Positions 1 to 64,000 of a stretch of 64,000 nt of DNA are shown here, one piece after another. This DNA is from Listeria cossartiae subsp. cayugensis (GTDB lineage: Bacteria; Bacillota; Bacilli; Lactobacillales; Listeriaceae). The translations under genes were made by a program, and so were the position numbers. The DNA is taken from contig NZ_JAARZC010000001.1 of the NCBI RefSeq assembly GCF_014229095.1, forward strand, positions 1,302,001 to 1,366,000, in the 5' to 3' direction. The notes beneath the pieces were generated by a model, which saw only the letters and a program-made list of their open reading frames with translations, was not told the origin of the DNA and made no database searches. The stretch's first letter is position 1. Each line of letters starts with the position of its first letter.

Positions 1-6
1 TGGTGA

Positions 7-63
7 TGGTATATGAAGGTAAACTGCCCTGATTTGGTTTTACGTCACGTTTGTTTTATACCA
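7..63 (+). promoter_or_regulatory. Possible structured rpsD leader
   Basis: A 7-nt arm at 7-13 is exactly complementary to 57-63, closing a loop of about 43 nt directly upstream of the rpsD ribosome binding site. Ribosomal protein S4 represses its own mRNA in Firmicutes through a structured leader, so this could be the end of that element. The window starts inside it, so the full fold cannot be judged. Confidence 0.4.
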
Positions 64-89
64 AAAACAAATAAAAGGAGGAGTCTCTT

Positions 90-692
90 ATGGCTCGTTA
101 TACAGGTCCAAGCTGGAAAGTTTCCCGTCGTTTAGGAATTTCACTTTCTGGAACAGGTAAAGAATTAGAGCGTCGTCCGTATGCTCCAGGTCAACACGGC
201 CCAACTCAACGTAAAAAAATCTCAGAATATGGTTTGCAACAAGCTGAAAAGCAAAAATTGCGTCATATGTACGGATTAACTGAACGTCAATTCAAAAACA
301 CGTTCAACAAAGCTGGTAAATTACAAGGTAAACATGGTGAGAACTTCATGATCTTACTAGAACAACGCCTTGATAACATCGTTTACCGTCTTGGTCTTGC
401 TCGCACTCGTCGTGCAGCTCGTCAACTAGTAAACCATGGCCACATCACTGTAGATGGCAAACGCGTAGATATCCCTTCTTACCAAGTTTCTGTTGGTCAA
501 GTGATCTCTGTTCGTGAAAAATCTGCTAAAAACTCTGCAATCGCTGAAAGCTTAGAAGTTTCAAGCTTCGTGCCTGAATACGTAACTTTCGATGCAGAAA
601 AACTAACTGGTTCTCTTAACCGTCTACCAGAACGTTCTGAACTTGCTGCTGAAATCAACGAAGCATTTATCGTAGAATTCTACAGCCGTTAA
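90..692 (+). CDS. rpsD: 30S ribosomal protein S4
   Basis: Primary 16S rRNA-binding protein that nucleates assembly of the small-subunit body and helps maintain decoding accuracy. The 200-residue protein has the usual bacterial S4 length. It starts [16 protein letters not shown], typical of the family, and carries an S4 RNA-binding domain around residues 90-155 ([10 protein letters not shown], then a VNHGHI.VDG stretch). The start is fixed by a strong AAAGGAGG site upstream. The gene is monocistronic here: a leader precedes it and a terminator follows, and it converges with tyrS. S4 usually autoregulates, which fits the leader stem at 7-63. Confidence 0.98.
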
Positions 693-702
693 TTAGAACT
701 AA

Positions 703-747
703 AAACCTTACAATTCATGATTTCGGTCGTGGTTGTAAGGTTTTTTT
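703..747 (+). terminator. rpsD terminator
   Basis: A 10-bp stem (AACCTTACAA with TTGTAAGGTT) is followed by seven T residues shortly after the rpsD stop codon. Confidence 0.9.
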
Positions 748-753
748 ATGCAT

Positions 754-786
754 AAAAAAGCACTCGCCTTAAAAACGAGTGCTTTT
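754..786 (-). terminator. tyrS terminator (bidirectional)
   Basis: The stem AAAAGCACTCG/CGAGTGCTTTT has T-runs on both strands. It lies just past the tyrS stop and between convergent genes, so it can also back up the rpsD terminator. Confidence 0.85.
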
Positions 787-790
787 CCTC

Positions 791-2322
<1,532 letters not shown>

Positions 2323-2328
2323 ATGAAA

Positions 2329-2358
2329 AGTATACATACATTTATAACATACCGTCAA
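2329..2358 (-). promoter_or_regulatory. tyrS promoter
   Basis: SigA-type promoter: -35 TTGACG (2353-2358), 18-bp spacer, -10 TATACT (2329-2334). It would start transcription at about 2322, at the head of the T-box. Confidence 0.7.
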
Positions 2359-2375
2359 AAATGATGTCAACTCTT

Positions 2376-3380
2376 TTATTTTTCTTTCGTTGTTCCACGT
2401 AATTTTTCGCTATGTGGTAAGATTACTGTTTTTTCGTCTACTTCTTCACTTGTCATTAGTTTCGTAAGTAAACGCATCGCAACCGCACCGATATCATATA
2501 AAGGTTGTACAATAGTCGAAAGTTGCGGACGTGACATCAATGTTAATTTTGTATTGTTACTTGTCATCACTTCTAAGTCTTCTGGAACTTTGATTCCCGC
2601 ATCCAGCGCCGCGTTCAAAATACCGATAGCTAGTTCATCATCAGCGACTACAACTGCATTTGGTTTTTTAGCCAAGGCACTTAATTCAGCCCAAACTTTT
2701 ACGCCTGCATTGTAGTTGTATTTTGCTTCGATAATGTAATCTTCTTGGTAAGTAATGCCAGCTTCTTCTAACGCTTCTTTATAGCCAGCTAATTTCATTT
2801 CGCGGTTAACTGGCTCGTTTAGAGAACCACTGACGAATGCGATTTGCTTATGGCCGTTCGCCACAAAACGTTGTACAGCTTCTTTCGTCGCTTGTTTGTA
2901 ATCGATATTAACAGAAGCTAATTTGTTTTCCATATCTACCGCTCCAGCTAATACGACTGGTGCAGGAGAACGGTCAAATTCTTCTTGTAATTGTGCCGAA
3001 ATACGTTCGCCCATGTAAATAATACCGTCCACTTGTTTGCCAAGCAGCGTGTTTAGTACTTGAAGTTCTTTATCCTCATTTTCGTCCGAGTTGCTAAGGA
3101 TAATGTTGTATTTGTACATCGTTGCAATATCTTCAATCCCACGTGCAAGTTCTGCATAAAACACGTTAGAAATATCTGGAATAATTACGCCAACAGTTGT
3201 TGTACGTTTGCTCGCTAGACCTCTAGCTACAGCGTTAGGACGATAGCCTAATTGGTTAATAACATCCAATACTTTTTTTCGTGTTACTGGTTTAACATTC
3301 GGATTGCCATTCACTACCCGAGATACCGTTGCCATAGAAACGTTCGCTTCACGTGCAACATCATAAATTGTTACATTCAT
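2376..3380 (-). CDS. ccpA: Catabolite control protein A
   Basis: LacI/GalR-family master regulator of carbon catabolite control; with HPr-Ser-P it binds cre sites. The N-terminal helix-turn-helix is at residues 4-24 ([20 protein letters not shown]), followed by the hinge helix ([13 protein letters not shown]). The rest is a periplasmic-binding-protein-like core. The length of 334 residues is typical of CcpA, as are the core blocks [12 protein letters not shown] and [11 protein letters not shown]-like segment near 270. The start has a GGAGAG site. It sits between aroA and tyrS with its own promoter, and no terminator is evident between it and the tyrS promoter. Confidence 0.95.
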
Positions 3381-3459
3381 CCCTATTCACTCTCCATATT
3401 CATTATTTTAACGGCTCTACTTACACCATTGTAAACGGAAACAAACTAGCCTTCCTTTA

Positions 3460-3488
3460 ATAATACGATAAGTTTTTTCGATATGCAA
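3460..3488 (-). promoter_or_regulatory. ccpA promoter
   Basis: -35 TTGCAT (3483-3488), 17-bp spacer, -10 TATTAT (3460-3465), about 80 bp upstream of the ccpA start. The rest of the 200-bp gap up to the aroA terminator is AT-rich and holds nothing else I recognise. Confidence 0.6.
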
Positions 3489-3583
3489 TTGTTTTCACTC
3501 TTTATTTTCATTTATTTTCATATCAAAACGGCATTATTTTCGATTATTATATATCATTAACATATCAGTGGTTTTCTCCAAAA

Positions 3584-3612
3584 TAAAAAACCTTGGAATC
3601 CCAAGGTTTTTC
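3584..3612 (-). terminator. aroA terminator
   Basis: AAAAACCTTGG/CCAAGGTTTTT hairpin with T-runs on both sides, directly after the DAHP synthase stop codon. Confidence 0.88.
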
Positions 3613-3617
3613 ACTTA

Positions 3618-4703
3618 TTATTTAATTTTATGCGGAACCAAATTACTTGCTAAAATCGCATTCCAGAACTCTTCAAATTCGGGAATATCCATTTGTTGCG
3701 CAGAATCAGATAAGGCAACTGCTGGATCTGGATGAACTTCCGCCATAACACCGTCTGCCTCAATTGCTAAAGCAGCTTTGGCACATGGAAGTAATAAATC
3801 TTTTCGTCCAGTAGAATGCGTTACATCAACCATCACTGGTAAATGCGTTTCTTTCTTCAAAATTGGAACAGCAGAAATATCTAATGTGTTTCTTGTCGCT
3901 TTTTCGTAAGTACGAATACCACGTTCACATAAAATAATTTTGCCATTTCCTTGTGACATAATATATTCAGCAGCACCGATGAATTCTTCAATTGTAGCAG
4001 ACAAGCCACGTTTTAGAAGAATCGGTTTGTCGACACGACCGGCCGCCTTTAGTAATTCAAAGTTTTGCATGTTTCTTGCGCCGATTTGAATGACATCGAC
4101 ATAATCAAGTGCTACTTCGATATCAGCTGGCGTAACGATTTCACTAATAACGCCTAAACCGTATTCATCAGAAACACGTTTTAAAATTTTGAGTCCTTCT
4201 AAACCTAATCCTTGGAAGTCATATGGGCTAGTACGAGGTTTAAATGCTCCGCCGCGAATAAGTTTTAAGCCTTTCGCTTTAATAGATTCAGCGACCGCAG
4301 CAACTTGTTCGTAAGATTCAACCGAACACGGGCCGAAAACAAATACGGGTTCGCCGTTTCCGATTGGTAAGCCTTTAACAGTAACAATCGTATCTTCTTT
4401 TTTATTTTTTCTAGAAACGAGTAATGCTTTAGAGTGATCATCTTCTTGAAGTTCTAATCCCGCTTTAAAAATTTCTTTAAATAATTTTTGAACCGTACTA
4501 TCTTCAAAAGGTCCTTCATTTGCTGCAAGAATCGTGTTAAGCATTTCTCTTTCACGTAATGGATCAAAACGAAGAGAACCTTGCGTTCCTTTAATTTTGC
4601 CAATTTCTTGTACCAAATTTGCGCGTTTGCTAATTAATTCCAGCAAATCAATATTCAATTGATCCACCTGTGTTCTAAGTTCCTCTAAATTTGAGTTAAC
4701 CAT
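3618..4703 (-). CDS. aroA: Chorismate mutase-DAHP synthase fusion
   Basis: Bifunctional entry enzyme of the shikimate pathway: it condenses phosphoenolpyruvate and erythrose-4-phosphate to DAHP. An AroQ-type chorismate mutase domain occupies roughly residues 1-85 ([19 protein letters not shown]) and acts in this family as the prephenate/chorismate sensor for feedback inhibition. The DAHP synthase TIM barrel covers about 110-350 ([44 protein letters not shown]). The length of 361 matches the Bacillus AroA(G) fusion. It is monocistronic, with its own promoter and terminator. The name aroA follows Bacillus usage and is not EPSP synthase. Confidence 0.95.
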
Positions 4704-4746
4704 TTAACTTCCACCCTTCTAAAAATCTGCTCCAAGATTATGTTTC

Positions 4747-4775
4747 ATTATAGAGGAAAACAGATAATTTGTCAC
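4747..4775 (-). promoter_or_regulatory. aroA promoter
   Basis: -35 GTGACA (4770-4775), 17-bp spacer, -10 TATAAT (4747-4752), about 45 bp upstream of the aroA start codon. Confidence 0.7.
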
Positions 4776-4883
4776 GAATCCACTTTTATACTTAATCGCT
4801 TTTAAGCATTAAAGTGAATAATGTAAAACTAATGTTAACACGTTTTGATATAAATTACAAGCAGATAATCGCTTTTTTCCTAA

Positions 4884-4913
4884 TAAAAAAACAGCCTCGC
4901 AAGGCTGTTTTTT
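4884..4913 (-). terminator. ytxGH terminator
   Basis: The AAACAGCC...GGCTGTTT hairpin is flanked by A- and T-runs, just past the YtxH-like stop. Confidence 0.88.
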
Positions 4914-4922
4914 GAACTTACT

Positions 4923-5447
4923 TTATTTTACTTCTTTTTTAGCATCGGAAGCAATTTTTTTCGCTTCGTCTTTGCCTTCATCTACCGCTTTTTTTGCTTC
5001 TTTTTTCGCTTTGTCCGCTGCTTTTTCTACATCGTCTGCCGCTTCTTTTGCTTCACTTTTTACAGCGTCTGCCGCTTTTTTGGCAGCTTCTTGGTTTTCT
5101 TCTTTATTTTGTGAAACGACTTCTTTCACTGCTTTGCTTTGTTTAGAAACGGTATCAGCTAATTTGCCTGATTTGTCTTTTACTACATCTACAAATCCAC
5201 CAGCGGAATCAACTAATTTATCTTTAGTTCCTTTGGCAACGCTACTAATTTCGATACCTTTTTCGTAAGCAACGTCTTTCCATTGGTTACTTTTTTCTTT
5301 AATTGTATCTACTTGAGTATTTAAGTCTTCGCGTAGTTCTTTACCTGATTTAGGGGCAAATAATAGTGCTGCGGCTGAACCAACGATCGCACCAATTAAA
5401 CCACCGATTAGAAAATCTTTTGTATTAATACCATCTTTTTCTGCCAT
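4923..5447 (-). CDS. YtxH-like general stress protein
   Basis: The 174-residue protein has an N-terminal YtxH domain: a glycine-rich hydrophobic segment at about residues 9-31 (FLIGGLIGAIVGSAAALLFAPKSG), a probable membrane anchor. A very Lys/Ala/Glu-rich helical tail follows, with repeated KAKKEAKK/AADAVKSEAK units resembling LEA-like stress proteins. I start at the ATG at 5447 (MAEKDG), which follows GGAGGG; the frame is open five codons further up. It is the second gene of a pair with the DUF948 gene. In Bacillus the ytxG-ytxH genes belong to the SigB regulon; the exact role is unknown. Confidence 0.85.
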   Translation of the reverse strand: MAEKDGINTKDFLIGGLIGAIVGSAAALLFAPKSGKELREDLNTQVDTIKEKSNQWKDVAYEKGIEISSVAKGTKDKLVDSAGGFVDVVKDKSGKLADTVSKQSKAVKEVVSQNKEENQEAAKKAADAVKSEAKEAADDVEKAADKAKKEAKKAVDEGKDEAKKIASDAKKEVK

Positions 5448-5468
5448 GTTAAATCCCTCCAAATTATA

Positions 5469-5924
5469 TTAGAAATTAGATTGTTCTGCTGCTTCTTTTG
5501 CAGCTTCTTTCGCTGCTTTATTCGCTTTCATTTTTTCTCTAAAAGAAAGAATTGAATTGCTAATTGAGACAGCTTGAGAAATCTTCGCCTCGTTTTGTTC
5601 TACTTTGTTTGTTGCGAGTGTTGCTAGTTCGCGAACAGATTGACTTAATCCTAGTAAAGAAGTTCCAATGTCACCAACTGCATCAAAAACTGGATCCACT
5701 TTCGCAACTTTGCCATTGACATCTTCTAGAAGTGTATTGGTCTTATCAAGCAATTTTTGTGATTGTCCTGTAATCCCTTGTACTTCTACGGTTATTTTTT
5801 CTAACGATTTAGCTACCTCGTCCATTGTTTGGGAAGTTGATTTTAATGTTTTTCCCAAATAGATGGCAATAACTAAAAGCGCAATTGCGGCAATAAGCGC
5901 TGCAATATACAAGATTACTATCAT
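5469..5924 (-). CDS. YtxG-like DUF948 membrane protein
   Basis: The 151-residue protein has one N-terminal transmembrane helix (residues 2-24) and a long amphipathic helical/coiled-coil region (STSQTMDEVAKSLEKITVEVQGI...), the DUF948 pattern. The tail is rich in KAAKEAAKEAAE. It is the first gene of the stress pair with ytxH, 21 bp apart. A GTTTTA-N14-GGGTAT SigB-type promoter lies about 30 bp upstream. The biochemical function is unknown; family and context suggest general stress response at the membrane. Confidence 0.82.
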   Translation of the reverse strand: MIVILYIAALIAAIALLVIAIYLGKTLKSTSQTMDEVAKSLEKITVEVQGITGQSQKLLDKTNTLLEDVNGKVAKVDPVFDAVGDIGTSLLGLSQSVRELATLATNKVEQNEAKISQAVSISNSILSFREKMKANKAAKEAAKEAAEQSNF

Positions 5925-5952
5925 CTATCCACACCTCCATATTCCTTTTTCT

Positions 5953-5978
5953 ATACCCTGAGTATTCCCCTCTAAAAC
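5953..5978 (-). promoter_or_regulatory. SigB-type promoter of ytxGH
   Basis: On the minus strand GTTTTA (5973-5978), 14-bp spacer and GGGTAT (5953-5958) match the SigB consensus GTTTWW-N13-15-GGGWAT. Confidence 0.75.
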
Positions 5979-6104
5979 TTTCTTCTCTAATGATCTATGT
6001 ACAAAATGCAAAAAAGAAAAGGTATTAGCTTCATTTTAGCAAGTAACTGCCGAAAAATAAACTAATAAGAAAGAAACGTGCTAATTTGTTGCAGAAGGTT
6101 GCTT

Positions 6105-6133
6105 TTGACGTGATTTGGAGTAAAATAGATACA
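6105..6133 (+). promoter_or_regulatory. Promoter of the M29 aminopeptidase gene
   Basis: -35 TTGACG (6105-6110), 17-bp spacer, -10 GATACA (6128-6133); the start codon follows about 45 bp downstream. Confidence 0.55.
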
Positions 6134-6180
6134 GGCTGCTTTTTTGCCCATTTTTAGTTAAATTTCAGGGAGGTAACAAT

Positions 6181-7293
6181 ATGAGAGATGCAAGAATCGA
6201 AAAATTAGCACATAATTTAATCAACTATTCCGTCAAACTTGGCGCTGGAGAAAAAGTACTAATCGAAAACTTCGGTGTTCAAAAAGAACTAGTGATGGCT
6301 TTAGTGGAAGAAGCATACAAAGCTGGTGGGTTCCCGTTCGTGTCATTGAAAGAACCACAAATCGACCGCGCGATGATGCTCGGTGCTAACAGTGAACAAT
6401 ACGCAAAAATTGCTGAATTCGAAGGCAATGTAATGAAAGAAATGGATGCTTACATAGGTTTACGCGCTGGCGATAACATTAACGAAACATCTGATGTACC
6501 AGCTGATAAATTAAAAATCAACGGCGAAACAGTTGGTAAAATGCACTCGGATATCCGTGTCAAACAAACAAAATGGGTTGTGCTTCGTTACCCAAGCTCA
6601 TCCATGGCACAACTTGCGAAAATGAGCACTGCTGGTTTTGAAGATTTCTATTTTGATGTATGTAACTTAGACTACGGAAAAATGAGCGACGCAATGGATG
6701 GCTTAGTAGAACTAATGAACAAAACAGATAAAGTTCATTTAGTTGGACCAGGAACAGATTTAACATTTAGCATCAAAGATATTCCCGCAATTAAATGTGC
6801 CGGTGAAATGAATATTCCGGATGGCGAAGTATTTACTGCGCCAGTTCGCGATTCTATCAACGGAACTCTTACGTATAACACACCTTCTCCTTACCAAGGC
6901 TTTACGTTTGAAAATGTATCATTCACCTTTAAAGATGGCAAAATCGTCGAAGCGACTGCGAATGATACAGCTCGTATTAATAAAGTGTTAGATACAGATG
7001 AAGGAGCGCGCTATGTCGGTGAATTCGCAATTGGTGTGAACCCATTCATCCATGAACCAATGCAAGATATCCTTTTTGATGAAAAAATCGAAGGAAGCTT
7101 CCACTTTACGCCAGGTCAATGTTATGACGAAGCATTCAATGGCAATCAGTCAGCGATTCACTGGGATCTTGTAAATATTCAACGTGCGGATTACGGTGGC
7201 GGCGAAATTTACTTTGATGATGTCCTAATTCGTAAAGATGGTATTTTCGTTCTTCCTGAATTAGCTCCACTTAACCCAGAAAACTTAGTATAA
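6181..7293 (+). CDS. ampS: M29-family aminopeptidase (AmpS/PepS type)
   Basis: Cytoplasmic metalloaminopeptidase of the thermophilic aminopeptidase family, with two metal ions per active site and broad specificity. Family metal ligands can be seen: Glu in PDGEVFTAP, Glu in VGEFAIG, His in GSFHFTPG, the Tyr of GQCYDEAF, and His/Asp in SAIHWDLV. The length is 370 residues, somewhat below the roughly 410 common in the family; the N-terminal region is present and the start has a strong GGGAGG site. The gene is monocistronic, divergent from ytxGH and convergent with the peroxiredoxin gene, with which it shares a terminator. Confidence 0.92.
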   Translation: MRDARIEKLAHNLINYSVKLGAGEKVLIENFGVQKELVMALVEEAYKAGGFPFVSLKEPQIDRAMMLGANSEQYAKIAEFEGNVMKEMDAYIGLRAGDNINETSDVPADKLKINGETVGKMHSDIRVKQTKWVVLRYPSSSMAQLAKMSTAGFEDFYFDVCNLDYGKMSDAMDGLVELMNKTDKVHLVGPGTDLTFSIKDIPAIKCAGEMNIPDGEVFTAPVRDSINGTLTYNTPSPYQGFTFENVSFTFKDGKIVEATANDTARINKVLDTDEGARYVGEFAIGVNPFIHEPMQDILFDEKIEGSFHFTPGQCYDEAFNGNQSAIHWDLVNIQRADYGGGEIYFDDVLIRKDGIFVLPELAPLNPENLV

Positions 7294-7298
7294 AAAAA

Positions 7299-7329
7299 GG
7301 CGCTTAGGAATTGATCCTAAGCGCTTTTT
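7299..7329 (+). terminator. Shared terminator, ampS and peroxiredoxin
   Basis: AAAGGCGCTTAGG/CCTAAGCGCTTTT hairpin with A- and T-runs on either side, between convergent genes. Confidence 0.88.
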
Positions 7330-7332
7330 CAT

Positions 7333-7878
7333 TTAAACAATTGTTTTTTCACCGGGTTGCCAGTTAATCGGGCATAGTCCACCCGTTTGTAATGCTTGTA
7401 GTACTCGTAAAACTTCATCGACTTCACGGCCGATATTATTATGGTGAACCACTTCGTATTGAATTTCCCCTTTTGGATTGATGATGAAAAGGCCACGTAA
7501 TGCTACACCCTCTTCTTCAATTAAAACACCGTAATCGCTTGCAACTTGGTGATTCGTGTCAGCAGCAAGTGGATAGGATAATTTACCAATTCCGCCTTCT
7601 TTAATCGGCGTGTTTGTCCATGCAAGATGCGAATGAATTGTATCAGTTGAAGCGCCAATAATACGTGCATTTAATGCATCAAATTCATCTGACCGAGCGG
7701 AAATAGCAACGATTTCTGTCGGACAAACAAATGTAAAGTCCATTGGATAGAAAAAGAGAATCGTCCATTTATCGTCTTCTATATTTTTTTCTAGACTTAC
7801 TTTCCCAAAAGTCTGATTTGGCATAACAGCTTCCATTTCGAATCTTGGAGCTTGCGTGCCTACTAAACGTTCTGCCAC
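7333..7878 (-). CDS. 2-Cys peroxiredoxin (AhpC/TSA family)
   Basis: Thiol peroxidase that reduces H2O2, organic peroxides and peroxynitrite. The peroxidatic Cys52 sits in FTFVCPTE and the resolving Cys169 in GLCPINW, so this is a typical 2-Cys enzyme (181 residues). The start is GTG, after a GGAGGG site. It is monocistronic. No dedicated AhpF-type reductase is adjacent, so the thioredoxin system is the likely reductant. A PerR-type box sits just upstream of its promoter, pointing to peroxide induction. Confidence 0.95.
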   Translation of the reverse strand: MAERLVGTQAPRFEMEAVMPNQTFGKVSLEKNIEDDKWTILFFYPMDFTFVCPTEIVAISARSDEFDALNARIIGASTDTIHSHLAWTNTPIKEGGIGKLSYPLAADTNHQVASDYGVLIEEEGVALRGLFIINPKGEIQYEVVHHNNIGREVDEVLRVLQALQTGGLCPINWQPGEKTIV

Positions 7879-7926
7879 TATTATCCCTCCATTAATTATG
7901 TAGTTGTATTTTGTATCACATGATAT

Positions 7927-7955
7927 ATTTTAATACACCTAAGAAGGACTGTAAA
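7927..7955 (-). promoter_or_regulatory. Peroxiredoxin promoter
   Basis: -35 TTTACA (7950-7955), 17-bp spacer, -10 TAAAAT (7927-7932). Confidence 0.65.
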
Positions 7956-7962
7956 GCTTTAT

Positions 7963-7977
7963 TTATACTAATTATAA
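7963..7977 (-). promoter_or_regulatory. PerR box
   Basis: TTATACTAATTATAA matches the PerR consensus TTATAATNATTATAA at all but one position and lies 7 bp upstream of the -35 element of the peroxiredoxin promoter. Fur and Zur boxes are related, but the gene content favours PerR. Confidence 0.7.
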
Positions 7978-7982
7978 ACAAG

Positions 7983-8015
7983 AAAAAAGCATGCCCGATG
8001 ATGGGCATGCTTTAT
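7983..8015 (-). terminator. murC terminator
   Basis: AAAGCATGCCC/GGGCATGCTTT perfect hairpin with a T-run, immediately after murC. Confidence 0.9.
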
Positions 8016-8022
8016 TTAGTCA

Positions 8023-9366
8023 TTAATTAATCGCACTTTTTTTCAAATCAGCAGCTGTGATAACTTCATTATCAAGTACTTTTTCATAGGCAGCTTGGAA
8101 TTTTTGAACGTCCCCTGCACCCATGAATAAAATAACTGCTTCTGGGTATTGTAGTAACTCTTCGGTATGCTCTTCTTTAATAATGTGGTTGCCTTTTGTT
8201 TTATGCGCTAAATCAGCAATCGTTAAATTCCCTGTTTTTTCACGTGCGGAACCAAAGATATCACAAAGATATACTTCATCGGCTAAATTTAAGCTATCCG
8301 CAAAGCCTTGTAAGAATGTGCGAGTTCGCGTAAATGTATGCGGCTGGAATACAGCAACTACTTTTTTATCTGGGTATTTTTGTCTTGCAGCATTGACAGT
8401 AGCGCGGATTTCGGATGGATGATGCGCATAGTCATCAACTAACACTTGATTCGCTTTTTCGGTAATGCTAAATCTTCTTTTGACGCCTTCAAAGGTTTTT
8501 AATTCCTTTTTAACTGCTTCTACTGGTAGGCCTTCGTAATCGCAAAGCGCAATCACACTTAAAGCGTTTAATACATTATGATCCCCGTATGCCGGAATTT
8601 CAAATGAACCTAAAAACGCTCCGCGATGATACACGTCGAATTTCGTTCCAGTTGTTTCTTTAATAACATTTTTAGCTTGGAATTCGTTTTCCTCATCGAA
8701 GCCAAAGTAAATAATCGGAATATCTAAAGTAAGTTTGCGCAATTCGGCATCATCGCCTAGCGCAAACACAGCTTTTTTCACTTGTTTACCTAGTGTTTCA
8801 AACGCGTTAAATACATCATCCACGCTCTTGAAATAATCTGGATGATCCCAATCAATATTCGTCATAATCGCATATGTTGGTTTATATGCAAGGAAATGAC
8901 GTTGATATTCGCATGCTTCCAGCGCAAAGTATTCCGCCCCTTTTGTCCCGCTTCCCGTACCGTCACCGATCAAGTAAGAAGTTGGACGAATAGCGCCAAC
9001 GACATGAGAAAGCAAACCGGTTGTCGACGTTTTACCGTGCGAACCAGTTATCGCAATACTTGTATAGCCATCAATTAATTGACCTAAAAATTTATGATAT
9101 CGAACCACTGGAAGACCAAGCTCTAGTGCGCGCTCAATTTCTTCATGTGTATCTGGGAAAGCATTCCCAGCAATAATTGTTAGGCCTTCTTGAATATTAT
9201 CAGCCGAAAAAGTCATAATCGGAATTTGCTTCTCTTCTAAAGCTTTTTGAGTAAAGAAATATTTATCCACATCACTGCCTTGCACTTGAAAACCTTTATC
9301 ATGCAGGATTTGAGCAAGTGCACTCATTCCTGACCCTTTTATTCCAACAAAATGATAGATAGTCAT
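8023..9366 (-). CDS. murC: UDP-N-acetylmuramate-L-alanine ligase
   Basis: Cytoplasmic Mur ligase that adds L-Ala to UDP-MurNAc using ATP, the first step of the peptidoglycan stem peptide. Visible features: an N-terminal nucleotide-binding motif ([14 protein letters not shown]), the ATP-binding loop [12 protein letters not shown] near residue 110, the central domain ([10 protein letters not shown]), and the C-terminal [10 protein letters not shown] block typical of MurC. The length is 447. I use the ATG at 9366 (MTIYHFVG), preceded by GGGGGTT; the frame extends five codons upstream. It follows sftA, as in Bacillus, but about 300 bp apart and with its own -10-like element. Confidence 0.96.
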
Positions 9367-9381
9367 TATTTGAACCCCCAT

Positions 9382-9661
9382 TAATTTATCTTGAAGAGGG
9401 TGCCTAAAAAAAACATGTTAACTGTTAAGCACCAAGTCTTAACTTTGAAAACAGTATAAAGTCTCCGTTTTCTAGACATCATCTTACGTTCCAATTGTGT
9501 TTTATGTTTGAATTCTTAGTTGAGTCAATAATTCACCAGCTTATTATATCACTTTCCATGTAAATAGAAAAATCTTTCAGCGAATATAAGCGAAATTACT
9601 CATGAAAACAGCCTTATTTTGTAAAACTAATTAAGTAATGTGTTAGTTTAGTACTACAAAA
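9382..9661 (-). promoter_or_regulatory. murC upstream region
   Basis: This 280-bp gap between sftA and murC holds a consensus -10 TATAAT at 9543-9548 (minus strand) with only a weak -35. A leader of about 170 nt would follow. Near its end is a small GTTAAG...CTTAAC hairpin, then a T7 run, which could be a weak attenuator. There is no ORF of note. Confidence 0.4.
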
Positions 9662-12013
9662 TTAAGATTCTTTGTTTCTCAGTTTAGCTAATTGGTCCTT
9701 TGTAATGATAACATCTCGTGGCTTGGAACCATTTATTCCGGAAACGATTTGATGATCTTCCAGCGCTTCCATTAATCTCGCCGCACGATTGTAACCGATT
9801 CTAAAATGCCTTTGTAGTAAGGACGTTGACGCAGCATTTTGGCTTAAAACAAAGTCACATGCCTCTTCAAATAATTCATCTGTGTTTTCTTTTACGGACT
9901 CTTTTACAAGTAGTTCTTTCTCTTCAAAGATATATTCCGCCTCACCTTGGCTTCGCACATGGGCAACGACAGCATCAATCTCTTCATCACTAACAAATGT
10001 TCCTTGTAAACGTACTGGCTTACTTGCGCCGCTTGGTAAAAAGAGCATGTCCCCTTTTCCAAGTAGTTTTTCTGCCCCACTTGCATCGAGAATCGTTCTA
10101 GAGTCGATTTGAGACGATACAGAGAATGAAACACGCGTCGGGATGTTTGCCTTAATAAGACCTGTAATTACGTCTACAGAGGGGCGCTGTGTCGCTACGA
10201 TCATATGAATACCACAAGCTCTTGCTTTTTGAGCGATACGACTAATGGATTCTTCTACATCGTTTGGCGCAACCATCATTAAATCAGCTAATTCATCAAT
10301 CACAATTAAAATATAAGGTAATTTCTCACCTGTATGATCGGGGTGACTAGCATATTCATTATATTTTTCCATGTTTCTAACGCCTGTGTGGCTAAATAGT
10401 TGATAACGGCGTTCCATTTCTTCTACCGCCCATTTCAAAGCGACCGTTGCTGCTTTGGCGTCTGTAATTACCGGGCTCACAAGATGCGGAATCCGGTTGT
10501 ATGGCGCTAACTCAACCATTTTTGGATCAATTAAGAGTAGTTTCAATTGATCTGGTGTTGCTTTGTACAATAAGCTTACTAGCAATGAATTGATACAAAC
10601 ACTTTTTCCTGATCCTGTTGCTCCGGCGATTAAACCGTGTGGCATTTTTTGTAAATCAGTAATAATTGGCGTTCCAGAAATATCTAATCCAAGTGCAGCC
10701 GTTAGTGGCGACTCAGATGATTGGAAAGCTTCTGTATTCATCAATTCAGAAAGCATTACTGGGCGGCTCGTTTGGTTAGGAATTTCAATCCCTACTGTGC
10801 TTTTACCAGGTATTGGCGCCTCAATACGAATATCTTTCGCTGCTAAACTTAATTTAATATCGTCGGTCAAATTAGTAATTTTGCTCACTTTTACGCCTTT
10901 TTCAGGTTGAACTTCAAACCTTGTCACGGCTGGTCCTTGTGTCCGATTAACAACACTTGCATGAACATTGAAATTTTCTAATGTTTCATCTAACATTTCT
11001 TGCTGCATTTGAAGCCAAGAATCATCTTCGCGTTTCGATACCGGCGGATGGAGCAAGCCGAATGACGGGAACTCGTAGTTACTTGGATAAGTTGCTGTCA
11101 CAGGTTGTGCTTGTTGTGTTACGACTGGTTGTGCTTCTATTGTTGCTGATTTTTCTGAGGCAACTTCTTCTTTTTGGAGTGCTTGTTTATCTTTTTTCAC
11201 CATCATAACGTTAAATGGAATTCTGCTTTTCAACATTTGTTCTTGTCGATTAGATTCCACTTGCGCATTTCTGGCAGGTGGTGCCGTTTGCGTTTGTTCT
11301 TCTGTAATTAAAGAAACTCGTTCTGGTTCTACTGGTTCAGAAATCGGCGCTGCTTCGATTGGTTCTGGCTCTGAAACAACCACTTCTTCTGGCGCTGTCA
11401 CGATTTCTTCTTCTTTGAATTCCGCTTCTAATTGACGTTCTAATTCCATATCAAGCGCAATCGTTTCCGCTTCAGCTGATTCTAATAAATCAACTGGCGC
11501 AATGGTTAAATCTTCTTGTAGCTCCGTAAATTCTTCCGCTTCTGAAACAGCAAATTCAAATTTACTTGGTCGTTTTTTAAAGGCATAGACAGGTGAAGGA
11601 ACATCCGTCGCAGTAAAAGGTCTTTTTCTTGTTTCCGTTTTTACTGGTTGTGGTTTTTCCGCTACTTGTCGTTCTATTATTGGTTGTTTTTTTGGTTGAA
11701 TTGGTTGGCTTACTTGTTTATCTGGAATTAGCGGGAAACGAAATTCACCTTTTGGATACTGATATACCATCTGCGTTTTCATTTGCCGTTTTACTGCTTG
11801 TACTGGTTTTTGTTTTGGTACTGTTTTATATGCAACTGGTCGCTCGTTTCTTATAGTACGTTCTTTTGTTTTAATTGCTGTCACATTTGATTTCGGTACT
11901 ACTTCTGGAGCACGTTGTTTTACTTGTTTTTCTACTTTTCTAGAAGACGTATCTTCGTATGTATCTATTTCTTCGTCCATATCGCCAAAGAAAAAATCTT
12001 TAAACCATCCCAT
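9662..12013 (-). CDS. sftA: Soluble FtsK/SpoIIIE-family DNA translocase
   Basis: ATP-driven double-strand DNA pump that helps clear chromosomal DNA from the closing septum. The first 330 or so residues are low-complexity and Glu/Pro/Gln/Val-rich with no transmembrane helix, which separates this SftA/YtpT type from membrane-anchored SpoIIIE. The motor follows: Walker A GATGSGKS near residue 465, Walker B LLLIDPKMVEL and LIVIDELADLM. A C-terminal winged-helix gamma domain (about 720-783, SLLQRHFRIGYNRAARLME) recognises the orienting DNA sequences. It has 783 residues. Upstream ytpR and downstream murC match the Bacillus order. Confidence 0.93.
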   Translation of the reverse strand: MGWFKDFFFGDMDEEIDTYEDTSSRKVEKQVKQRAPEVVPKSNVTAIKTKERTIRNERPVAYKTVPKQKPVQAVKRQMKTQMVYQYPKGEFRFPLIPDKQVSQPIQPKKQPIIERQVAEKPQPVKTETRKRPFTATDVPSPVYAFKKRPSKFEFAVSEAEEFTELQEDLTIAPVDLLESAEAETIALDMELERQLEAEFKEEEIVTAPEEVVVSEPEPIEAAPISEPVEPERVSLITEEQTQTAPPARNAQVESNRQEQMLKSRIPFNVMMVKKDKQALQKEEVASEKSATIEAQPVVTQQAQPVTATYPSNYEFPSFGLLHPPVSKREDDSWLQMQQEMLDETLENFNVHASVVNRTQGPAVTRFEVQPEKGVKVSKITNLTDDIKLSLAAKDIRIEAPIPGKSTVGIEIPNQTSRPVMLSELMNTEAFQSSESPLTAALGLDISGTPIITDLQKMPHGLIAGATGSGKSVCINSLLVSLLYKATPDQLKLLLIDPKMVELAPYNRIPHLVSPVITDAKAATVALKWAVEEMERRYQLFSHTGVRNMEKYNEYASHPDHTGEKLPYILIVIDELADLMMVAPNDVEESISRIAQKARACGIHMIVATQRPSVDVITGLIKANIPTRVSFSVSSQIDSRTILDASGAEKLLGKGDMLFLPSGASKPVRLQGTFVSDEEIDAVVAHVRSQGEAEYIFEEKELLVKESVKENTDELFEEACDFVLSQNAASTSLLQRHFRIGYNRAARLMEALEDHQIVSGINGSKPRDVIITKDQLAKLRNKES

Positions 12014-12136
12014 TCATTATCACCCTAAATTTAATTTTCTTGTTTGATTTTAACAGACAAAAACAAAATAATCTATGACAAAATTGTGAATTCGCTATTT
12101 TTCGAAGCATATTCGTTATAATACCTTGATATAACT

Positions 12137-12148
12137 AGGTTTAAACCT
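12137..12148. repeat. 12-bp perfect palindrome upstream of sftA
   Basis: AGGTTTAAACCT is flanked on both sides by a GATATAA copy (12128 and 12149), in the 309-bp gap between ytpR and sftA. It lies about 125 bp upstream of the sftA start. The remainder of the gap is AT-rich and contains the ytpR terminator. Confidence 0.5.
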
Positions 12149-12276
12149 GATATAAGTTTTTATTATAACTTGAAAATCGTTCTATTTTTATACGATTTAT
12201 GCATATATTGTATACAATTAAAATTAAATCGTTCTACATTCAACCCAATTTCACAATATCTGAAATTTAGCAATAT

Positions 12277-12308
12277 AAAAAGCGCCCAATATAGTATTGG
12301 ACGCTTAA
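12277..12308 (-). terminator. ytpPQR terminator
   Basis: The AAGCGTCCAATA...TATTGGGCGCTT hairpin with a T-run follows ytpR, and separates it from sftA transcriptionally. Confidence 0.85.
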
Positions 12309-12322
12309 AAATAATCATTTAT

Positions 12323-12940
12323 TTAGAAATTAACCGGAAACTCTTCTCCTGGTGCAGCAGAATCTTCCAGAACAAGAATACCTTTTTCGGCAGGCGCATC
12401 AGGAATTGCAAGTTCGCGCGCAGCACATACCATACCAAAAGAATCTTCTCCACGTAGATTTGACGGTTTAATGATTAAACCACTCGGCATAACTGCTCCG
12501 ATTTTAGCAACTACTACTTTTTGGCCAGCTTCGATGTTCGGGGCACCACATACAATTTGTAACACTTCTTCCCCTACATTAATCTGACATACATTTAATT
12601 TATCTGCATTGGGATGTTTTTCTTTCGATTCCACATAACCAACGACAAATTTAGGAGATAAATCAGCAACGATTTCAGGTTCAAATCCCGCTTTTTCGAT
12701 TACTTGATTCATTAACGCAACTAATTCTTCCGTTAATTCCACTTTCCCATTTGCAGTAATATCAAAGTATTTGGAGCTGTTAAAAATATTGAAACCAGCT
12801 ACTTCCTTTGTTTCGCGATCAAAAATACGAGCCACGTCACCGCGACGCTCCCATTCACGATTTTCAAACGTTACTTCGCCAGTTTCGATTAGTAGAGTGT
12901 CCCCTACCCCTTTTTCATTATAAAATGCGTTTACTATCAC
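12323..12940 (-). CDS. ytpR: YtpR-like tRNA-binding domain protein
   Basis: The 205-residue protein carries an EMAP/PheT-type tRNA-binding (OB-fold) domain from about residue 95 to the end (VGYVESKEKHPNADKLNVCQINVG, then VVAKIGAVMPSG and NLRGEDSFGMVCA). This is the part found at the N-terminus of phenylalanyl-tRNA synthetase beta chains; no synthetase core is present. The N-terminal 90 residues are a DUF4479-type domain. The start is GTG after GGAG. It is 5 bp from ytpQ and ends the ytpP-ytpQ-ytpR operon. Function in vivo is unknown, beyond probable structured-RNA binding. Confidence 0.9.
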   Translation of the reverse strand: MIVNAFYNEKGVGDTLLIETGEVTFENREWERRGDVARIFDRETKEVAGFNIFNSSKYFDITANGKVELTEELVALMNQVIEKAGFEPEIVADLSPKFVVGYVESKEKHPNADKLNVCQINVGEEVLQIVCGAPNIEAGQKVVVAKIGAVMPSGLIIKPSNLRGEDSFGMVCAARELAIPDAPAEKGILVLEDSAAPGEEFPVNF

Positions 12941-12945
12941 GTCTT

Positions 12946-13746
12946 CTACTCCTTTAATCTGTTTTTTGCCATTATAAATATCGGTTCAAGTTTACCATTA
13001 TTATAGACAAATGGCAAAGAGGTAATTGGTACGAGCCCATCCGCAAAGAAATCCATCGTCATATGCGCTAAAACATCGTAACCTGTATTATCTTGAATAT
13101 CCCCAATAATCAAGACATCTTGATGCGGTACAGCTAACACCATTTCGCCCGTTAGTTTTTCGCGCATTTCACGGAGAAACACCTCATTTAGCAAGCGACT
13201 TGCATCGTAACCATCGTTCGTGCGCACGAAATAAAAATCGTTACCGTTGACCGAATCTTTTTTTAACGGAATTTCTAGTTCAGCTAGATTGCGGAAAGCA
13301 GCTTCTTTTATTTCTTCGTGTGTTAAATTCGCTTTTTCAAGCATATTTTCTTCGATGAAACGATATGATTTTCCTAAATCAAATGCATAGAAAATTTTCG
13401 TTTCCGCAGTGTGATCATCCGTTAACAATGCTTCCCCCGCTTTCGTTTTGCTAGGGAAAGAAGTCGCGCGGACAACTGGGTAGATATTCGATTTATTCGT
13501 TTGAAGCTCGACATTTCCCGCAGCAGCTCGAAAACCTTCTTCAACATAATAGACTATTTTTTCAATCGCAGCAGCTCCATCGTTTTCGTAGTTCGCGATG
13601 ATTTGCGGAATTGTTAGCGTTACTTTTTTGCCATCTTGCGTAACCGAAAGCGTATCATTATCTCGATTATACGAAAATTGACGATTCGGCGTAGCTAGCT
13701 CTTTTTCTAGTCGTTCTTTCATTTTTAGCGTGGTCATTTTCGCCAT
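12946..13746 (-). CDS. ytpQ: YtpQ-like DUF1444 protein
   Basis: Cytoplasmic protein of 266 residues, widely conserved in Bacillales and of unknown function (DUF1444 family). Visible blocks are [35 protein letters not shown] and [25 protein letters not shown] split over the C-terminus; no catalytic motif is obvious. I use the ATG at 13746 (MAKMTTL), which has a GGGGAGG site 5 bp upstream, rather than the six-codon extension. Its invariant position between a thioredoxin-like gene and ytpR suggests a linked role, but nothing more can be said. Confidence 0.85.
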
Positions 13747-13780
13747 AGGTGCCTCCCCTTCCATAAAAAGCAGTCACTTT

Positions 13781-14092
13781 TTATATTGCAGCTAGAAAAT
13801 CATTAATTTCTTCTTTTGTTTTTCTATCCTTACTTACGAAACGCCCTACTTCTTCACCGTCTTCAAATGCCAGGAAACTAGGGATTCCAAAAATTGCTAA
13901 ATCAGCGCATAAATCAATGAATTCATCTCGATCAACGTGATAAAAAGCAAAATCCTCATTTTCCGCTTCAATTTCAGGCATTACCGGTTCAATATATTTA
14001 CAATCGCCACACCAATCAGCACTAAACATAAAAACTGATTTACCTTCTGCTTTGATATCGTTAAATTGTTCTACCGATTCTAAGTTTTTCAT
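13781..14092 (-). CDS. ytpP: Thioredoxin-like protein
   Basis: The 103-residue thioredoxin fold has an atypical active site CGDC (Cys28 and Cys31 in SADWCGDCKYIEP) in place of CGPC. The cis-Pro loop is present as FGIPSFLAF, followed by DGEEVGRFV. It is cytoplasmic, with no signal peptide. The CGDC motif shifts redox potential in related proteins, so a specialised disulfide reductase role is plausible. It is the first gene of the ytpPQR operon. Confidence 0.92.
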   Translation of the reverse strand: MKNLESVEQFNDIKAEGKSVFMFSADWCGDCKYIEPVMPEIEAENEDFAFYHVDRDEFIDLCADLAIFGIPSFLAFEDGEEVGRFVSKDRKTKEEINDFLAAI

Positions 14093-14169
14093 TTTGATTC
14101 GCTCCTTCTTGTTTCATTGTAGTTAAATCCTAACTTTTAGCACGGCTTTCGTCCAGAATAACGCTCATG

Positions 14170-14202
14170 AAAAAAGTCTAGCCCTTTTAAGAGCCAAACT
14201 TT
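14170..14202 (-). terminator. Terminator after the small membrane gene
   Basis: AAAAGTTTGGCTC/GGGCTAGACTTTT imperfect hairpin ending in a T-run, directly after the 72-residue ORF. Confidence 0.7.
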
Positions 14203-14421
14203 TCATCTCACTTTAGAACGCGCTTTTTTCATTTCTAGATAATCACCAATATAACTAAAAATCAAGGTCATTAGCCCTGCAATTAAAGACGTGATTATCC
14301 AACCAAGTTCCGAGTCACGAAAATACGGCATATGAGCGGCGTACCCAAAAAGTGAGACCACACTCGCCGCCAACAGCAGCAAAGCTACTACTAATACCGG
14401 TTTTTTCCATATTTTACGCAT
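14203..14421 (-). CDS. Small two-TM membrane protein
   Basis: Protein of 72 residues, not recognised. Two hydrophobic helices (about residues 7-27 and 40-60) are separated by a short polar loop ([11 protein letters not shown]) and followed by a basic tail ([11 protein letters not shown]). The ATG at 14421 overlaps the stop of the aminopeptidase gene (ATGCGTAA), so it is probably translationally coupled. A TTG at 14439 in the same frame would add six residues. Neither has a clear ribosome binding site. Confidence 0.65.
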
Positions 14422-15487
14422 TGTTTTTAATAGTTTCAAAAGTCGTTTTATCCAAGCCGCGAATAAGCGTTGTAATCATTTCTTTCGCCGCCGCGTAATC
14501 ATCCACGTGTAAAATTGAGTTAGAAGAATGGATATATCTCGCAGGAACACCGATTACCGCACTTGGAATACCACTTAATGACGTATGCACTTTACCAGCA
14601 TCGGTTCCACCAGGCGAAACGAAATATTGGTATGGAATTTTATTCGTTTCCGCTGTATCCAGTAAAAACTCACGCATACCGCGGTGCATAATCATCGTCC
14701 GGTCAAAAATTCGTAATAAGAAACCTTGGCCAATTTGACCAAATTGCGCTTTATTTCCAGTTGTATCATTGGCAGGACTCGCATCTAGCGCAAAGAATAA
14801 ATCCGGTTTAATCATATTAGCACTAACACCAGCCCCGCGAAGGCCAACCTCTTCTTGTACGTTCGCTCCAGCAAAAAGTGTATTTGGTAATGGTTCACCT
14901 TGCAGTTCTTTCATAAGTTCGATTGCAAGACCAACACCGTAACGATTGTCCCAAGCTTTTGCTAAAATTTTCTTCGGATTTGCAAGCGGCGTGAATTCCG
15001 CTACCGGAACGATAAATTGTCCGGGTTTAATGCCGATTTTCTCCGCATCGGCTTTATCATCTGCACCAATATCAATCAGTAAGTTTTTAGGATCTGTCGG
15101 TTTACTGCGTTCCGCTTCCGATAACAAGTGCGGCGGAACAGAGGCAACTACACCAATTACTGGACCATTCGGCGCCATAATTTGCACTCGTTGCGCTTGT
15201 AAAACTTGCGGATTCCAACCACCAATTGTTTGAAAACGAATCAAACCATTATCTGTAATTTGCGTGACCATAAAACCAACTTCATCCATGTGAGCCGCTA
15301 CAAGTACACGCGGGCCCTCTTCCGCTCCGTGACGTACGCCAAAAATGCCACCTAAGCCATCTTGAATAATTTCATCGGAAACTGGTTCAAGTTCTTTTCG
15401 CATAAAAGCACGAATTCGATGTTCATCGCCCGAAGTCCCTTGAAGTTCCGTTAATTCTTTAAACATTGCTAACGTTTCTTTTTCCAT
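14414..15487 (-). CDS. pepA: M42-family glutamyl/deblocking aminopeptidase
   Basis: Cytoplasmic di-metal aminopeptidase, 357 residues, of the tetrahedral TET-peptidase family. Metal ligands and catalytic residues are visible in order: His and Asp in AAHMDEVGF, Asp in AWDNRYGVG, the Glu pair in [10 protein letters not shown], Asp in FALDASP and the final His in ARYIHSSN. It likely trims peptides released by proteasome-like proteases and transporters. The start is an ATG with GAAAGAG upstream. Its 3' end overlaps the following membrane gene. Confidence 0.94.
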
Positions 15488-15684
15488 TAATAATCATCTC
15501 TTTCCGTCTGAAATCTCTCTTATTATAGCAAATAATATCCGTTTTCGCTCGCCTCACTTCTCCATTTTCCGGAAAGCGTGTTCAAAAATCCTTTTATAAT
15601 CAAAAATTTGTAGTATAATGATTAAAAGAGATGTTCCGAGTAGCATCTTTTAAAAAGAATAGGAAACACTAGGGAGGAAAAGCG

Positions 15685-15996
15685 ATGAACTGGAAAGCTT
15701 TCATTGCAGGCGTTGGAGCAGGAGCGGCGGCTGGACACCTTGTTTATCATTATTTACTTAGCGATAAAACAATTTCAGGGGATGTCATCTTGGAAAATGT
15801 CAAAGATGCATTCAAGCAAGAAGGACCAATTGAAGGTTCTTGGATTCAACTCAAAAAACAACATTACAAAAAATTCGCGATTGATACTTTCGTTTACCAC
15901 GGCGGAATTACATGTATTCGCGAAGGCGAGAAAAAGCAATTTGAATTTATCGCAGACGCTAACACAGGAACAATCATTGATGTTTATTTAGCATAA
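15685..15996 (+). CDS. YtzB-like PepSY-domain protein
   Basis: The 103-residue protein has an N-terminal Gly/Ala-rich hydrophobic segment (residues 5-22) and a C-terminal PepSY-like region (KKQFEFIADANTGTIIDVYL, the D.NTG.I.DV signature). PepSY modules are thought to bind or restrain peptidases; it lies divergently next to an aminopeptidase gene, as in Bacillus. It has a good AGGGAGG site and a TATAAT about 70 bp upstream, with a weak -35. Membrane association through the N-terminus is likely. Confidence 0.82.
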   Translation: MNWKAFIAGVGAGAAAGHLVYHYLLSDKTISGDVILENVKDAFKQEGPIEGSWIQLKKQHYKKFAIDTFVYHGGITCIREGEKKQFEFIADANTGTIIDVYLA

Positions 15997-15999
15997 AAA

Positions 16000-16034
16000 T
16001 AAAAACGACTACCCATTTTGGGAGTCGTTTTTTT
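16000..16034 (+). terminator. Bidirectional terminator, PepSY gene and CsoR-like gene
   Basis: AAAAACGACTACCC/GGGAGTCGTTTTT hairpin with T-runs in both directions between convergent genes. Confidence 0.9.
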
Positions 16035-16281
16035 AACGAATAAAACTGTCGATTTTCTTTTTGATGATCGCTTCATCCGTTTCGCCTTGTTCGATTAATT
16101 CTTTCATTTGCTCGGTATAAATTAATTTTGCCGCAGCGTCCATCGCTTTTTTCACTGCGCCTATTTGTTGCATAATCGTTTCTAAATCGCGTTCATCTTC
16201 TGACATGTTTTTGATTGAACGTACGTGACCTTCTATCTTAGCAAACCTCGTTACTAATGCTTTCTTTTGATCGTTATCCAT
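16033..16281 (-). CDS. CsoR/RcnR-family regulator lacking the sensor cysteine
   Basis: The 82-residue all-helical DUF156 protein has the family signature RFAKIEGHVRSIKNMSEDERD followed by IMQQIGAVKKAMDAAA. In CsoR, RcnR, FrmR and CstR the residue after the Arg-Asp/Tyr pair is the sensing cysteine; here it is Leu33, and the whole protein has no cysteine and only one histidine (His19). It cannot sense Cu(I), formaldehyde or persulfide by the known chemistry. Two G5 tracts flank its -10 element, as expected of autoregulation. The MBL-fold gene lies just upstream on the same strand. Confidence 0.85.
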   Translation of the reverse strand: MDNDQKKALVTRFAKIEGHVRSIKNMSEDERDLETIMQQIGAVKKAMDAAAKLIYTEQMKELIEQGETDEAIIKKKIDSFIR

Positions 16282-16288
16282 ATATATA

Positions 16289-16330
16289 CCCCCTTGTAGT
16301 ATACTTATTTACAACCCCCTACCCGGGTTA
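16289..16330 (-). promoter_or_regulatory. G-tract repeats around the regulator promoter
   Basis: On the minus strand ACCCGGGTAGGGGGTTGTA and CTACAAGGGGGTATA flank a -10-like TATACT (16298-16303). Runs of five G or C next to AT-rich arms are characteristic of CsoR-family operators. Confidence 0.5.
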
Positions 16331-16390
16331 TATTTTTGGCTCTATTTAATGATTTACAACTATTATAATACCACAAAATAAAAATACCCT

Positions 16391-16421
16391 CAAAAAAAAG
16401 AAGCCGAATTACCGCTTCTTA
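16391..16421 (-). terminator. Terminator of the MBL-fold gene
   Basis: AAGAAGC/GCTTCTT stem followed by eight T residues, overlapping the stop codon. Confidence 0.82.
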
Positions 16422-17270
16422 ATTTCGATATACTATTTTCAATTCGGCTTCCACTTCCCCATTTCCGCCAATTTTAACTGCTCGGAATCTTGCATCGTGG
16501 TAAGATAAAAACCAGTAATTTCCCCCGAAAGTTTGTTTGAAAATTGCTTGTTTCGCGGAAATGGATGTCATTGGATAATCATCATAAGCAGTTACCCAAA
16601 GGACATTTTGATGCGCGAATGTCGGGAAAATATCCGCCATATGAATCGCCTTCTCATCGTTCGAATCGAACCAAATGACAGAATGCCCGTTACTATGTCC
16701 GCCAGTATGAGTCATTTTGATTGCATCATCAAACACTTTTTCTAGCGTAAAGGTGTGAACTTGTCCTTCTATCGCTTCCCAGTTTTCTTGCCAATAAGTT
16801 GCTTTTGAACGAATATTAGGGTGGCGCATTTCATCCCATTCGATTTCCGAAGTCCAGATTTCCGCATTCGGGAAAATCGAATAATAATCCCCCTCTTTGG
16901 ATATGCCAGTTAGACCTAAAACATGATCAAAATGGAGATGTGTCATTAAAATATAATCAATATCCTCTGGAGAGACTCCTAACTTAGCTAAATCTTCCAG
17001 CACAAATGATTCTTCTGTCACGCCATAGTTACGTTTTTGCTTTTCGGTTAAGCGACCATTCCCTAGCCCACTATCGATTAGATAATTTTTTCCTAAATGC
17101 TGAAAAAACATCGGGTCGGTTACGTTCGCCAGTTGATTTTTTTCGTTTGCTGGATATTTTTTCTCCCACAAAGGTTTTGGCACGACACCGAACATTGCCC
17201 CACCATCAAAATGAGTATAACCGCCACGCAACCAATAGATGTTGATTTCTCCAATTTGAATAGAATCCAC
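16419..17270 (-). CDS. Metallo-beta-lactamase-fold hydrolase (YtnP-like)
   Basis: Cytoplasmic zinc hydrolase of 283 residues. The motif THLHFDH (His111, His113, Asp115, His116) supplies the di-metal site; further ligands are the His in TGGHSNGHS and the Asp in MADIFP. The closest relatives I know are YtnP-type lactonases, which open lactone quorum signals, but substrate cannot be read from sequence. The start is GTG behind AGGGGGC. Its neighbour trmB keeps the Bacillus order. Confidence 0.88.
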   Translation of the reverse strand: MDSIQIGEINIYWLRGGYTHFDGGAMFGVVPKPLWEKKYPANEKNQLANVTDPMFFQHLGKNYLIDSGLGNGRLTEKQKRNYGVTEESFVLEDLAKLGVSPEDIDYILMTHLHFDHVLGLTGISKEGDYYSIFPNAEIWTSEIEWDEMRHPNIRSKATYWQENWEAIEGQVHTFTLEKVFDDAIKMTHTGGHSNGHSVIWFDSNDEKAIHMADIFPTFAHQNVLWVTAYDDYPMTSISAKQAIFKQTFGGNYWFLSYHDARFRAVKIGGNGEVEAELKIVYRN

Positions 17271-17283
17271 TTTTAACGCCCCC

Positions 17284-17322
17284 TAAAAAAATAAAAACCA
17301 GATGCAGCAGATGCACCTGGTT
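17284..17322 (-). terminator. ytmP-trmB terminator
   Basis: ACCAGGTGCA/TGCATCTGGT stem followed by a T-rich tract, shortly after trmB. Confidence 0.85.
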
Positions 17323-17329
17323 AACCAAA

Positions 17330-17974
17330 TTAATTTCTATCAAATTTTGCTTCAAGACGATAGATCGGGAATCCTTTCGCTGAAAATTTTTCTTCGTATT
17401 CAGTTTTGATATTCCCTTCGTAATCGCTGTTGTGCAAATCAAGTGAAACGAATGTTAGTAACATGTTGTATTCTGAAAATGCCACTAACGAATATTCGAA
17501 TAAACTACGGTTATCGGTTTTGAAATGAATCTCCCCCGTTTTTGGTAGCAGTCGTTCATAAATCGTCAAGAATGTCGGATTTGTTAAGCGGCGTTTTGTA
17601 TGGCGCTTTTTCGGCCATGGATCAGAGAAGTTCAAATAAATTTGCGCAATCTCCCCTTTTTCGAAACATTCTTCAAGTAATTTCGCATCTCTTGCAACAA
17701 GGCGCAAATTAGGAACATCTGCTTCAATTGCTTTATCCAACGCGGAAACGAGGACACTTTCAATCATTTCGATACCAATATAATTGATTTCCGGATTCGC
17801 TTTTGCCATGCCACTAATAAATTGACCTTTACCGGAACCGATTTCGATATGAATAGGATTATTATTCCCAAACACTTCTTGCCAACGACCTTTAAAATCT
17901 TCTGGGTTTTTGATGTAGATAGCTGGAAATTCTTCCAAACGATCTTTTGCCCATGGTTTATGTTTTACACGCAT
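17330..17974 (-). CDS. trmB: tRNA (guanine-N7)-methyltransferase
   Basis: SAM-dependent enzyme that makes m7G46 in the variable loop of tRNAs; 214 residues. The SAM-binding motif [10 protein letters not shown] is near residue 44, and the TrmB signature [16 protein letters not shown] near residue 117. The ATG follows GAGGTG. It is 6 bp behind ytmP and ends this two-gene operon. Confidence 0.96.
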
Positions 17975-17980
17975 CTTTCT

Positions 17981-18754
17981 TTACACCTCATCATCTTCTA
18001 TTGCATTTTGAAAAATTTGTTTTGCTCGTTCATTTGCTTCATCGGATTGGTCGGTTGTAAGTTGCATAACCGTTTGGCAAATAGTGTACCACTTTAATTT
18101 GCGATGTAATTCGTCTGTTAGTCTAGTGCCATAATTAGCTAGCCAGCGCTCCCAATCTTTCCGCGGAATATATTGGTACAAAAGCATGCCGATATCGTTC
18201 GCAGCATCCGCAAGCATCGCACCATCCCAATCGACAAGAAACAATTCATTGTCCTCAGAAATAATCCAATTATTATGATTAACATCCCCGTGACAAACGA
18301 CATAATCAGTCATTTCCACCGAAGGAATATTTGCTTCTAAATAGTGAATCGCTGCTGTTATTTCTTCTGTCGCATTTTCTGTTCCTGCTTTTACAAGGTT
18401 CAACAGTTGATTCGCCGAAAAATAGCAGTTTTCGATTTTTGCTAGCATATGTTGCAAGTTTTCTGATTGATGGATTTTGGATAACAGTTGCGCCACTCTT
18501 GGTCCAACCATTTCTTCACGCGTCAAAATATGGCAATTGACCCATTTTTGCGCAGTGATGACATCGCCATTCTCCACCCGTCTTGTCCAAACTAGCTTCG
18601 GTACTATGTTTTCTACGGAAAGCGCAGCTAAAAAAGGCGAAGAATTTCTTTTTAAAAAGAATTTTTCGTCTTCATGTGTTGCAACGAATGCTTGGCCAGT
18701 TTCCCCTCCGGCCGGGGCTATGTCATATTCTCTCCCAAAAAAGTCATTTTTCAT
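17981..18754 (-). CDS. ytmP: Aminoglycoside phosphotransferase-fold kinase (YtmP-like)
   Basis: Small-molecule kinase of 257 residues in the choline kinase/APH superfamily. The catalytic loop CHGDVNHNNWII and the metal-binding VDWDGAMLAD are intact; the N-terminal lobe is short with KFFLKRN as the likely ATP-contacting strand. The substrate is unknown. Upstream are about 200 bp without a gene, up to the MFS terminator, in which I see no convincing promoter. Confidence 0.85.
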   Translation of the reverse strand: MKNDFFGREYDIAPAGGETGQAFVATHEDEKFFLKRNSSPFLAALSVENIVPKLVWTRRVENGDVITAQKWVNCHILTREEMVGPRVAQLLSKIHQSENLQHMLAKIENCYFSANQLLNLVKAGTENATEEITAAIHYLEANIPSVEMTDYVVCHGDVNHNNWIISEDNELFLVDWDGAMLADAANDIGMLLYQYIPRKDWERWLANYGTRLTDELHRKLKWYTICQTVMQLTTDQSDEANERAKQIFQNAIEDDEV

Positions 18755-18920
18755 CTACATGCACACCTTTTACTAGCTCTTTGCAACTTCATTATCCCTC
18801 GTTTATTTCACTTCCGAACAAATAGGTAACTATTCATGATTTTACTTCTCTTAGCCTTACTAGTCAAGTCAACATATGTTCGTTCTACACATTTTTTTAC
18901 AGTTTTACTTTATTTATACA

Positions 18921-18959
18921 AAAAAAGGACACTCCATACAAGCGGAATGCCCTTTTTTC
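18921..18959 (-). terminator. MFS gene terminator
   Basis: AAAAAAGGGCATTCCGC/GGAGTGTCCTTTTTT-type imperfect stem directly after the MFS stop. Confidence 0.85.
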
Positions 18960-18964
18960 TTATT

Positions 18965-20434
18965 TTAAGCTTCTTCAGTTTTCGTCACAATTGGTTCCAT
19001 TGCACTTCTATTTTTTTGAATAAATAATGCTAGAACGCAAGCAACAACGGAAAGAATTCCAGCAACTAAAAAAGCTGTTTCAATTCCGTGGATAAGCACG
19101 TGATTCGCAATTTCAGTTTTCGTTTTGCCAATCACATCGGCTGGTCCAAGTTTATCCGCAAAGCTCGCGGCACTTTTGGACATGACAGTAATGAGCGCGG
19201 CCGTCCCGATAGAACCGGCAACTTGGCGCATCGTATTGAACATCGCTGAACCATGGGATGCTAGTTTTAATGGCAGTGAATTGAGTGCTGCCGTTTGTAG
19301 TGGCATCATTACCATCGCCATACCCGCCGAACGGATGGTTTGCACGATAATAATAAAAGTTAATGTGGTCGATTCGTCCAAATTTGTAAACATGAATGTT
19401 GAACCGGCCATAATAATCAAACCGACTAACGATAAATACTTAGCCCCAAAACGGTCAAACATCACCCCAGTGACCGGAGAAAGTATGGCCGTGACGAGTG
19501 CGCCCGGCAAGAGAACCAAGCCTGATTCAAGCGGCGAAAATCCTCTAACAGTTTGTAAGAAAATTGGTAATAGCAACATTCCGCCAAATAATCCCATCAC
19601 TACAAAGAAACTAATTGCGGTTGTTAAAGCAAATGTTGGATATTTAAATACTCTAAAGTTAAGTAATGGCGCTTTGTTGCTTGTTTGATAACGAATAAAT
19701 ATTCCTAGAACAACTAAACCAAGAATAATAAATCCAGCTACTTTCCAAGTGAGCCAATCATGGTCTCCGGCATTACTAAATCCAAGTAACAAGCTTCCGA
19801 ACCCGACTGTCGACATAATAACGCCCAGAATATCGAGTTTCGGGAATGTTCTTTTTCCGACATTTTTAAGTAAGAAAATCGCTACGACAATATCTAGTAT
19901 CGCGAACGGAATAATGATAAAAAATAAATTGCGCCAATCATATTGTTGCACGATCCAACCAGAAAGTGTTGGACCAATCGCAGGAGCAAAGTTCATTGCA
20001 AGACCAATTAAGCCCATTGCCCGTCCTCTTCGTTCCATCGGGAATAAATTTAATACAACAACGGTTAGTAGCGGCATAACAATCCCAGCGCCAATCGCTT
20101 GTACCATACGCCCAGCAATAAGCATCGTATAGTCTGTTGCAAATCCGCCAATCGCTGTACCAATCGCAAAGGTAATCATCGCGAATAAGTAAAGTTGACG
20201 CGTCGTAAATCGTTCAATTAAAAAGGCTGTCATCGGAATCATGACACCATTAACTAACATAAATCCAGTCGATAACCATTGTCCTTGACTGGCTGTAATT
20301 CCAAAATCTTTCATAATACTTGGTAGCGCGACATTCATCAACGTTTGGTTGAGAATTGTAACAAAGGCGCCCATAAGCATAACAATCAAAATACCATTAC
20401 GCTTCACTGATGTACTTGCTGCTTTCATATTCAA
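18965..20434 (-). CDS. DHA2-family (14-TM) MFS drug exporter
   Basis: Integral membrane proton antiporter of 489 residues with about 14 hydrophobic segments. Motif A-like GRMVQAIGAG and motif C-like LVMNVALPSIMKDF/ GPTLSGWIVQQYDWRNLFFI blocks are those of the EmrB/QacA drug:H+ antiporter group. It overlaps the MarR gene: a TTG at 20434 is 9 bp from the GGAAGG site, and an ATG at 20428 is the alternative start. Co-transcription with a MarR repressor suggests substrate-inducible efflux; the drug cannot be named. Confidence 0.92.
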   Translation of the reverse strand: MNMKAASTSVKRNGILIVMLMGAFVTILNQTLMNVALPSIMKDFGITASQGQWLSTGFMLVNGVMIPMTAFLIERFTTRQLYLFAMITFAIGTAIGGFATDYTMLIAGRMVQAIGAGIVMPLLTVVVLNLFPMERRGRAMGLIGLAMNFAPAIGPTLSGWIVQQYDWRNLFFIIIPFAILDIVVAIFLLKNVGKRTFPKLDILGVIMSTVGFGSLLLGFSNAGDHDWLTWKVAGFIILGLVVLGIFIRYQTSNKAPLLNFRVFKYPTFALTTAISFFVVMGLFGGMLLLPIFLQTVRGFSPLESGLVLLPGALVTAILSPVTGVMFDRFGAKYLSLVGLIIMAGSTFMFTNLDESTTLTFIIIVQTIRSAGMAMVMMPLQTAALNSLPLKLASHGSAMFNTMRQVAGSIGTAALITVMSKSAASFADKLGPADVIGKTKTEIANHVLIHGIETAFLVAGILSVVACVLALFIQKNRSAMEPIVTKTEEA

Positions 20435-20871
20435 TCTCGTGCACCTTCCCTTTCCAAAATAGTAATAATCTCTTGGTGCATTTCAAGCATCTCTTTCAAT
20501 CTTTCTTCGCCAATTTCTAAGATAGGCTCTAAACGATTAAAGAAAACATGATACGTTTCTGCTGCTTTCGTAGCTCCTTTTTCCGTTAATTCTAAGCTGA
20601 GCGCGCGGCGATTCGTTTCATTTCTTGTCCGTTTCAAAAATCCCGCTTTTACTAATCGATCTACAATGCCAGATACCGTACTTTTACCAAGCTTCATTCG
20701 TTCTGCTAATTCACCAAGTGTTAATTCTGACTCTCTTTGTAATTCTCTGATTGCGAGTAATTGTGTCGTTGTAATTTCTCGATTTGCTGCTTCTTCTGCC
20801 AACACATGATGGGTTTTTCGTTGTACTTCGCGAAAAGAGAAAATAACCTCTTTCACTAATTTTTCATCCAT
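20431..20871 (-). CDS. MarR-family transcriptional regulator
   Basis: Winged-helix regulator of 146 residues. Helix-turn-helix around residues 48-72 (LTLGELAERMKLGKSTVSGIVDRL), then the wing with RTRNETNRRALSLELTEKG, typical of MarR. First gene of the MarR-MFS operon, with a strong promoter and an inverted repeat between promoter and start codon. It is probably an autorepressor that also controls the exporter. Confidence 0.93.
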   Translation of the reverse strand: MDEKLVKEVIFSFREVQRKTHHVLAEEAANREITTTQLLAIRELQRESELTLGELAERMKLGKSTVSGIVDRLVKAGFLKRTRNETNRRALSLELTEKGATKAAETYHVFFNRLEPILEIGEERLKEMLEMHQEIITILEREGARD

Positions 20872-20888
20872 TGACTTCCCTCCGTACC

Positions 20889-20917
20889 GTTCGCTTGCAA
20901 ATATTTCGTATGCGAAC
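20889..20917 (-). promoter_or_regulatory. Likely MarR operator
   Basis: GTTCGC and GCGAAC arms 17 bp apart enclose a second small repeat (TTCG-N4-CGAA). The site covers the start of the transcript just downstream of the -10, a usual place for MarR autorepression. Confidence 0.55.
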
Positions 20918-20931
20918 TATTAGCCTTTTGA

Positions 20932-20959
20932 ATTATACACCTCAAAAAAAATTTGTCAA
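20932..20959 (-). promoter_or_regulatory. marR-MFS promoter
   Basis: Consensus TTGACA (20954-20959), 16-bp spacer, consensus TATAAT (20932-20937). Confidence 0.85.
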
Positions 20960-21055
20960 TTGCTTGAAACGGCCCTTTTCCGACTGAAAGCGGAGCCAAT
21001 GACGTAATTCCAACGCTTAAAAAAGTTATATAAATTTTTACATAGGTTACTAGGC

Positions 21056-21090
21056 AAAAAAAAACCTTCCTAAAAACGAGGAAGGTTTTA
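21056..21090 (-). terminator. dat terminator
   Basis: AAAACCTTCCT/AGGAAGGTTTT perfect hairpin with a long T-run after the gene. Confidence 0.9.
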
Positions 21091-21094
21091 ACAA

Positions 21095-21964
21095 TTATTT
21101 AGCTAATTCAACTTCACCACATGCAGCGACAATTTCTTCTACAAAGTATTGATGTAATTTTGCAGTAATTGGGCCACGTTTTCCGTCAGCTACTTGTACA
21201 CCGTCGATATGAGTAACCGGTGTGATTTCGATTGTTGTGCTTGAAATGAAAACTTCATCCGCTTCACGAAGATCTGTTAAAGTGAAATCAGCTTCTTTGA
21301 CCGGAATACCGTTCTTTTTCGCAACAGCGATAATAACTTGACGAGTAATACCATTCAAGATTAAATTATCCGCAGCATGTGTCCATAACACTCCGTCTTT
21401 AATAATAGAAACATTGGAAGCAGAACATTCGGTTACTTGCTCTCCGCGGTGTAACACAGCTTCTAAGGCATTTTGTTGATGCGCTTTATTTTTCGCTAAA
21501 ATGTTTCCAAGTAAATTCAAGCTCTTGATATCGCAACGTAACCAGCGCACATCTTCTTCTGTAATAACAGGTCCGCCTTCTACAAATTGCTGCTCATTTC
21601 TTGGCACTTCACGAGCGGCTGCAGTTAACACGCCTTCTAATGGGAAATCATCTGGCATCACATGATTACGTGGATTTTGAACCCCACGCGTCACTTGTAA
21701 GTATACATTTCCTGTATTAATATTATTTTCGGCAACTAATTTTTCTAATAAATCACGTAACTCTTCTTTGGAATAAGGAATAACTAAGTCAATTTTTGCT
21801 GCACTAGCATATAAACGATCAATGTGTTCATTATAAGTGAAGAATTTACCATTATATAAACGAACTACTTCATATACACCGTCACCAAACTGATATCCGC
21901 GGTCTTCAATGTCAACTGTGGCATCTTCTCTTTCCACTAAATGGTTATTTACTAATACTTTCAT
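21095..21964 (-). CDS. dat: D-amino acid aminotransferase
   Basis: PLP-dependent fold-type IV transaminase, 289 residues, that interconverts D-Ala and D-Glu and so feeds peptidoglycan precursors. The fold signature YQFGDGVYEVVRLYNG, the PLP lysine in LNLLGNILAKNKA (near residue 146) and the E...ECSASNVSI segment are present. The start has AAGGAG. It lies downstream of pepV on the same strand with a hairpin between them. Confidence 0.95.
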   Translation of the reverse strand: MKVLVNNHLVEREDATVDIEDRGYQFGDGVYEVVRLYNGKFFTYNEHIDRLYASAAKIDLVIPYSKEELRDLLEKLVAENNINTGNVYLQVTRGVQNPRNHVMPDDFPLEGVLTAAAREVPRNEQQFVEGGPVITEEDVRWLRCDIKSLNLLGNILAKNKAHQQNALEAVLHRGEQVTECSASNVSIIKDGVLWTHAADNLILNGITRQVIIAVAKKNGIPVKEADFTLTDLREADEVFISSTTIEITPVTHIDGVQVADGKRGPITAKLHQYFVEEIVAACGEVELAK

Positions 21965-22025
21965 CTCAAGTCTCTCCTTGCATAGTTAATTTTTGGAACT
22001 GTCTAAAAACTTAATGAAACAAAGA

Positions 22026-22057
22026 AACTGCCGCAAAACTAAGCTTTGCAGCAGTTA
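22026..22057 (-). terminator. pepV terminator
   Basis: AACTGCTGCAAAGC.../GCGGCAGTT hairpin with a modest T-rich tail, between pepV and dat. Confidence 0.65.
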
Positions 22058-22076
22058 ATTTTTTCAATTATAACCC

Positions 22077-23489
22077 TTACTTCGCTAATTTGTAAAGTGC
22101 TTCTGCATAAATTGCTGTCGCTTTTAACAAATCATCAAAATAGCTGAATTCGTCTTTTTGGTGCATCGTGTCTTCACGCCCTGGGAATAGTGCACCGAAC
22201 GCTACACCTGTCTCCATATGACGTGCATAAGTTCCGCCACCAATTGCTAGTAAAGTAGCTTCTTCGCCAGTTTGTTTTGTATACACTTCTTGTAAAGTTT
22301 GAATAAGTGGGTGATCTTTTGGTACGAAAAGTGGTTTGGAATCTTCGTAATGTGTATATTGTGCATTGTACTCATATACAACTGTTTGCATTTTGTTTTT
22401 CAGTTTATCCATATTAGCAGTCACTGGGTAACGGAAATTAAGTCCGTATTTACCGCCTTCTGCTACATCATAACGGATAACCCCAACGTTCATTGTTAGT
22501 TCGCCGCTTTCTGCATCTTCATAGCTAATGCCTAGTTTAACAGCGCGAGAATCTCCGAATAAATAATCACGACCAAATGTCACGAAATCATTTGCAGCTC
22601 CAGTTAATTTAAATTTACCAAGGAAGCCGACTAAATGAAGACCCGCATTTACACCGTTGTTTGGTTCCATCGCATGCGCAGATTTGCCGACGATGTTGAT
22701 TTTAACGGATTTGCCGTTTTCTTCTAAGGTTCCTTCCACTGGATGATTTGCTAAGAAAGTTTTGAATGCACTTGCTAGCTTGTCGAAGTCTTTTACATCT
22801 TCTAAAATAGCTGTTGCGTGGTCAGGAACCATGTTGTAACGTTCGCCTGATTCTACGCTAAGTAAACGGAATGCTGCTTCTCCGCTCGCTTCACCGTCTT
22901 TGAAAGATACATCTAGTTCAGAGATACCTTTTTCTGCATGAATGATTGGGAATTCAGCATCTGGAACGAAACCAAGTGTTGGTTGTTCTTCTGTTTCGAA
23001 ATAGCGCTCTACACAGCTCATACCGCTTTCTTCATCAGAACCAATAATGATTCTAATGCGGCGTGAAAGTGGTAAACCTAATTCTTTAATAATTTTGAGT
23101 GCGTAATAACCAGCGATTGTTGGGCCTTTATCATCCGCAACTCCACGAGCGTATAATTTGCCGTCACGTAAAGTTGGTTCGAATGGTCCATTTGTCCAGC
23201 CGTCGCCAACTGGTACTACGTCAACATGTCCTAAAACGCCAACTAGTTCTTCGCCTTGACCATATTCAAGGTGTCCCGCTACGTTTCCAACTTCTTTCGC
23301 TGTGAAGCCATCTTTTTTACCTAATTCAATCATATAGTCGAGTGCGCGTTTCACGTCCGGTCCAAACGGCGCATCTTCTGTTTTTTTACTGTCATCGCGA
23401 ACACTTGGAATGCGAAGAAGCCCTTTTAAATCTTCTAGGAAATCATCTTTACGTGATTCCACTTCTTTTTGCCAATTAATTTCTGTCAT
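22077..23489 (-). CDS. pepV: M20-family dipeptidase PepV
   Basis: Cytoplasmic di-zinc dipeptidase of 470 residues. Active-site motifs in order: GHVDVVPVGDGW, GVADDKGPTIAGYYA (bridging Asp), GSDEESGMSC (general base and ligand Glu), DAEFPI and near the C-terminus GGGTYARHM. The lid domain lies between about 190 and 380. I start at the ATG at 23489 (MTEINWQ) behind GAAGGAGGG; the frame runs seven codons higher. It releases amino acids from imported or recycled dipeptides. Confidence 0.95.
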   Translation of the reverse strand: MTEINWQKEVESRKDDFLEDLKGLLRIPSVRDDSKKTEDAPFGPDVKRALDYMIELGKKDGFTAKEVGNVAGHLEYGQGEELVGVLGHVDVVPVGDGWTNGPFEPTLRDGKLYARGVADDKGPTIAGYYALKIIKELGLPLSRRIRIIIGSDEESGMSCVERYFETEEQPTLGFVPDAEFPIIHAEKGISELDVSFKDGEASGEAAFRLLSVESGERYNMVPDHATAILEDVKDFDKLASAFKTFLANHPVEGTLEENGKSVKINIVGKSAHAMEPNNGVNAGLHLVGFLGKFKLTGAANDFVTFGRDYLFGDSRAVKLGISYEDAESGELTMNVGVIRYDVAEGGKYGLNFRYPVTANMDKLKNKMQTVVYEYNAQYTHYEDSKPLFVPKDHPLIQTLQEVYTKQTGEEATLLAIGGGTYARHMETGVAFGALFPGREDTMHQKDEFSYFDDLLKATAIYAEALYKLAK

Positions 23490-23563
23490 AATTGTTATTC
23501 CCTCCTTCAAACTTATCTTCTCTATTGTAAACTGTTTTTCCGTAGCTTGGAAGCCGTAACTAC

Positions 23564-23977
23564 CTATTTTCTCATAAAACCTTTAATTGCTTCAAAATCC
23601 CAACGTTCCATCCGCGAAGAAAAAACGATATCGATGACGTTTAAGCTTTCCTTTTCTAGTGGCAGAAAGCGATATTCTTCGTGTTCATCGGATAATTCGA
23701 TTTCGCCATCTTCTGGCATTTCCACTAAATAAATAACGCCGGTAATTTGGAAGTCCTCATGGAAAAATTCCCACGTATCATATAAAATAAATGGCTGTAC
23801 TTGTAATTTGGTTTCTTCATAAACTTCTCTAAAAAGGGCTTCCCCGTGTGTTTCGCCGTAAGTCATGCGGCCTCCTGGAAGTTCAAATACGTCTCCTTCT
23901 ACCCCTTTTTTCTTGAGTGCTAAAAATTTTCCGTCTTTTACGATAACTGCTTTCACTGCAGGATATATAGGTTTCAT
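23564..23977 (-). CDS. Nudix hydrolase (MutT family)
   Basis: The 137-residue protein has a complete Nudix box, GGRMTYGETHGEALFREV followed by YEETKL (near residues 35-58), fitting G-x5-E-x7-REUxEExGU except that the final Gly is Lys. The substrate (a nucleoside diphosphate derivative) is not predictable. It has a strong AAGGAGG site and diverges from nnrD. Confidence 0.92.
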   Translation of the reverse strand: MKPIYPAVKAVIVKDGKFLALKKKGVEGDVFELPGGRMTYGETHGEALFREVYEETKLQVQPFILYDTWEFFHEDFQITGVIYLVEMPEDGEIELSDEHEEYRFLPLEKESLNVIDIVFSSRMERWDFEAIKGFMRK

Positions 23978-24081
23978 TTTACAAAAGCCTCCTTATCATT
24001 TAAGATAAACATGATTTATCTGTTCTTTATTTTACCCGGTTGAGTAGATAAAAGCCAGTGTCATAAGGAGGTTTTACAAAA

Positions 24082-24912
24082 TTGAAAAAAATAACACCAA
24101 AAGCAATGTGCGCATGGATTCCAAAACGTGAAGACGAAACACATAAGGGTGACTATGGGCGCGTTCTGATTGTCGCTGGAAATAAACAATTTGGCGGTGC
24201 TGCTATTATGGCCGCAGAAGCTTGTGTCAAAAGTGGGGCTGGTTTAACAACCGTTGCTTCCGATAGCGTCAACCGTCCTGCTCTCCAAACAAGAATACCT
24301 GAATGTATGTTTATTGATTACGAAAACATCACAAGTCTAAGTGAACAAATCAGCCAATTTGACACGATTTTAATTGGGCCTGGGCTTGGGTTAGATGCAT
24401 ACGCCGAAGAAATTTTCCACTTAGTATTACAAAAATCAACCGAACAGCAGCAAGTGATTATTGACGGCGACGGCATTACCATCTATGCAAAAGGAGAAAC
24501 ACCCCACCCCGCCTCTAAACTAACATTCACACCACATGCGGGCGAATGGGCACGACTAAAAGTGTTAGCGCCTGAAGCAGAAACACCAACAGATGTTGCA
24601 CTTGCAATTGATGCGACGATTGTACTTAAAGGGCATCGTACCAAAGTGTATTCCGGCGAATCTGCTTGGCAAAACATGTACGGTACGCCTGCAATGGCAA
24701 CGGGCGGCATGGGCGACACGCTTGCTGGAACAATTTGCGGGTTGATGGCGCAAACAGAAAAACCTATTACCGGTACATTAGCCGCAGTCTTTCTACACAG
24801 CTATATCGGTGAAATTTTAGCTAAAAAACGCTATGTAGTGCTTCCTACGGAGATTGCCGAAGAATTACCGACCTATTTGAAAATTTTTAGCGAAACAGAC
24901 GAACATGCTTAA
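24082..24912 (+). CDS. nnrD: ADP-dependent NAD(P)H-hydrate dehydratase
   Basis: Metabolite-repair enzyme that dehydrates the S form of hydrated NAD(P)H using ADP. Of its 276 residues, the ribokinase-like fold shows GDYGRVLIVAG, IGPGLGLD, FTPHAGEWARL and the phosphate loop ATGGMGDTLAGTI with the catalytic Asp. The start is TTG, 9 bp behind a strong AAGGAGG. The epimerase domain found fused in many bacteria is absent, so the partner must be encoded elsewhere. It converges with the PAP2 gene. Confidence 0.93.
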   Translation: MKKITPKAMCAWIPKREDETHKGDYGRVLIVAGNKQFGGAAIMAAEACVKSGAGLTTVASDSVNRPALQTRIPECMFIDYENITSLSEQISQFDTILIGPGLGLDAYAEEIFHLVLQKSTEQQQVIIDGDGITIYAKGETPHPASKLTFTPHAGEWARLKVLAPEAETPTDVALAIDATIVLKGHRTKVYSGESAWQNMYGTPAMATGGMGDTLAGTICGLMAQTEKPITGTLAAVFLHSYIGEILAKKRYVVLPTEIAEELPTYLKIFSETDEHA

Positions 24913-24913
24913 T

Positions 24914-24951
24914 AAAAAATCCTCCCTTTTTATGAAAGAGAGGATTTTTTT
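24914..24951 (+). terminator. Bidirectional terminator, nnrD and PAP2 gene
   Basis: AAAAAATCCTC/GAGGATTTTTT stem with T-runs both ways between convergent genes. Confidence 0.87.
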
Positions 24952-25605
24952 CTATGCTTTTTTAAATTTACTAGCCCATAAAGCTAGTTTTTTATTCCAA
25001 ATAAAGTAACAACCGATGCCACTGAAAAGCGTCGCATTGCCGATTAAAAATCCAGCGACAACATCACTTGGGAAATGAACTCCTAAGTAAACGCGAGAAT
25101 ACATGATGAAAATCACTAGGCCAAGCGCAAGAATCCCAATCGTTATACGAAGCCATCTGCGGCTAACATACATAATTAACAAGAAAGCGAGCATTCCGTA
25201 AAAAACTGTAGACCCTGTCGAGTGTCCGCTTGGAAAACTAAACCCGCCTTGTTCGATTAATTTGTACGTAGGTCTTGGTCGTTGAACGATATTTTTAATA
25301 ATTGAAGGAATCAGCGCTCCACCAATTAAAACTATACCGCCAAACCAAATTGCCATATCTATTTTTCGCATGAAAACAAACACAATAATCACGATTACAG
25401 TCAAAATACAAATAGTTGCTACCCCACCAATATCCGTTAAATATGAAATCACAGTCGTTTTCGTATCCGTAATCCCGGTGCGAATAATACTATTCCAATA
25501 ATCATCAAAGCGTTGAATCCATTTTGCGCCGGTCATAACGCCAGTCATAAAGAAAATAAATCCAAGGAGGGCGATGCCGCTAATAATAAATGGTGTTTTT
25601 TTCAT
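24952..25605 (-). CDS. PAP2-family membrane phosphatase
   Basis: Integral membrane protein of 217 residues with about six transmembrane helices. The three phosphatase motifs are intact: KNIVQRPRP, PSGHSTGS and SRVYLGVHFPSD. Candidate substrates are phosphatidic acid, phosphatidylglycerophosphate or undecaprenyl pyrophosphate. It is only 9 bp behind a MOP flippase gene, which favours a role in recycling or moving lipid-linked wall intermediates; that is inference. Confidence 0.93.
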   Translation of the reverse strand: MKKTPFIISGIALLGFIFFMTGVMTGAKWIQRFDDYWNSIIRTGITDTKTTVISYLTDIGGVATICILTVIVIIVFVFMRKIDMAIWFGGIVLIGGALIPSIIKNIVQRPRPTYKLIEQGGFSFPSGHSTGSTVFYGMLAFLLIMYVSRRWLRITIGILALGLVIFIMYSRVYLGVHFPSDVVAGFLIGNATLFSGIGCYFIWNKKLALWASKFKKA

Positions 25606-25614
25606 ACAATCCTC

Positions 25615-27228
25615 CTAACGAATTCTTAGTTTTTCACGTAATCTCGTTCCACGTGGTCCAAATAATTTGTCAGACAAGTGTAGTTTGAATGCCATATAAC
25701 CATAGAAAATCGCGCCAATTCCACCACAAACGATGGTAATGATTAACGCAGGGATTTTCCGGTCGGTGGAAACAAAATTACCCATGAATAGATAAAGTAT
25801 AATAACCACAAGCCCCATTAAGGCTGTCATTCCAAAGAAAAGCACCGTTCGCCGCAAAATAATTTTGAACGAGAAGCGAACATATTTTTTAATAATAAGC
25901 AGCATGAAAATACAAGATACCGCGTAGCCAATTCCGGTCGCAATAATCGACCCTTTTGCCTCAAATAGCATGATTAATGGCATTTGTAGCACCGATTTCG
26001 CTAGTAAACCGAGTAATAAACCAAGCACCGTAAAGCGTTGTTCGTCAATCCCTTGAAGGACTGCGGCAGAAACACTAAAGAGCGAGAATAAAATCGCAAT
26101 TGGCGCAAACAATTGTAATAGTTCGGTTCCATTATCACTAGGCGCGAAAAACACGGTGAATAATGGTCTTGCTAGCATCGCAATACCAAAACAAGCAGGA
26201 ATTGTTAAAAATAATAAAATTTGAAAAACGTCATTTAGCTGGCGTTTCACTTGGGCATATTCTTTTCGAACATAAGCTCCCGTAACCAGTGGAACAAGCG
26301 CCATCGAAAACGCAATCGCGAGCGTTCCCGGAATCATAATCAATTTTTGAACATCAAAGTTAATAATCGCTACATACGAATTCACTAGTTCGGGAGTAAT
26401 ACCAATATATTCCAGTACTCGCCCTAAAGTAAATTGGTCAATCAGTTGATAAAGCGATGTTGCTGATCCAACAATAATAAAAGGAATCGCCGAAAGAATA
26501 ATATCTTTATACAGCGTCGGGATGGAAATTTTCACCGTCCCTCTGTCCTCTAAAAGCATTCGGTCAAGTCCTGGTTTTCGTTTGTAAAAATACCATAGTA
26601 GTAAAAGTAAACTGGCAAAAGCACCTACAAAAGCGGAGAATGTAGCGATACTAATAGCTGTTACTACATTTCCATCAAGCACGTACATCACAATAAATGT
26701 GCCAGCAAGTAAGAACATAATTCGTACAACTTGTTCTAAAACTTGCGATACAGCAGAAGGCCCCATCGAATTATATCCTTGGAAAAAACCTCGAAGTAAA
26801 CTCATGACTGGAATAATAAGTAAGGCAAAACTAACTGCACGAATAACCTGAATCCCATCTGCTAAACTATAACCACCTTCTAGCTGCTGCATACGAGCAA
26901 GCGTTGGCGCAAGTCCATACATCGCTAGGAAACAGACAATGCCGGAGAAAATCATTAAATATACACCTGTTTTAAATAATCGTCGGCCAACCGCGTATTC
27001 TTCCATCGCATTATATTTTGCTATATATTTAGCAACGGCTAGCGGAATCCCGGCAGTCGCAATGCTTAAGAATAATTGATACGGCACATAACCGAAATTA
27101 TACAGAAGCGCTGGTTCATCTCCTCCAATAATCGCATAAAACGGAATCACATACAATATTCCGAGCACTTTAGAGATTAATGTCCCTAGTGTCAGAATAA
27201 ATGTTCCTCTGAGCAGTTTTGAACCCAT
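25615..27228 (-). CDS. MOP-superfamily polysaccharide/lipid II-type flippase (copy 1)
   Basis: Membrane protein of 537 residues with about 14 hydrophobic segments, of the SpoVB/MurJ-like polysaccharide transporter family. Conserved segments such as RGTFILTLGTLISKVLGILYVIPF (start), MSLLRGFFQGYNSMGPSAVSQV and the VLQGIDEQRFTVLGLLLGLLAKS block are shared closely with the next gene upstream. In the family these proteins flip undecaprenyl-linked sugars, or lipid II, across the membrane. It is co-transcribed with the PAP2 gene. Confidence 0.9.
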   Translation of the reverse strand: MGSKLLRGTFILTLGTLISKVLGILYVIPFYAIIGGDEPALLYNFGYVPYQLFLSIATAGIPLAVAKYIAKYNAMEEYAVGRRLFKTGVYLMIFSGIVCFLAMYGLAPTLARMQQLEGGYSLADGIQVIRAVSFALLIIPVMSLLRGFFQGYNSMGPSAVSQVLEQVVRIMFLLAGTFIVMYVLDGNVVTAISIATFSAFVGAFASLLLLLWYFYKRKPGLDRMLLEDRGTVKISIPTLYKDIILSAIPFIIVGSATSLYQLIDQFTLGRVLEYIGITPELVNSYVAIINFDVQKLIMIPGTLAIAFSMALVPLVTGAYVRKEYAQVKRQLNDVFQILLFLTIPACFGIAMLARPLFTVFFAPSDNGTELLQLFAPIAILFSLFSVSAAVLQGIDEQRFTVLGLLLGLLAKSVLQMPLIMLFEAKGSIIATGIGYAVSCIFMLLIIKKYVRFSFKIILRRTVLFFGMTALMGLVVIILYLFMGNFVSTDRKIPALIITIVCGGIGAIFYGYMAFKLHLSDKLFGPRGTRLREKLRIR

Positions 27229-27287
27229 CGTCTAACTTCCTTTACATTAAATTATACATCCTTGTTTACTTTACCATTAACTCTTTT

Positions 27288-27329
27288 AAAAAAAAAGAAC
27301 AAACCTAAATAAATCTCGGCTTGTTCTTT
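27288..27329 (-). terminator. Terminator between the two flippase genes
   Basis: AAAGAACAAGCC.../GGTTTGTTCTTT hairpin ending in a run of nine T residues after copy 2. Confidence 0.83.
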
Positions 27330-27338
27330 ACAAAACAC

Positions 27339-28952
27339 TTAAATCAAATGAAGTTTTTTACGAATTTTATACATCCGATTACCAAGAATGTACTTCAACA
27401 GCCCTGCTTTTGCAGCTAAAAACGCATAAATATAAGCGCCAAATCCAGCAGCAATAAAAACAATTACTAAGGCGGTTAATCTTGCGTGCGGATTGAAAAA
27501 TAAAATTAACCCTTGATAAATGACCCAGACACTAATCAGCATCACGGCGCTAATTCCAACAATAAGCAGCAGTCGTCGCATAATATATTTAAACGAGTAC
27601 TTCGCATATTTTTTAATAATCCAGATGGTGAACGTGACTGAGACTATGTAACCAAGTCCAGTTGCTAAGGCACCACCTTTTGCTCCAAGAAGTAGAATCA
27701 ATGGCATTTGTAACACTGATTTCGTTAGTAGCCCAAGTAATAAGCTAAGCACTGTGTAACGCTGCTCATCGATCCCTTGCAAAATCGCCGCCGTTACGCT
27801 AAACAACGAGAAGAAAATCGCAAATGGCGCAAAAAATTGAAGTAACATCGAACCGTCCGCATTGTAACCATAAAAAATCGTATAGAGCGGATCTGCTAGA
27901 ATCGCTATTCCAAGACATGCAGGCACGACTAAAAATAACAGTACTTGAAAAACAGCCGTTAAATGGTGATGCACTTCTCGAATTCGTCCTTTATGAAATG
28001 CTGCCGCGACTAACGGAACGAGAGTCATTGAAAATGCTAAAGCCAGTGTCCCTGGGATCATAATAATTTTTTGAACAGAAAAGTTGAAAATGGAAAGTAA
28101 GTCTTCCGCGGTTTTCCCTGCCATCCCATCGTACGTTAAAATTCGCGCAAATGTAAACAAATCAATTTGCTGATACAGCGACATCGCCATACCAACAATA
28201 ATAAATGGCACAGCAGAAATTGAAATTTCTTTTAATAAATGAAAAGTCGAAACGCGCAACTTATTGTTACTGCCAGCAATCATTTTTTGAATGCCTGGTT
28301 TCCGTTTTCGGTAATACCAGATGAGGCAAACTAAACTAAAAAACGCTCCAACAAAAGCCGCGAAAGTCGCTAAACTCATTGCTGTTACAAGACTGCCATT
28401 CAACACATGAAGCACAATATACGTACTCGCAAGTAAGAATACAATTCGTGCTACTTGTTCAATTACTTGTGACACAGCAGATGGTCCCATCGAATGAAAT
28501 CCTTGGAAATAACCACGAAGCAAGCTCATGACTGGAATAATAAGCAAAGCAAAACTTACCGCTCGAATAACAGTAGTAATATCCTGAATGCTCGTTCCAC
28601 CACTAACTTCTTGCATCCCAGCTAAAACGGGCGCAAAAATGTACATCACTAAAAAACTGACAATCCCTGTAAATAACATTAAATACGTACTGGATTTATA
28701 TAATCTTTGACTCAAAGCATATTCATTTAACGAATTATATTTCGAAATATATTTGGCAACTGCTAATGGAACGCCAGCTGTCGCGATATTTAGGAAAATT
28801 TGGTATGGAACATAACCGTATTGATAGAGAATCGTTGCCTGTTCCCCGCCCGCTATCCAATAAAACGGAATAACATATAATATCCCTAAAATTTTTGACA
28901 ACAAAGTTCCTGCTGTTAATACAGCTGTCCCGCGCATTAATTTTGAACTCAT
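27339..28952 (-). CDS. MOP-superfamily polysaccharide/lipid II-type flippase (copy 2)
   Basis: Same length (537) and alignable end to end with the neighbouring downstream gene (RGTAVLTAGTLLSKILGILYVIPF; MSLLRGYFQGFHSMGPSAVSQV; ILQGIDEQRYTVLSLLLGLLTKS), so the two are tandem paralogues. About 14 transmembrane helices are predicted by eye. Separate terminators suggest they are not simply one transcription unit, so they may differ in regulation or substrate. The exact lipid-linked cargo is not known. Confidence 0.9.
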   Translation of the reverse strand: MSSKLMRGTAVLTAGTLLSKILGILYVIPFYWIAGGEQATILYQYGYVPYQIFLNIATAGVPLAVAKYISKYNSLNEYALSQRLYKSSTYLMLFTGIVSFLVMYIFAPVLAGMQEVSGGTSIQDITTVIRAVSFALLIIPVMSLLRGYFQGFHSMGPSAVSQVIEQVARIVFLLASTYIVLHVLNGSLVTAMSLATFAAFVGAFFSLVCLIWYYRKRKPGIQKMIAGSNNKLRVSTFHLLKEISISAVPFIIVGMAMSLYQQIDLFTFARILTYDGMAGKTAEDLLSIFNFSVQKIIMIPGTLALAFSMTLVPLVAAAFHKGRIREVHHHLTAVFQVLLFLVVPACLGIAILADPLYTIFYGYNADGSMLLQFFAPFAIFFSLFSVTAAILQGIDEQRYTVLSLLLGLLTKSVLQMPLILLLGAKGGALATGLGYIVSVTFTIWIIKKYAKYSFKYIMRRLLLIVGISAVMLISVWVIYQGLILFFNPHARLTALVIVFIAAGFGAYIYAFLAAKAGLLKYILGNRMYKIRKKLHLI

Positions 28953-29025
28953 AATTTCTGTTACCTCAATTGATTTTTTCTTTGTAAGTCTGTCTGAATA
29001 TCTGTTATGTAAAAATCATCCTCTT

Positions 29026-29463
29026 TTACTTCATGCGTCTAAGATTTAAAATACAAATGACACTTAAAGCAAGCAGTATAGCCGGTAAAATGAGCGATAA
29101 AAAGTTCACACCACTATTAATCATTGATAAAACAACACCAAGAACAGTAAACGCTGCATATAAGTAATACACAATCGGTGAAATGACAATACCTTTTCTC
29201 AGTTTGTTAAACGAAAGAAATAGAATAATGGTAAATGCGAGACAAAGTACAGCCATAATCGTTGTTGTCATAATAAGATTTTGAACAACGGCCGTTACAC
29301 TTGCATTAGCAAGCACTTCCTTTTTTTGTTGTATCGCAAAAAGGGATACAATCGAAAATGAACTTAATACGGTTTGAATAGTCGACACTATCGCTATTCC
29401 TAGTGTGATATTCTTTGTGTTATTGAGCATTCTAGCGTGCTCTGGTTTAACTTCAACAGACAT
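29026..29463 (-). CDS. Four-TM hypothetical membrane protein
   Basis: Protein of 145 residues, not recognised. Four hydrophobic helices (about 17-42, 58-84, 92-113, 118-138) with a short cytoplasmic N-terminus and a basic end (LNLRRMK). The start follows AAAGAGGAG. It lies 70 bp downstream of trpA, with no strong terminator in between, so read-through from the trp operon is possible. No function can be assigned. Confidence 0.75.
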   Translation of the reverse strand: MSVEVKPEHARMLNNTKNITLGIAIVSTIQTVLSSFSIVSLFAIQQKKEVLANASVTAVVQNLIMTTTIMAVLCLAFTIILFLSFNKLRKGIVISPIVYYLYAAFTVLGVVLSMINSGVNFLSLILPAILLALSVICILNLRRMK

Positions 29464-29533
29464 CCTTACAACTCCTCTTTAACATTCTATACACCAGACT
29501 TTACCATATTTAAAGAGAAATTGTAAGTAGTAA

Positions 29534-30307
29534 TTAGTTTTCGATTCGAACTTCTGCAGCCTTTTGCAAAAATGCCCCTAATTCCGCAGTTTTCTTCTCA
29601 TGTAACATTTGCACAACCTTACTTCCGATAATCACCCCATCACAGACATGCGCAAATTTTTCCACATGTTCAATAGAAGAAACACCAAATCCCGCAAGAA
29701 CTGGAACAGGACTAATACGTTTTAAATAAGCTAAATGGCTATCAATGTGCGTATCAAATTCATTTCGCACGCCTGTTGTTCCGTTGACCGTCACGGCATA
29801 AATAAACCCTTCTGCTTGTTTCGCGATTTCTTCCAAGCGCACTTTCGGACTAGTCAAGGAAACGAGTGGAATAAGTGCAATATCTGTTCCTTCCAGTTCC
29901 GGCGTAATCAGGCTTTGATGTTCATAAGGTAAATCGGGAATAATCAGTCCTTTTACCGGAGTTTTTTGAACCAATTCGACAAATTTCGAAATCCCTAAAT
30001 GAAAAATCGGATTGATGTAGCTCATGATAATTAGCGGAATTTGTACTTTACTCGTTTGTAATGTCGTTAATATTGCTTCCAAACTGACTTGTTCTTTTAA
30101 GGCGCGGAGTCCAGCAAGTTGAATGATTGGACCATCGGCAACTGGATCCGAAAAAGGAATCCCGATTTCAATTGCGCTCACGCCAGATTTTTCTAGAAAC
30201 AGTAACTGTTCTTCTAAATGATCTAAACCACCGTCCCCGCCCATGATGTACGTAACGACGGCAGCATGCTCTTTATTCGCTAGTTTTTTTGTTAAAGTTT
30301 TAGTCAT
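29534..30307 (-). CDS. trpA: Tryptophan synthase alpha chain
   Basis: Converts indole-3-glycerol phosphate to indole plus glyceraldehyde-3-phosphate. 257-residue TIM barrel; catalytic Glu and Asp are in [19 protein letters not shown], and the phosphate-binding GFGVSS is present. Last gene of the trp operon, overlapping trpB by 8 bp. Confidence 0.97.
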
Positions 30308-31502
30308 TCGCTTGTCCCTCCAAACGTTCTTTTAGTTGGTTAACGTCTTTGTCGCCGCGACCTGATAAGCAAACAACCATGCTTTCTTCTGGGCGCATTT
30401 TGCTTGCTAATTTGACAGCATAGCTAATTGCATGAGAACTTTCGAGTGCCGGAATAATTCCTTCAGTGCGGCATAACAATTGAAATGCTTCCACAGCTTC
30501 GTCATCAGTAACAGAATGATACTCCGCCCGACCCAAATCACGGAAAAAGCTATGTTCTGGACCGATGCCGGGATAATCTAAACCAGCAGAAATTGAGAAT
30601 GCTTCCAAAATTTGCCCATTTTCATCTTGTAAAACATCCATCATCGCCCCGTGTAAAATCCCAATTTCACCTTTAGAAATCGTTGCAGCGTGAAATTCGG
30701 TTTCTAAGCCGTGCCCTGCTGCTTCAACGCCGTGCATTTGAACAGAAGCATCATCCACAAATGGATAAAATAAGCCCATCGCATTACTACCACCGCCAAC
30801 ACAAGCGACAATAGCGTCCGGAAGTTTCCCTTCTTTTTCTAAATGTTGCTGACGAGCTTCCGTCCCGATGACACTTTGGTAATCACGTACAATTTCTGGA
30901 AACGGATGTGGCCCAAGCACGGATCCCATAATGTAATGCGTATCTTCTACATTAGCAACCCAGAATCGGAGCGCTTCATTGACCGCATCTTTTAGCGTGC
31001 GGCTCCCTGCTTTTACGCTCACTACTTTTGCACCAAGTAGCTCCATTCTAAACACATTGAGCGATTGGCGTTTGACATCTTCTTCTCCCATAAAAATCGT
31101 ACATTCCATATTAAAAAGTGCTGCTACCGTTGCAGTTGCTACGCCGTGTTGTCCCGCGCCTGTTTCCGCTACGACTTTTTGTTTTCCCATTTGGCGAGCG
31201 AGTAAGGCTTGACCGATGGTATTATTAATTTTATGTGCGCCAGTATGGTTTAAATCTTCTCGTTTTAAATAAATTTTTGCTCCACCAGCATGTGCCGTTA
31301 GTTGTTCCGCAAAGTAAAGCGGCGTCTCCCGACCAACATATTCTTTTAAATAGTAGTTTAATTCTTTTTGAAAAGCAGGATCTGTTTTGGAAGCTCGGTA
31401 CGCTTCATCTAGCTCTTTCACTGCTTTCATTAATGTTTCTGGCACGAATCTGCCACCAAATTTGCCGTAAAAACCATTTTCGTCAGGTGCTTGATATGTC
31501 AT
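30300..31502 (-). CDS. trpB: Tryptophan synthase beta chain
   Basis: PLP enzyme that condenses indole, channelled from TrpA, with serine to form tryptophan. The 400 residues include the PLP lysine in [14 protein letters not shown], the phosphate-binding GGGSNAMG loop, and catalytic-site [10 protein letters not shown]. The N-terminal [12 protein letters not shown] is characteristic. It is 2 bp behind trpF in the operon. Confidence 0.98.
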
Positions 31503-31504
31503 GC

Positions 31505-32113
31505 TTATTCCACTCCTTTTGCTGTTTTAATGAAGGCTTTAATTTTTTCTGGATCTTTTTCGCCATTTGTTTCTACGCCTGAAGAAATATCTACTGCGTA
31601 TGGTCGAAAGCGTTTAATCGCCTCTTGAACATTTCGCGTATTTAGTCCGCCAGCAATGATTAATTTATTTTTTGTGAGAGTATCGCTATTTATTTTGTCC
31701 CAATCAAATGTTTTCCCGCTACCGCCTTCGTATTCTTCAGCTGGAGCATCGAGTAAGATATAGGCATTTGGGTAGTCATTTATATTTGGAGGGAGTTTTC
31801 CATCTTTAACTGGAAATGCTTTAATTACTTCCGCATCCGTACGCTTTGCTTGCTCAGTAGGCTCTTGACCGTGAAGTTGAACGATATCTAATGGCACGCC
31901 TTTAATTGCTGCGGTCAGTTCTTCTTCGGTAGGATTGACGAACACCCCTACTTTTTTGACAGTAGCAGGAATATTTTTGGCTAGTTGATGCGCCTGTTCA
32001 ATCGTGACTTGGCGCTTACTTTTCGCAAAAACGAAGCCAATCATATCCGCGCCATTTTCCACTGCAGCCGCTACATCCACTGCTTTTTTTAACCCACAAA
32101 TTTTTACAATCAT
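31505..32113 (-). CDS. trpF: Phosphoribosylanthranilate isomerase
   Basis: Third-step isomerase of tryptophan synthesis. The 202-residue barrel begins VKICGLK with the catalytic Cys, shows [11 protein letters not shown] and [10 protein letters not shown], and ends with the catalytic Asp/phosphate region [11 protein letters not shown]. It overlaps trpC by 4 bp, indicating translational coupling. Confidence 0.96.
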
Positions 32114-32868
32114 CGTGCCACCTTCAATCTTTTCGCAGCCGTTTCTGGAGTCGCTTCTCGCATGAGCGCCTCGCCAACAAGTACCGCATTATATTTTGTA
32201 CGTACTCGAGCCACATCGTCTGCTGTTCTAAAACCTGATTCACTAATGAAACAAGCATCGGTCGAAAAGTCATTCGCAAGCCGTTCACTTACGGCGATAT
32301 CCACTTCAAAAGTATGCAAATTACGATTGTTCACGCCGATTAATTTAGCACCGAGTTGTTGTGCCACAGCCAATTCTTCCCGGTCATGCACTTCTACTAA
32401 CACTTCCAAATCAAGTGCTGTAGCCTGTTCAAAAAGGTTTTTTAACTGCTCTTCTGTAAGTGCCGAAACAATCAGCAATACTACCGTTGCTCCCGCATTC
32501 CGAGCACGAATTAATTGCTTCTCACTAATAATAAAATCTTTACAAATTACGGGAATTTCGACATTTTTCGCCACTTCTCGCAAATCTTCAATCGAGCCTT
32601 TGAAAAAAACAGGATCGGTTAAAACGGAAATCATTCCTGCTCCAGCCGTTTGGTAGGATTTTGCTTGTGCGACTGGATCCACTCCCATATTGATTGCTCC
32701 CTTGGAAGGCGAGGCACGCTTTACTTCAGCAATTAGTTGCATTTCGCTCGTATTCGCTTTTAAAAATTCACAAAACGAGTAAGTTTTCCGTTTTTCTGCT
32801 ACTTTTTCTAATGGCATTTCTGCAACTTCTATTGCTTTTTGAGCTAAAATCTCTTCTAAAAATGTCAT
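32110..32868 (-). CDS. trpC: Indole-3-glycerol phosphate synthase
   Basis: Closes the indole ring from CdRP with loss of CO2. The 252-residue barrel carries [13 protein letters not shown] (catalytic Glu and Lys), VICKDFIIS (catalytic Lys), [18 protein letters not shown] and the phosphate site [14 protein letters not shown]. It overlaps both neighbours by 4 bp. Confidence 0.97.
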
Positions 32869-33884
32869 TTCGCCAGCACCTCTTTTTGATAAATAATTAA
32901 ATCTGTCAATTTTTGTTTCGCTAAACCGCTTCTTATTAAATCTCTTGCTAAATCCACGCCTTCTTTCACTGTTGCCACTTTGCCGTTCGCGAATAAGCCA
33001 AATCCAGCATTTAAAAGTACTGTATCTAAGTAAGCTCCGGGCTCGCCGTCAAGCACACTCCTAAGAATCGCTGCATTTTCTTTAGCATCTCCACCTTTAA
33101 TTGCTTCAAGCGGATAACTCGTTAAACCAACGTCTTCGGGATTTAGTGTATATAACTGCACTTCCCCATTGTCATATAGCGCGTAATGATTTTCACCAGC
33201 TAAAGAAGCTTCATCCATAAAACCAGCTCCATTTAAAACGACTGCTCGTTTTCGCCCAAGTTGACCGAGTACCTCCGCTGTTTGTTCTAATAAATCACGA
33301 CGATAAATGCCCATCAATTGTGTTTCAAGATGCACCGGATTTGTAAGAGGGCCAATCAAATTGAAAATTGTTGGTGTACCCAGCTCTTTTCGAACGTCCA
33401 TAACGTACTTCATATTCGGATGGACATGTGGTGCAAATAAAAAGGCAATCCCGACTTTTTCAAGTAAATAGGTCATATCTTCTGGTCGCATGTTAATATC
33501 AATTCCTAATTCCTGGCAAACATCCGCACTGCCAGAACGACTAGAAATACTCCGATTTCCGTGTTTCGCAACTGGAATTCCCGCTGCTGCAAGAACAAAA
33601 GCAGACGTCGTACTTATATTGAAACTATTAGATTTATCGCCACCAGTTCCACAATTATCCATCGCCGTTCCAGCCGGAAAAGCAACTTGAATCGCCACTT
33701 GTTGCATCGCCTCCGCAATTCCTGCCATTTCTTCCGCCGTTTCCCCTTTTACTTTTAGCGCCATTAAAAAGGCAGCTATTTTCGTTTTCGACAATCGCCC
33801 TTCAAAAATTTCCGTTGCGACAACATTCATTTCAGCTTTCGATAAATTTTCTTGATCATATACTTTTTGTAGTAAGCTTTCCAT
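32865..33884 (-). CDS. trpD: Anthranilate phosphoribosyltransferase
   Basis: Transfers phosphoribose from PRPP to anthranilate. The 339 residues contain the PRPP loop [48 protein letters not shown] and [10 protein letters not shown]. It overlaps the 3' end of trpG by 29 bp, longer than the other overlaps in this operon. Confidence 0.97.
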
Positions 33885-34461
33885 TTCCCCGCACTCCTTC
33901 CACTATATTAATAAAATTCTCCATCATTTGTTTGCCATCATTCGTACCAATTGATTCTGGATGAAATTGCAAGCCATATACTGGATAATCTCTTAGCTTC
34001 ATCGCCATCACTTCCGCATCATCTGTTGCTAGCGCTAAAACTTCCAAAACATCCGGCAACGTGTTTTTATCTACTATTAAAGAATGATATCGCATCACCG
34101 GCATCTCTTCAGGCAAATTAGCAAAAATAGCTCCACCAGTTTGATGCATTGTCGAAACTTTACCATGCCGAATTTTTGCTGCCTGTTTTACTTCCCCGCC
34201 GAATACTTCACCAATTGCCTGATGCCCTAAACAAATCCCCAGTAATGGTTTTTCTTTTGCAAATTTCGCAACCACTTCCTCTAAAAGCCCTGCTTCACTT
34301 GGTTTTCCAGGTCCCGGTGAAAGAACAATTCCATCTACCAAAGCAGCTACTTCGAGTAAATCAGCCGCATCATTCCGCTTCACGACAACTTCACTAAATT
34401 CCGCCAAATATTGCTCTAAATTAAACGTAAAAGAATCATAGTTATCAATTAATAAAATCAT
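33856..34461 (-). CDS. trpG: Anthranilate synthase glutamine amidotransferase
   Basis: Supplies ammonia from glutamine to TrpE. The 201-residue class I amidotransferase shows DNYDSFTFNL, the oxyanion SPGPGKPSEAG, the nucleophile in GICLGHQAIGE (near Cys77) and the catalytic His/Glu in LQFHPESIGT. No second amidotransferase gene is in the window, so it may also serve PabB, as in Bacillus; that is inference. Confidence 0.96.
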   Translation of the reverse strand: MILLIDNYDSFTFNLEQYLAEFSEVVVKRNDAADLLEVAALVDGIVLSPGPGKPSEAGLLEEVVAKFAKEKPLLGICLGHQAIGEVFGGEVKQAAKIRHGKVSTMHQTGGAIFANLPEEMPVMRYHSLIVDKNTLPDVLEVLALATDDAEVMAMKLRDYPVYGLQFHPESIGTNDGKQMMENFINIVEGVRGNGKLTTKSI

Positions 34462-35822
34462 TCCCCCACCTCCAAAAGTGCCTTCGCTTTTTGCAATGTT
34501 TCTAGATATTCGCTTTCCGGATCTGAATCATAAACAATTCCCGCACCAGCTTGTACATAGGCTTTTCCGTCATGAAGTACCATCGTTCTAATCGAAAGCG
34601 CAAAATCGGAAGCGCCATTTTTCGTTAAATAACCAACCGCACCAGCATATGGCCCGCGTTTCACATTTTCCCATTCATAAATTCGTTGCATCGCTCTTAT
34701 TTTCGGTGCTCCACTCACAGTCCCAGCCGGAAGCGTCGACCGTAGAGCATCCATTGCTGTAAGACCTGGCTTCAACGTTCCTTCCACCACAGAAACTAGA
34801 TGCATTAAAAAGCGATATCGTTCAATGGTTAGATAAACAGGTACGTGAACAGAACCCGTTTCTGCAATTTTCCCAATATCATTTCGGCCTAAGTCTACTA
34901 ACATGCGGTGCTCTGCAAGCTCTTTCTCATCCGATAATAATTCCGCCGCTAAACGTTCATCTTCTTGCTTTGTTGCTCCGCGCCGCCTCGTTCCCGCGAT
35001 TGGATTCGTAATAACCGTTCGCCCTTTCGTTTTAATTAAACTTTCTGGAGAAGAACCAATCAAAACAGTGTCGCCAAAATCAATGAAGTATAGATACGGC
35101 GAAGGATTTAACAAACGTAATTTCCGATAATAATCAAACGGTGTCACGGTAAAATCTGCCTCCAAGCGTTGCGAAAGAACAATTTGAAAGAAGTCACCCT
35201 CTTGAATATATGTTTTCGCTTTTTTTACTAACGCCATATATTCCTCTTTTGTATAATTACTTTTATAAGTCATTTTTGGAACATGAATAGCTTTATGCTC
35301 GTCTTTTTGAGGTGTAGTCAGTTCAATAAACATTACTTCCAGCGCCTTATCCAGTTCTGCCTCACTTCTACCCGAGTAACAATTATCTTGCACTAAAATA
35401 AGCTCCTCCGCTTGATGATCCAAAATGACAAAACTTTCATAAACATAAAAACGAATATCTGGCATATCGCGTGTTTCCACTGGAATATCGCCTAATTTTT
35501 CATAAAGCGAAATTACGTCATAACCTACATAACCAATCGCTCCCGAGTCTAACGGTAAATCTGCTTCCTCATCTTTTGCTTTTTCAATGAACAATTCAAT
35601 TTCTTTTAACGGATCTGCTACAACGCGGTGAACTCCATCTATATAATAATCATGCTGATATACTTTAATTTCATGGACTGGGTTGATAGCAATAATTGAA
35701 TAGCGACCAGCCTCCGCATCTTTCGCAGCTCCTTCCAGCAAACTTTTCCCTGTCCCAGAAAGCCTTTGAAACGCTAAAATTGCAGTTAATGTATCAGCAT
35801 CCATTTTCTTCATTTTTCTCAT
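34458..35822 (-). CDS. trpE: Anthranilate synthase component I
   Basis: Forms anthranilate from chorismate with ammonia from TrpG. The 454-residue protein has an N-terminal tryptophan-binding region (LLEGAAKDAEAGRYSII, a variant of the LLES motif) and the catalytic C-terminal half (SPSPYLYFIDFGDTVLIGSSPE, NPIAGTRRRG, HRMLVDLGRNDIG, GTVSGAPKIRAM, QAGAGIVYDSDPE). Feedback inhibition by tryptophan is expected. First gene of the operon trpEGDCFBA; an AAGGG site precedes the ATG at 35822. It is controlled by the tandem T-boxes just upstream. Confidence 0.97.
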   Translation of the reverse strand: MRKMKKMDADTLTAILAFQRLSGTGKSLLEGAAKDAEAGRYSIIAINPVHEIKVYQHDYYIDGVHRVVADPLKEIELFIEKAKDEEADLPLDSGAIGYVGYDVISLYEKLGDIPVETRDMPDIRFYVYESFVILDHQAEELILVQDNCYSGRSEAELDKALEVMFIELTTPQKDEHKAIHVPKMTYKSNYTKEEYMALVKKAKTYIQEGDFFQIVLSQRLEADFTVTPFDYYRKLRLLNPSPYLYFIDFGDTVLIGSSPESLIKTKGRTVITNPIAGTRRRGATKQEDERLAAELLSDEKELAEHRMLVDLGRNDIGKIAETGSVHVPVYLTIERYRFLMHLVSVVEGTLKPGLTAMDALRSTLPAGTVSGAPKIRAMQRIYEWENVKRGPYAGAVGYLTKNGASDFALSIRTMVLHDGKAYVQAGAGIVYDSDPESEYLETLQKAKALLEVGE

Positions 35823-35851
35823 CTAACTCATCCCTTCTTCTTTACTAAAAT

Positions 35852-36090
35852 AAAAAAAGTCCTCTGAAAAAGCGCAGAATCATGCTTTTTCAGAGGACGA
35901 GTTATCGCGGTGCCACCTCATTTTAGGAATAAATCCTATCTCAGTGCTGCAATATTTGCAGCTGCTCTATAACGGGAGCACCCGTTCACCCCTACTTTTC
36001 GTTCAAGGTATCACGCACAAGGCCCATTCCTAATTCATCTATTTGTCAGCTTTCACCATGCGCTAACTCTCTGTAAAAGTCGATGAAAAA
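35852..36090 (-). promoter_or_regulatory. Tryptophan T-box 2 (proximal to trpE)
   Basis: The T-box sequence is a variant, GAGGTGGCACCGCG. A UGG (Trp) specifier lies at 36026-36024 in the context GGAATGGGCC, and the Stem I motif AGAGAGTTAGCGCATGGTGAAA is present. The intrinsic terminator CCTCTGAAAAAGC/GCTTTTTCAGAGG with T7 lies at 35852-35899, about 30 bp before trpE. Confidence 0.9.
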
Positions 36091-36127
36091 GTACTATTCT
36101 TGTTTGATGTTTTCGTTTTATAAAATT

Positions 36128-36415
36128 AAAAAAGGGCCTCTCTCCAAGCCTAGCAAATATACTAGACAAGGACGAGAGACCCGTGGTACCACCTTGATTA
36201 ACTGCAAAAACAGTTCACTTAATCCATCCAAATTCCGAATGGGCGCCTTGTGTAACGATAAGGCCTAATCGCTGTATCCTACTAAGAAAATCCTTTCAGA
36301 TCAGAGCTCAGAAGTCCATTCACATCATGTCCGCTACTGACTTTCACCAACCGCCAGCTCTCTAAAAACTTTCATCACGCTACTTACTCTTCTTCAATGC
36401 TATCATTTTTTACTT
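36128..36415 (-). promoter_or_regulatory. Tryptophan T-box 1 (distal)
   Basis: Complete second T-box: Stem I motif AGAGAGCTGGCGGTTGGTGAAA split around 36340-36361, UGG specifier at 36318-36316 in GTGAATGGACTTC, T-box AAGGTGGTACCACGGG, and its own terminator (GGGTCTCTC/GAGAGAGGCCC plus T-run) at 36128-36182. No promoter is evident between the two, so both act in series on one transcript. Confidence 0.92.
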
Positions 36416-36421
36416 GTGTTC

Positions 36422-36450
36422 ATCTTACATAAGAAAATCACGAAAGTCAA
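36422..36450 (-). promoter_or_regulatory. trp operon promoter
   Basis: -35 TTGACT (36445-36450), 17-bp spacer, -10 TAAGAT (36422-36427); the start would be at about 36415, the head of T-box 1. Confidence 0.75.
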
Positions 36451-36720
36451 GCAAATAAAACCAACCAATATGAAAAGGTTTTAAAACAACAACTAATAAA
36501 CAAGTAAGAAAAAAGAACCATTCAATCAAAAACTATATCCTAAAGAAATAACCATGACATTATCTCTATTTAAATATAACTATATCTCTCTGAAAACCTT
36601 TAAATACAAATAATTAATAACTAAAAAACACTTCTCTCTTTTCCATTAAATCAATCACGTTATCCATGCCCAATTAACTAAAAATCAAATTCAAACAAGG
36701 ACTATCCAACCATCTTTATC
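36451..36720. other. AT-rich non-coding stretch between trp and adhE
   Basis: About 270 bp, very AT-rich, between the divergent trp and adhE control regions. I see no ORF of note, no hairpin with a T-run and no recognisable operator in it. Confidence 0.6.
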
Positions 36721-36723
36721 AAT

Positions 36724-36741
36724 TTGTGAAGTTTTTCACGT
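36724..36741 (+). promoter_or_regulatory. Rex-type operator of adhE
   Basis: TTGTGAAGTTTTTCACGT closely matches the Rex consensus TTGTGAAnnnnTTCACAA. It ends about 8 bp upstream of the adhE -35. Rex senses the NADH/NAD+ ratio and typically represses adhE in Firmicutes. Confidence 0.75.
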
Positions 36742-36748
36742 GAAACAC

Positions 36749-36777
36749 TGGACAAACTTTTATTGATGGATTATACT
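36749..36777 (+). promoter_or_regulatory. adhE promoter
   Basis: -35 TGGACA (36749-36754), 17-bp spacer, -10 TATACT (36772-36777), giving a 5' leader of roughly 120 nt. Confidence 0.75.
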
Positions 36778-36843
36778 AACGGTGTAATCAAATAAAACAA
36801 AAGAATACAGCAAAGCAACAAGCTAAATTTTTTTGGATTATCA

Positions 36844-36880
36844 GGGACGTTAAAAGTCTACTATGGACATTTTAAGTCCC
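36844..36880 (+). promoter_or_regulatory. Hairpin in the adhE leader
   Basis: GGGAC-TTAAAA-GTC arms pair across 36844-36858 and 36866-36880 with single-base bulges. It lies about 10 nt before the AGGAGG site and has no T-run, so it is not a terminator. Confidence 0.6.
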
Positions 36881-36906
36881 GAACAAATATTAGGAGGTTC
36901 TGGAAA

Positions 36907-39507
36907 ATGGCAATTAAAGAAAATGCGGCCCAAGAAGTATTAGAAGTTCAAAAAGTGATTGACAGATTAGCAGACAATGGACAAAAAGCATTGAAAGCAT
37001 TTGAAAGTTACAATCAAGAACAAGTAGACAATATCGTTCACACAATGGCACTTGCCGGACTTGACCAACATATGCCCCTTGCAAAATTAGCAGTAGAAGA
37101 AACTGGACGTGGATTATACGAAGATAAATGTATTAAAAACATCTTCGCGACAGAATATATTTGGAACAACATTAAAAACAACAAAACAGTAGGCGTTATT
37201 AATGAAGATGTACAAACTGGTGTGATTGAAATTGCGGAACCAGTTGGTGTTGTTGCCGGCGTTACACCTGTAACTAACCCAACATCTACTACTCTTTTCA
37301 AAGCAATTATTGCAATCAAAACGCGTAACCCAATCATCTTCGCTTTCCATCCAAGTGCGCAACGTTGTTCATCTGAAGCAGCAAGAGTTGTTTACGAGGC
37401 AGCAGTTGCAGCTGGAGCACCAGAACATTGTATTCAATGGGTAGAAAAACCTTCCCTAGAAGCAACAAAACAATTAATGAACCACGATAAAGTAGCACTT
37501 GTACTAGCAACTGGTGGTGCTGGAATGGTTAAATCAGCATACTCTACTGGTAAACCTGCACTAGGCGTTGGACCAGGTAACGTACCAGCTTACATTGACA
37601 AAACAGCGAAAATCAAACGTTCTGTTAATGACATCATTCTTTCTAAATCTTTTGACCAAGGTATGATTTGTGCTTCTGAACAAGCAGTAATCGTCGACAA
37701 AGAAGTTGCTAAGGAAGTAAAAGCAGAAATGGAAGCAAACAACTGCTACTTCGTTAAAGGCGCTGAATTCAAAAAATTAGAAAGCTACGTAATCAACCCT
37801 GAAAAAGGAACGCTTAACCCAGATGTAGTTGGTAAATCCCCTGCATGGATTGCTAACCAAGCTGGCTTCAAAGTTCCAGAAGACACAAAAATTCTTGTAG
37901 CTGAAATTAAAGGTGTTGGCGACAAATACCCACTATCTCACGAAAAATTAAGCCCAGTTCTTGCATTCATCGAAGCAGCTAACCAAGCAGAAGCATTCGA
38001 TCGTTGTGAAGAAATGTTAGTATACGGAGGACTTGGACACTCCGCAGTTATTCACTCTACGGATAAAGAAGTTCAAAAAGCATTTGGTATCCGTATGAAA
38101 GCTTGCCGTATCATCGTAAATGCACCAAGCGCACAAGGCGGTATCGGTGACATTTATAACGGCTTCATCCCTTCCCTAACTCTTGGTTGTGGATCTTATG
38201 GTAAAAACTCTGTATCACAAAATGTAAGTGCGACTAACTTGCTGAACGTTAAACGTATCGCGGATCGGAGAAATAATATGCAATGGTTCAAACTTCCACC
38301 AAAAATTTTCTTTGAAAAATATTCCACTCAATACCTTCAAAAAATGGAAGGCGTTGAACGCGTATTTATCGTAACTGACCCAGGAATGGTTCAATTCAAA
38401 TACGTTGACGTTGTAATCGAACATTTGAAAAAACGTGGCAATGACGTAGCTTACCAAGTATTTGCTGACGTTGAACCAGATCCATCTGACGTAACAGTTT
38501 ACAAAGGTGCAGAATTAATGAAAGACTTCAAACCAGACACAATTATCGCTCTTGGTGGTGGTTCCGCAATGGATGCTGCCAAAGGTATGTGGTTATTCTA
38601 TGAACAACCAGAAGCTTCTTTCTTCGGCTTGAAACAAAAATTCTTAGATATCCGTAAACGTACTTTCAAATATCCTAAACTTGGCGAAAAAGCGAAATTT
38701 GTTGCGATTCCAACAACAAGTGGTACAGGTTCTGAAGTAACACCATTTGCGGTTATTACAGATAAAGAAAACAACATTAAATACCCTCTTGCTGATTACG
38801 AACTAACTCCAGACGTTGCAATTGTCGATGCACAATACGTAACTACTGTCCCAGCACACATTACTGCTGATACTGGTATGGACGTTCTAACTCACGCAAT
38901 TGAATCTTATGTATCCGTAATGGCAAGCGATTATACTCGTGGACTTTCCATCCGTGCAATCGAACTTGTTTTTGAAAACTTACGTGAATCCGTTCTTACT
39001 GGTGACCCAGATGCGCGCGAAAAAATGCATAATGCTTCTGCCCTAGCTGGTATGGCGTTTGCAAATGCGTTCCTAGGAATTAACCATAGCTTGGCTCACA
39101 AAATTGGACCTGAATTCCACATTCCACATGGTCGTGCGAATGCAATCCTTATGCCACACGTTATTCGTTATAACGCACTTAAACCTAAAAAACATGCGTT
39201 ATTCCCAAGATATGAAAGCTTCCGTGCTGATGAAGATTATGCTCGTATCTCTCGTATTATCGGCTTCCCTGCTGCAACTACAGAAGAAGGCGTTAAATCA
39301 CTTGTAGATGAAATCATCAAACTTGGTAAAGATGTTGGTATCGACATGAGTCTTAAAGGACAAAATGTTGCTAAAAAAGACTTGGATGCTGTTGTAGATA
39401 CACTTGCAGACCGCGCATTCATGGACCAATGTACTACTGCCAACCCTAAACAACCTCTTGTAAGTGAACTAAAAGAAATTTACCTAGAAGCTTACAAAGG
39501 TGTCTGA
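36907..39507 (+). CDS. adhE: Bifunctional acetaldehyde-CoA/alcohol dehydrogenase (LAP)
   Basis: Fermentative enzyme of 866 residues that reduces acetyl-CoA to ethanol in two NADH-dependent steps; it forms spirosomes. The N-terminal aldehyde dehydrogenase half has the catalytic Cys255 in GMICASEQ. A linker near residue 450 leads to the Fe-dependent alcohol dehydrogenase half (ALGGGSAMDAAKGMW, PTTSGTGSEVTPF, DTGMDVLTHAIESY, NHSLAHKIG with metal-binding His). In L. monocytogenes this protein is also described as the surface adhesion protein LAP; no signal peptide is present. Strong AGGAGG site; codon usage looks highly expressed. Confidence 0.98.
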   Translation: MAIKENAAQEVLEVQKVIDRLADNGQKALKAFESYNQEQVDNIVHTMALAGLDQHMPLAKLAVEETGRGLYEDKCIKNIFATEYIWNNIKNNKTVGVINEDVQTGVIEIAEPVGVVAGVTPVTNPTSTTLFKAIIAIKTRNPIIFAFHPSAQRCSSEAARVVYEAAVAAGAPEHCIQWVEKPSLEATKQLMNHDKVALVLATGGAGMVKSAYSTGKPALGVGPGNVPAYIDKTAKIKRSVNDIILSKSFDQGMICASEQAVIVDKEVAKEVKAEMEANNCYFVKGAEFKKLESYVINPEKGTLNPDVVGKSPAWIANQAGFKVPEDTKILVAEIKGVGDKYPLSHEKLSPVLAFIEAANQAEAFDRCEEMLVYGGLGHSAVIHSTDKEVQKAFGIRMKACRIIVNAPSAQGGIGDIYNGFIPSLTLGCGSYGKNSVSQNVSATNLLNVKRIADRRNNMQWFKLPPKIFFEKYSTQYLQKMEGVERVFIVTDPGMVQFKYVDVVIEHLKKRGNDVAYQVFADVEPDPSDVTVYKGAELMKDFKPDTIIALGGGSAMDAAKGMWLFYEQPEASFFGLKQKFLDIRKRTFKYPKLGEKAKFVAIPTTSGTGSEVTPFAVITDKENNIKYPLADYELTPDVAIVDAQYVTTVPAHITADTGMDVLTHAIESYVSVMASDYTRGLSIRAIELVFENLRESVLTGDPDAREKMHNASALAGMAFANAFLGINHSLAHKIGPEFHIPHGRANAILMPHVIRYNALKPKKHALFPRYESFRADEDYARISRIIGFPAATTEEGVKSLVDEIIKLGKDVGIDMSLKGQNVAKKDLDAVVDTLADRAFMDQCTTANPKQPLVSELKEIYLEAYKGV

Positions 39508-39548
39508 AACTAGCTAACTTGTCCACCATTAATATATAAAGTTAGAAG

Positions 39549-39580
39549 AAAGCGCAAGTCCATCCCAGGGCTTGCGCTTT
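39549..39580 (+). terminator. adhE terminator
   Basis: AAAGCGCAAG.../CTTGCGCTTT stem followed by a T-containing tail (CGCTTT). Confidence 0.75.
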
Positions 39581-39629
39581 CGCTTTAGTCCTAAAATTAG
39601 TATAATGGAACGAGAATGGAGTTGATTGA

Positions 39630-40058
39630 ATGATGCAAGCAGTAGTTCCCTATTTTACTTTTGACGGGGAAACTCAGGAAGCACTAGACTTTTATAAAAA
39701 AGCGTTCCAAGCAGAAATTACGCAAACGCGTTACTTTCACGAGATGGAAGGATTTTCTGGAGATAAACTACTAGGAGAACGAATCCTACATGCAAGACTT
39801 ACAAGAGACGAGAAAGATTTATTTTATTTCTCAGATACGCTGGAAGGCGAAACAGATGCGGGTAATCGCCTATCACTTGCAATGAATTTTAGTTCCGAAG
39901 CAGATTTTGTTCATGCTTTTGTCCTACTTTCCAAAACCGGCACCGTCGAAGTTCCAATCCAAAATACATTTTGGGGCGCAAAATACGCGAAAGTAATCGA
40001 CCATTACAGCATCGACTGGCATCTCAACCTAGAAAACGAGTCTACTACTAAAGTATGA
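39630..40058 (+). CDS. PhnB-like VOC/glyoxalase-fold protein
   Basis: The 142-residue protein of the PhnB/3-demethylubiquinone methyltransferase-like group within the glyoxalase superfamily. The start VVPYFTFDGETQEALDFYKKAFQ and the ILHARL and FWGAKYAKVIDHYSIDWHLN segments are characteristic. Its function is unknown; it is cytoplasmic. Two consecutive ATG codons at 39630 and 39633 can serve as start, with GGAG upstream. Confidence 0.85.
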   Translation: MMQAVVPYFTFDGETQEALDFYKKAFQAEITQTRYFHEMEGFSGDKLLGERILHARLTRDEKDLFYFSDTLEGETDAGNRLSLAMNFSSEADFVHAFVLLSKTGTVEVPIQNTFWGAKYAKVIDHYSIDWHLNLENESTTKV

Positions 40059-40140
40059 TTTTTCCCCCTTCTCTAGCCGAATGTATTTAGAACTAAAAAA
40101 TAGTACAATTTAGAAGTGAGAGAAGAAAAGGAGTGAGTTC

Positions 40141-41061
40141 ATGACTGAGACAGTTTTAAAATTAGAACATGTCACGAAAAAAATTGGACAAAAAAATATT
40201 GTCCATGATATCAGCTTTGACATACATAAAGGAGAAGTATTTGGTTTACTTGGCCCAAATGGTGCTGGTAAAACAACTATTATCCGCTCTATCGTTGGCT
40301 TAATTCGTCGCACAGAAGGTACCGTTTTGATCAATGGTAAAAATGTCGACTCCGAGTATAAAGCAGCGATTTCAGAAGTAGGCGCAATTATTGAAAATCC
40401 AGAATTTTACATGTATATGTCTGGATGGGCAAACTTAAAACAATTCGCACGCATGAGTCAAAAAAACATTACTGACGAACACATTCGTGAAATCGTTGAA
40501 CTTGTCAAACTTACAGGCGCAATTGACCAGAAAGTAAAAACCTATTCCCTTGGTATGCGCCAACGTTTAGGTGTTGCTCAAGCATTAATTCATAGCCCCG
40601 CTTTACTTATTTTAGATGAACCTACCAACGGACTTGATCCACAAGGTATGGCTGAATTTAGAACGCTGATTCGCGATTTAGCAACAAACGGCACTTCTGT
40701 TTTAATTTCCAGCCATTTACTGAGCGAAATCCAACAAATTACGGATCGATTCGCGATTATTAATAAAGGCGTTTTAACTCATACGGAAAAAATGAGTGAT
40801 CTCGTTGAAAATCATGTTGCTGTCTACAAATTGAAAGTCAGCGATCCCGAAGCAACTAAAACCGTTCTCCCTACACTCCCAGTCAAAGTTGTTGCTCAAA
40901 AAGAGGATCTTTTCAAAATCGAAGTGGCTCATGAAGATGTGCATTTGATTGCTCGTGCGATTATCCAAGCAAATATTGATTTATTAGAAATGGTTCCACT
41001 TCAAGCCTCCCTTGAAGAGCGATTCCTTGAATTAACTAAAGGTGGAGGTGCGGAAGTATGA
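40141..41061 (+). CDS. ABC transporter ATP-binding protein
   Basis: 306-residue ATPase of an ABC-2-type exporter. Walker A GPNGAGKTT near residue 38, signature YSLGMRQRLGVAQAL, Walker B LLILDEPTNGLDP and switch His in SSHLLSE are all intact. The C-terminal 80 residues form the accessory domain common to BcrA/NatA-type ATPases. It overlaps the permease gene by 4 bp. The substrate is unknown; bacitracin or antimicrobial-peptide resistance transporters are the nearest types by architecture. Confidence 0.93.
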   Translation: MTETVLKLEHVTKKIGQKNIVHDISFDIHKGEVFGLLGPNGAGKTTIIRSIVGLIRRTEGTVLINGKNVDSEYKAAISEVGAIIENPEFYMYMSGWANLKQFARMSQKNITDEHIREIVELVKLTGAIDQKVKTYSLGMRQRLGVAQALIHSPALLILDEPTNGLDPQGMAEFRTLIRDLATNGTSVLISSHLLSEIQQITDRFAIINKGVLTHTEKMSDLVENHVAVYKLKVSDPEATKTVLPTLPVKVVAQKEDLFKIEVAHEDVHLIARAIIQANIDLLEMVPLQASLEERFLELTKGGGAEV

Positions 41062-42125
41062 TAGCATTAGTAAAAAATGAATTTACCAAATTATTCTCCA
41101 GAAAATCAAGTTGGATTATGCAAATTGTCCTATTTGTAGCAGTTTTAGCCCTTGCACTATTAATGTTTTTTGTTAGTAAAATAGATACAAGTGGTGTTGA
41201 AGGCGGCGACGCAAGCAATGCCGGTATTACTGCTTATTATGATGACAAAGGTGCTCCGGTTAGTGAAGAGGAATACTGGAACTCCGCAGATAAAGACGGT
41301 AATCCTACGTATAAATCTGAAACGTTATCTTTGACTGATTCCGTGGCTTACTTAAAAACACAAGAACAAGCGGCTCCAACAAAAGAAGCCAAAGAATCCA
41401 TCCAAAAACAAATTGACTTCTATCAAGCTTATGTAGATGCAGATGAAAAACCCGCTAGTAATTCAGCTGGTATTTCAAGCGCAGATTTCTTTGCTTCATT
41501 AGGTAGCTCTGGAGCCGTTGCGACAATGCTCGTTGTTGTTGTAGCAAGTATCATCGTTGCAACCGAATTTTCTGGTGGTACTATCAAGCTATTACTAACT
41601 CGTCCATACTCTAGAAGTCAAATACTATTCTCTAAATACATCATGTGTATTGTTTATAGCGTTATTAGTTCCATCACCTTACTTTTAGCTAGCTTTATCT
41701 TTTCGTTTATTTTACCAAAACAATCTATTTTCATGCCGCTCTCCCCTTCAACAGGTGCAATGACAGCTTGGGAACACGCTTGGATGCTACTTGGTACGAA
41801 CTTCTTATTGATGATCGTATACGCAACTATCGCGTTCTTCTTCTCATCTGTCGTTCGTTCACAAGCCCTTGCAGTTGGTGTCGGTGTTGGTGTACTATTC
41901 TCAGGTGGAATTATTCGCCAACTACTTCCTCTAGCTATTGAAAAATACGACTGGATGAAATGGATTATCTTCAACTTGCTTAGCCTAAATGATACAGTTG
42001 GTGGTAGCAAAATTGCTGGTGGCTTAGCAGATTGGCAAATCATTGCCGGTTTAGGTGTTTATACAGCGATTATCCTCTTCTTCACGTTCTTCTTATTCAA
42101 AAAACGAGATGTCGCTTTAAGTTAA
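41058..42125 (+). CDS. ABC-2-type transporter permease
   Basis: Membrane subunit of 355 residues partnering the ATPase gene it overlaps. One N-terminal transmembrane helix (about 20-40) is followed by an extracytoplasmic loop of roughly 110 residues (acidic, with DDKGAPVSEEEYWN), then five or so helices (MLVVVVASIIVATEFSGGTIKLLLTRPYSR block is the ABC-2 signature). The large outer loop suggests interaction with an external peptide or lipid. Confidence 0.9.
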   Translation: MIALVKNEFTKLFSRKSSWIMQIVLFVAVLALALLMFFVSKIDTSGVEGGDASNAGITAYYDDKGAPVSEEEYWNSADKDGNPTYKSETLSLTDSVAYLKTQEQAAPTKEAKESIQKQIDFYQAYVDADEKPASNSAGISSADFFASLGSSGAVATMLVVVVASIIVATEFSGGTIKLLLTRPYSRSQILFSKYIMCIVYSVISSITLLLASFIFSFILPKQSIFMPLSPSTGAMTAWEHAWMLLGTNFLLMIVYATIAFFFSSVVRSQALAVGVGVGVLFSGGIIRQLLPLAIEKYDWMKWIIFNLLSLNDTVGGSKIAGGLADWQIIAGLGVYTAIILFFTFFLFKKRDVALS

Positions 42126-42129
42126 ATTT

Positions 42130-42162
42130 TAAAAGGCTGTCCGCATTGGACAGCCTTTTTTT
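42130..42162 (+). terminator. Bidirectional terminator, ABC operon and S66 peptidase
   Basis: AAAAGGCTGTCC/GGACAGCCTTTT perfect stem with T-run, between convergent genes. Confidence 0.92.
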
Positions 42163-43135
42163 AATGTCTAATAATTTGAATTTTATCGGCATGATTTGTA
42201 TCAATTCTTGCGGTTCCACCAATTGGGAAAGTCGCAATTGGCTGTGTATGTCCAAAATCCGCGCCAGATATAACGGGGATTTTTTGTAATGCCGTCTTCG
42301 TTTCAATGATGTAAGCTAATTTCTCCGCCGTAATTGCTGTTTTCTGTTGGAAACGACCGATTACCAGCCCTTGAATCTCGTCAGCACCAGGTTGACTAAG
42401 CAGTGACTCTAAATCGCGATCGAATGTTTCTGGCACAGTCATAAAATCGTCTTCAATAAATAAAATTGAACCTGCCAAATTCGGCATGTATTCAGTTCCT
42501 TGCAGTAAATTAAGGGTGCATAAGTTCCCGCCAATGATAGTCCCTTCTGCCTCTCCCGGTTGCATAACAACTAATCCGTCATTCGGGATGAAATTTCGAT
42601 TCTCTTGGTCCAAATACCATTCATCATCACTCCATACTGCACTTTCTTTAAGTGTATATGGCTCTTTTTGTAATAAACAATCACTAAATGATTCAAGTAC
42701 ATAGTCCAGACCTTTTTCCATTGAAAAACTAGAAAAATGCGCACCGGAATAAGTAATCAGTTCGGTTTGTGTATAAATGGCTGTTGCGAGCGCCGTAATA
42801 TCTGAAAAGCCACATAAAATTTTAGGGTTTTCCGAAATTAAATCATAATCTAAATATGGCAACAATTGGTTGCTATTAAAACCGCCGATAACGGTTAAAA
42901 TCGCTTTTACATTCGAGTCATTGAAAGCTTCATGGATATCAGCTACGCGAGAACGAATACTTGAGCTCATCATACAATCCATTTCAGCCACATGTTCTCC
43001 AAAAGTAACGCTGAAACCCATGTCAGTTAGACGCTTAACGGCAATTTCGACTTGATCGCTAGCCATGATGCCGATAGAACGGCTTGGTGCAATAATCCGA
43101 ATTTCATCGCCTTGTTTTAATTTTGCTGGAATCAT
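42161..43135 (-). CDS. S66-family LD-carboxypeptidase (MccF/LdcA type)
   Basis: Serine peptidase of 324 residues. The nucleophile Ser lies in CGFSDITAL (near residue 110), the catalytic Glu in EGTIIGGNL and the His near the C-terminus in DFGHTQP; the N-terminus has IIAPSRS. The family removes the terminal D-Ala from muropeptides or inactivates microcin C-like antibiotics. Which of these holds is not clear from sequence, so I leave the symbol blank. It overlaps tag by 4 bp. Confidence 0.9.
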   Translation of the reverse strand: MIPAKLKQGDEIRIIAPSRSIGIMASDQVEIAVKRLTDMGFSVTFGEHVAEMDCMMSSSIRSRVADIHEAFNDSNVKAILTVIGGFNSNQLLPYLDYDLISENPKILCGFSDITALATAIYTQTELITYSGAHFSSFSMEKGLDYVLESFSDCLLQKEPYTLKESAVWSDDEWYLDQENRNFIPNDGLVVMQPGEAEGTIIGGNLCTLNLLQGTEYMPNLAGSILFIEDDFMTVPETFDRDLESLLSQPGADEIQGLVIGRFQQKTAITAEKLAYIIETKTALQKIPVISGADFGHTQPIATFPIGGTARIDTNHADKIQIIRH

Positions 43136-43713
43136 TTAGTAACCTCCCTATTTAACGTGTGAAATGGACACGAACGCAAATGGTCGTCGAGAATCCCAAT
43201 CGCTTGTAAATAAGAATAAATGATTACGGGTCCAACAAATTTAAAACCGCGTTTCTTTAAATCTTTACTGATTTTTTCGGATAACTCTGTGCTAGCTGGA
43301 ACTTCTCCCATTCCTTGCCATTCGTTAATAATCCGTTCACCATTTGTAAAACCCCAAATGTAGTTAGCAAATGAGCCAAATTCCGCTTGGACTCTTTGTG
43401 TAGCTAGCGCATTTGTACGAACCGCTTTCACTTTTAGGCGATTCTTCACAATTGCTGCTTCCTCAACAATCTTTGCTAACTCATCGTCTGTCAGCAATGC
43501 GCATTTATCAATATCAAAGTGAAAAAAAGCTTCTTGATACGCTTTTCTTTTATGTAAAATCAATCTCCATGAGAGCCCGGCTTGCGCTCCCTCTAAATTA
43601 AGCATTTCAAATAAATATGTGTCGTCTTTGCTCGGGACACACCATTCTTCATCATGATATTCTAGTTCAAACGGGTCATTAATCGACCATGGGCAACGTA
43701 ATTCTTCTGACAA
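43132..43713 (-). CDS. tag: DNA-3-methyladenine glycosylase I
   Basis: Base-excision repair enzyme that removes 3-methyladenine. The 193 residues include the zinc-binding set (Cys in LRCPWS, His in EYHDEEW, His and Cys in DHLRSCPFH) and the conserved LFEMLNLEGAQAGLSWRLIL and KRGFKFVGPVIIYSYLQAIG blocks. The start is TTG, 8 bp behind TAGGAGG. It is in an apparent operon with the S66 peptidase. Confidence 0.94.
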   Translation of the reverse strand: MSEELRCPWSINDPFELEYHDEEWCVPSKDDTYLFEMLNLEGAQAGLSWRLILHKRKAYQEAFFHFDIDKCALLTDDELAKIVEEAAIVKNRLKVKAVRTNALATQRVQAEFGSFANYIWGFTNGERIINEWQGMGEVPASTELSEKISKDLKKRGFKFVGPVIIYSYLQAIGILDDHLRSCPFHTLNREVTK

Positions 43714-43725
43714 AGTGAGTTCCTC

Positions 43726-43965
43726 CTATATAGTTAAAATGTAATGCACACTAATTAAAACAGCCACAAATAGGCCGATACAACTCCAAATTAGTCGTTT
43801 TTCTTTCCACTGACTAACTGCTACAGCAATGCTTAATGCTAAAAATAAAAAGAGCAGCCAGTTCGGAACGTCGGGGTGATAGTCGCTCGTGAAAATAAGA
43901 TACCCTACTATTGCTGCAATTATTCCTGTAAAAATAAAACTTATCTTTTGATATCTCATTCGCAA
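43726..43965 (-). CDS. Small membrane protein
   Basis: 79-residue hydrophobic protein, not recognised, with three helices (about 8-26, 33-52, 58-77) and basic residues between them. It has a good AGGAGG site. It precedes tag by 12 bp and is probably the first gene of that operon. Confidence 0.75.
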   Translation of the reverse strand: MRMRYQKISFIFTGIIAAIVGYLIFTSDYHPDVPNWLLFLFLALSIAVAVSQWKEKRLIWSCIGLFVAVLISVHYILTI

Positions 43966-44017
43966 AGCCTCCTATTAACCAATAATAAAACATACGTTCT
44001 GTTTTTGCAAGTGAAAA

Positions 44018-44055
44018 TAAAAAAGAGACGAACTTTTTTGGTTCGCCTCTTCTTT
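44018..44055 (-). terminator. acnA terminator
   Basis: AAGAGGCGAAC/GTTCGTCTCTT hairpin ending in a T-run after the aconitase gene. Confidence 0.85.
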
Positions 44056-44060
44056 ACAAA

Positions 44061-46763
44061 TTATTTCAATTTGCCACGTAGGACCATTGGTAAAATCCCG
44101 CCATGACGGTAATAATCAATTTCTACTTCTGAGTCAAAGCGTGCAAGTGCATCGAAAGTAATACTTGAGCCGTCTTCACGAACAGCTGTCACTTTTACAA
44201 GGTCTCTTGGTGCTACATCTTCACCGATTTCGACTTGTAAACTTTCTGAGCCAGTTAGGCCTAATGTTTCGGCATCTTCACCAGGTTGGAATTGAAGCGG
44301 TAAAACACCCATCATTACGAGGTTAGAACGATGAATCCGTTCGTAACTTTTCGCGATAACTGTTTTAATACCTAGCAAATTCGTTCCTTTGGCAGCCCAG
44401 TCACGTGAAGATCCCATTCCATAATCGTCGCCAGCAAGAATAACTAAGCCAGTGTTATTTTCGATATATTTTCTAGAAGCATCGTAAATCGACATCACTT
44501 CGCCAGTTGGCCAGTAAGTCGTATAGCCGCCTTCTGTTCCTGGTGCGATTTGATTTTTAATACGGATATTCGCAAATGTACCGCGCATCATAACATCGTG
44601 ATGACCACGACGAGAGCCGTATGAGTTGAAGTCACGAATTGCCACACCTTCTTCTTGAAGGAATTTTCCGGCTGGCGTATCTTTCCCGATTGCTCCGGCT
44701 GGTGAAATATGGTCGGTTGTAACAGAGTCGCCAAATTTACCGATAACACGAAGTCCGGATAAGCTTTCTACTTTGCCAGCTTCTTTTGCTAAATTATCAA
44801 AGAATGGCGGATTCGCTATATACGTGGAGTTTTCATCCCATTTGTATAAAGCATCTTCCGTTGTTTCAATCGCATTCCAAGCTTCATTTTCATCAAATAC
44901 ATGGGCATATTGTTCACGGAAAAGTTCTGGCGTTACCGTTTCTTCTACTAATGCCTTCACTTCTTCTGAACTTGGCCAAATATCGTCTAAGAAGACTTCT
45001 TCGCCGTTATTACCGCGTCCGATTGGTTCTGTTAGCATGTCGACATTTGTTGTCCCAGCAAGCGCGTAAGCAACGACAAGTGGTGGTGAAGCTAAGAAAT
45101 TTGCTTTCACAAGTGCATGAATGCGGCCTTCAAAGTTACGGTTACCACTTAATACAGCCGAAACAAGCAAATCGCTATCTTGAATAGCTTCTTCAATTTC
45201 TTCTTTTAATGGACCAGAGTTACCGATACATGTCGTACAACCATAACCAACTAAGTCAAACCCAAGTTTTTCTAAATATGGAAGTAAGCCGGCTTTTTCC
45301 AAGTAGCCTGTTACAACTTTGGAGCCTGGCGCCAAGGAAGTTTTTACGAATTTCGGTACTTCTAAGCCTTTTTCAACTGCTTTTTTAGCAACTAAACCAG
45401 CGCTTAACATCACGTATGGGTTAGAAGTATTCGTACAACTTGTAATCGCCGCAATGGCAACAGAGCCAGTCTTCATTGTGGATTGGTCACCATTGCCAAA
45501 AGTAACTGTTACTTCTTTGTCTAGGGCTGATTTATCGAGTCCGAAACCTTGGTTACCTGCTTTGGCAGTAATGGATTCACGGAATGTTTCTTTCATTTTC
45601 GAAAGTGGAATCAAATCTTGTGGACGTTTTGGTCCTGCTAAGTTTGGTTCGATGGCGGAAAGATCGATTTCTACTGTTTGCGTGTAGTTTGGTTCTACTT
45701 TTTCTGGTGTGAAGAATAAATCATTTGCTTCTAAATAAGCTTCTACTAATTCGATTTGTTCTTTGTCACGGCCAGTAAGTTTTAAGTAGTTAAGCGCTTC
45801 TTTATCGACTGGGAAAAAGCCACAAGTTGCGCCGTATTCTGGAGCCATATTCGCAACGGTTGCGCGGTCAGCAAGTGGCAGTGTCGCAACACCTGGACCG
45901 TAAAATTCAACAAATTTACCTACTACTTTTTGTTCCCGTAAAACTTGAGTTACTTTTAAAGCGAAATCGGTTGCTGTAGCTCCGTTTGGCAAAGCGCCGT
46001 TTAATTTTACGCCGATAACTTCTGGAATTGGAAAGTATGAAGGTTGACCAAGCATGCCAGCTTCTGCTTCAATACCGCCAACGCCCCAACCTAAAACGCC
46101 AATACCGTTAATCATCGTTGTATGGCTATCTGTTCCGACTAGGGAATCTGGGAACGCTACAAATTCGCCGTCTGCTACTTCATTCGCAATTACGACGTTT
46201 GCTAAATACTCTAAGTTAACTTGGTGAACGATACCTGTTGCGGGTGGAACGGCACGATAGTTATCAAATGCTTTTTGTGCCCAATTTAAAAACTGGTAAC
46301 GTTCCATGTTGCGTTTAAATTCTAGTTCCATGTTAATTTTAAGTGCTTCTGGATTCGCATAGCTATCCACTTGTACTGAGTGATCGACAACTAAATCAAC
46401 CGGGATTTCTGGATTGATTTTTTCTGGATCGCCGCCAAGGTCCGCCATTGCTTTACGTAAAGAAGCTAAATCAACGACTGCTGGAACGCCTGTAAAATCT
46501 TGTAGAATAACGCGGGCTGGTTTGAATGGTACTTCGCCTTCATTGCCATCTTTAGACCAGTGGGCTAAGTCTTCCACGTGTGAATCCTTAATGACGCGAC
46601 CATCTGCTTGTCTTAATACAGATTCTAGTAAAACACGTACAGAATAAGGTAGTTTCTCGATGTTTGTAAGATTGTCCTCTTCTAAGGTTTTAAGTTTGTA
46701 ATAATGATACGTTTTGTCGTTCAGTTGAAATGATGCTTTTGCTTTTTCTTTCCAATTAGTCAT
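44061..46763 (-). CDS. acnA: Aconitate hydratase
   Basis: TCA-cycle [4Fe-4S] enzyme that isomerises citrate to isocitrate, also called citB/citB-type aconitase; related enzymes bind mRNA when the cluster is lost. 900 residues. Cluster ligands are Cys in TSCTNTSNP (near 441) and the two Cys of [10 protein letters not shown] (near 508). Substrate-binding SRDWAAKG and the C-terminal swivel domain are present. The frame is open 49 codons further, but the ATG at 46763 (MTNWKEKAK) has a strong AAGGAGG at the right distance. A CcpC-type dyad lies upstream of its promoter. Confidence 0.97.
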
Positions 46764-46809
46764 CCACGTTTCCTCCTTCAATTCTTGAAACGATTGGTCT
46801 CTCTCATCT

Positions 46810-46838
46810 ATTGTACTTAAAAACGCGCGATAAGTAAA
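46810..46838 (-). promoter_or_regulatory. acnA promoter
   Basis: -35 TTTACT (46833-46838), 17-bp spacer, -10 TACAAT (46810-46815), about 45 bp upstream of the chosen start. Confidence 0.65.
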
Positions 46839-46861
46839 CAAAGAGAATCTGCTATAATTCA

Positions 46862-46876
46862 ATAACTTTTTCTTAT
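46862..46876 (-). promoter_or_regulatory. CcpC-type operator of acnA
   Basis: ATAAGAAAAAGTTAT is an exact ATAA-N7-TTAT dyad, the CcpC motif described at Bacillus and Listeria citB, placed about 24 bp upstream of the -35. Confidence 0.65.
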
Positions 46877-46878
46877 AA

Positions 46879-46912
46879 CAAAAAGATGAATGACAACGAG
46901 TGCCATTCATCT
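46879..46912 (-). terminator. Terminator of the RsbR-like gene
   Basis: AGATGAATGGCA.../TCATTCATCT stem ending in TTTTTG, three base pairs away from the CcpC-type operator. Confidence 0.83.
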
Positions 46913-46920
46913 ATGCATTA

Positions 46921-47721
46921 TTAAACTAAGTTGGTTAATGCTTGTTCTAGCGAGCCATATGATTCGAGTTTGGAAATGTTTGATCCAAGTTGAATCGTGC
47001 GCTGGGCAAAACTTGGTTGCATGCCGGAAAGTATTGGTACTAAGCCGATAAGTTTAAAAGACTGGATCATGTCTTCCATGTGTTTGGTCGCAAAATCATC
47101 TTTTAATACCGCGCTAGAAAAATCAATCACAATCGTATCTAAATTTAACTTATCCGCAGATTCTATCGCTTTTTCTTTCATAAAATAGCCTCTATCATCA
47201 TCTAAACTGCCAACAATTGGCAAGACGCCGATCGAATTAGTGATTGGAATAATCCGTGTTGATAACTGAATAATTTCCTTTCGCTGAGCGGCAACTTGAT
47301 TTCTATTTTCTTGCATAAAGCCTTCCAACAGCTGTTGTTGTATCGATGCCAGAATATCTTTTATTTCTAACATAAACTGAATAATATCTGCATCTGTATA
47401 AAAAACGTCTTCTGTTTCTTTCCATTTGAGCAAACTAGTAATAATAAATTTATCAATTTCACTCATATGTTGATGGATTTTTCGAATATCGGTTTTATCG
47501 TTAAAGCGTCTTTTACCGATGCTTTCAAAATCGCGTTCTTTCACGCCAGTAATGACATCGATAATCATACCGCATGATGCTGTGCTTAGTGAACGAATAG
47601 ATGATTCAGCCTCGCCACCACTAAGTCTTAATTTATATTCGTCCGTATTAATGTAATAATTTTCGTAAAACATATCCACTAATATCGAACGACGCTCTAT
47701 TAAAAATTGCTTAATCTGCAT
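46921..47721 (-). CDS. RsbR-family stressosome protein
   Basis: 266-residue RsbR paralogue. The N-terminal half is an all-helical, non-globin RsbRD-like domain; the C-terminal STAS domain (about 150-262) starts TNSIGVLPIVGSLDDDRG and continues DTIVIDFSSAVLKDD and GLVPILSGMQPSFAQRTI. In RsbR the phosphorylated threonines sit in the last two segments; here serines occupy the equivalent area. Such proteins assemble with RsbS and RsbT to gate SigB. The ATG at 47721 has AAGGAG six bases upstream; six extra codons are open above it. It is followed by a terminator, and YflT and SNF2 genes are upstream. Confidence 0.88.
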   Translation of the reverse strand: MQIKQFLIERRSILVDMFYENYYINTDEYKLRLSGGEAESSIRSLSTASCGMIIDVITGVKERDFESIGKRRFNDKTDIRKIHQHMSEIDKFIITSLLKWKETEDVFYTDADIIQFMLEIKDILASIQQQLLEGFMQENRNQVAAQRKEIIQLSTRIIPITNSIGVLPIVGSLDDDRGYFMKEKAIESADKLNLDTIVIDFSSAVLKDDFATKHMEDMIQSFKLIGLVPILSGMQPSFAQRTIQLGSNISKLESYGSLEQALTNLV

Positions 47722-47744
47722 AAACTTCTCCTTTTTCACCGATA

Positions 47745-48167
47745 TTATCTCGCAAAAATTAAGATGTTATCTGCATGTAGATTTTCAATCATTTTATTTA
47801 CTTGTTCTTCTGTTAAGTCAAAGTCTTCTAATAGTTTTTTGACAGACTTATCATCTGTTTTCGAGAACCATTTGGCAAAAGGACCAGCTGCGTATAAAGC
47901 GCCGTATTTAGGATTGTAAGCTTGTGGAATCACAATAGCGCCACTTAGGGATTGCAGAATTCCAGAAATAATACCGAATGCTTCTTCATTAACAGGACGT
48001 TCGATTTCAATATTCTCTTTTTCTGCTAATGTTTCTAGATTTTTATTGTGTTTTGATTTAGCTAGAACAGAAATATCCTCTTTTTCGTAGCCCTCACTCA
48101 CTAATTTGTCGATAATTTCCTCGGCTGCCGCGACGTTTTGAACTGCGAATACTTCCCACTTTTTCAT
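47745..48167 (-). CDS. YflT-type general stress protein
   Basis: 140-residue protein related to Bacillus general stress protein 17M/YflT: KKWEVFAVQNVAAAEEIIDKLVSEGYEKEDISVLAKSK-type N-terminus, a central Gly/Ala-rich hydrophobic stretch and PFAKWFSKTDDKSVKKLLEDFDLTEEQV-type end. Role unknown. Its ATG overlaps the SNF2 stop (TAATG), so it is translationally coupled, and an RsbR paralogue follows 23 bp later. Confidence 0.82.
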   Translation of the reverse strand: MKKWEVFAVQNVAAAEEIIDKLVSEGYEKEDISVLAKSKHNKNLETLAEKENIEIERPVNEEAFGIISGILQSLSGAIVIPQAYNPKYGALYAAGPFAKWFSKTDDKSVKKLLEDFDLTEEQVNKMIENLHADNILIFAR

Positions 48168-51100
48168 TATTTGTCATCCCTTCCATTATCCAATTGTAGT
48201 ATTTGTTTAATTTCTTCTGTACTTAATTTCCCTAGCATTTGTTCCCCTGGCTGAATAAGTTCATCCACTAGTGCTTGTTTTTTCTTTTGCAAATCAAAAA
48301 TTCGTTCTTCAATCGTTCCTTTAGTAATCATTCGGAACACTTGGACGACACGTTTTTGACCGATTCGGTGCGCGCGTCCAGTAGCTTGTTCCTCTACGGC
48401 TGGATTCCACCATAAGTCGTATAAAATCACGGTGTCTGCGCCTACAAGGTTGAGCCCAGTTCCACCAGCTTTTAGCGAGATCAAGAAAATATCATTCTCT
48501 CCTTCGTTAAAGGCATTAACCATATCCAGCCTTGTTTTCGACGGTGTTTTGCCGTCCATATAGAAAAGTGTTTGTCCGTCTTCTTCTAGTTTCTGGCGGA
48601 TAATCGAAAGCATCCCCGTGAACTGGGAAAAAATTAGAATTCGTTTACCGTTTTCTCTTGCTGTCTGTATTGTATCAAATAACTGTAGTAATTTACCAGA
48701 TTCACCTTGATAATTTTCCACAAACAGGCTTGGATCGCAACAAATTTGTCGTAAACGAGTTAATCCCGCGAGTAATTTGATTCGTTCTTCCCCGGCATTT
48801 CCATTGCTCGCTTCTAAATCAGCTTGGATTTTTTCTAAATAAGCTAAGTAAATGGTTTTTTGTTCATCGGTTAATTCAGAGTACAAGTTTGTTTCGATTT
48901 TGTCGGGTAGTTCTTTGACTACATCTTGTTTTAATCTGCGCAACAAGAACGGTCGAATCATTTTGGCGATATTGTCGTAAGGGATTTCTTTAAATTTACG
49001 TAACGATGGGAAAAATCCTGGCATTAATGTTTGGAAAATCGCCCATAATTCATCGATGCTATTTTCAAGTGGCGTTCCGCTAAGTGCAAAAACATGATTT
49101 CGTTTCAGGGCGCGCACAGCTTGTGAAGCTTTCGTATGGTAATTCTTGATAGCTTGCGATTCGTCGATAATAACGCTTGAAAACGCTACATCCGCAAAAT
49201 GCACAATATCTTGGCGTAATGATGGATAAGAAATCAAGTACACATGGCCTCGCTTCATCTCTTCCATTTCGGCCATACGGGATTGTTTTGTCCCATGTAA
49301 AACGGTCACCGGAATAGCTGGCGCAAATTTTTCTAGTTCGCTTTGCCAGTTGTACAGCAGTGAGGCCGGCGTAATAATTAAGACTGGTTTTAAGTTCGGA
49401 TTATCTTCTAGCTCAGATGCCAAAAAGCTAATCGTTTGCACTGTTTTCCCAAGCCCCATATCATCCGCCAAAATTCCGCCTAGATTATACTTCGCAAGTG
49501 ATTTCATCCATTCAAAACCAGTGAGCTGATAATCACGCAGCTCTGCTTTTAAACCTTTTGGCAAAGTAAAGTTGTCTTCGGATTGCGTCGTAATATCTGT
49601 TAACAGTTCGCGGAATGAACGGCTGAATTTATGATGCTCGTCTTGCGTTCCCGCCCCTAAAATATCATAAATTTGCATGCCTCGGTAAAGCGGTACTTGC
49701 ATATTTGCTTGAACGTCTTTTTTACGTACTTCGAGCATTTGGAGTACGTCTTCCATTTGTTTATAGTTCTCTGATTCCAGTGATAAGAAACGACCACTTT
49801 TAAGGCGGTGATAGCTTCGTTTTTCACGCAATGATTCGAGGACATTTTGGACTTCTTCTTCCGGAATCCCTTTGAAATCAAATGAAACAGACAGATAATC
49901 GTTGTCGCCAGAAACATCCAGCGTCGTCACTGGGCGGACATTTTCCTCAACCATTTCTTCGAGACCATCTTCCATATAAATCTCGGCGTACTCGGCAAGT
50001 TTCGGAATGGTTCGATAGTAAAATTGATAGAGATCCTTTTCTTGTTTATTAACGACCATTTTTGTTCCGGAAAAATGAACGGGTGCGCTTTCGATAATAT
50101 TCATCACGCGCGCTTCTTTTTCGACATCGCGAATCATAATTTTTTCGTTTTCTTCTTCGGTTGTCGCAAATGGATCAAATAATTGATTGCCATAATGATA
50201 CTCCAGACGTAACGTATGCTCGCCGTATTCGAGGGCAATAAATAATTTGCAATCAAGCGGCTGTTGGGTAATCCGGTCTTCAATCGAATCATCCAGTTTT
50301 AATTTCCCACTTTTCTGTAGAGCTGGTAGAACGTAGGAAATGACTTCGCTGAGTTGTGACTCTGAAAACTGCACCACTTCATTTTTCGTTACTTTATGAA
50401 ATTCGATTAATGGTTTTAACGATTCCCACACTTCTTTTGCCGGAATGAAAAACGTCCCATCAAAAAATAGTAATTGGTAAGCTTCGAAAAAGATTGCTTG
50501 CTGTAAGTCTTCTAATTCTAATTGATATTTGTCATCGGCACTTTTTTTGAGTTCGAAAATGAAATCAAGATTGTCATGGCGCACGTTGATGCCTCGGTAC
50601 TTAATATCTTCCACGCGTTCTTTCATAATAATGCACGTCGTATCGCGCTCTGCAAGAAGTTCTAGCAACTCACTCGCCATGCTCGGTGGAATCGTTAAGT
50701 TTTTCTCTTCGGCATAAGATTTTGACCAGTAGAAAGAGTCCGTATCATACATTTTGGCAATTTCACTGATTTGCAGCAGTTTATCAAGAATTTGTTTGTC
50801 TTCTTCCGCAAAGAAATGCTCATTTGGATCATAAGCAAAATTCTTGGTAAATACGAGCCACTGCCGATCACGAATCGCCGCTAAAAATGTATTCATGTTT
50901 TTGACAACATAGGTCCGTTCAGTCCCTACTTTCACTTCAATCGTCATAATATAACTAGTATCATCCGGTTTTAAACGAATAATATATTGGGTTTGAAGAG
51001 GCGTTTTATTCGTATTATCCTCTTCCACTTCAAATTGTTGTGCCATATTTTGTTGAAAAAGGGAAAGAAGCGTATTTGATTCTTGCGTGAGAATTCGATT

Positions 51101-51385
51101 TTTAAAATCTTGTTTGGCTGCTTTTTGCTTTTCTTTTTCCATTTTTAAATGTGTTGCGTAGATGTGTTTACAAATGGCGTTTAATTGAAAATCCGCACAG
51201 CTACACGCATAATTTTCGTTGCCAGCATCTTCTACAACATTTTGATCAATAAAATACGTTAAAAAATGGTCTGATGCATCCTTTTCACGAAACTGAATAA
51301 TTTCTCCGTCTTCCATCAGTTTCTTTCCAGCCTGCTTCACACTATATGGAATCATTTTATTTTGAATTGCGGTAAAGTGCTCCAT
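48167..51385 (-). CDS. SWIM-SNF2 family helicase-like ATPase
   Basis: 1072-residue SF2 translocase. A SWIM zinc finger lies near residues 60-78 (CSCADFQLNAICKHIYATH, CxCxnCxH). The central 500 residues are family-specific (bacterial SNF2 N-domain), and the ATPase spans about 610-1060: motif I DDMGLGKTVQT near 640, motif II DESQ near 738 rather than DEAH, motif III ALSGTPLENS, motif VI ATGRAHRIGQKR. It probably remodels protein-DNA complexes or RNA polymerase; the role is not established. First gene of a unit with the YflT and RsbR-like genes. Confidence 0.93.
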   Translation of the reverse strand: MEHFTAIQNKMIPYSVKQAGKKLMEDGEIIQFREKDASDHFLTYFIDQNVVEDAGNENYACSCADFQLNAICKHIYATHLKMEKEKQKAAKQDFKNRILTQESNTLLSLFQQNMAQQFEVEEDNTNKTPLQTQYIIRLKPDDTSYIMTIEVKVGTERTYVVKNMNTFLAAIRDRQWLVFTKNFAYDPNEHFFAEEDKQILDKLLQISEIAKMYDTDSFYWSKSYAEEKNLTIPPSMASELLELLAERDTTCIIMKERVEDIKYRGINVRHDNLDFIFELKKSADDKYQLELEDLQQAIFFEAYQLLFFDGTFFIPAKEVWESLKPLIEFHKVTKNEVVQFSESQLSEVISYVLPALQKSGKLKLDDSIEDRITQQPLDCKLFIALEYGEHTLRLEYHYGNQLFDPFATTEEENEKIMIRDVEKEARVMNIIESAPVHFSGTKMVVNKQEKDLYQFYYRTIPKLAEYAEIYMEDGLEEMVEENVRPVTTLDVSGDNDYLSVSFDFKGIPEEEVQNVLESLREKRSYHRLKSGRFLSLESENYKQMEDVLQMLEVRKKDVQANMQVPLYRGMQIYDILGAGTQDEHHKFSRSFRELLTDITTQSEDNFTLPKGLKAELRDYQLTGFEWMKSLAKYNLGGILADDMGLGKTVQTISFLASELEDNPNLKPVLIITPASLLYNWQSELEKFAPAIPVTVLHGTKQSRMAEMEEMKRGHVYLISYPSLRQDIVHFADVAFSSVIIDESQAIKNYHTKASQAVRALKRNHVFALSGTPLENSIDELWAIFQTLMPGFFPSLRKFKEIPYDNIAKMIRPFLLRRLKQDVVKELPDKIETNLYSELTDEQKTIYLAYLEKIQADLEASNGNAGEERIKLLAGLTRLRQICCDPSLFVENYQGESGKLLQLFDTIQTARENGKRILIFSQFTGMLSIIRQKLEEDGQTLFYMDGKTPSKTRLDMVNAFNEGENDIFLISLKAGGTGLNLVGADTVILYDLWWNPAVEEQATGRAHRIGQKRVVQVFRMITKGTIEERIFDLQKKKQALVDELIQPGEQMLGKLSTEEIKQILQLDNGRDDK

Positions 51386-51427
51386 TACTTTCTTCCTCCC
51401 AAAAACCGTCCATTACTCTAAACTACT

Positions 51428-51456
51428 ATTATATAGGAAAAGACGAGGGACGGCAA
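51428..51456 (-). promoter_or_regulatory. SNF2 gene promoter
   Basis: -35 TTGCCG (51451-51456), 17-bp spacer, -10 TATAAT (51428-51433), 40 bp upstream of the ATG. Confidence 0.7.
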
Positions 51457-51469
51457 CGCATGCGGTCTT

Positions 51470-54400
51470 TTAGCTACTAGCGGTAATAAATTTAGTAGTA
51501 CTTCCGTGATTTGTCGCTGTTACTTCGAGCCTTGCAGAAATTCGTTCTTTTAGCTCTGGCACATGGGAAATAATCCCAACTAAGCGCCCATTTTCTTGTG
51601 TTTCGAGTAAACATTCGACTGCGGCTTCAAGTGATTCTGGATCCAGCGTACCGAATCCTTCATCAATAAACATGGTCTCAAGTGAAATCCCGCCCGCCAT
51701 TTCCTGTACTACTTCTGCAAGTGATAAAGCAAGCGCAAGGGAGGTTTTAAAGCTTTCTCCCCCCGAAAGTGTTTTTACGTGGCGTGTTAGTCCGGTGTAT
51801 TCGTCAAAAACTTCAAGTTCTAAGCCACTTTGGACATTTCCTTTTGCTTTTTCCATTTTTCGTTGTAGTTCAAAACGGCCGCTCGTCATTTTCGATAGAC
51901 GGTGATTAGCTCGGTGGATAATAGTGTCTAAGAACATCGCTAAAATGTAGCGTTCAAATGTTAATCTGCGGGCGTTTTTCCCGCGGGCAGCATCTGCTAG
52001 CAATCCAATATCCGCATAGTTTGCTTCGGCTTTTTCAACGGTTTGAATGCTATTTTGATAGTTTTCGATCAGTTCTTTGCGTTTTGCGACAAATTCGCGT
52101 TGTTTGATAGTACTTTCTTCTGATTGACTGAGTTGTCGTTGCTTTTCTTGCATCACGAATTCGAGTTGTTCGATATTCGGCTTTTGTTTATCTTTGAGTT
52201 TCTCTGTTAAATCCGCTTGACGCGAGATCGCTAAATGACGTTTTCGTTCAAAGTCGGCCAGTTGTTCTTCTTGGCTTTTTAGTTCTTCGTCGGACATTAG
52301 TGCTTGTTTATAGGCATCATAGGATGAAAAATCATTTTGTTTCATAGCTACTTTAAAAATTTCCCGTTGTTCTTGTAATGCTTCTTTTGCACCTAAAGTT
52401 GTTTTTTGCGCAGATTGTAACGTTGATTCTAGTTGGGTTATGGCTTTTTCAGCTTGTCTAAATGCTGTATCCACTTGCTCTGCTTGTTTAATATGCGTTT
52501 GAATACTAGCATTTAGTTCTTTTTTCTTCTGCTCAAAAACGGCTTTATCCCGCAAACCAGCTGGGATTGATTGTTCTAAATAGCTTAATTTACCTGTAGT
52601 TAGTTGAACTTGCTGATGCAACTGTTCTACTTGAACGGCAATCGTATTTTTTGCTGTTTCGGCTTTATTTTGGTTGGTTTTTAATGTTTGTAAAGTTGCT
52701 TGGATTGTTTCTTTTTGGGCGATTTTGGTTTGTAGCATTTCTATTTCTTCCGTTACATTCTTTCTTTGTTGGATGTTTTCAGCTAATGCTTGTTCGAGCT
52801 CGGCTAGGTGCACATCCGCGATATCTGCCCATTCACTTAGTTGCCATTCGAGCTGGCTGATCGCTTTTTCGGTTGAATCAATCGCTACTTGTTTTTCGCG
52901 TAGCTTTGCGCTAGCTACTTCGAGTGTTTCAAGATTGGCCACTTCTCCAAATTCCGCGAGTTTTGGGTGTGACACAGAACCACAGACGGGACAAGCATCG
53001 CCGTCATGCAAATGGGTCGCCAGTATCGCTGCTTGTTCTTGTTGTCGTTTTATTTCTTCTTGATTAATCGTTGTTTCTATTTCCGACTTTGCGGTTAAAA
53101 GCTTGGCAAGCGTTTGTTCTTCTTCTTGTTTCTGTGTATTCCATGCAACCATTTTCACCCGTTTTTTTACTAATTCTTGCTTTTTCTCGATGCTAGCTTC
53201 AATCGTTGTTCGCTCATTAATAGCTTCCAAATTGGCCATTTCCGCTTGATTTACTTCCCCAAGCCGCGCTTCCATCAACTGCATTTCGGCAATGATTTCT
53301 TGCTCACTTTTCACGACTTTTTCTAAATGGTCGGTCGCTTCTTTCCAGTCTAGTTCGGCGCGTCTTTTTTGGACGGTAACCGTTTCTAACTCTATAATTT
53401 TCGGTTCCATTTCTTCCAATTGAAACAGCGTGCGTTTATTAGCTTCTAATTCTACTTCTTTTTCCGCCAACATTTCTTTTTGTTTTTTTGCATGTAAAAA
53501 TTGATCCGATACCCGTTCCGCCTCAAGCGCCACTTGTTTTTCTGTTTTCTCTGCCGCTTCCAATTGTTCTTTCAAACGAATGCAAAGGGCATCTTGAGAC
53601 CGCAAATTGCTCGCTCTTTTGGCAGCTTCCATGCGCATTTCTATTGCTTGATAAAAATCTTTTTCTGCTTCCAACTTCACTACTTCCGCCGAATATGCAT
53701 CTAAATTTTGCCAATCAATCAATTGCTCTTTTGCGAGTGTGACTTTTTCAACAGCGTCACTGGTTTGTTTGCGAATAACGCTCAATTCCGTTTCTAATTC
53801 TGCTAAAATCGCTTGTTCTTTTTGCATTGCTTCGGTTTGCAAAACACTGATTTCACTCGTCGTTTTTCCAGCAACCTCCATACCAGGCAAACTCAGCTCA
53901 GCAAGTTCTGCCACTTTTTTGCGCGCTTCTACGACTAAAATTTCCGCTTCTTTTTGCTTTTCCCACAGTAAATTTTCGACTTTTTCATAGTAAACCGTAT
54001 GCGCTAACCGTTGCAAAATCACTTCTTTTTCTTTACTATCCGATACGAGTAATTCTCTAAATTCCCCTTGTGGAATCATCAAAATCTGTCTAAATTGATC
54101 CACATTAAGCTGAATTAATTCTTCCATTTTCGTATTTACATCACGAACTGAACTTGCCAGTAATTTCATCTCGTCGCCAATCAACTCGTATAACTCGGCT
54201 TTTTGCGGAGAAGTAGTCGTTCCATTGCCACGTTGTTTCGCAATTTCTTGCTGTGGAATCCGACTAATTTGGTAAATTTTATCTTTCAATCTAAAAGCAA
54301 GCGTGACTTCAGTAATTTCTTTATCCGTCGCAAAATGACTACGCATCGAAAAACTTTCCCGATCAAATGTATTCGCTTTGCCGAAAATCGCAAAACTAAT

Positions 54401-54541
54401 CGCATCAAAAATAGTTGATTTTCCCGCCCCAGTTTTCCCAGAAATCACGAAAATCTGCTCCGTTCCAAGCTTTTCAAAATCAATCACTTCTTTTTTCGCA
54501 TAAGCTCCGAACGCTTGCATCGTTAATTTAATTGGTCTCAT
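51470..54541 (-). CDS. sbcC: SbcC nuclease ATPase subunit
   Basis: Rad50-like SMC ATPase of the SbcCD complex, which cleaves DNA hairpins and blocked ends. 1023 residues: Walker A GKTGAGKST near 35, two long coiled coils, a zinc hook CPVC near residue 517 (GDACPVCGSVSHP), then ABC signature TLSGGESFKTSLALA and Walker B METMFIDEGFGTLD. It overlaps sbcD by 4 bp (ATGA), as expected for a fixed 2:2 complex. Confidence 0.96.
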   Translation of the reverse strand: MRPIKLTMQAFGAYAKKEVIDFEKLGTEQIFVISGKTGAGKSTIFDAISFAIFGKANTFDRESFSMRSHFATDKEITEVTLAFRLKDKIYQISRIPQQEIAKQRGNGTTTSPQKAELYELIGDEMKLLASSVRDVNTKMEELIQLNVDQFRQILMIPQGEFRELLVSDSKEKEVILQRLAHTVYYEKVENLLWEKQKEAEILVVEARKKVAELAELSLPGMEVAGKTTSEISVLQTEAMQKEQAILAELETELSVIRKQTSDAVEKVTLAKEQLIDWQNLDAYSAEVVKLEAEKDFYQAIEMRMEAAKRASNLRSQDALCIRLKEQLEAAEKTEKQVALEAERVSDQFLHAKKQKEMLAEKEVELEANKRTLFQLEEMEPKIIELETVTVQKRRAELDWKEATDHLEKVVKSEQEIIAEMQLMEARLGEVNQAEMANLEAINERTTIEASIEKKQELVKKRVKMVAWNTQKQEEEQTLAKLLTAKSEIETTINQEEIKRQQEQAAILATHLHDGDACPVCGSVSHPKLAEFGEVANLETLEVASAKLREKQVAIDSTEKAISQLEWQLSEWADIADVHLAELEQALAENIQQRKNVTEEIEMLQTKIAQKETIQATLQTLKTNQNKAETAKNTIAVQVEQLHQQVQLTTGKLSYLEQSIPAGLRDKAVFEQKKKELNASIQTHIKQAEQVDTAFRQAEKAITQLESTLQSAQKTTLGAKEALQEQREIFKVAMKQNDFSSYDAYKQALMSDEELKSQEEQLADFERKRHLAISRQADLTEKLKDKQKPNIEQLEFVMQEKQRQLSQSEESTIKQREFVAKRKELIENYQNSIQTVEKAEANYADIGLLADAARGKNARRLTFERYILAMFLDTIIHRANHRLSKMTSGRFELQRKMEKAKGNVQSGLELEVFDEYTGLTRHVKTLSGGESFKTSLALALSLAEVVQEMAGGISLETMFIDEGFGTLDPESLEAAVECLLETQENGRLVGIISHVPELKERISARLEVTATNHGSTTKFITASS

Positions 54542-55662
54542 TCAGCATCCTCCGTCCTTGCTTGTTCAAAAACGTCCGCTAACTTTTGTTTTTGCGTTTC
54601 CGTTAATTCTGTTCCATTGACATGTTCAAAAAATTGGCCAAATAACTCTAAATCATCTTTTTTCATAATTTCTTCAAAGTTATCTTGCGTTTCTTTTAAT
54701 GTTTGTTTTTTACGTTCTAAATGTAAAATATTTGGATAAAATTGACGCAATTTCCCCATTGGATCTATCAAAGCGCCCTCATCCATCAAATTAACTTGGA
54801 AGAAATCATCAGGATTTTCTACTAAGTTTTCCGTCAGTTCCGTGAGTGTTCCAGAAATAATTCGCATATCATGTTTTGGCGTCAGAAAACGTTCGGTCGC
54901 ACTAACTAGCTCTTTGCCTTCGATTTCCACAATCCGGACACTTTTATGATCATTTGCTTCTGAAAAAGAATATTTCAAAGGCGAACCACTGTAAAAAATA
55001 GATGGATGGCGAATCGCATGCGGGTGGTGCAAATGACCCAGCGCGGTATAAGTAAAACCGTCAAAGCAATTCGTCGAAACACGATCGACATTCCCAATCG
55101 CAAGTTGGCGCTCGGAATCACTCGGAATCCCGCCAGAAACGAACGCATGCCCAACCAAAATCTGCGCCTTACTTGGATCCCATTTGGAACGAATTTGTTT
55201 CGTCACAGCTTGCATAGCGTCTTCAAAACTGCGAATGGAATTATCCGCAAAAGCCTCACGAATAATTGCCGGTTCATGATATGGTACAAGCCACACTTCC
55301 GCATCCATAAAAGGAATCCCTTCAAACTGCGAAGTACACTTTCCTTTCATATAAAGCTTGCTACTTTCATACCACTGGCTACCAAAAGAAAGTCGCTCAG
55401 CGCTATCATGGTTTCCACTAATTGCAAAAATCGGAATACCAAGTTCGACATTCCATTTCACTAAAATATCATTCAGCACTTTTACCGCATCAGCAGGCGG
55501 CACAGCTCGGTCATATAAGTCTCCTGCCAAAATAATGGCATCTACTTGCTCTTCCTCGACAATCTTCGTTATTTGTGCCAAAATGTACTTTTGTTCCGCA
55601 AGCATCGATACTCCAGATACAATTTTTCCTAAATGCAAATCGGCTGTATGTAAAAATTTCAT
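54538..55662 (-). CDS. sbcD: SbcD nuclease subunit
   Basis: Mre11-like Mn2+-dependent nuclease subunit. 374 residues with the calcineurin-type motifs HTADLHLGK, AGDLYDRAVPP, SGNHDSAERL, GHAFVSGG and ALGHLHHP. I choose the ATG at 55662 (MKFLHTADLH), preceded by AAGAGGA, over a 19-codon longer frame that reads back into the promoter area. It is the first gene of the sbcDC pair. Confidence 0.96.
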   Translation of the reverse strand: MKFLHTADLHLGKIVSGVSMLAEQKYILAQITKIVEEEQVDAIILAGDLYDRAVPPADAVKVLNDILVKWNVELGIPIFAISGNHDSAERLSFGSQWYESSKLYMKGKCTSQFEGIPFMDAEVWLVPYHEPAIIREAFADNSIRSFEDAMQAVTKQIRSKWDPSKAQILVGHAFVSGGIPSDSERQLAIGNVDRVSTNCFDGFTYTALGHLHHPHAIRHPSIFYSGSPLKYSFSEANDHKSVRIVEIEGKELVSATERFLTPKHDMRIISGTLTELTENLVENPDDFFQVNLMDEGALIDPMGKLRQFYPNILHLERKKQTLKETQDNFEEIMKKDDLELFGQFFEHVNGTELTETQKQKLADVFEQARTEDAE

Positions 55663-55777
55663 CGGTTTCCTCTTTTCTTTTTCCAGGAGATTATTTATTT
55701 TTAATGCAAAACTCGTCATTTTTAAGTATACTAGATATAGTTTAAAAAAATAACTAGCAATACTGGGAGTGAAGAAG

Positions 55778-56386
55778 TTGTTTTATCATTTCGCAAAAAA
55801 CCTCGTTCATTTTATTTTAATTATTATTGGTGGACGATTTCAAGTACAAAACAAAGACAAAATCATTGAAGCACCTTATGTGGTTGTGTCCACGCATACG
55901 TCATGGATTGAAATCTTATACCTCGGTTTCGCCCTATCGCCAACACCAGTGCATTATATGGCCAAACAAGAGCTATTCAAAGGTAAATTCCTTAACTGGC
56001 TAATGACACACCTTAACGCCTTTCCAGTCAACCGTGATAACCCTGGACCAAGCGCCATTAAAGCACCAATCCGAATGCTAAAAGCTGGCAAAGTAGTTGG
56101 GATTTTCCCGAGTGGTACACGAAAAACAACCAACCTTCATTTAAAACGCGGTGCTGTGACTATCGCTCACAAAGCAAAAGTTCCGATGCTACCTGCCGTT
56201 TATGACGGACCAAAAACATTTGGAGAAATTTTAAAACGCAAAAAAATCATTATTCGTTTTGGCGATCCGGTACTATTCAATGATACCGAACTTGACCAAA
56301 AAGAGCTACTAGAAGTTAAATCTCAAGAACTAATGAACACTTTCGAACAGCTTCAAAACGAAATTAATCAAACAAAAAATAAATAA
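55778..56386 (+). CDS. plsC: PlsC-type 1-acylglycerol-3-phosphate acyltransferase
   Basis: Membrane-associated acyltransferase that makes phosphatidic acid. 202 residues, one N-terminal hydrophobic helix. Block I is THTSWIEILY, where the catalytic HX4D appears as HX4E; block II FPVNRDNPG, block III FPSGTRK and block IV VPMLPAVYDGP are present. A TTG at 55778 has GGGAG 8 bases upstream; a GTG at 55769 is possible but sits on top of that site. Terminator follows. The gene diverges from sbcDC. Confidence 0.88.
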   Translation: MFYHFAKNLVHFILIIIGGRFQVQNKDKIIEAPYVVVSTHTSWIEILYLGFALSPTPVHYMAKQELFKGKFLNWLMTHLNAFPVNRDNPGPSAIKAPIRMLKAGKVVGIFPSGTRKTTNLHLKRGAVTIAHKAKVPMLPAVYDGPKTFGEILKRKKIIIRFGDPVLFNDTELDQKELLEVKSQELMNTFEQLQNEINQTKNK

Positions 56387-56390
56387 AAAA

Positions 56391-56425
56391 AAAGACAGTT
56401 TCCGATTGGAAGCTGTCTTTTTTTA
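56391..56425 (+). terminator. Bidirectional terminator, plsC and lipoprotein gene
   Basis: AAAGACAGTTTCC/GGAAGCTGTCTTT hairpin with A- and T-runs between convergent genes. Confidence 0.9.
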
Positions 56426-56428
56426 TTA

Positions 56429-56944
56429 TCAGGAAGCTGTATCAGTAGAGATGCTTGAAGGATTAAGTCCTGCATCTTTTAATACGCCAGCAATTGCTTC
56501 GTCCGCTTTTGCCATTGCTTCGTCTGCTTTTGTTGTATCACGACCACTAGCTTTAAGTGCGTCTGCTTCTAATTTGTAAGCATCACTTAATTGTTTCACA
56601 GCTGCTTTGAAATCATCTGTGTATTTACCAAGGTCAGGTGTTTTTTCACTAGCAAGTGCTTCAGATACTTTAAGTGCTGATTCACTAGCTGGTTTTGCAA
56701 GAGCTGCAAGGTCTGCTTCAGCTGGTTTTGGATCTGCGCCAACTGCTCCTACATAAGCGTTGTAATCGCCATTGTTTTCGTTAATAACGTTTACTAAGTC
56801 CATGTAATAATTTAATACGTTGTCTTTATCGTTTGTTGTTTCTTTGCTTGTGTCTTCTTTTTTGTCAGAACTGTTAGAACCAGAACAAGCCGCAAGCGAC
56901 AAACCTAGTGCTAAAGTTAAAACTACTAATAACCATTTTTTCAA
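56429..56944 (-). CDS. Lipoprotein of unknown function
   Basis: 171 residues with a lipoprotein signal peptide: lipobox LAAC with Cys20 (LGLSLAACSG). The mature part starts with a Ser/Asp/Lys-rich linker, then a helical domain (YYMDLVNVINENNGDYNAY...). The C-terminal half is Ala/Lys/Asp-rich, with a repeated ADEAMAKADEAIAGV unit. Start is TTG behind AAAGGAGG. I do not recognise the family with certainty. It is preceded by a structured leader of about 110 nt. Confidence 0.85.
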   Translation of the reverse strand: MKKWLLVVLTLALGLSLAACSGSNSSDKKEDTSKETTNDKDNVLNYYMDLVNVINENNGDYNAYVGAVGADPKPAEADLAALAKPASESALKVSEALASEKTPDLGKYTDDFKAAVKQLSDAYKLEADALKASGRDTTKADEAMAKADEAIAGVLKDAGLNPSSISTDTAS

Positions 56945-57055
56945 GATGATGTCCTCCTTTTTATCAAGCCAAACTCGGAAGCCCTTTTGTAACTGGCCGC
57001 GTCAGTCTCGGATATGCTTCACCCATCCGGCAAGTAACATTACTCACGATGTAAC
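56945..57055 (-). ncRNA. Structured leader of the lipoprotein gene (unidentified)
   Basis: The transcribed leader contains several possible helices: CGGAT/ATCCG around 57012-57032 and ACTG/CAGT around 56990-57006. It also has two copies of AATGTTAC near its 5' end. Its local GC is above the surroundings. It matches no riboswitch consensus that I can recall. No T-run follows, so any control would be at translation or stability. Confidence 0.35.
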
Positions 57056-57062
57056 ATTATTC

Positions 57063-57092
57063 ATTATAAGCTATTCATATGGAATAATTCAA
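57063..57092 (-). promoter_or_regulatory. Lipoprotein gene promoter
   Basis: -35 TTGAAT (57087-57092), 18-bp spacer, -10 TATAAT (57063-57068). Confidence 0.7.
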
Positions 57093-57117
57093 GCTGTTTT
57101 GAAAAATGCTTTTACGA

Positions 57118-57606
57118 TTATTCATACTCTCCGCTTACTTCTACTTTTCTAAGCGCTTTTTCAGTATTTTTATATTGGAAATACATCACAATTCGCCACG
57201 GTACAATCATCGCAAACGCCATAATCCAGAACATACCAGATAACTCGCCCACTTCTAAACTACCGCTAATCCAGTACTTAATAAAGATCCGAATCAGTAA
57301 TAACCCCATCAAAATAACCGGAAAAGCTTTTGTACGCTTAATAAATACGTACTGATGACGAATTTCAAATTTCGTTGTCCAAATTAAAATAACTGAAAAT
57401 ACAAGCCCCATTGCAATAGCTTCTAAAATATCTATCCACGAAACACGGAAAAAAGGAATAACAAACATGAGAGCGCCTGTTGACATCATAATTGGCGGTA
57501 TGATAATCCCTTTCACACTTGCTGGACGCTTCGATGCTTTCATTCGAATCATGATAATTCCAGCTCCAAAAACAAGTGTAATGATAATTGAAATGATTAA
57601 TGACAC
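57118..57606 (-). CDS. CcdC-like membrane protein
   Basis: 162 residues, about five transmembrane helices, of the CcdC/DUF1453 family (RPASVKGIIIPPIMMSTGALMFVIPFFRV-type N-terminus). Bacillus CcdC was tied to cytochrome c maturation by gene position only. No thioredoxin motif is present. Start is GTG behind GGGGGAA. The 80 bp that separate it from the ABC exporter contain no clear terminator. Confidence 0.85.
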   Translation of the reverse strand: MSLIISIIITLVFGAGIIMIRMKASKRPASVKGIIIPPIMMSTGALMFVIPFFRVSWIDILEAIAMGLVFSVILIWTTKFEIRHQYVFIKRTKAFPVILMGLLLIRIFIKYWISGSLEVGELSGMFWIMAFAMIVPWRIVMYFQYKNTEKALRKVEVSGEYE

Positions 57607-57686
57607 TTTTAATTCCCCCTACTAATCTGCTGTAACACTTCGCTCCTCATTATATTCCTTTTACCGTTTGAAATAAACTTCTCTGC

Positions 57687-59492
57687 TTAAAGCGCTTCGT
57701 CTAAATCCATTCCGCTATTTTGTAATTGATACATCGAATGATACACCCCTTGTTCGGCAATCAAACTGTCATGTGTACCACGCTCAATAATTCTTCCTTT
57801 GGATAAAACTAAAATTAAATCGGCATCCTTAATTGTCGAAAGTCGATGCGCAATCGCAATCGTTGTACGTCCTTCTCTCATTCGTTTTAAACCAGTTTGA
57901 ATTAAGCTTTCTGTTTCTGTATCAATATTCGCCGTTGCTTCATCTAACACAAGGATTTGCGGGTTCGTCACAACCGTCCTAGCAAACGAAATCAGCTGTC
58001 TTTGCCCACTTGAGAATGATGCCCCACGTTCAATCACTTTATGTTTATATTGATCTGATAATGTTTGAATAAAGCCATCTGCTTGAACAAATTTCGCGGC
58101 ATCCTCAATTTGTTCATCGGTAATATTTTTATTATACAACCGAATATTGGTATTAATATCCCCATAAAACATAAAACTATCTTGCAATACTAGACCAGTT
58201 TTCTTGCGCAATTCAGCAATCTCGTGCGACTTAATCGATTTACCATCAATCAAAATATCACCACGTTCAAATTCATAAAAGCGCATCATTAAATTGATAA
58301 TTGAACTTTTCCCACTCCCCGTATGACCAACAAGTGCAACTGTTTGTCCAGGTTCCGCCGTAAAGCTAATATTTTTCAGCACATCACGTCCACCTTCATA
58401 TGCAAACGAAACATCTTTAAACTCAATTTTAGCGCGCGTAATTTTCGCTTCAGGATCATTTAATTGGGCTGGCACTTCTTCGGTTTCATCCATAATCCGA
58501 AATACCCTCGATGCCGCTGTAATCGCTTCTTGATACATTGCCAGCCGTTCCATTACGTTATAAATCGCTTCTAAAAAACGGTCAAAATAACTAATAAACG
58601 CATAAATCGTCCCAATTGCTACCGGTCCGATTAAAGACTCAGCCCCGAAGAAACTAAGAATAATCACAACAGCAAGTGCATAAATCAAATCAATTGCCGG
58701 TCCAAGTAGTAACGCATTAAATTTAATATTCTTCATACCAACGTCATAGTAATCTTTGTTGATTTTCTCAAATTCTTTTACTAACCGACGCTCTTGATTA
58801 AATTGTTGCACAATCGACATACCCGAAATCGACTCCGCAATTTTCGCATTTAATTGACTTAATTTTTCTCGACGTGCTCGGTAAAACTGCGAACTATATT
58901 TCCGGTAAACGAAGATAATAAAAACAATCAACGGGAATAACAGCAAGCTATATAGCGCTAATTGCACATTGAGCGCGAACATCGCCGCATAAATCCCGAC
59001 AAGCATAAATAAACTTTGAATCGCTGTAGAAAGCACATTTATAAACATATCCTTTACAGCTTCGGTATCATTTGTCACACGCGAAACGATACTCCCAGCA
59101 GGCGTTTTATCAAAATAACGCATACCGAGCGAATGCAGTTTCGTAAAAATATCAATCCGCATTTGTTGAACGATTTCAAGCGCGATTTTTTGGAAGAACA
59201 GTAGTTGAAAATACCAAACTACCGATTTCCCAATCGTCAGCCCCAAATACCCCGCTCCAAGAATGAGCAAAGCCTGCATTTCTAAGTTCATCGGTGTTAA
59301 ATAATCATCCAAGAATATTTTAATCAAAATGGGCGCGAATACATCCGCAAGCGTTACGAGGAGAACAAGTACCCCAGTCCAAATTAAACTTGGAATATGG
59401 TATTTCGTATAACTAAGCATTCGTTTTAATACTTCGCGATGTTCTTTACCGGACATCACTAACATCTCATCTTGCTCATTCATCGCTTCCAT
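57687..59492 (-). CDS. Heterodimeric ABC exporter, BmrD-like half
   Basis: 601-residue half-transporter: six transmembrane helices in about residues 30-330, then an ATPase with Walker A GHTGSGKSS, Walker B ILVLDEATANID with the catalytic Glu present, and a divergent signature FSSGQRQ. A frame extends to 59561, but the ATG at 59492 (MEAMNEQ) has AAGGGGG upstream. It overlaps the 3' end of its partner by 17 bp. By architecture it forms a BmrCD/LmrCD-type multidrug exporter. Confidence 0.93.
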   Translation of the reverse strand: MEAMNEQDEMLVMSGKEHREVLKRMLSYTKYHIPSLIWTGVLVLLVTLADVFAPILIKIFLDDYLTPMNLEMQALLILGAGYLGLTIGKSVVWYFQLLFFQKIALEIVQQMRIDIFTKLHSLGMRYFDKTPAGSIVSRVTNDTEAVKDMFINVLSTAIQSLFMLVGIYAAMFALNVQLALYSLLLFPLIVFIIFVYRKYSSQFYRARREKLSQLNAKIAESISGMSIVQQFNQERRLVKEFEKINKDYYDVGMKNIKFNALLLGPAIDLIYALAVVIILSFFGAESLIGPVAIGTIYAFISYFDRFLEAIYNVMERLAMYQEAITAASRVFRIMDETEEVPAQLNDPEAKITRAKIEFKDVSFAYEGGRDVLKNISFTAEPGQTVALVGHTGSGKSSIINLMMRFYEFERGDILIDGKSIKSHEIAELRKKTGLVLQDSFMFYGDINTNIRLYNKNITDEQIEDAAKFVQADGFIQTLSDQYKHKVIERGASFSSGQRQLISFARTVVTNPQILVLDEATANIDTETESLIQTGLKRMREGRTTIAIAHRLSTIKDADLILVLSKGRIIERGTHDSLIAEQGVYHSMYQLQNSGMDLDEAL

Positions 59493-61245
59493 CTGCCGCA
59501 CCCCCTTCTTCCAAAGCTTCCTCCAGTTGTTGCTCGTGGAACATTTCCGCATACCAGCCACCTAAAGCCATAAGTTCCATATGCGTTCCTCGCTCCACAA
59601 TTTGTCCTTTGTCAATCACGATAATCAAATTCGCATGTTCTACAGAGCTAAGTCTGTGCGCGCTAATGATTGTTGTCTTATCAGAACGATTCTCTTTTAA
59701 ATTAGCTAAAATTTGTTCCTCTGTTTTCGCATCAACCGCCGAAAGCGCATCATCTAAAATCAGCAATTCCGGATTCATAATTAACGCCCGCGCAATTGCA
59801 AGTCGCTGCTTTTGACCACCAGAAAGTGAAACCCCACGCTCACCTACCACTGTATCATAGCCATTTTCAAAACCTAGAATATCTTCATCGACAGAAACGA
59901 GTTGCGCGATATTGCTCACTTCTTCCTGCGATGCATCTGGTTTCCCAAAACGAATATTATCTCGAACTGTTGTCGAAAATAAAAACTGATCTTGCGGCAC
60001 ATAGCCAATCGCTTCTCTTAACGCTCGAACCGTATAATCTTGAATTTTCACATCAGCGAAAGCAATTTTGCCTTCATACGTATCATATTCACGCATTAAA
60101 AGTTTTAATAAAGATGTTTTCCCAGAACCAGTTCGACCAACAATCCCTAACGTTTCACCCGCTTTTAATTCAAAATGAATCGCAGACAAGACAGGTTCGG
60201 TTTCATCTGGATACGTAAATTGGTCCAGTTCCACTTGTAAGTCACCAACAGGAACTGTGTCAATCGCGCCATCATGGTCAAGCACATCTTCTTTTTCCGC
60301 AAGTAAATGCTGTACCCGGTCATAAGACGCATTCCCGCGCTGAATAATATTGTATAAGAAACCAAATGCTAACATCGGCCAAATTAATAAGAATAAGTAG
60401 TTCGAAAACGCAATCACTTGCCCAATAGTCAACTGCCCATCCACAACAAATTTCGCACCGAAACCAAGGGAAAGCACAAAGGAAATCCCAACAATAATCG
60501 AAATCATCGGATCGAACATCGCATCCACTTTCGCAACAGAAATATTTTTTTGAACGACTTCTTTGGTTTGTTTCGCAAAATCTTGAATATCTTCTTTCTC
60601 TTGCCCAAAGGTCCGTGTTACTTTAATTCCAGAAATACTTTCTTGCGTTTTATCATTTAACATTGAAAAAGCTGCCTGCGCCCCGTGAAAGCGGTCATGA
60701 AGCTTTTTACCTAGAATCGAACTTCCGAGTACCATAAACGGCATCGGCAGTAAGGCAATCAGCGTCAACCGCCAGTCAATCGTAATCGCCATTGTCGCAA
60801 TGACTGTTCCACCTGTTAAAACCGAGTCTGATAAAGTCAAGACACCGATTCCCGCTACTTGTTGAATGGCGGTAATATCATTTGTCGCATGTGCCATTAA
60901 ATCTCCCGTACGATACCGTTGGAAGAAAAATGGCGACATCTTCGTAAAATGTTCAAATAATCGTAAGCGTAACGTTCGTTGTAATTTATTATCAGAACCG
61001 AAAATCAACATCCGCCAAACGTAGCGACCACCGTATGCAAGAATCGCTGCCACAATGAGAATAACCATCCATTTAATCAATTTATCTTTTGTCAGTGAGT
61101 CGTTCGTCACGGCATCTACCGTATAACCGATAATTTGCGGTGGAACCAACTGCAAAAGCGCAATCGTAAACAAAATCGTTACTCCAAATGCATAAGATTT
61201 CCAATTTTCTTTAAAAAACCAGCCTAATGCTTTATATATTTTCAA
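59476..61245 (-). CDS. Heterodimeric ABC exporter, BmrC-like half
   Basis: 589-residue half-transporter with six transmembrane helices (about 15-310) and an ATPase with Walker A GRTGSGKTS, canonical LSGGQKQ, but Walker B LLILDDALSAVD, with Asp where the catalytic Glu should be. This degenerate site pairs with the intact one of the second subunit, as in BmrC. The start is TTG at 61245 behind GGGAGGG; the frame is open to 61311. It is first in the operon, behind a leader ORF and hairpin. Confidence 0.93.
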   Translation of the reverse strand: MKIYKALGWFFKENWKSYAFGVTILFTIALLQLVPPQIIGYTVDAVTNDSLTKDKLIKWMVILIVAAILAYGGRYVWRMLIFGSDNKLQRTLRLRLFEHFTKMSPFFFQRYRTGDLMAHATNDITAIQQVAGIGVLTLSDSVLTGGTVIATMAITIDWRLTLIALLPMPFMVLGSSILGKKLHDRFHGAQAAFSMLNDKTQESISGIKVTRTFGQEKEDIQDFAKQTKEVVQKNISVAKVDAMFDPMISIIVGISFVLSLGFGAKFVVDGQLTIGQVIAFSNYLFLLIWPMLAFGFLYNIIQRGNASYDRVQHLLAEKEDVLDHDGAIDTVPVGDLQVELDQFTYPDETEPVLSAIHFELKAGETLGIVGRTGSGKTSLLKLLMREYDTYEGKIAFADVKIQDYTVRALREAIGYVPQDQFLFSTTVRDNIRFGKPDASQEEVSNIAQLVSVDEDILGFENGYDTVVGERGVSLSGGQKQRLAIARALIMNPELLILDDALSAVDAKTEEQILANLKENRSDKTTIISAHRLSSVEHANLIIVIDKGQIVERGTHMELMALGGWYAEMFHEQQLEEALEEGGAADGSDE

Positions 61246-61277
61246 ACAACAATCCCTCCCTTTTTTCCTTAAAATTG

Positions 61278-61340
61278 GACAAATAAAAATAATGGACCTA
61301 TTTCTGCCCATTATTACCCGAAAAAATATATTTATTTGTC
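61278..61340 (-). promoter_or_regulatory. Attenuator-like hairpin before the ABC exporter
   Basis: An inner AATAATGG/CCATTATT stem (61308-61315 with 61288-61295) runs directly into a T-rich tract. An outer GACAAATAAA/TTTATTTGTC stem (61331-61340 with 61278-61287) can add to it. GGTCC within it could alternatively pair with GGACC inside the leader ORF. Confidence 0.5.
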
Positions 61341-61366
61341 ACCACTTTGTATAAAATAAAACCAAA

Positions 61367-61465
61367 TTAAAGGAGAGCTCCCTTGTCCCTGAAATGGTCC
61401 GGTGAAATAAATTCTATTTTTACGCGCAATAATGCCTTGTTTGAAGTCTTCATATAATTATTCAT
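61367..61465 (-). CDS. 32-residue leader peptide of the ABC exporter
   Basis: An ORF of 32 codons beginning MNNYMKTSNKALLRVKIEF and ending in KGALL. Its ATG (61465) is preceded at a standard distance by AAAGGAGG, as good as any site in the window, and by a plausible promoter. It ends about 120 nt before the exporter start. In Bacillus, bmrCD is controlled by ribosome-mediated attenuation at the bmrB leader ORF, so an analogous role is likely. The peptide itself resembles nothing I know. Confidence 0.6.
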   Translation of the reverse strand: MNNYMKTSNKALLRVKIEFISPDHFRDKGALL

Positions 61466-61502
61466 CGTCCATTCCTCCTTTGTTTTATTATGCAACGATA
61501 TT

Positions 61503-61531
61503 AGTTTAACCGATTTTTTTTGAAAGCGCAA
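61503..61531 (-). promoter_or_regulatory. Promoter of the leader ORF and ABC exporter
   Basis: -35 TTGCGC (61526-61531), 17-bp spacer, -10 TAAACT (61503-61508). Confidence 0.5.
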
Positions 61532-61574
61532 CAAATAATTGCAAATTGTTTAAAAATTATTTTTATTATATAAA

Positions 61575-61615
61575 AGAAAGCATAACGATTATCGTACATA
61601 TCGTTATGCTTTCTT
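61575..61615 (-). terminator. Terminator of the metalloprotease operon
   Basis: AAGAAAGCATAACGAT/ATCGTTATGCTTTCTT long perfect stem with a T-rich end. Confidence 0.88.
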
Positions 61616-61616
61616 C

Positions 61617-62237
61617 TTATTTTTCTTCTGGAACTACTTGGTTTTCCACTGCTTCTTCATACAGCTCAAATTCTTCTGTTTTGATAACTTCTTTTTCCGT
61701 ATCGATATTTTTCGTTTTCTCATCGAAGGAAATAGTCGAGTTCCCGCCCGCTACAAGCAAGGAGCCATCGTCTTGTATATATGCAGTGAAGATATAAACT
61801 TTGCCTACTTCCGGCAGTTGGTCATCTTCAAATACATCATAAGCAGATCCGTCTTCACGAATCCCACCTTGTTTTTCAAGTGAAATTTCTTTATTAACTG
61901 TTAATTCATTTTTTAAATTAGTAATTACTTCTACTTTATAATTTGTATACGCCTCACCAATATATGCTATCGAACCATCTTCTTGCTCGATTGGTGTTTT
62001 ATTTTTATATGCAGTTCCTGTCTCTTCTGTAACTTTCCCTACAAAAACATAATCAGCGTCACCAACGACTTCATTTGGATTATCTACATCAAGTGTATAA
62101 TCGGAAAAAATGGCATAAGTTGGTACATCTTTTTTCTTTGGTTCTGCTTTTTCGGCATACGTATTTACTGTTAAGAAACAGCCGACGCCTAAAATACTAA
62201 CTACTGAAGCAATAATTCCCATAGTTGTTTTTTTCAA
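61617..62237 (-). CDS. Secreted beta-rich protein, possible metalloprotease partner
   Basis: 206 residues with a signal peptide (hydrophobic 6-25, cleavage probably after TYA28). The mature region reads as a beta-barrel: GDADYVFVGKVTEETG, NYKVEVITNLKNELTVNKEISLEKQGG, then VGKVYIFTAYIQDDGSLLVAGG. This pattern recalls bacterial OB-fold/TIMP-like proteins (dyVfvGkV ... y.VeV...lKg ... G..Y.f). No cysteine pairs are present in the mature part. The start is TTG behind AAAAGGGG. It is 14 bp downstream of the metalloprotease gene and shares its transcript. Confidence 0.7.
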   Translation of the reverse strand: MKKTTMGIIASVVSILGVGCFLTVNTYAEKAEPKKKDVPTYAIFSDYTLDVDNPNEVVGDADYVFVGKVTEETGTAYKNKTPIEQEDGSIAYIGEAYTNYKVEVITNLKNELTVNKEISLEKQGGIREDGSAYDVFEDDQLPEVGKVYIFTAYIQDDGSLLVAGGNSTISFDEKTKNIDTEKEVIKTEEFELYEEAVENQVVPEEK

Positions 62238-62251
62238 TGTGTGTACCCCTT

Positions 62252-62746
62252 TTAATATTTTTTATATGCTGCGTCATACGAAATTTTATCATTTGTGGAT
62301 AAAGTCGTTTTCGATGTACTGTACTGATACATAACGTCCGAAGCTGCATTATGCGCTAATCGTAAACCATGTCCTAATTCATGTGTAGCCACATTTTGTT
62401 TCCCAGCGTTATTCTTTTTATCCATATTTTTCTTGTTAAACGTGATTTTCCCATTGCTGTAAGTCGTTGCATTGATATTGTTATTTGCTGAAATATCACT
62501 ACAATATACATCTGATTTATTCGTTGCAGACGCTGGTCTAATAACACCTTTTTTATAGGCATTCCAAGTGTTAGCTCCACTTCTAATAAAAGACATATAT
62601 TTTGAATTTCCGGAGTAATCCAAGTGTTTGCTAGAATCCACTAGATCCCAACCATTGATTTTTGCGGCCGCACTCGCTTCTTGTCCCGGAAGGAAAACCG
62701 TCCATAAACATACAAATGCCACTAACAATGTTACTATTTTCTTCAT
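62252..62746 (-). CDS. Small secreted metzincin-type metalloprotease
   Basis: 164 residues: signal peptide with cleavage after ASA near residue 26, then a mature enzyme of about 138 residues. The zinc motif THELGHGLRLAHN gives His122, Glu123, His126 and His132, and DVMYQY supplies a Met-turn (Met139), as in matrixin-like M10 peptidases. There is no prodomain with a cysteine switch; the only mature cysteine is Cys82. It would be a very compact, constitutively active protease unless controlled in trans. RBS AGAGGAG. Confidence 0.85.
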   Translation of the reverse strand: MKKIVTLLVAFVCLWTVFLPGQEASAAAKINGWDLVDSSKHLDYSGNSKYMSFIRSGANTWNAYKKGVIRPASATNKSDVYCSDISANNNINATTYSNGKITFNKKNMDKKNNAGKQNVATHELGHGLRLAHNAASDVMYQYSTSKTTLSTNDKISYDAAYKKY

Positions 62747-63349
62747 TCTGTGTCGCTCCTCTTTGTAAGTAATCGTTTAATTAAATGAAACCGTATACAT
62801 ATCCTATTAAAAATAAAATTATTTTTAATATTCTTCCCTTTGAATACAGTTTTCTTCATCTTCGTCTAACCCAGTTCTGATTGCTAAAAAGATAGCACTA
62901 ACTTACTGCTCGTTTTCTTGCTCACCTCTCTTTTTGAATTTATCATAAAAATAGGAATTGCATTGAACAACCTATTGTTATCACTTAATAAATAACATGT
63001 TCACTTGAGAGCATAAGTTTAGTCTGGTACAAAAAAATTGTACCATGAATTTCCACTGTATAACCAAAAATGTAATGAAATGCCTGTTTTACGTCGCGAA
63101 CGACTTAAAAACGTCCTTAATTATAATCATTATTACTCTTTTTGAGCTAAAAGTTACTGAAAATCCGCATTTCCACTCATTTTAGATTGGTTTTTTCTTT
63201 TTTATACATCAGATTTATGAGACTTCACTAAATGTTCATAATTCGGTAATAGCACCTCAATATTTAATACTGTTAACCCCTAAAACATATAAAATATTAT
63301 ATTTCCATCGCATAAATATTCACCAACGGTATATTTAATTTTGATAAAT
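62747..63349. other. Non-coding AT-rich gap upstream of the metalloprotease
   Basis: About 600 bp without a convincing gene on either strand. It must hold the metalloprotease promoter; a TATACG-like -10 lies near 62790 but with no good -35. The only clear structure is the inverted repeat at 63025-63045. No degraded gene, transposon end or tRNA was recognised. Confidence 0.6.
63025..63045. repeat. Perfect 8-bp inverted repeat
   Basis: TGGTACAA and TTGTACCA separated by five A residues, in the long non-coding gap. There is no T-run outside the stem, so it looks more like a protein-binding site than a terminator. Confidence 0.6.
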
Positions 63350-63379
63350 AAAAAAACCTCGATCCTTTATCGAGGTTTT
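63350..63379 (-). terminator. Terminator of a small membrane gene
   Basis: AAAACCTCGAT/ATCGAGGTTTT hairpin with seven T residues following on the minus strand, next to the stop of the 79-residue ORF. Confidence 0.88.
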
Positions 63380-63382
63380 CAG

Positions 63383-63622
63383 CTATATACTAATGATAAT
63401 ACTCACTACCATAACGACTATACCGAATACAAATGCCACGAAGAATCCATACCACTTCTCCTTATAGGTAGCAAACGCTGAAACTGCATAAATAAGCAAA
63501 TAGATGAGTTGTAGCCAGAGCGGTGAATTCATTCCTTCTTTCGTCTGTATCATCGTCCACAAACTATTTAGTAAAAATAGCATAAATAAACCAATTAAAA
63601 CAATCTTGATGATTTTTTTCAT
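63383..63622 (-). CDS. Small membrane protein A
   Basis: 79 residues, unrecognised, with three hydrophobic stretches (about 4-24, 33-53 and 57-78) and short polar turns such as QTKEGMN. It has its own AAAGGGAG site and a strong terminator. Similar in size and layout to the next small ORF upstream. Confidence 0.7.
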   Translation of the reverse strand: MKKIIKIVLIGLFMLFLLNSLWTMIQTKEGMNSPLWLQLIYLLIYAVSAFATYKEKWYGFFVAFVFGIVVMVVSIIISI

Positions 63623-63725
63623 GTTGCTCTCCCTTTGTCGTTAATATTCTCTTTCTCAAGTATAGCAAAAAAATGATGGATGTTAAACCATTTTTAGCGC
63701 AGAAAAACTACATAACTAAAAAGTA

Positions 63726-63944
63726 TTATTTGTACGGATAGAAATTATTGAGTAATACCAGAATAGCGATAATAACTAGATCTACACGCAAAACATCTTT
63801 CTTATCTGCCATACAAAAAGCATGAATCAAACAGCCTAAAATGAGAATTGGCCAAGTTAAAGCCTCATTAATTATCGGAGAGGCGAGTGTAGCTAAAAGC
63901 ATAATAATTATAAATGTGTATTCAATTCCTTTAGATTTACTCAT
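63726..63944 (-). CDS. Small membrane protein B
   Basis: 72 residues, unrecognised, with three hydrophobic segments (about 9-24, 28-44, 52-68) and a DKKDVLRVD polar turn. It has an AAAGGAG site 8 bases before the ATG. The 100 bp between it and the next gene hold no clear terminator, so the two may be co-transcribed. Confidence 0.68.
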   Translation of the reverse strand: MSKSKGIEYTFIIIMLLATLASPIINEALTWPILILGCLIHAFCMADKKDVLRVDLVIIAILVLLNNFYPYK

Positions 63945-64000
63945 CTGTTAGTTCTCCTTTATCGTTGGTGAAGTTCGTGTCAATACTATCTAAGTATATC

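Follow-up and report, generated by a model that had tools for sequence, protein, structure and literature searches.

A metzincin gene and its predicted TIMP-fold partner at a chromosomal locus of Listeria: a second pair of the Mtz-Tim kind

The locus described here encodes a small secreted-type protease of the metzincin clan, followed directly by the gene of a second exported protein, and raises the question of how such a protease is controlled and whether the neighbouring protein is its regulator. It lies in the window, the stretch of 64,000 nucleotides of Listeria cossartiae subsp. cayugensis that was analysed. The kind of pair has already been described in Listeria, by Boichis and colleagues in 2021, and the copy in the window is a second, unstudied one (PMC8235301). 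The published pair, Mtz-Tim of L. monocytogenes 10403S (LMRG_00713/00714), consists of a secreted metzincin and a TIMP-fold lipoprotein, adjoins a cI-cro switch and is located near tig. Mtz-Tim pairs have been reported in several Firmicutes genera and have been linked to prophages, and the text of this paper that was available holds no mention of the window locus (PMC8235301).

The locus and its surroundings

The sequence-only reading had placed two open reading frames 14 bp apart, and both were found there on the minus strand. The features of the locus are:

62252..62746, minus strand, Mtz-type metzincin protease gene (open reading frame, 164 aa, ATG start)
62351..62383, minus strand, zinc site HELGHGLRLAH of the protease, residues 122-132 (from the sequence)
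62330..62332, minus strand, Met-turn methionine M139 (SDVMYQ), at least 90% conserved across 37 relatives
62238..62251, intergenic gap from protease stop to partner start, 14 bp
61617..62237, minus strand, Tim-type partner gene (open reading frame, 206 aa, TTG start)
62163..62231, minus strand, N-terminal hydrophobic helix of the partner, residues 3-25 (helix in the model), signal peptide or membrane anchor
62097..62108, minus strand, F-S-D-Y segment of the partner, residues 44-47, at the position of TIMP residue 1 (structure alignment), an inferred candidate processing site
61629..62108, minus strand, predicted NTR/TIMP-like beta-barrel domain of the partner, residues 44-203 (structure model)
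61572..61617, minus strand, hairpin 3' of the partner gene, probable transcription terminator (folding energy against shuffles)

Judged by their spacing, the protease and partner genes are likely to form one transcript. The strong terminator proposed earlier is borne out by the folding of the hairpin (-23 kcal/mol; z -7.1; no equally good fold among 200 shuffled sequences), but not by a terminator pattern scan, the output of which does not contain it.

The protease passes the Pfam Peptidase_M10 cut-off (25.8 bits, cut-off 24) and shows the metzincin/matrixin (M10) features, namely the HExxHxxxxxH/D ligands, the Met-turn and the catalytic-domain fold. MMP-like karilysin and snapalysin were the closest proteins in structure comparison. 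A signal peptide was recognized by eye at about residues 1-26 and is followed by a catalytic domain of about residues 28-163. The mature chain of about 138 residues, together with the fold match from residue 28 onwards, leaves no room for a prodomain; the zinc motif, the Met-turn and the short prodomain-less chain claimed from the sequence are thus all present. In the metzincin motif, position 8 is Arg129 in place of the usual glycine. This glycine is also substituted in 12 of the 30 relatives encoded adjacent to a partner, so that motif position 8 is not diagnostic in this protease family. The third zinc ligand is a histidine in 27 of these 30 relatives and an aspartate in three, and the zinc site ends in LRLAH or LRLGH in the window-type orthologues displayed.

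An ABC exporter gene pair flanks the locus on one side and two small open reading frames, followed by tsf, rpsB and leuS, on the other; CcdC is also among the neighbours (gene names were taken from the sequences and from L. monocytogenes annotation). The same core genes surround the pair in L. monocytogenes, where the order is rpsB, tsf, an Lmo1656-family gene, a VanZ-family gene, a 'matrixin family metalloprotease', a hypothetical protein and two ABC genes. From gene order we take the pair in this species to be lmo1654 and lmo1653. The latter is listed as a GWAS gene in one paper. No mention of lmo1654 was found in the literature searched, nor was the window locus found described there as a pair. 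No cI-cro regulators or mobile elements were seen beside the window pair, the neighbours of which are chromosomal. Several database records had suggested otherwise and were rejected. A L. monocytogenes 'phage' record (L044) carries ABC exporter and ribosomal-protein genes alongside the pair and resembles a piece of chromosome, and the L. monocytogenes 'plasmid' records NZ_LR134401.1, NZ_LR134403.1 and NZ_CP030101.1 contain core genes of the chromosome (leuS, rpsB, tsf; tig) or are of chromosome length (2.9 Mb).

Further small open reading frames were observed in the vicinity. One of 32 residues (61367-61465, minus strand, MNNYMKTSNKALLR...FISPDHF...), with a good ribosome site, separates the hairpin of the partner gene from the ABC exporter gene. 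L044 and 15 of the 16 window-type loci conserve its core, and it may serve the exporter pair as a leader peptide. Two small membrane-like frames (63383-63622 and 63726-63944, minus strand) occupy the position that the Lmo1656-family virulence-factor gene and the VanZ-family gene have in L. monocytogenes.

Searches with the two window proteins found protease and partner in the same 15 of the 25 genomes of the genus, adjacent every time. In one of these 15 (G015) the protease is split in two pieces, and genome G004 has two copies of the pair. Wider profiles revealed other pair types, for example in G006 and G008, fused in the latter; both genomes are without the window type. The window's own genome harbours three divergent pairs. 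A locus of the published Mtz-Tim type was located in this genome (L106), in the relative L019 and in L. monocytogenes, and the third pair lies at C1:413.9-415.1 kb (L107, 2939-4114), its partner having a plain hydrophobic helix. The window protease shares 35% identity with the published-type protease of G022, and the window partner aligns with the published-type Tim at 17-18% identity. By sequence comparison, the window pair belongs to an orthologue group separate from that of the published pair.

Two additional observations concern gene content in Listeria. Three divergent pairs flank tsf/rpsB in G012 (L166, 659-1856, 2654-3821 and 9273-10443), the position that the window pair occupies. The window's own genome also encodes a partner-type lipoprotein that has a lipobox and stands alone, without a metzincin next to it (L164, 1553-2131; C1:256.0-256.6 kb), and 13 of the 15 genomes with the window pair have a match resembling it with no protease match nearby, as judged from profile matches.

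Fold, anchoring and N-terminal register of the partner

The segments DYVFVGKV, VEV...LKNEL and GKVYIF, from which a TIMP/OB-like protein had been proposed, occur in the partner, and the proposal agrees with the structure model. TIMPs carry an N-terminal Cys1 and conserved disulfides. The AlphaFold model of the partner (pLDDT 85.7, pTM 0.75, from an alignment of 56 sequences) was compared with known structures twice, and TIMPs and other NTR domains were at the top in both comparisons; in one of them, by Foldseek, the TM-scores are low (0.29-0.35) and general OB folds appear from rank 6 on. A TIMP/NTR-type OB fold is predicted for the partner, with good confidence. The TIMP family of Pfam (PF00965) matched the window partner at 12 bits (E 0.18), below the cut-off of 23.1, and one of 56 partner family members reached E 0.049. 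Profile searches of the PDB with the partner yielded chance-like matches only and none to potempin, and potempin A was not among the rows shown in the structure comparisons of the model. Cys1 and the TIMP disulfides are absent; the sole cysteine is Cys20 in the hydrophobic helix, and no cysteine follows residue 45 in any of the 32 paired partners. An archaeal match (L040) was dismissed as chance, a single peptide within a protein of 940 residues.

The N-terminal helix of the partner may be a signal peptide or a membrane anchor. The hydrophobic stretch of 12 window-type partners has a mean Kyte-Doolittle value of 2.1-2.8 over 19 residues; three protease signal peptides score alike (2.0-2.5), and hydropathy therefore does not decide partner anchoring. 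An alanine at which cleavage could occur, in TYA, THA or TNA followed by E, is found in 11 of the 16 window-type partner orthologues and is lost in five. Cys20 is kept in 14 of the 16 and replaced by serine in L028 and L031; the lipobox-like GVGC around it is unusual, and hydrophobic residues follow the cysteine. A reading of the paired set suggests that many partners of other genera are held by a plain helix or through a lipobox. For Tim a lipobox has been reported in Listeria and found absent in other Firmicutes (PMC8235301). The sequence of the window partner would allow a free, a lipid-anchored or a helix-anchored form, and we lean towards an anchored one.

Mtz removes about 50 N-terminal residues of Tim, in a zone at about residues 49-55, and needs its active site to do so (PMC8235301). 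In the structure comparison, the match to each of the 14 TIMPs among the 50 rows shown begins at TIMP residue 1 and model residue 43-45; the numbering of two of these entries sets out from 301 and from 1001. Residues 44-47 form a modest conservation peak in the partner family, with a tendency to x-[AGS]-[DS]-[YFW] (47 sequences), and the segment has a near-constant spacing to the first strand (53 of 72 sequences, anchored by pattern). It aligns with residues 54-57 of Tim of L. monocytogenes strain NCTC7974, at the end of the published cut zone or just beyond it; this zone starts at most 6 residues before the TIMP register. This agreement is suggestive and not exact, because an exposed linker beside a barrel is easily cut and NCTC7974 is not the strain of the paper.

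Pairs and natural fusions in other genomes

The partner profile matched 78 places in 60 of the 398 genomes sampled from the class. At least 47 of these places are immediately preceded on their own strand by one of the protease-profile matches listed, which in two cases shares a frame with the partner. Inspection of 30 of the other 31 places revealed six with an adjacent HExxHxxxxxH/D frame missed by the profile and 24 with none, one at a contig end, so that a metzincin accompanies the partner at 53 of the 78 places at least. The count of 47 is based on 120 of the listed protease matches; the listed ones omitted had no partner place on the same genome or contig or lay more than 1 Mb away from one. 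The expectation that the two genes occur together is supported by these class-wide places, by the identical set of 15 Listeria genomes and by the natural fusions described below. Independent occurrence, which had been named as evidence against a dedicated pair, was not seen for the window type in Listeria, but does apply to the 24 of 30 further class places lacking a metzincin. Partner-type places of this sort indicate that the partner fold has other uses. One of the 78, G000 C1:113204, which is the place beyond the 30 inspected, covers only the first ~65 positions of a 521-residue frame; it was taken to be a signal-peptide match and is still included in the count.

In a sample of the phylum, 63 of 398 genomes gave partner matches. 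Twenty-two of these places, chosen for strength or large frames and not at random, comprised 11 with an upstream metzincin, three with one in the same frame, seven with none and one without a frame. A protease-partner pair is present on a Planococcus plasmid. The nearest relative outside Listeria in a phage collection (L042, a human-faeces scaffold) is a partner-type lipoprotein of 37% identity with no metzincin. Partner-type domains were also observed behind an anti-sigma-like N-terminal part with one membrane helix and no adjacent metzincin (L113, L120 and L122); to judge from their sequences, the NTR domain may be an outside sensor in these proteins.

The distances among proteases and among partners are correlated (Mantel r 0.85 for 32 pairs and 0.76 for the 29 that remain without three window-type orthologues; none of 5000 permutations reached either value). 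This co-divergence is confounded by species history, which contributes to the correlation.

In several genomes the two proteins are joined in one frame. A protease followed by an NTR domain was found in G077, G051, G008 (Listeria) and G235 (start missing); the fusion proteins are L104 (378 aa), L165 of G008 (326 aa), L169 (367 aa) and L105, which has no start. No second signal or anchor was seen by eye between the domains of these four. The reverse order is present in G708 and G866, in frames of 959 and 968 residues (L171 and L172) with InlB-type repeats behind the matrixin domain. An apparent AxA-type end of the signal peptide, read by eye, puts the start of the NTR domain in L171 and L172 at 14 residues before the first strand, where it coincides with the conserved segment of the partner family. 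An NTR profile, the source alignment of which holds none of the six fusions, scored them at 70.2, 51.8, 47.3, 43.7, 36.2 and, for L165, 32.9 bits; the window protease as a control scored 1.4. The NTR part of L165 had not been listed by the genome profile search and was found on direct scoring.

Regulation of the protease and comparison with known systems

On balance we favour, by a modest degree of confidence, the view that the partner is a direct cognate regulator of a protease without prodomain, of the Mtz-Tim kind, with fold, pairing and fusion supported by prediction or comparison. TIMPs inhibit MMP-like enzymes and the protease is closest to karilysin and snapalysin; the predicted fold of the partner therefore favours such a direct role. 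The scheme that would follow starts from a minimal secreted matrixin-like protease, Mtz, lacking a latency prodomain, and from Tim, an NTR-fold protein outside the membrane that is probably tethered at first by its N-terminal helix or by lipid. Tim would bind the protease directly and control it, presumably by inhibition. Mtz would cleave the linker of Tim immediately ahead of the barrel, a cut published for the paralogue. The freed NTR domain, its new N terminus near the position of the zinc-binding residue 1 of TIMPs and possibly in contact with the zinc, would then occupy the active site and restrain the protease that released it, making that protease self-limiting. The fusions in both orders could represent the same arrangement in cis; in the NTR-first proteins it would be signal peptidase that makes the N terminus. 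This more specific version, in which a clip near TIMP residue 1 lets the new N terminus of the freed domain block the zinc, is put forward tentatively and is rather unlikely to hold in full. The extension to a large, mostly unrecognised bacterial family of TIMP-fold regulators of matrixin-like proteases, each generated as an inhibitor by the protease that it targets, is likewise doubtful.

The published model is the alternative that survives best, although we consider it unlikely as well. It holds that the protease frees the partner from the membrane and that the freed NTR domain, alone or with the protease, alters the cell wall, with no inhibition involved. Mtz and Tim jointly sensitise cells to lysins and penicillin, an effect that requires both proteins and is abolished by an inactive protease, and the cleavage of Tim likewise depends on the active site (PMC8235301). 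By analogy with this paralogue, the joint phenotype reads more like a partner acting as effector than as inhibitor. On the other hand, since no anchor is seen by eye between the domains of the four protease-first fusions, membrane release does not appear to be the function shared across the family. The co-divergence and both fusion orders also point to direct contact.

A quite improbable alternative is that the protease harms surface proteins of neighbouring cells while the partner shields the producer, lone partners being orphan immunity proteins. The several divergent pairs per genome (three in the window's own), the additional pairs at this position in G012, the lone lipoprotein L164, the published prophage links (PMC8235301) and the binding of karilysin by potempin A of Tannerella, stated in PDB titles (complex 8b2q), would all suit this explanation. 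Co-expression of Mtz and Tim, however, sensitised the producer as well as its neighbours, with no protection of the producer (PMC8235301). A role of the partner as a chaperone for the exported protease, as the sequence-only reading also suggested, or as its tether to the cell surface would suit a protease without prodomain and the existence of fusions, but is very improbable, as tagged Mtz without co-expressed partner was, as predicted, mainly found in the supernatant, in a strain that kept its chromosomal partner gene (PMC8235301).

For Listeria, the window locus adds an unstudied chromosomal pair to the one published, and the same genome has a third. Deletion of one pair leaves the others, and the further pairs therefore bear on how earlier single-pair work is read. 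TIMPs are usually regarded as animal proteins. If bacterial NTR partners inhibit matrixin-like proteases by means of the N-terminal register that TIMPs use, the MMP-TIMP arrangement would have two separate origins or predate animals by far, and the pairs and fusions offer a direct route to testing its origin. The wider family, the two fusion orders and the register make the window pair more than an ordinary paralogue.

In comparison with Mtz-Tim, the window pair likewise consists of a small secreted-type metzincin (signal peptide by eye) with a TIMP-fold partner directly after it; it differs in lacking an adjacent cI-cro switch, in its location between an ABC exporter pair and tsf, in the absence of an LTAC lipobox from the partner and in Arg129 of the zinc motif of the protease (PMC8235301). 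With TIMPs and other NTR domains, such as agrin NtA, the partner shares the predicted barrel, the helix before the first long strand and the N-terminal register. Unlike TIMPs it has no disulfides, no Cys1 and no Pfam match above the cut-off, and its N terminus is borne by a hydrophobic helix. Dedicated bacterial inhibitors of metzincins include potempin A, which has a protective role, and AprI of Pseudomonas aeruginosa, which acts by an N-terminal mechanism. The karilysin/potempin A system of Tannerella forsythia also has a prokaryotic matrixin paired with a gene for a small lipoprotein inhibitor, but there the inhibitor gene precedes that of the protease, while the partner gene follows it here (PMC7296668). 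AprI is similarly dedicated to its target, the metzincin alkaline protease, and its interaction has been likened to that of TIMP, although its structure is not TIMP-like (PMC8235301).
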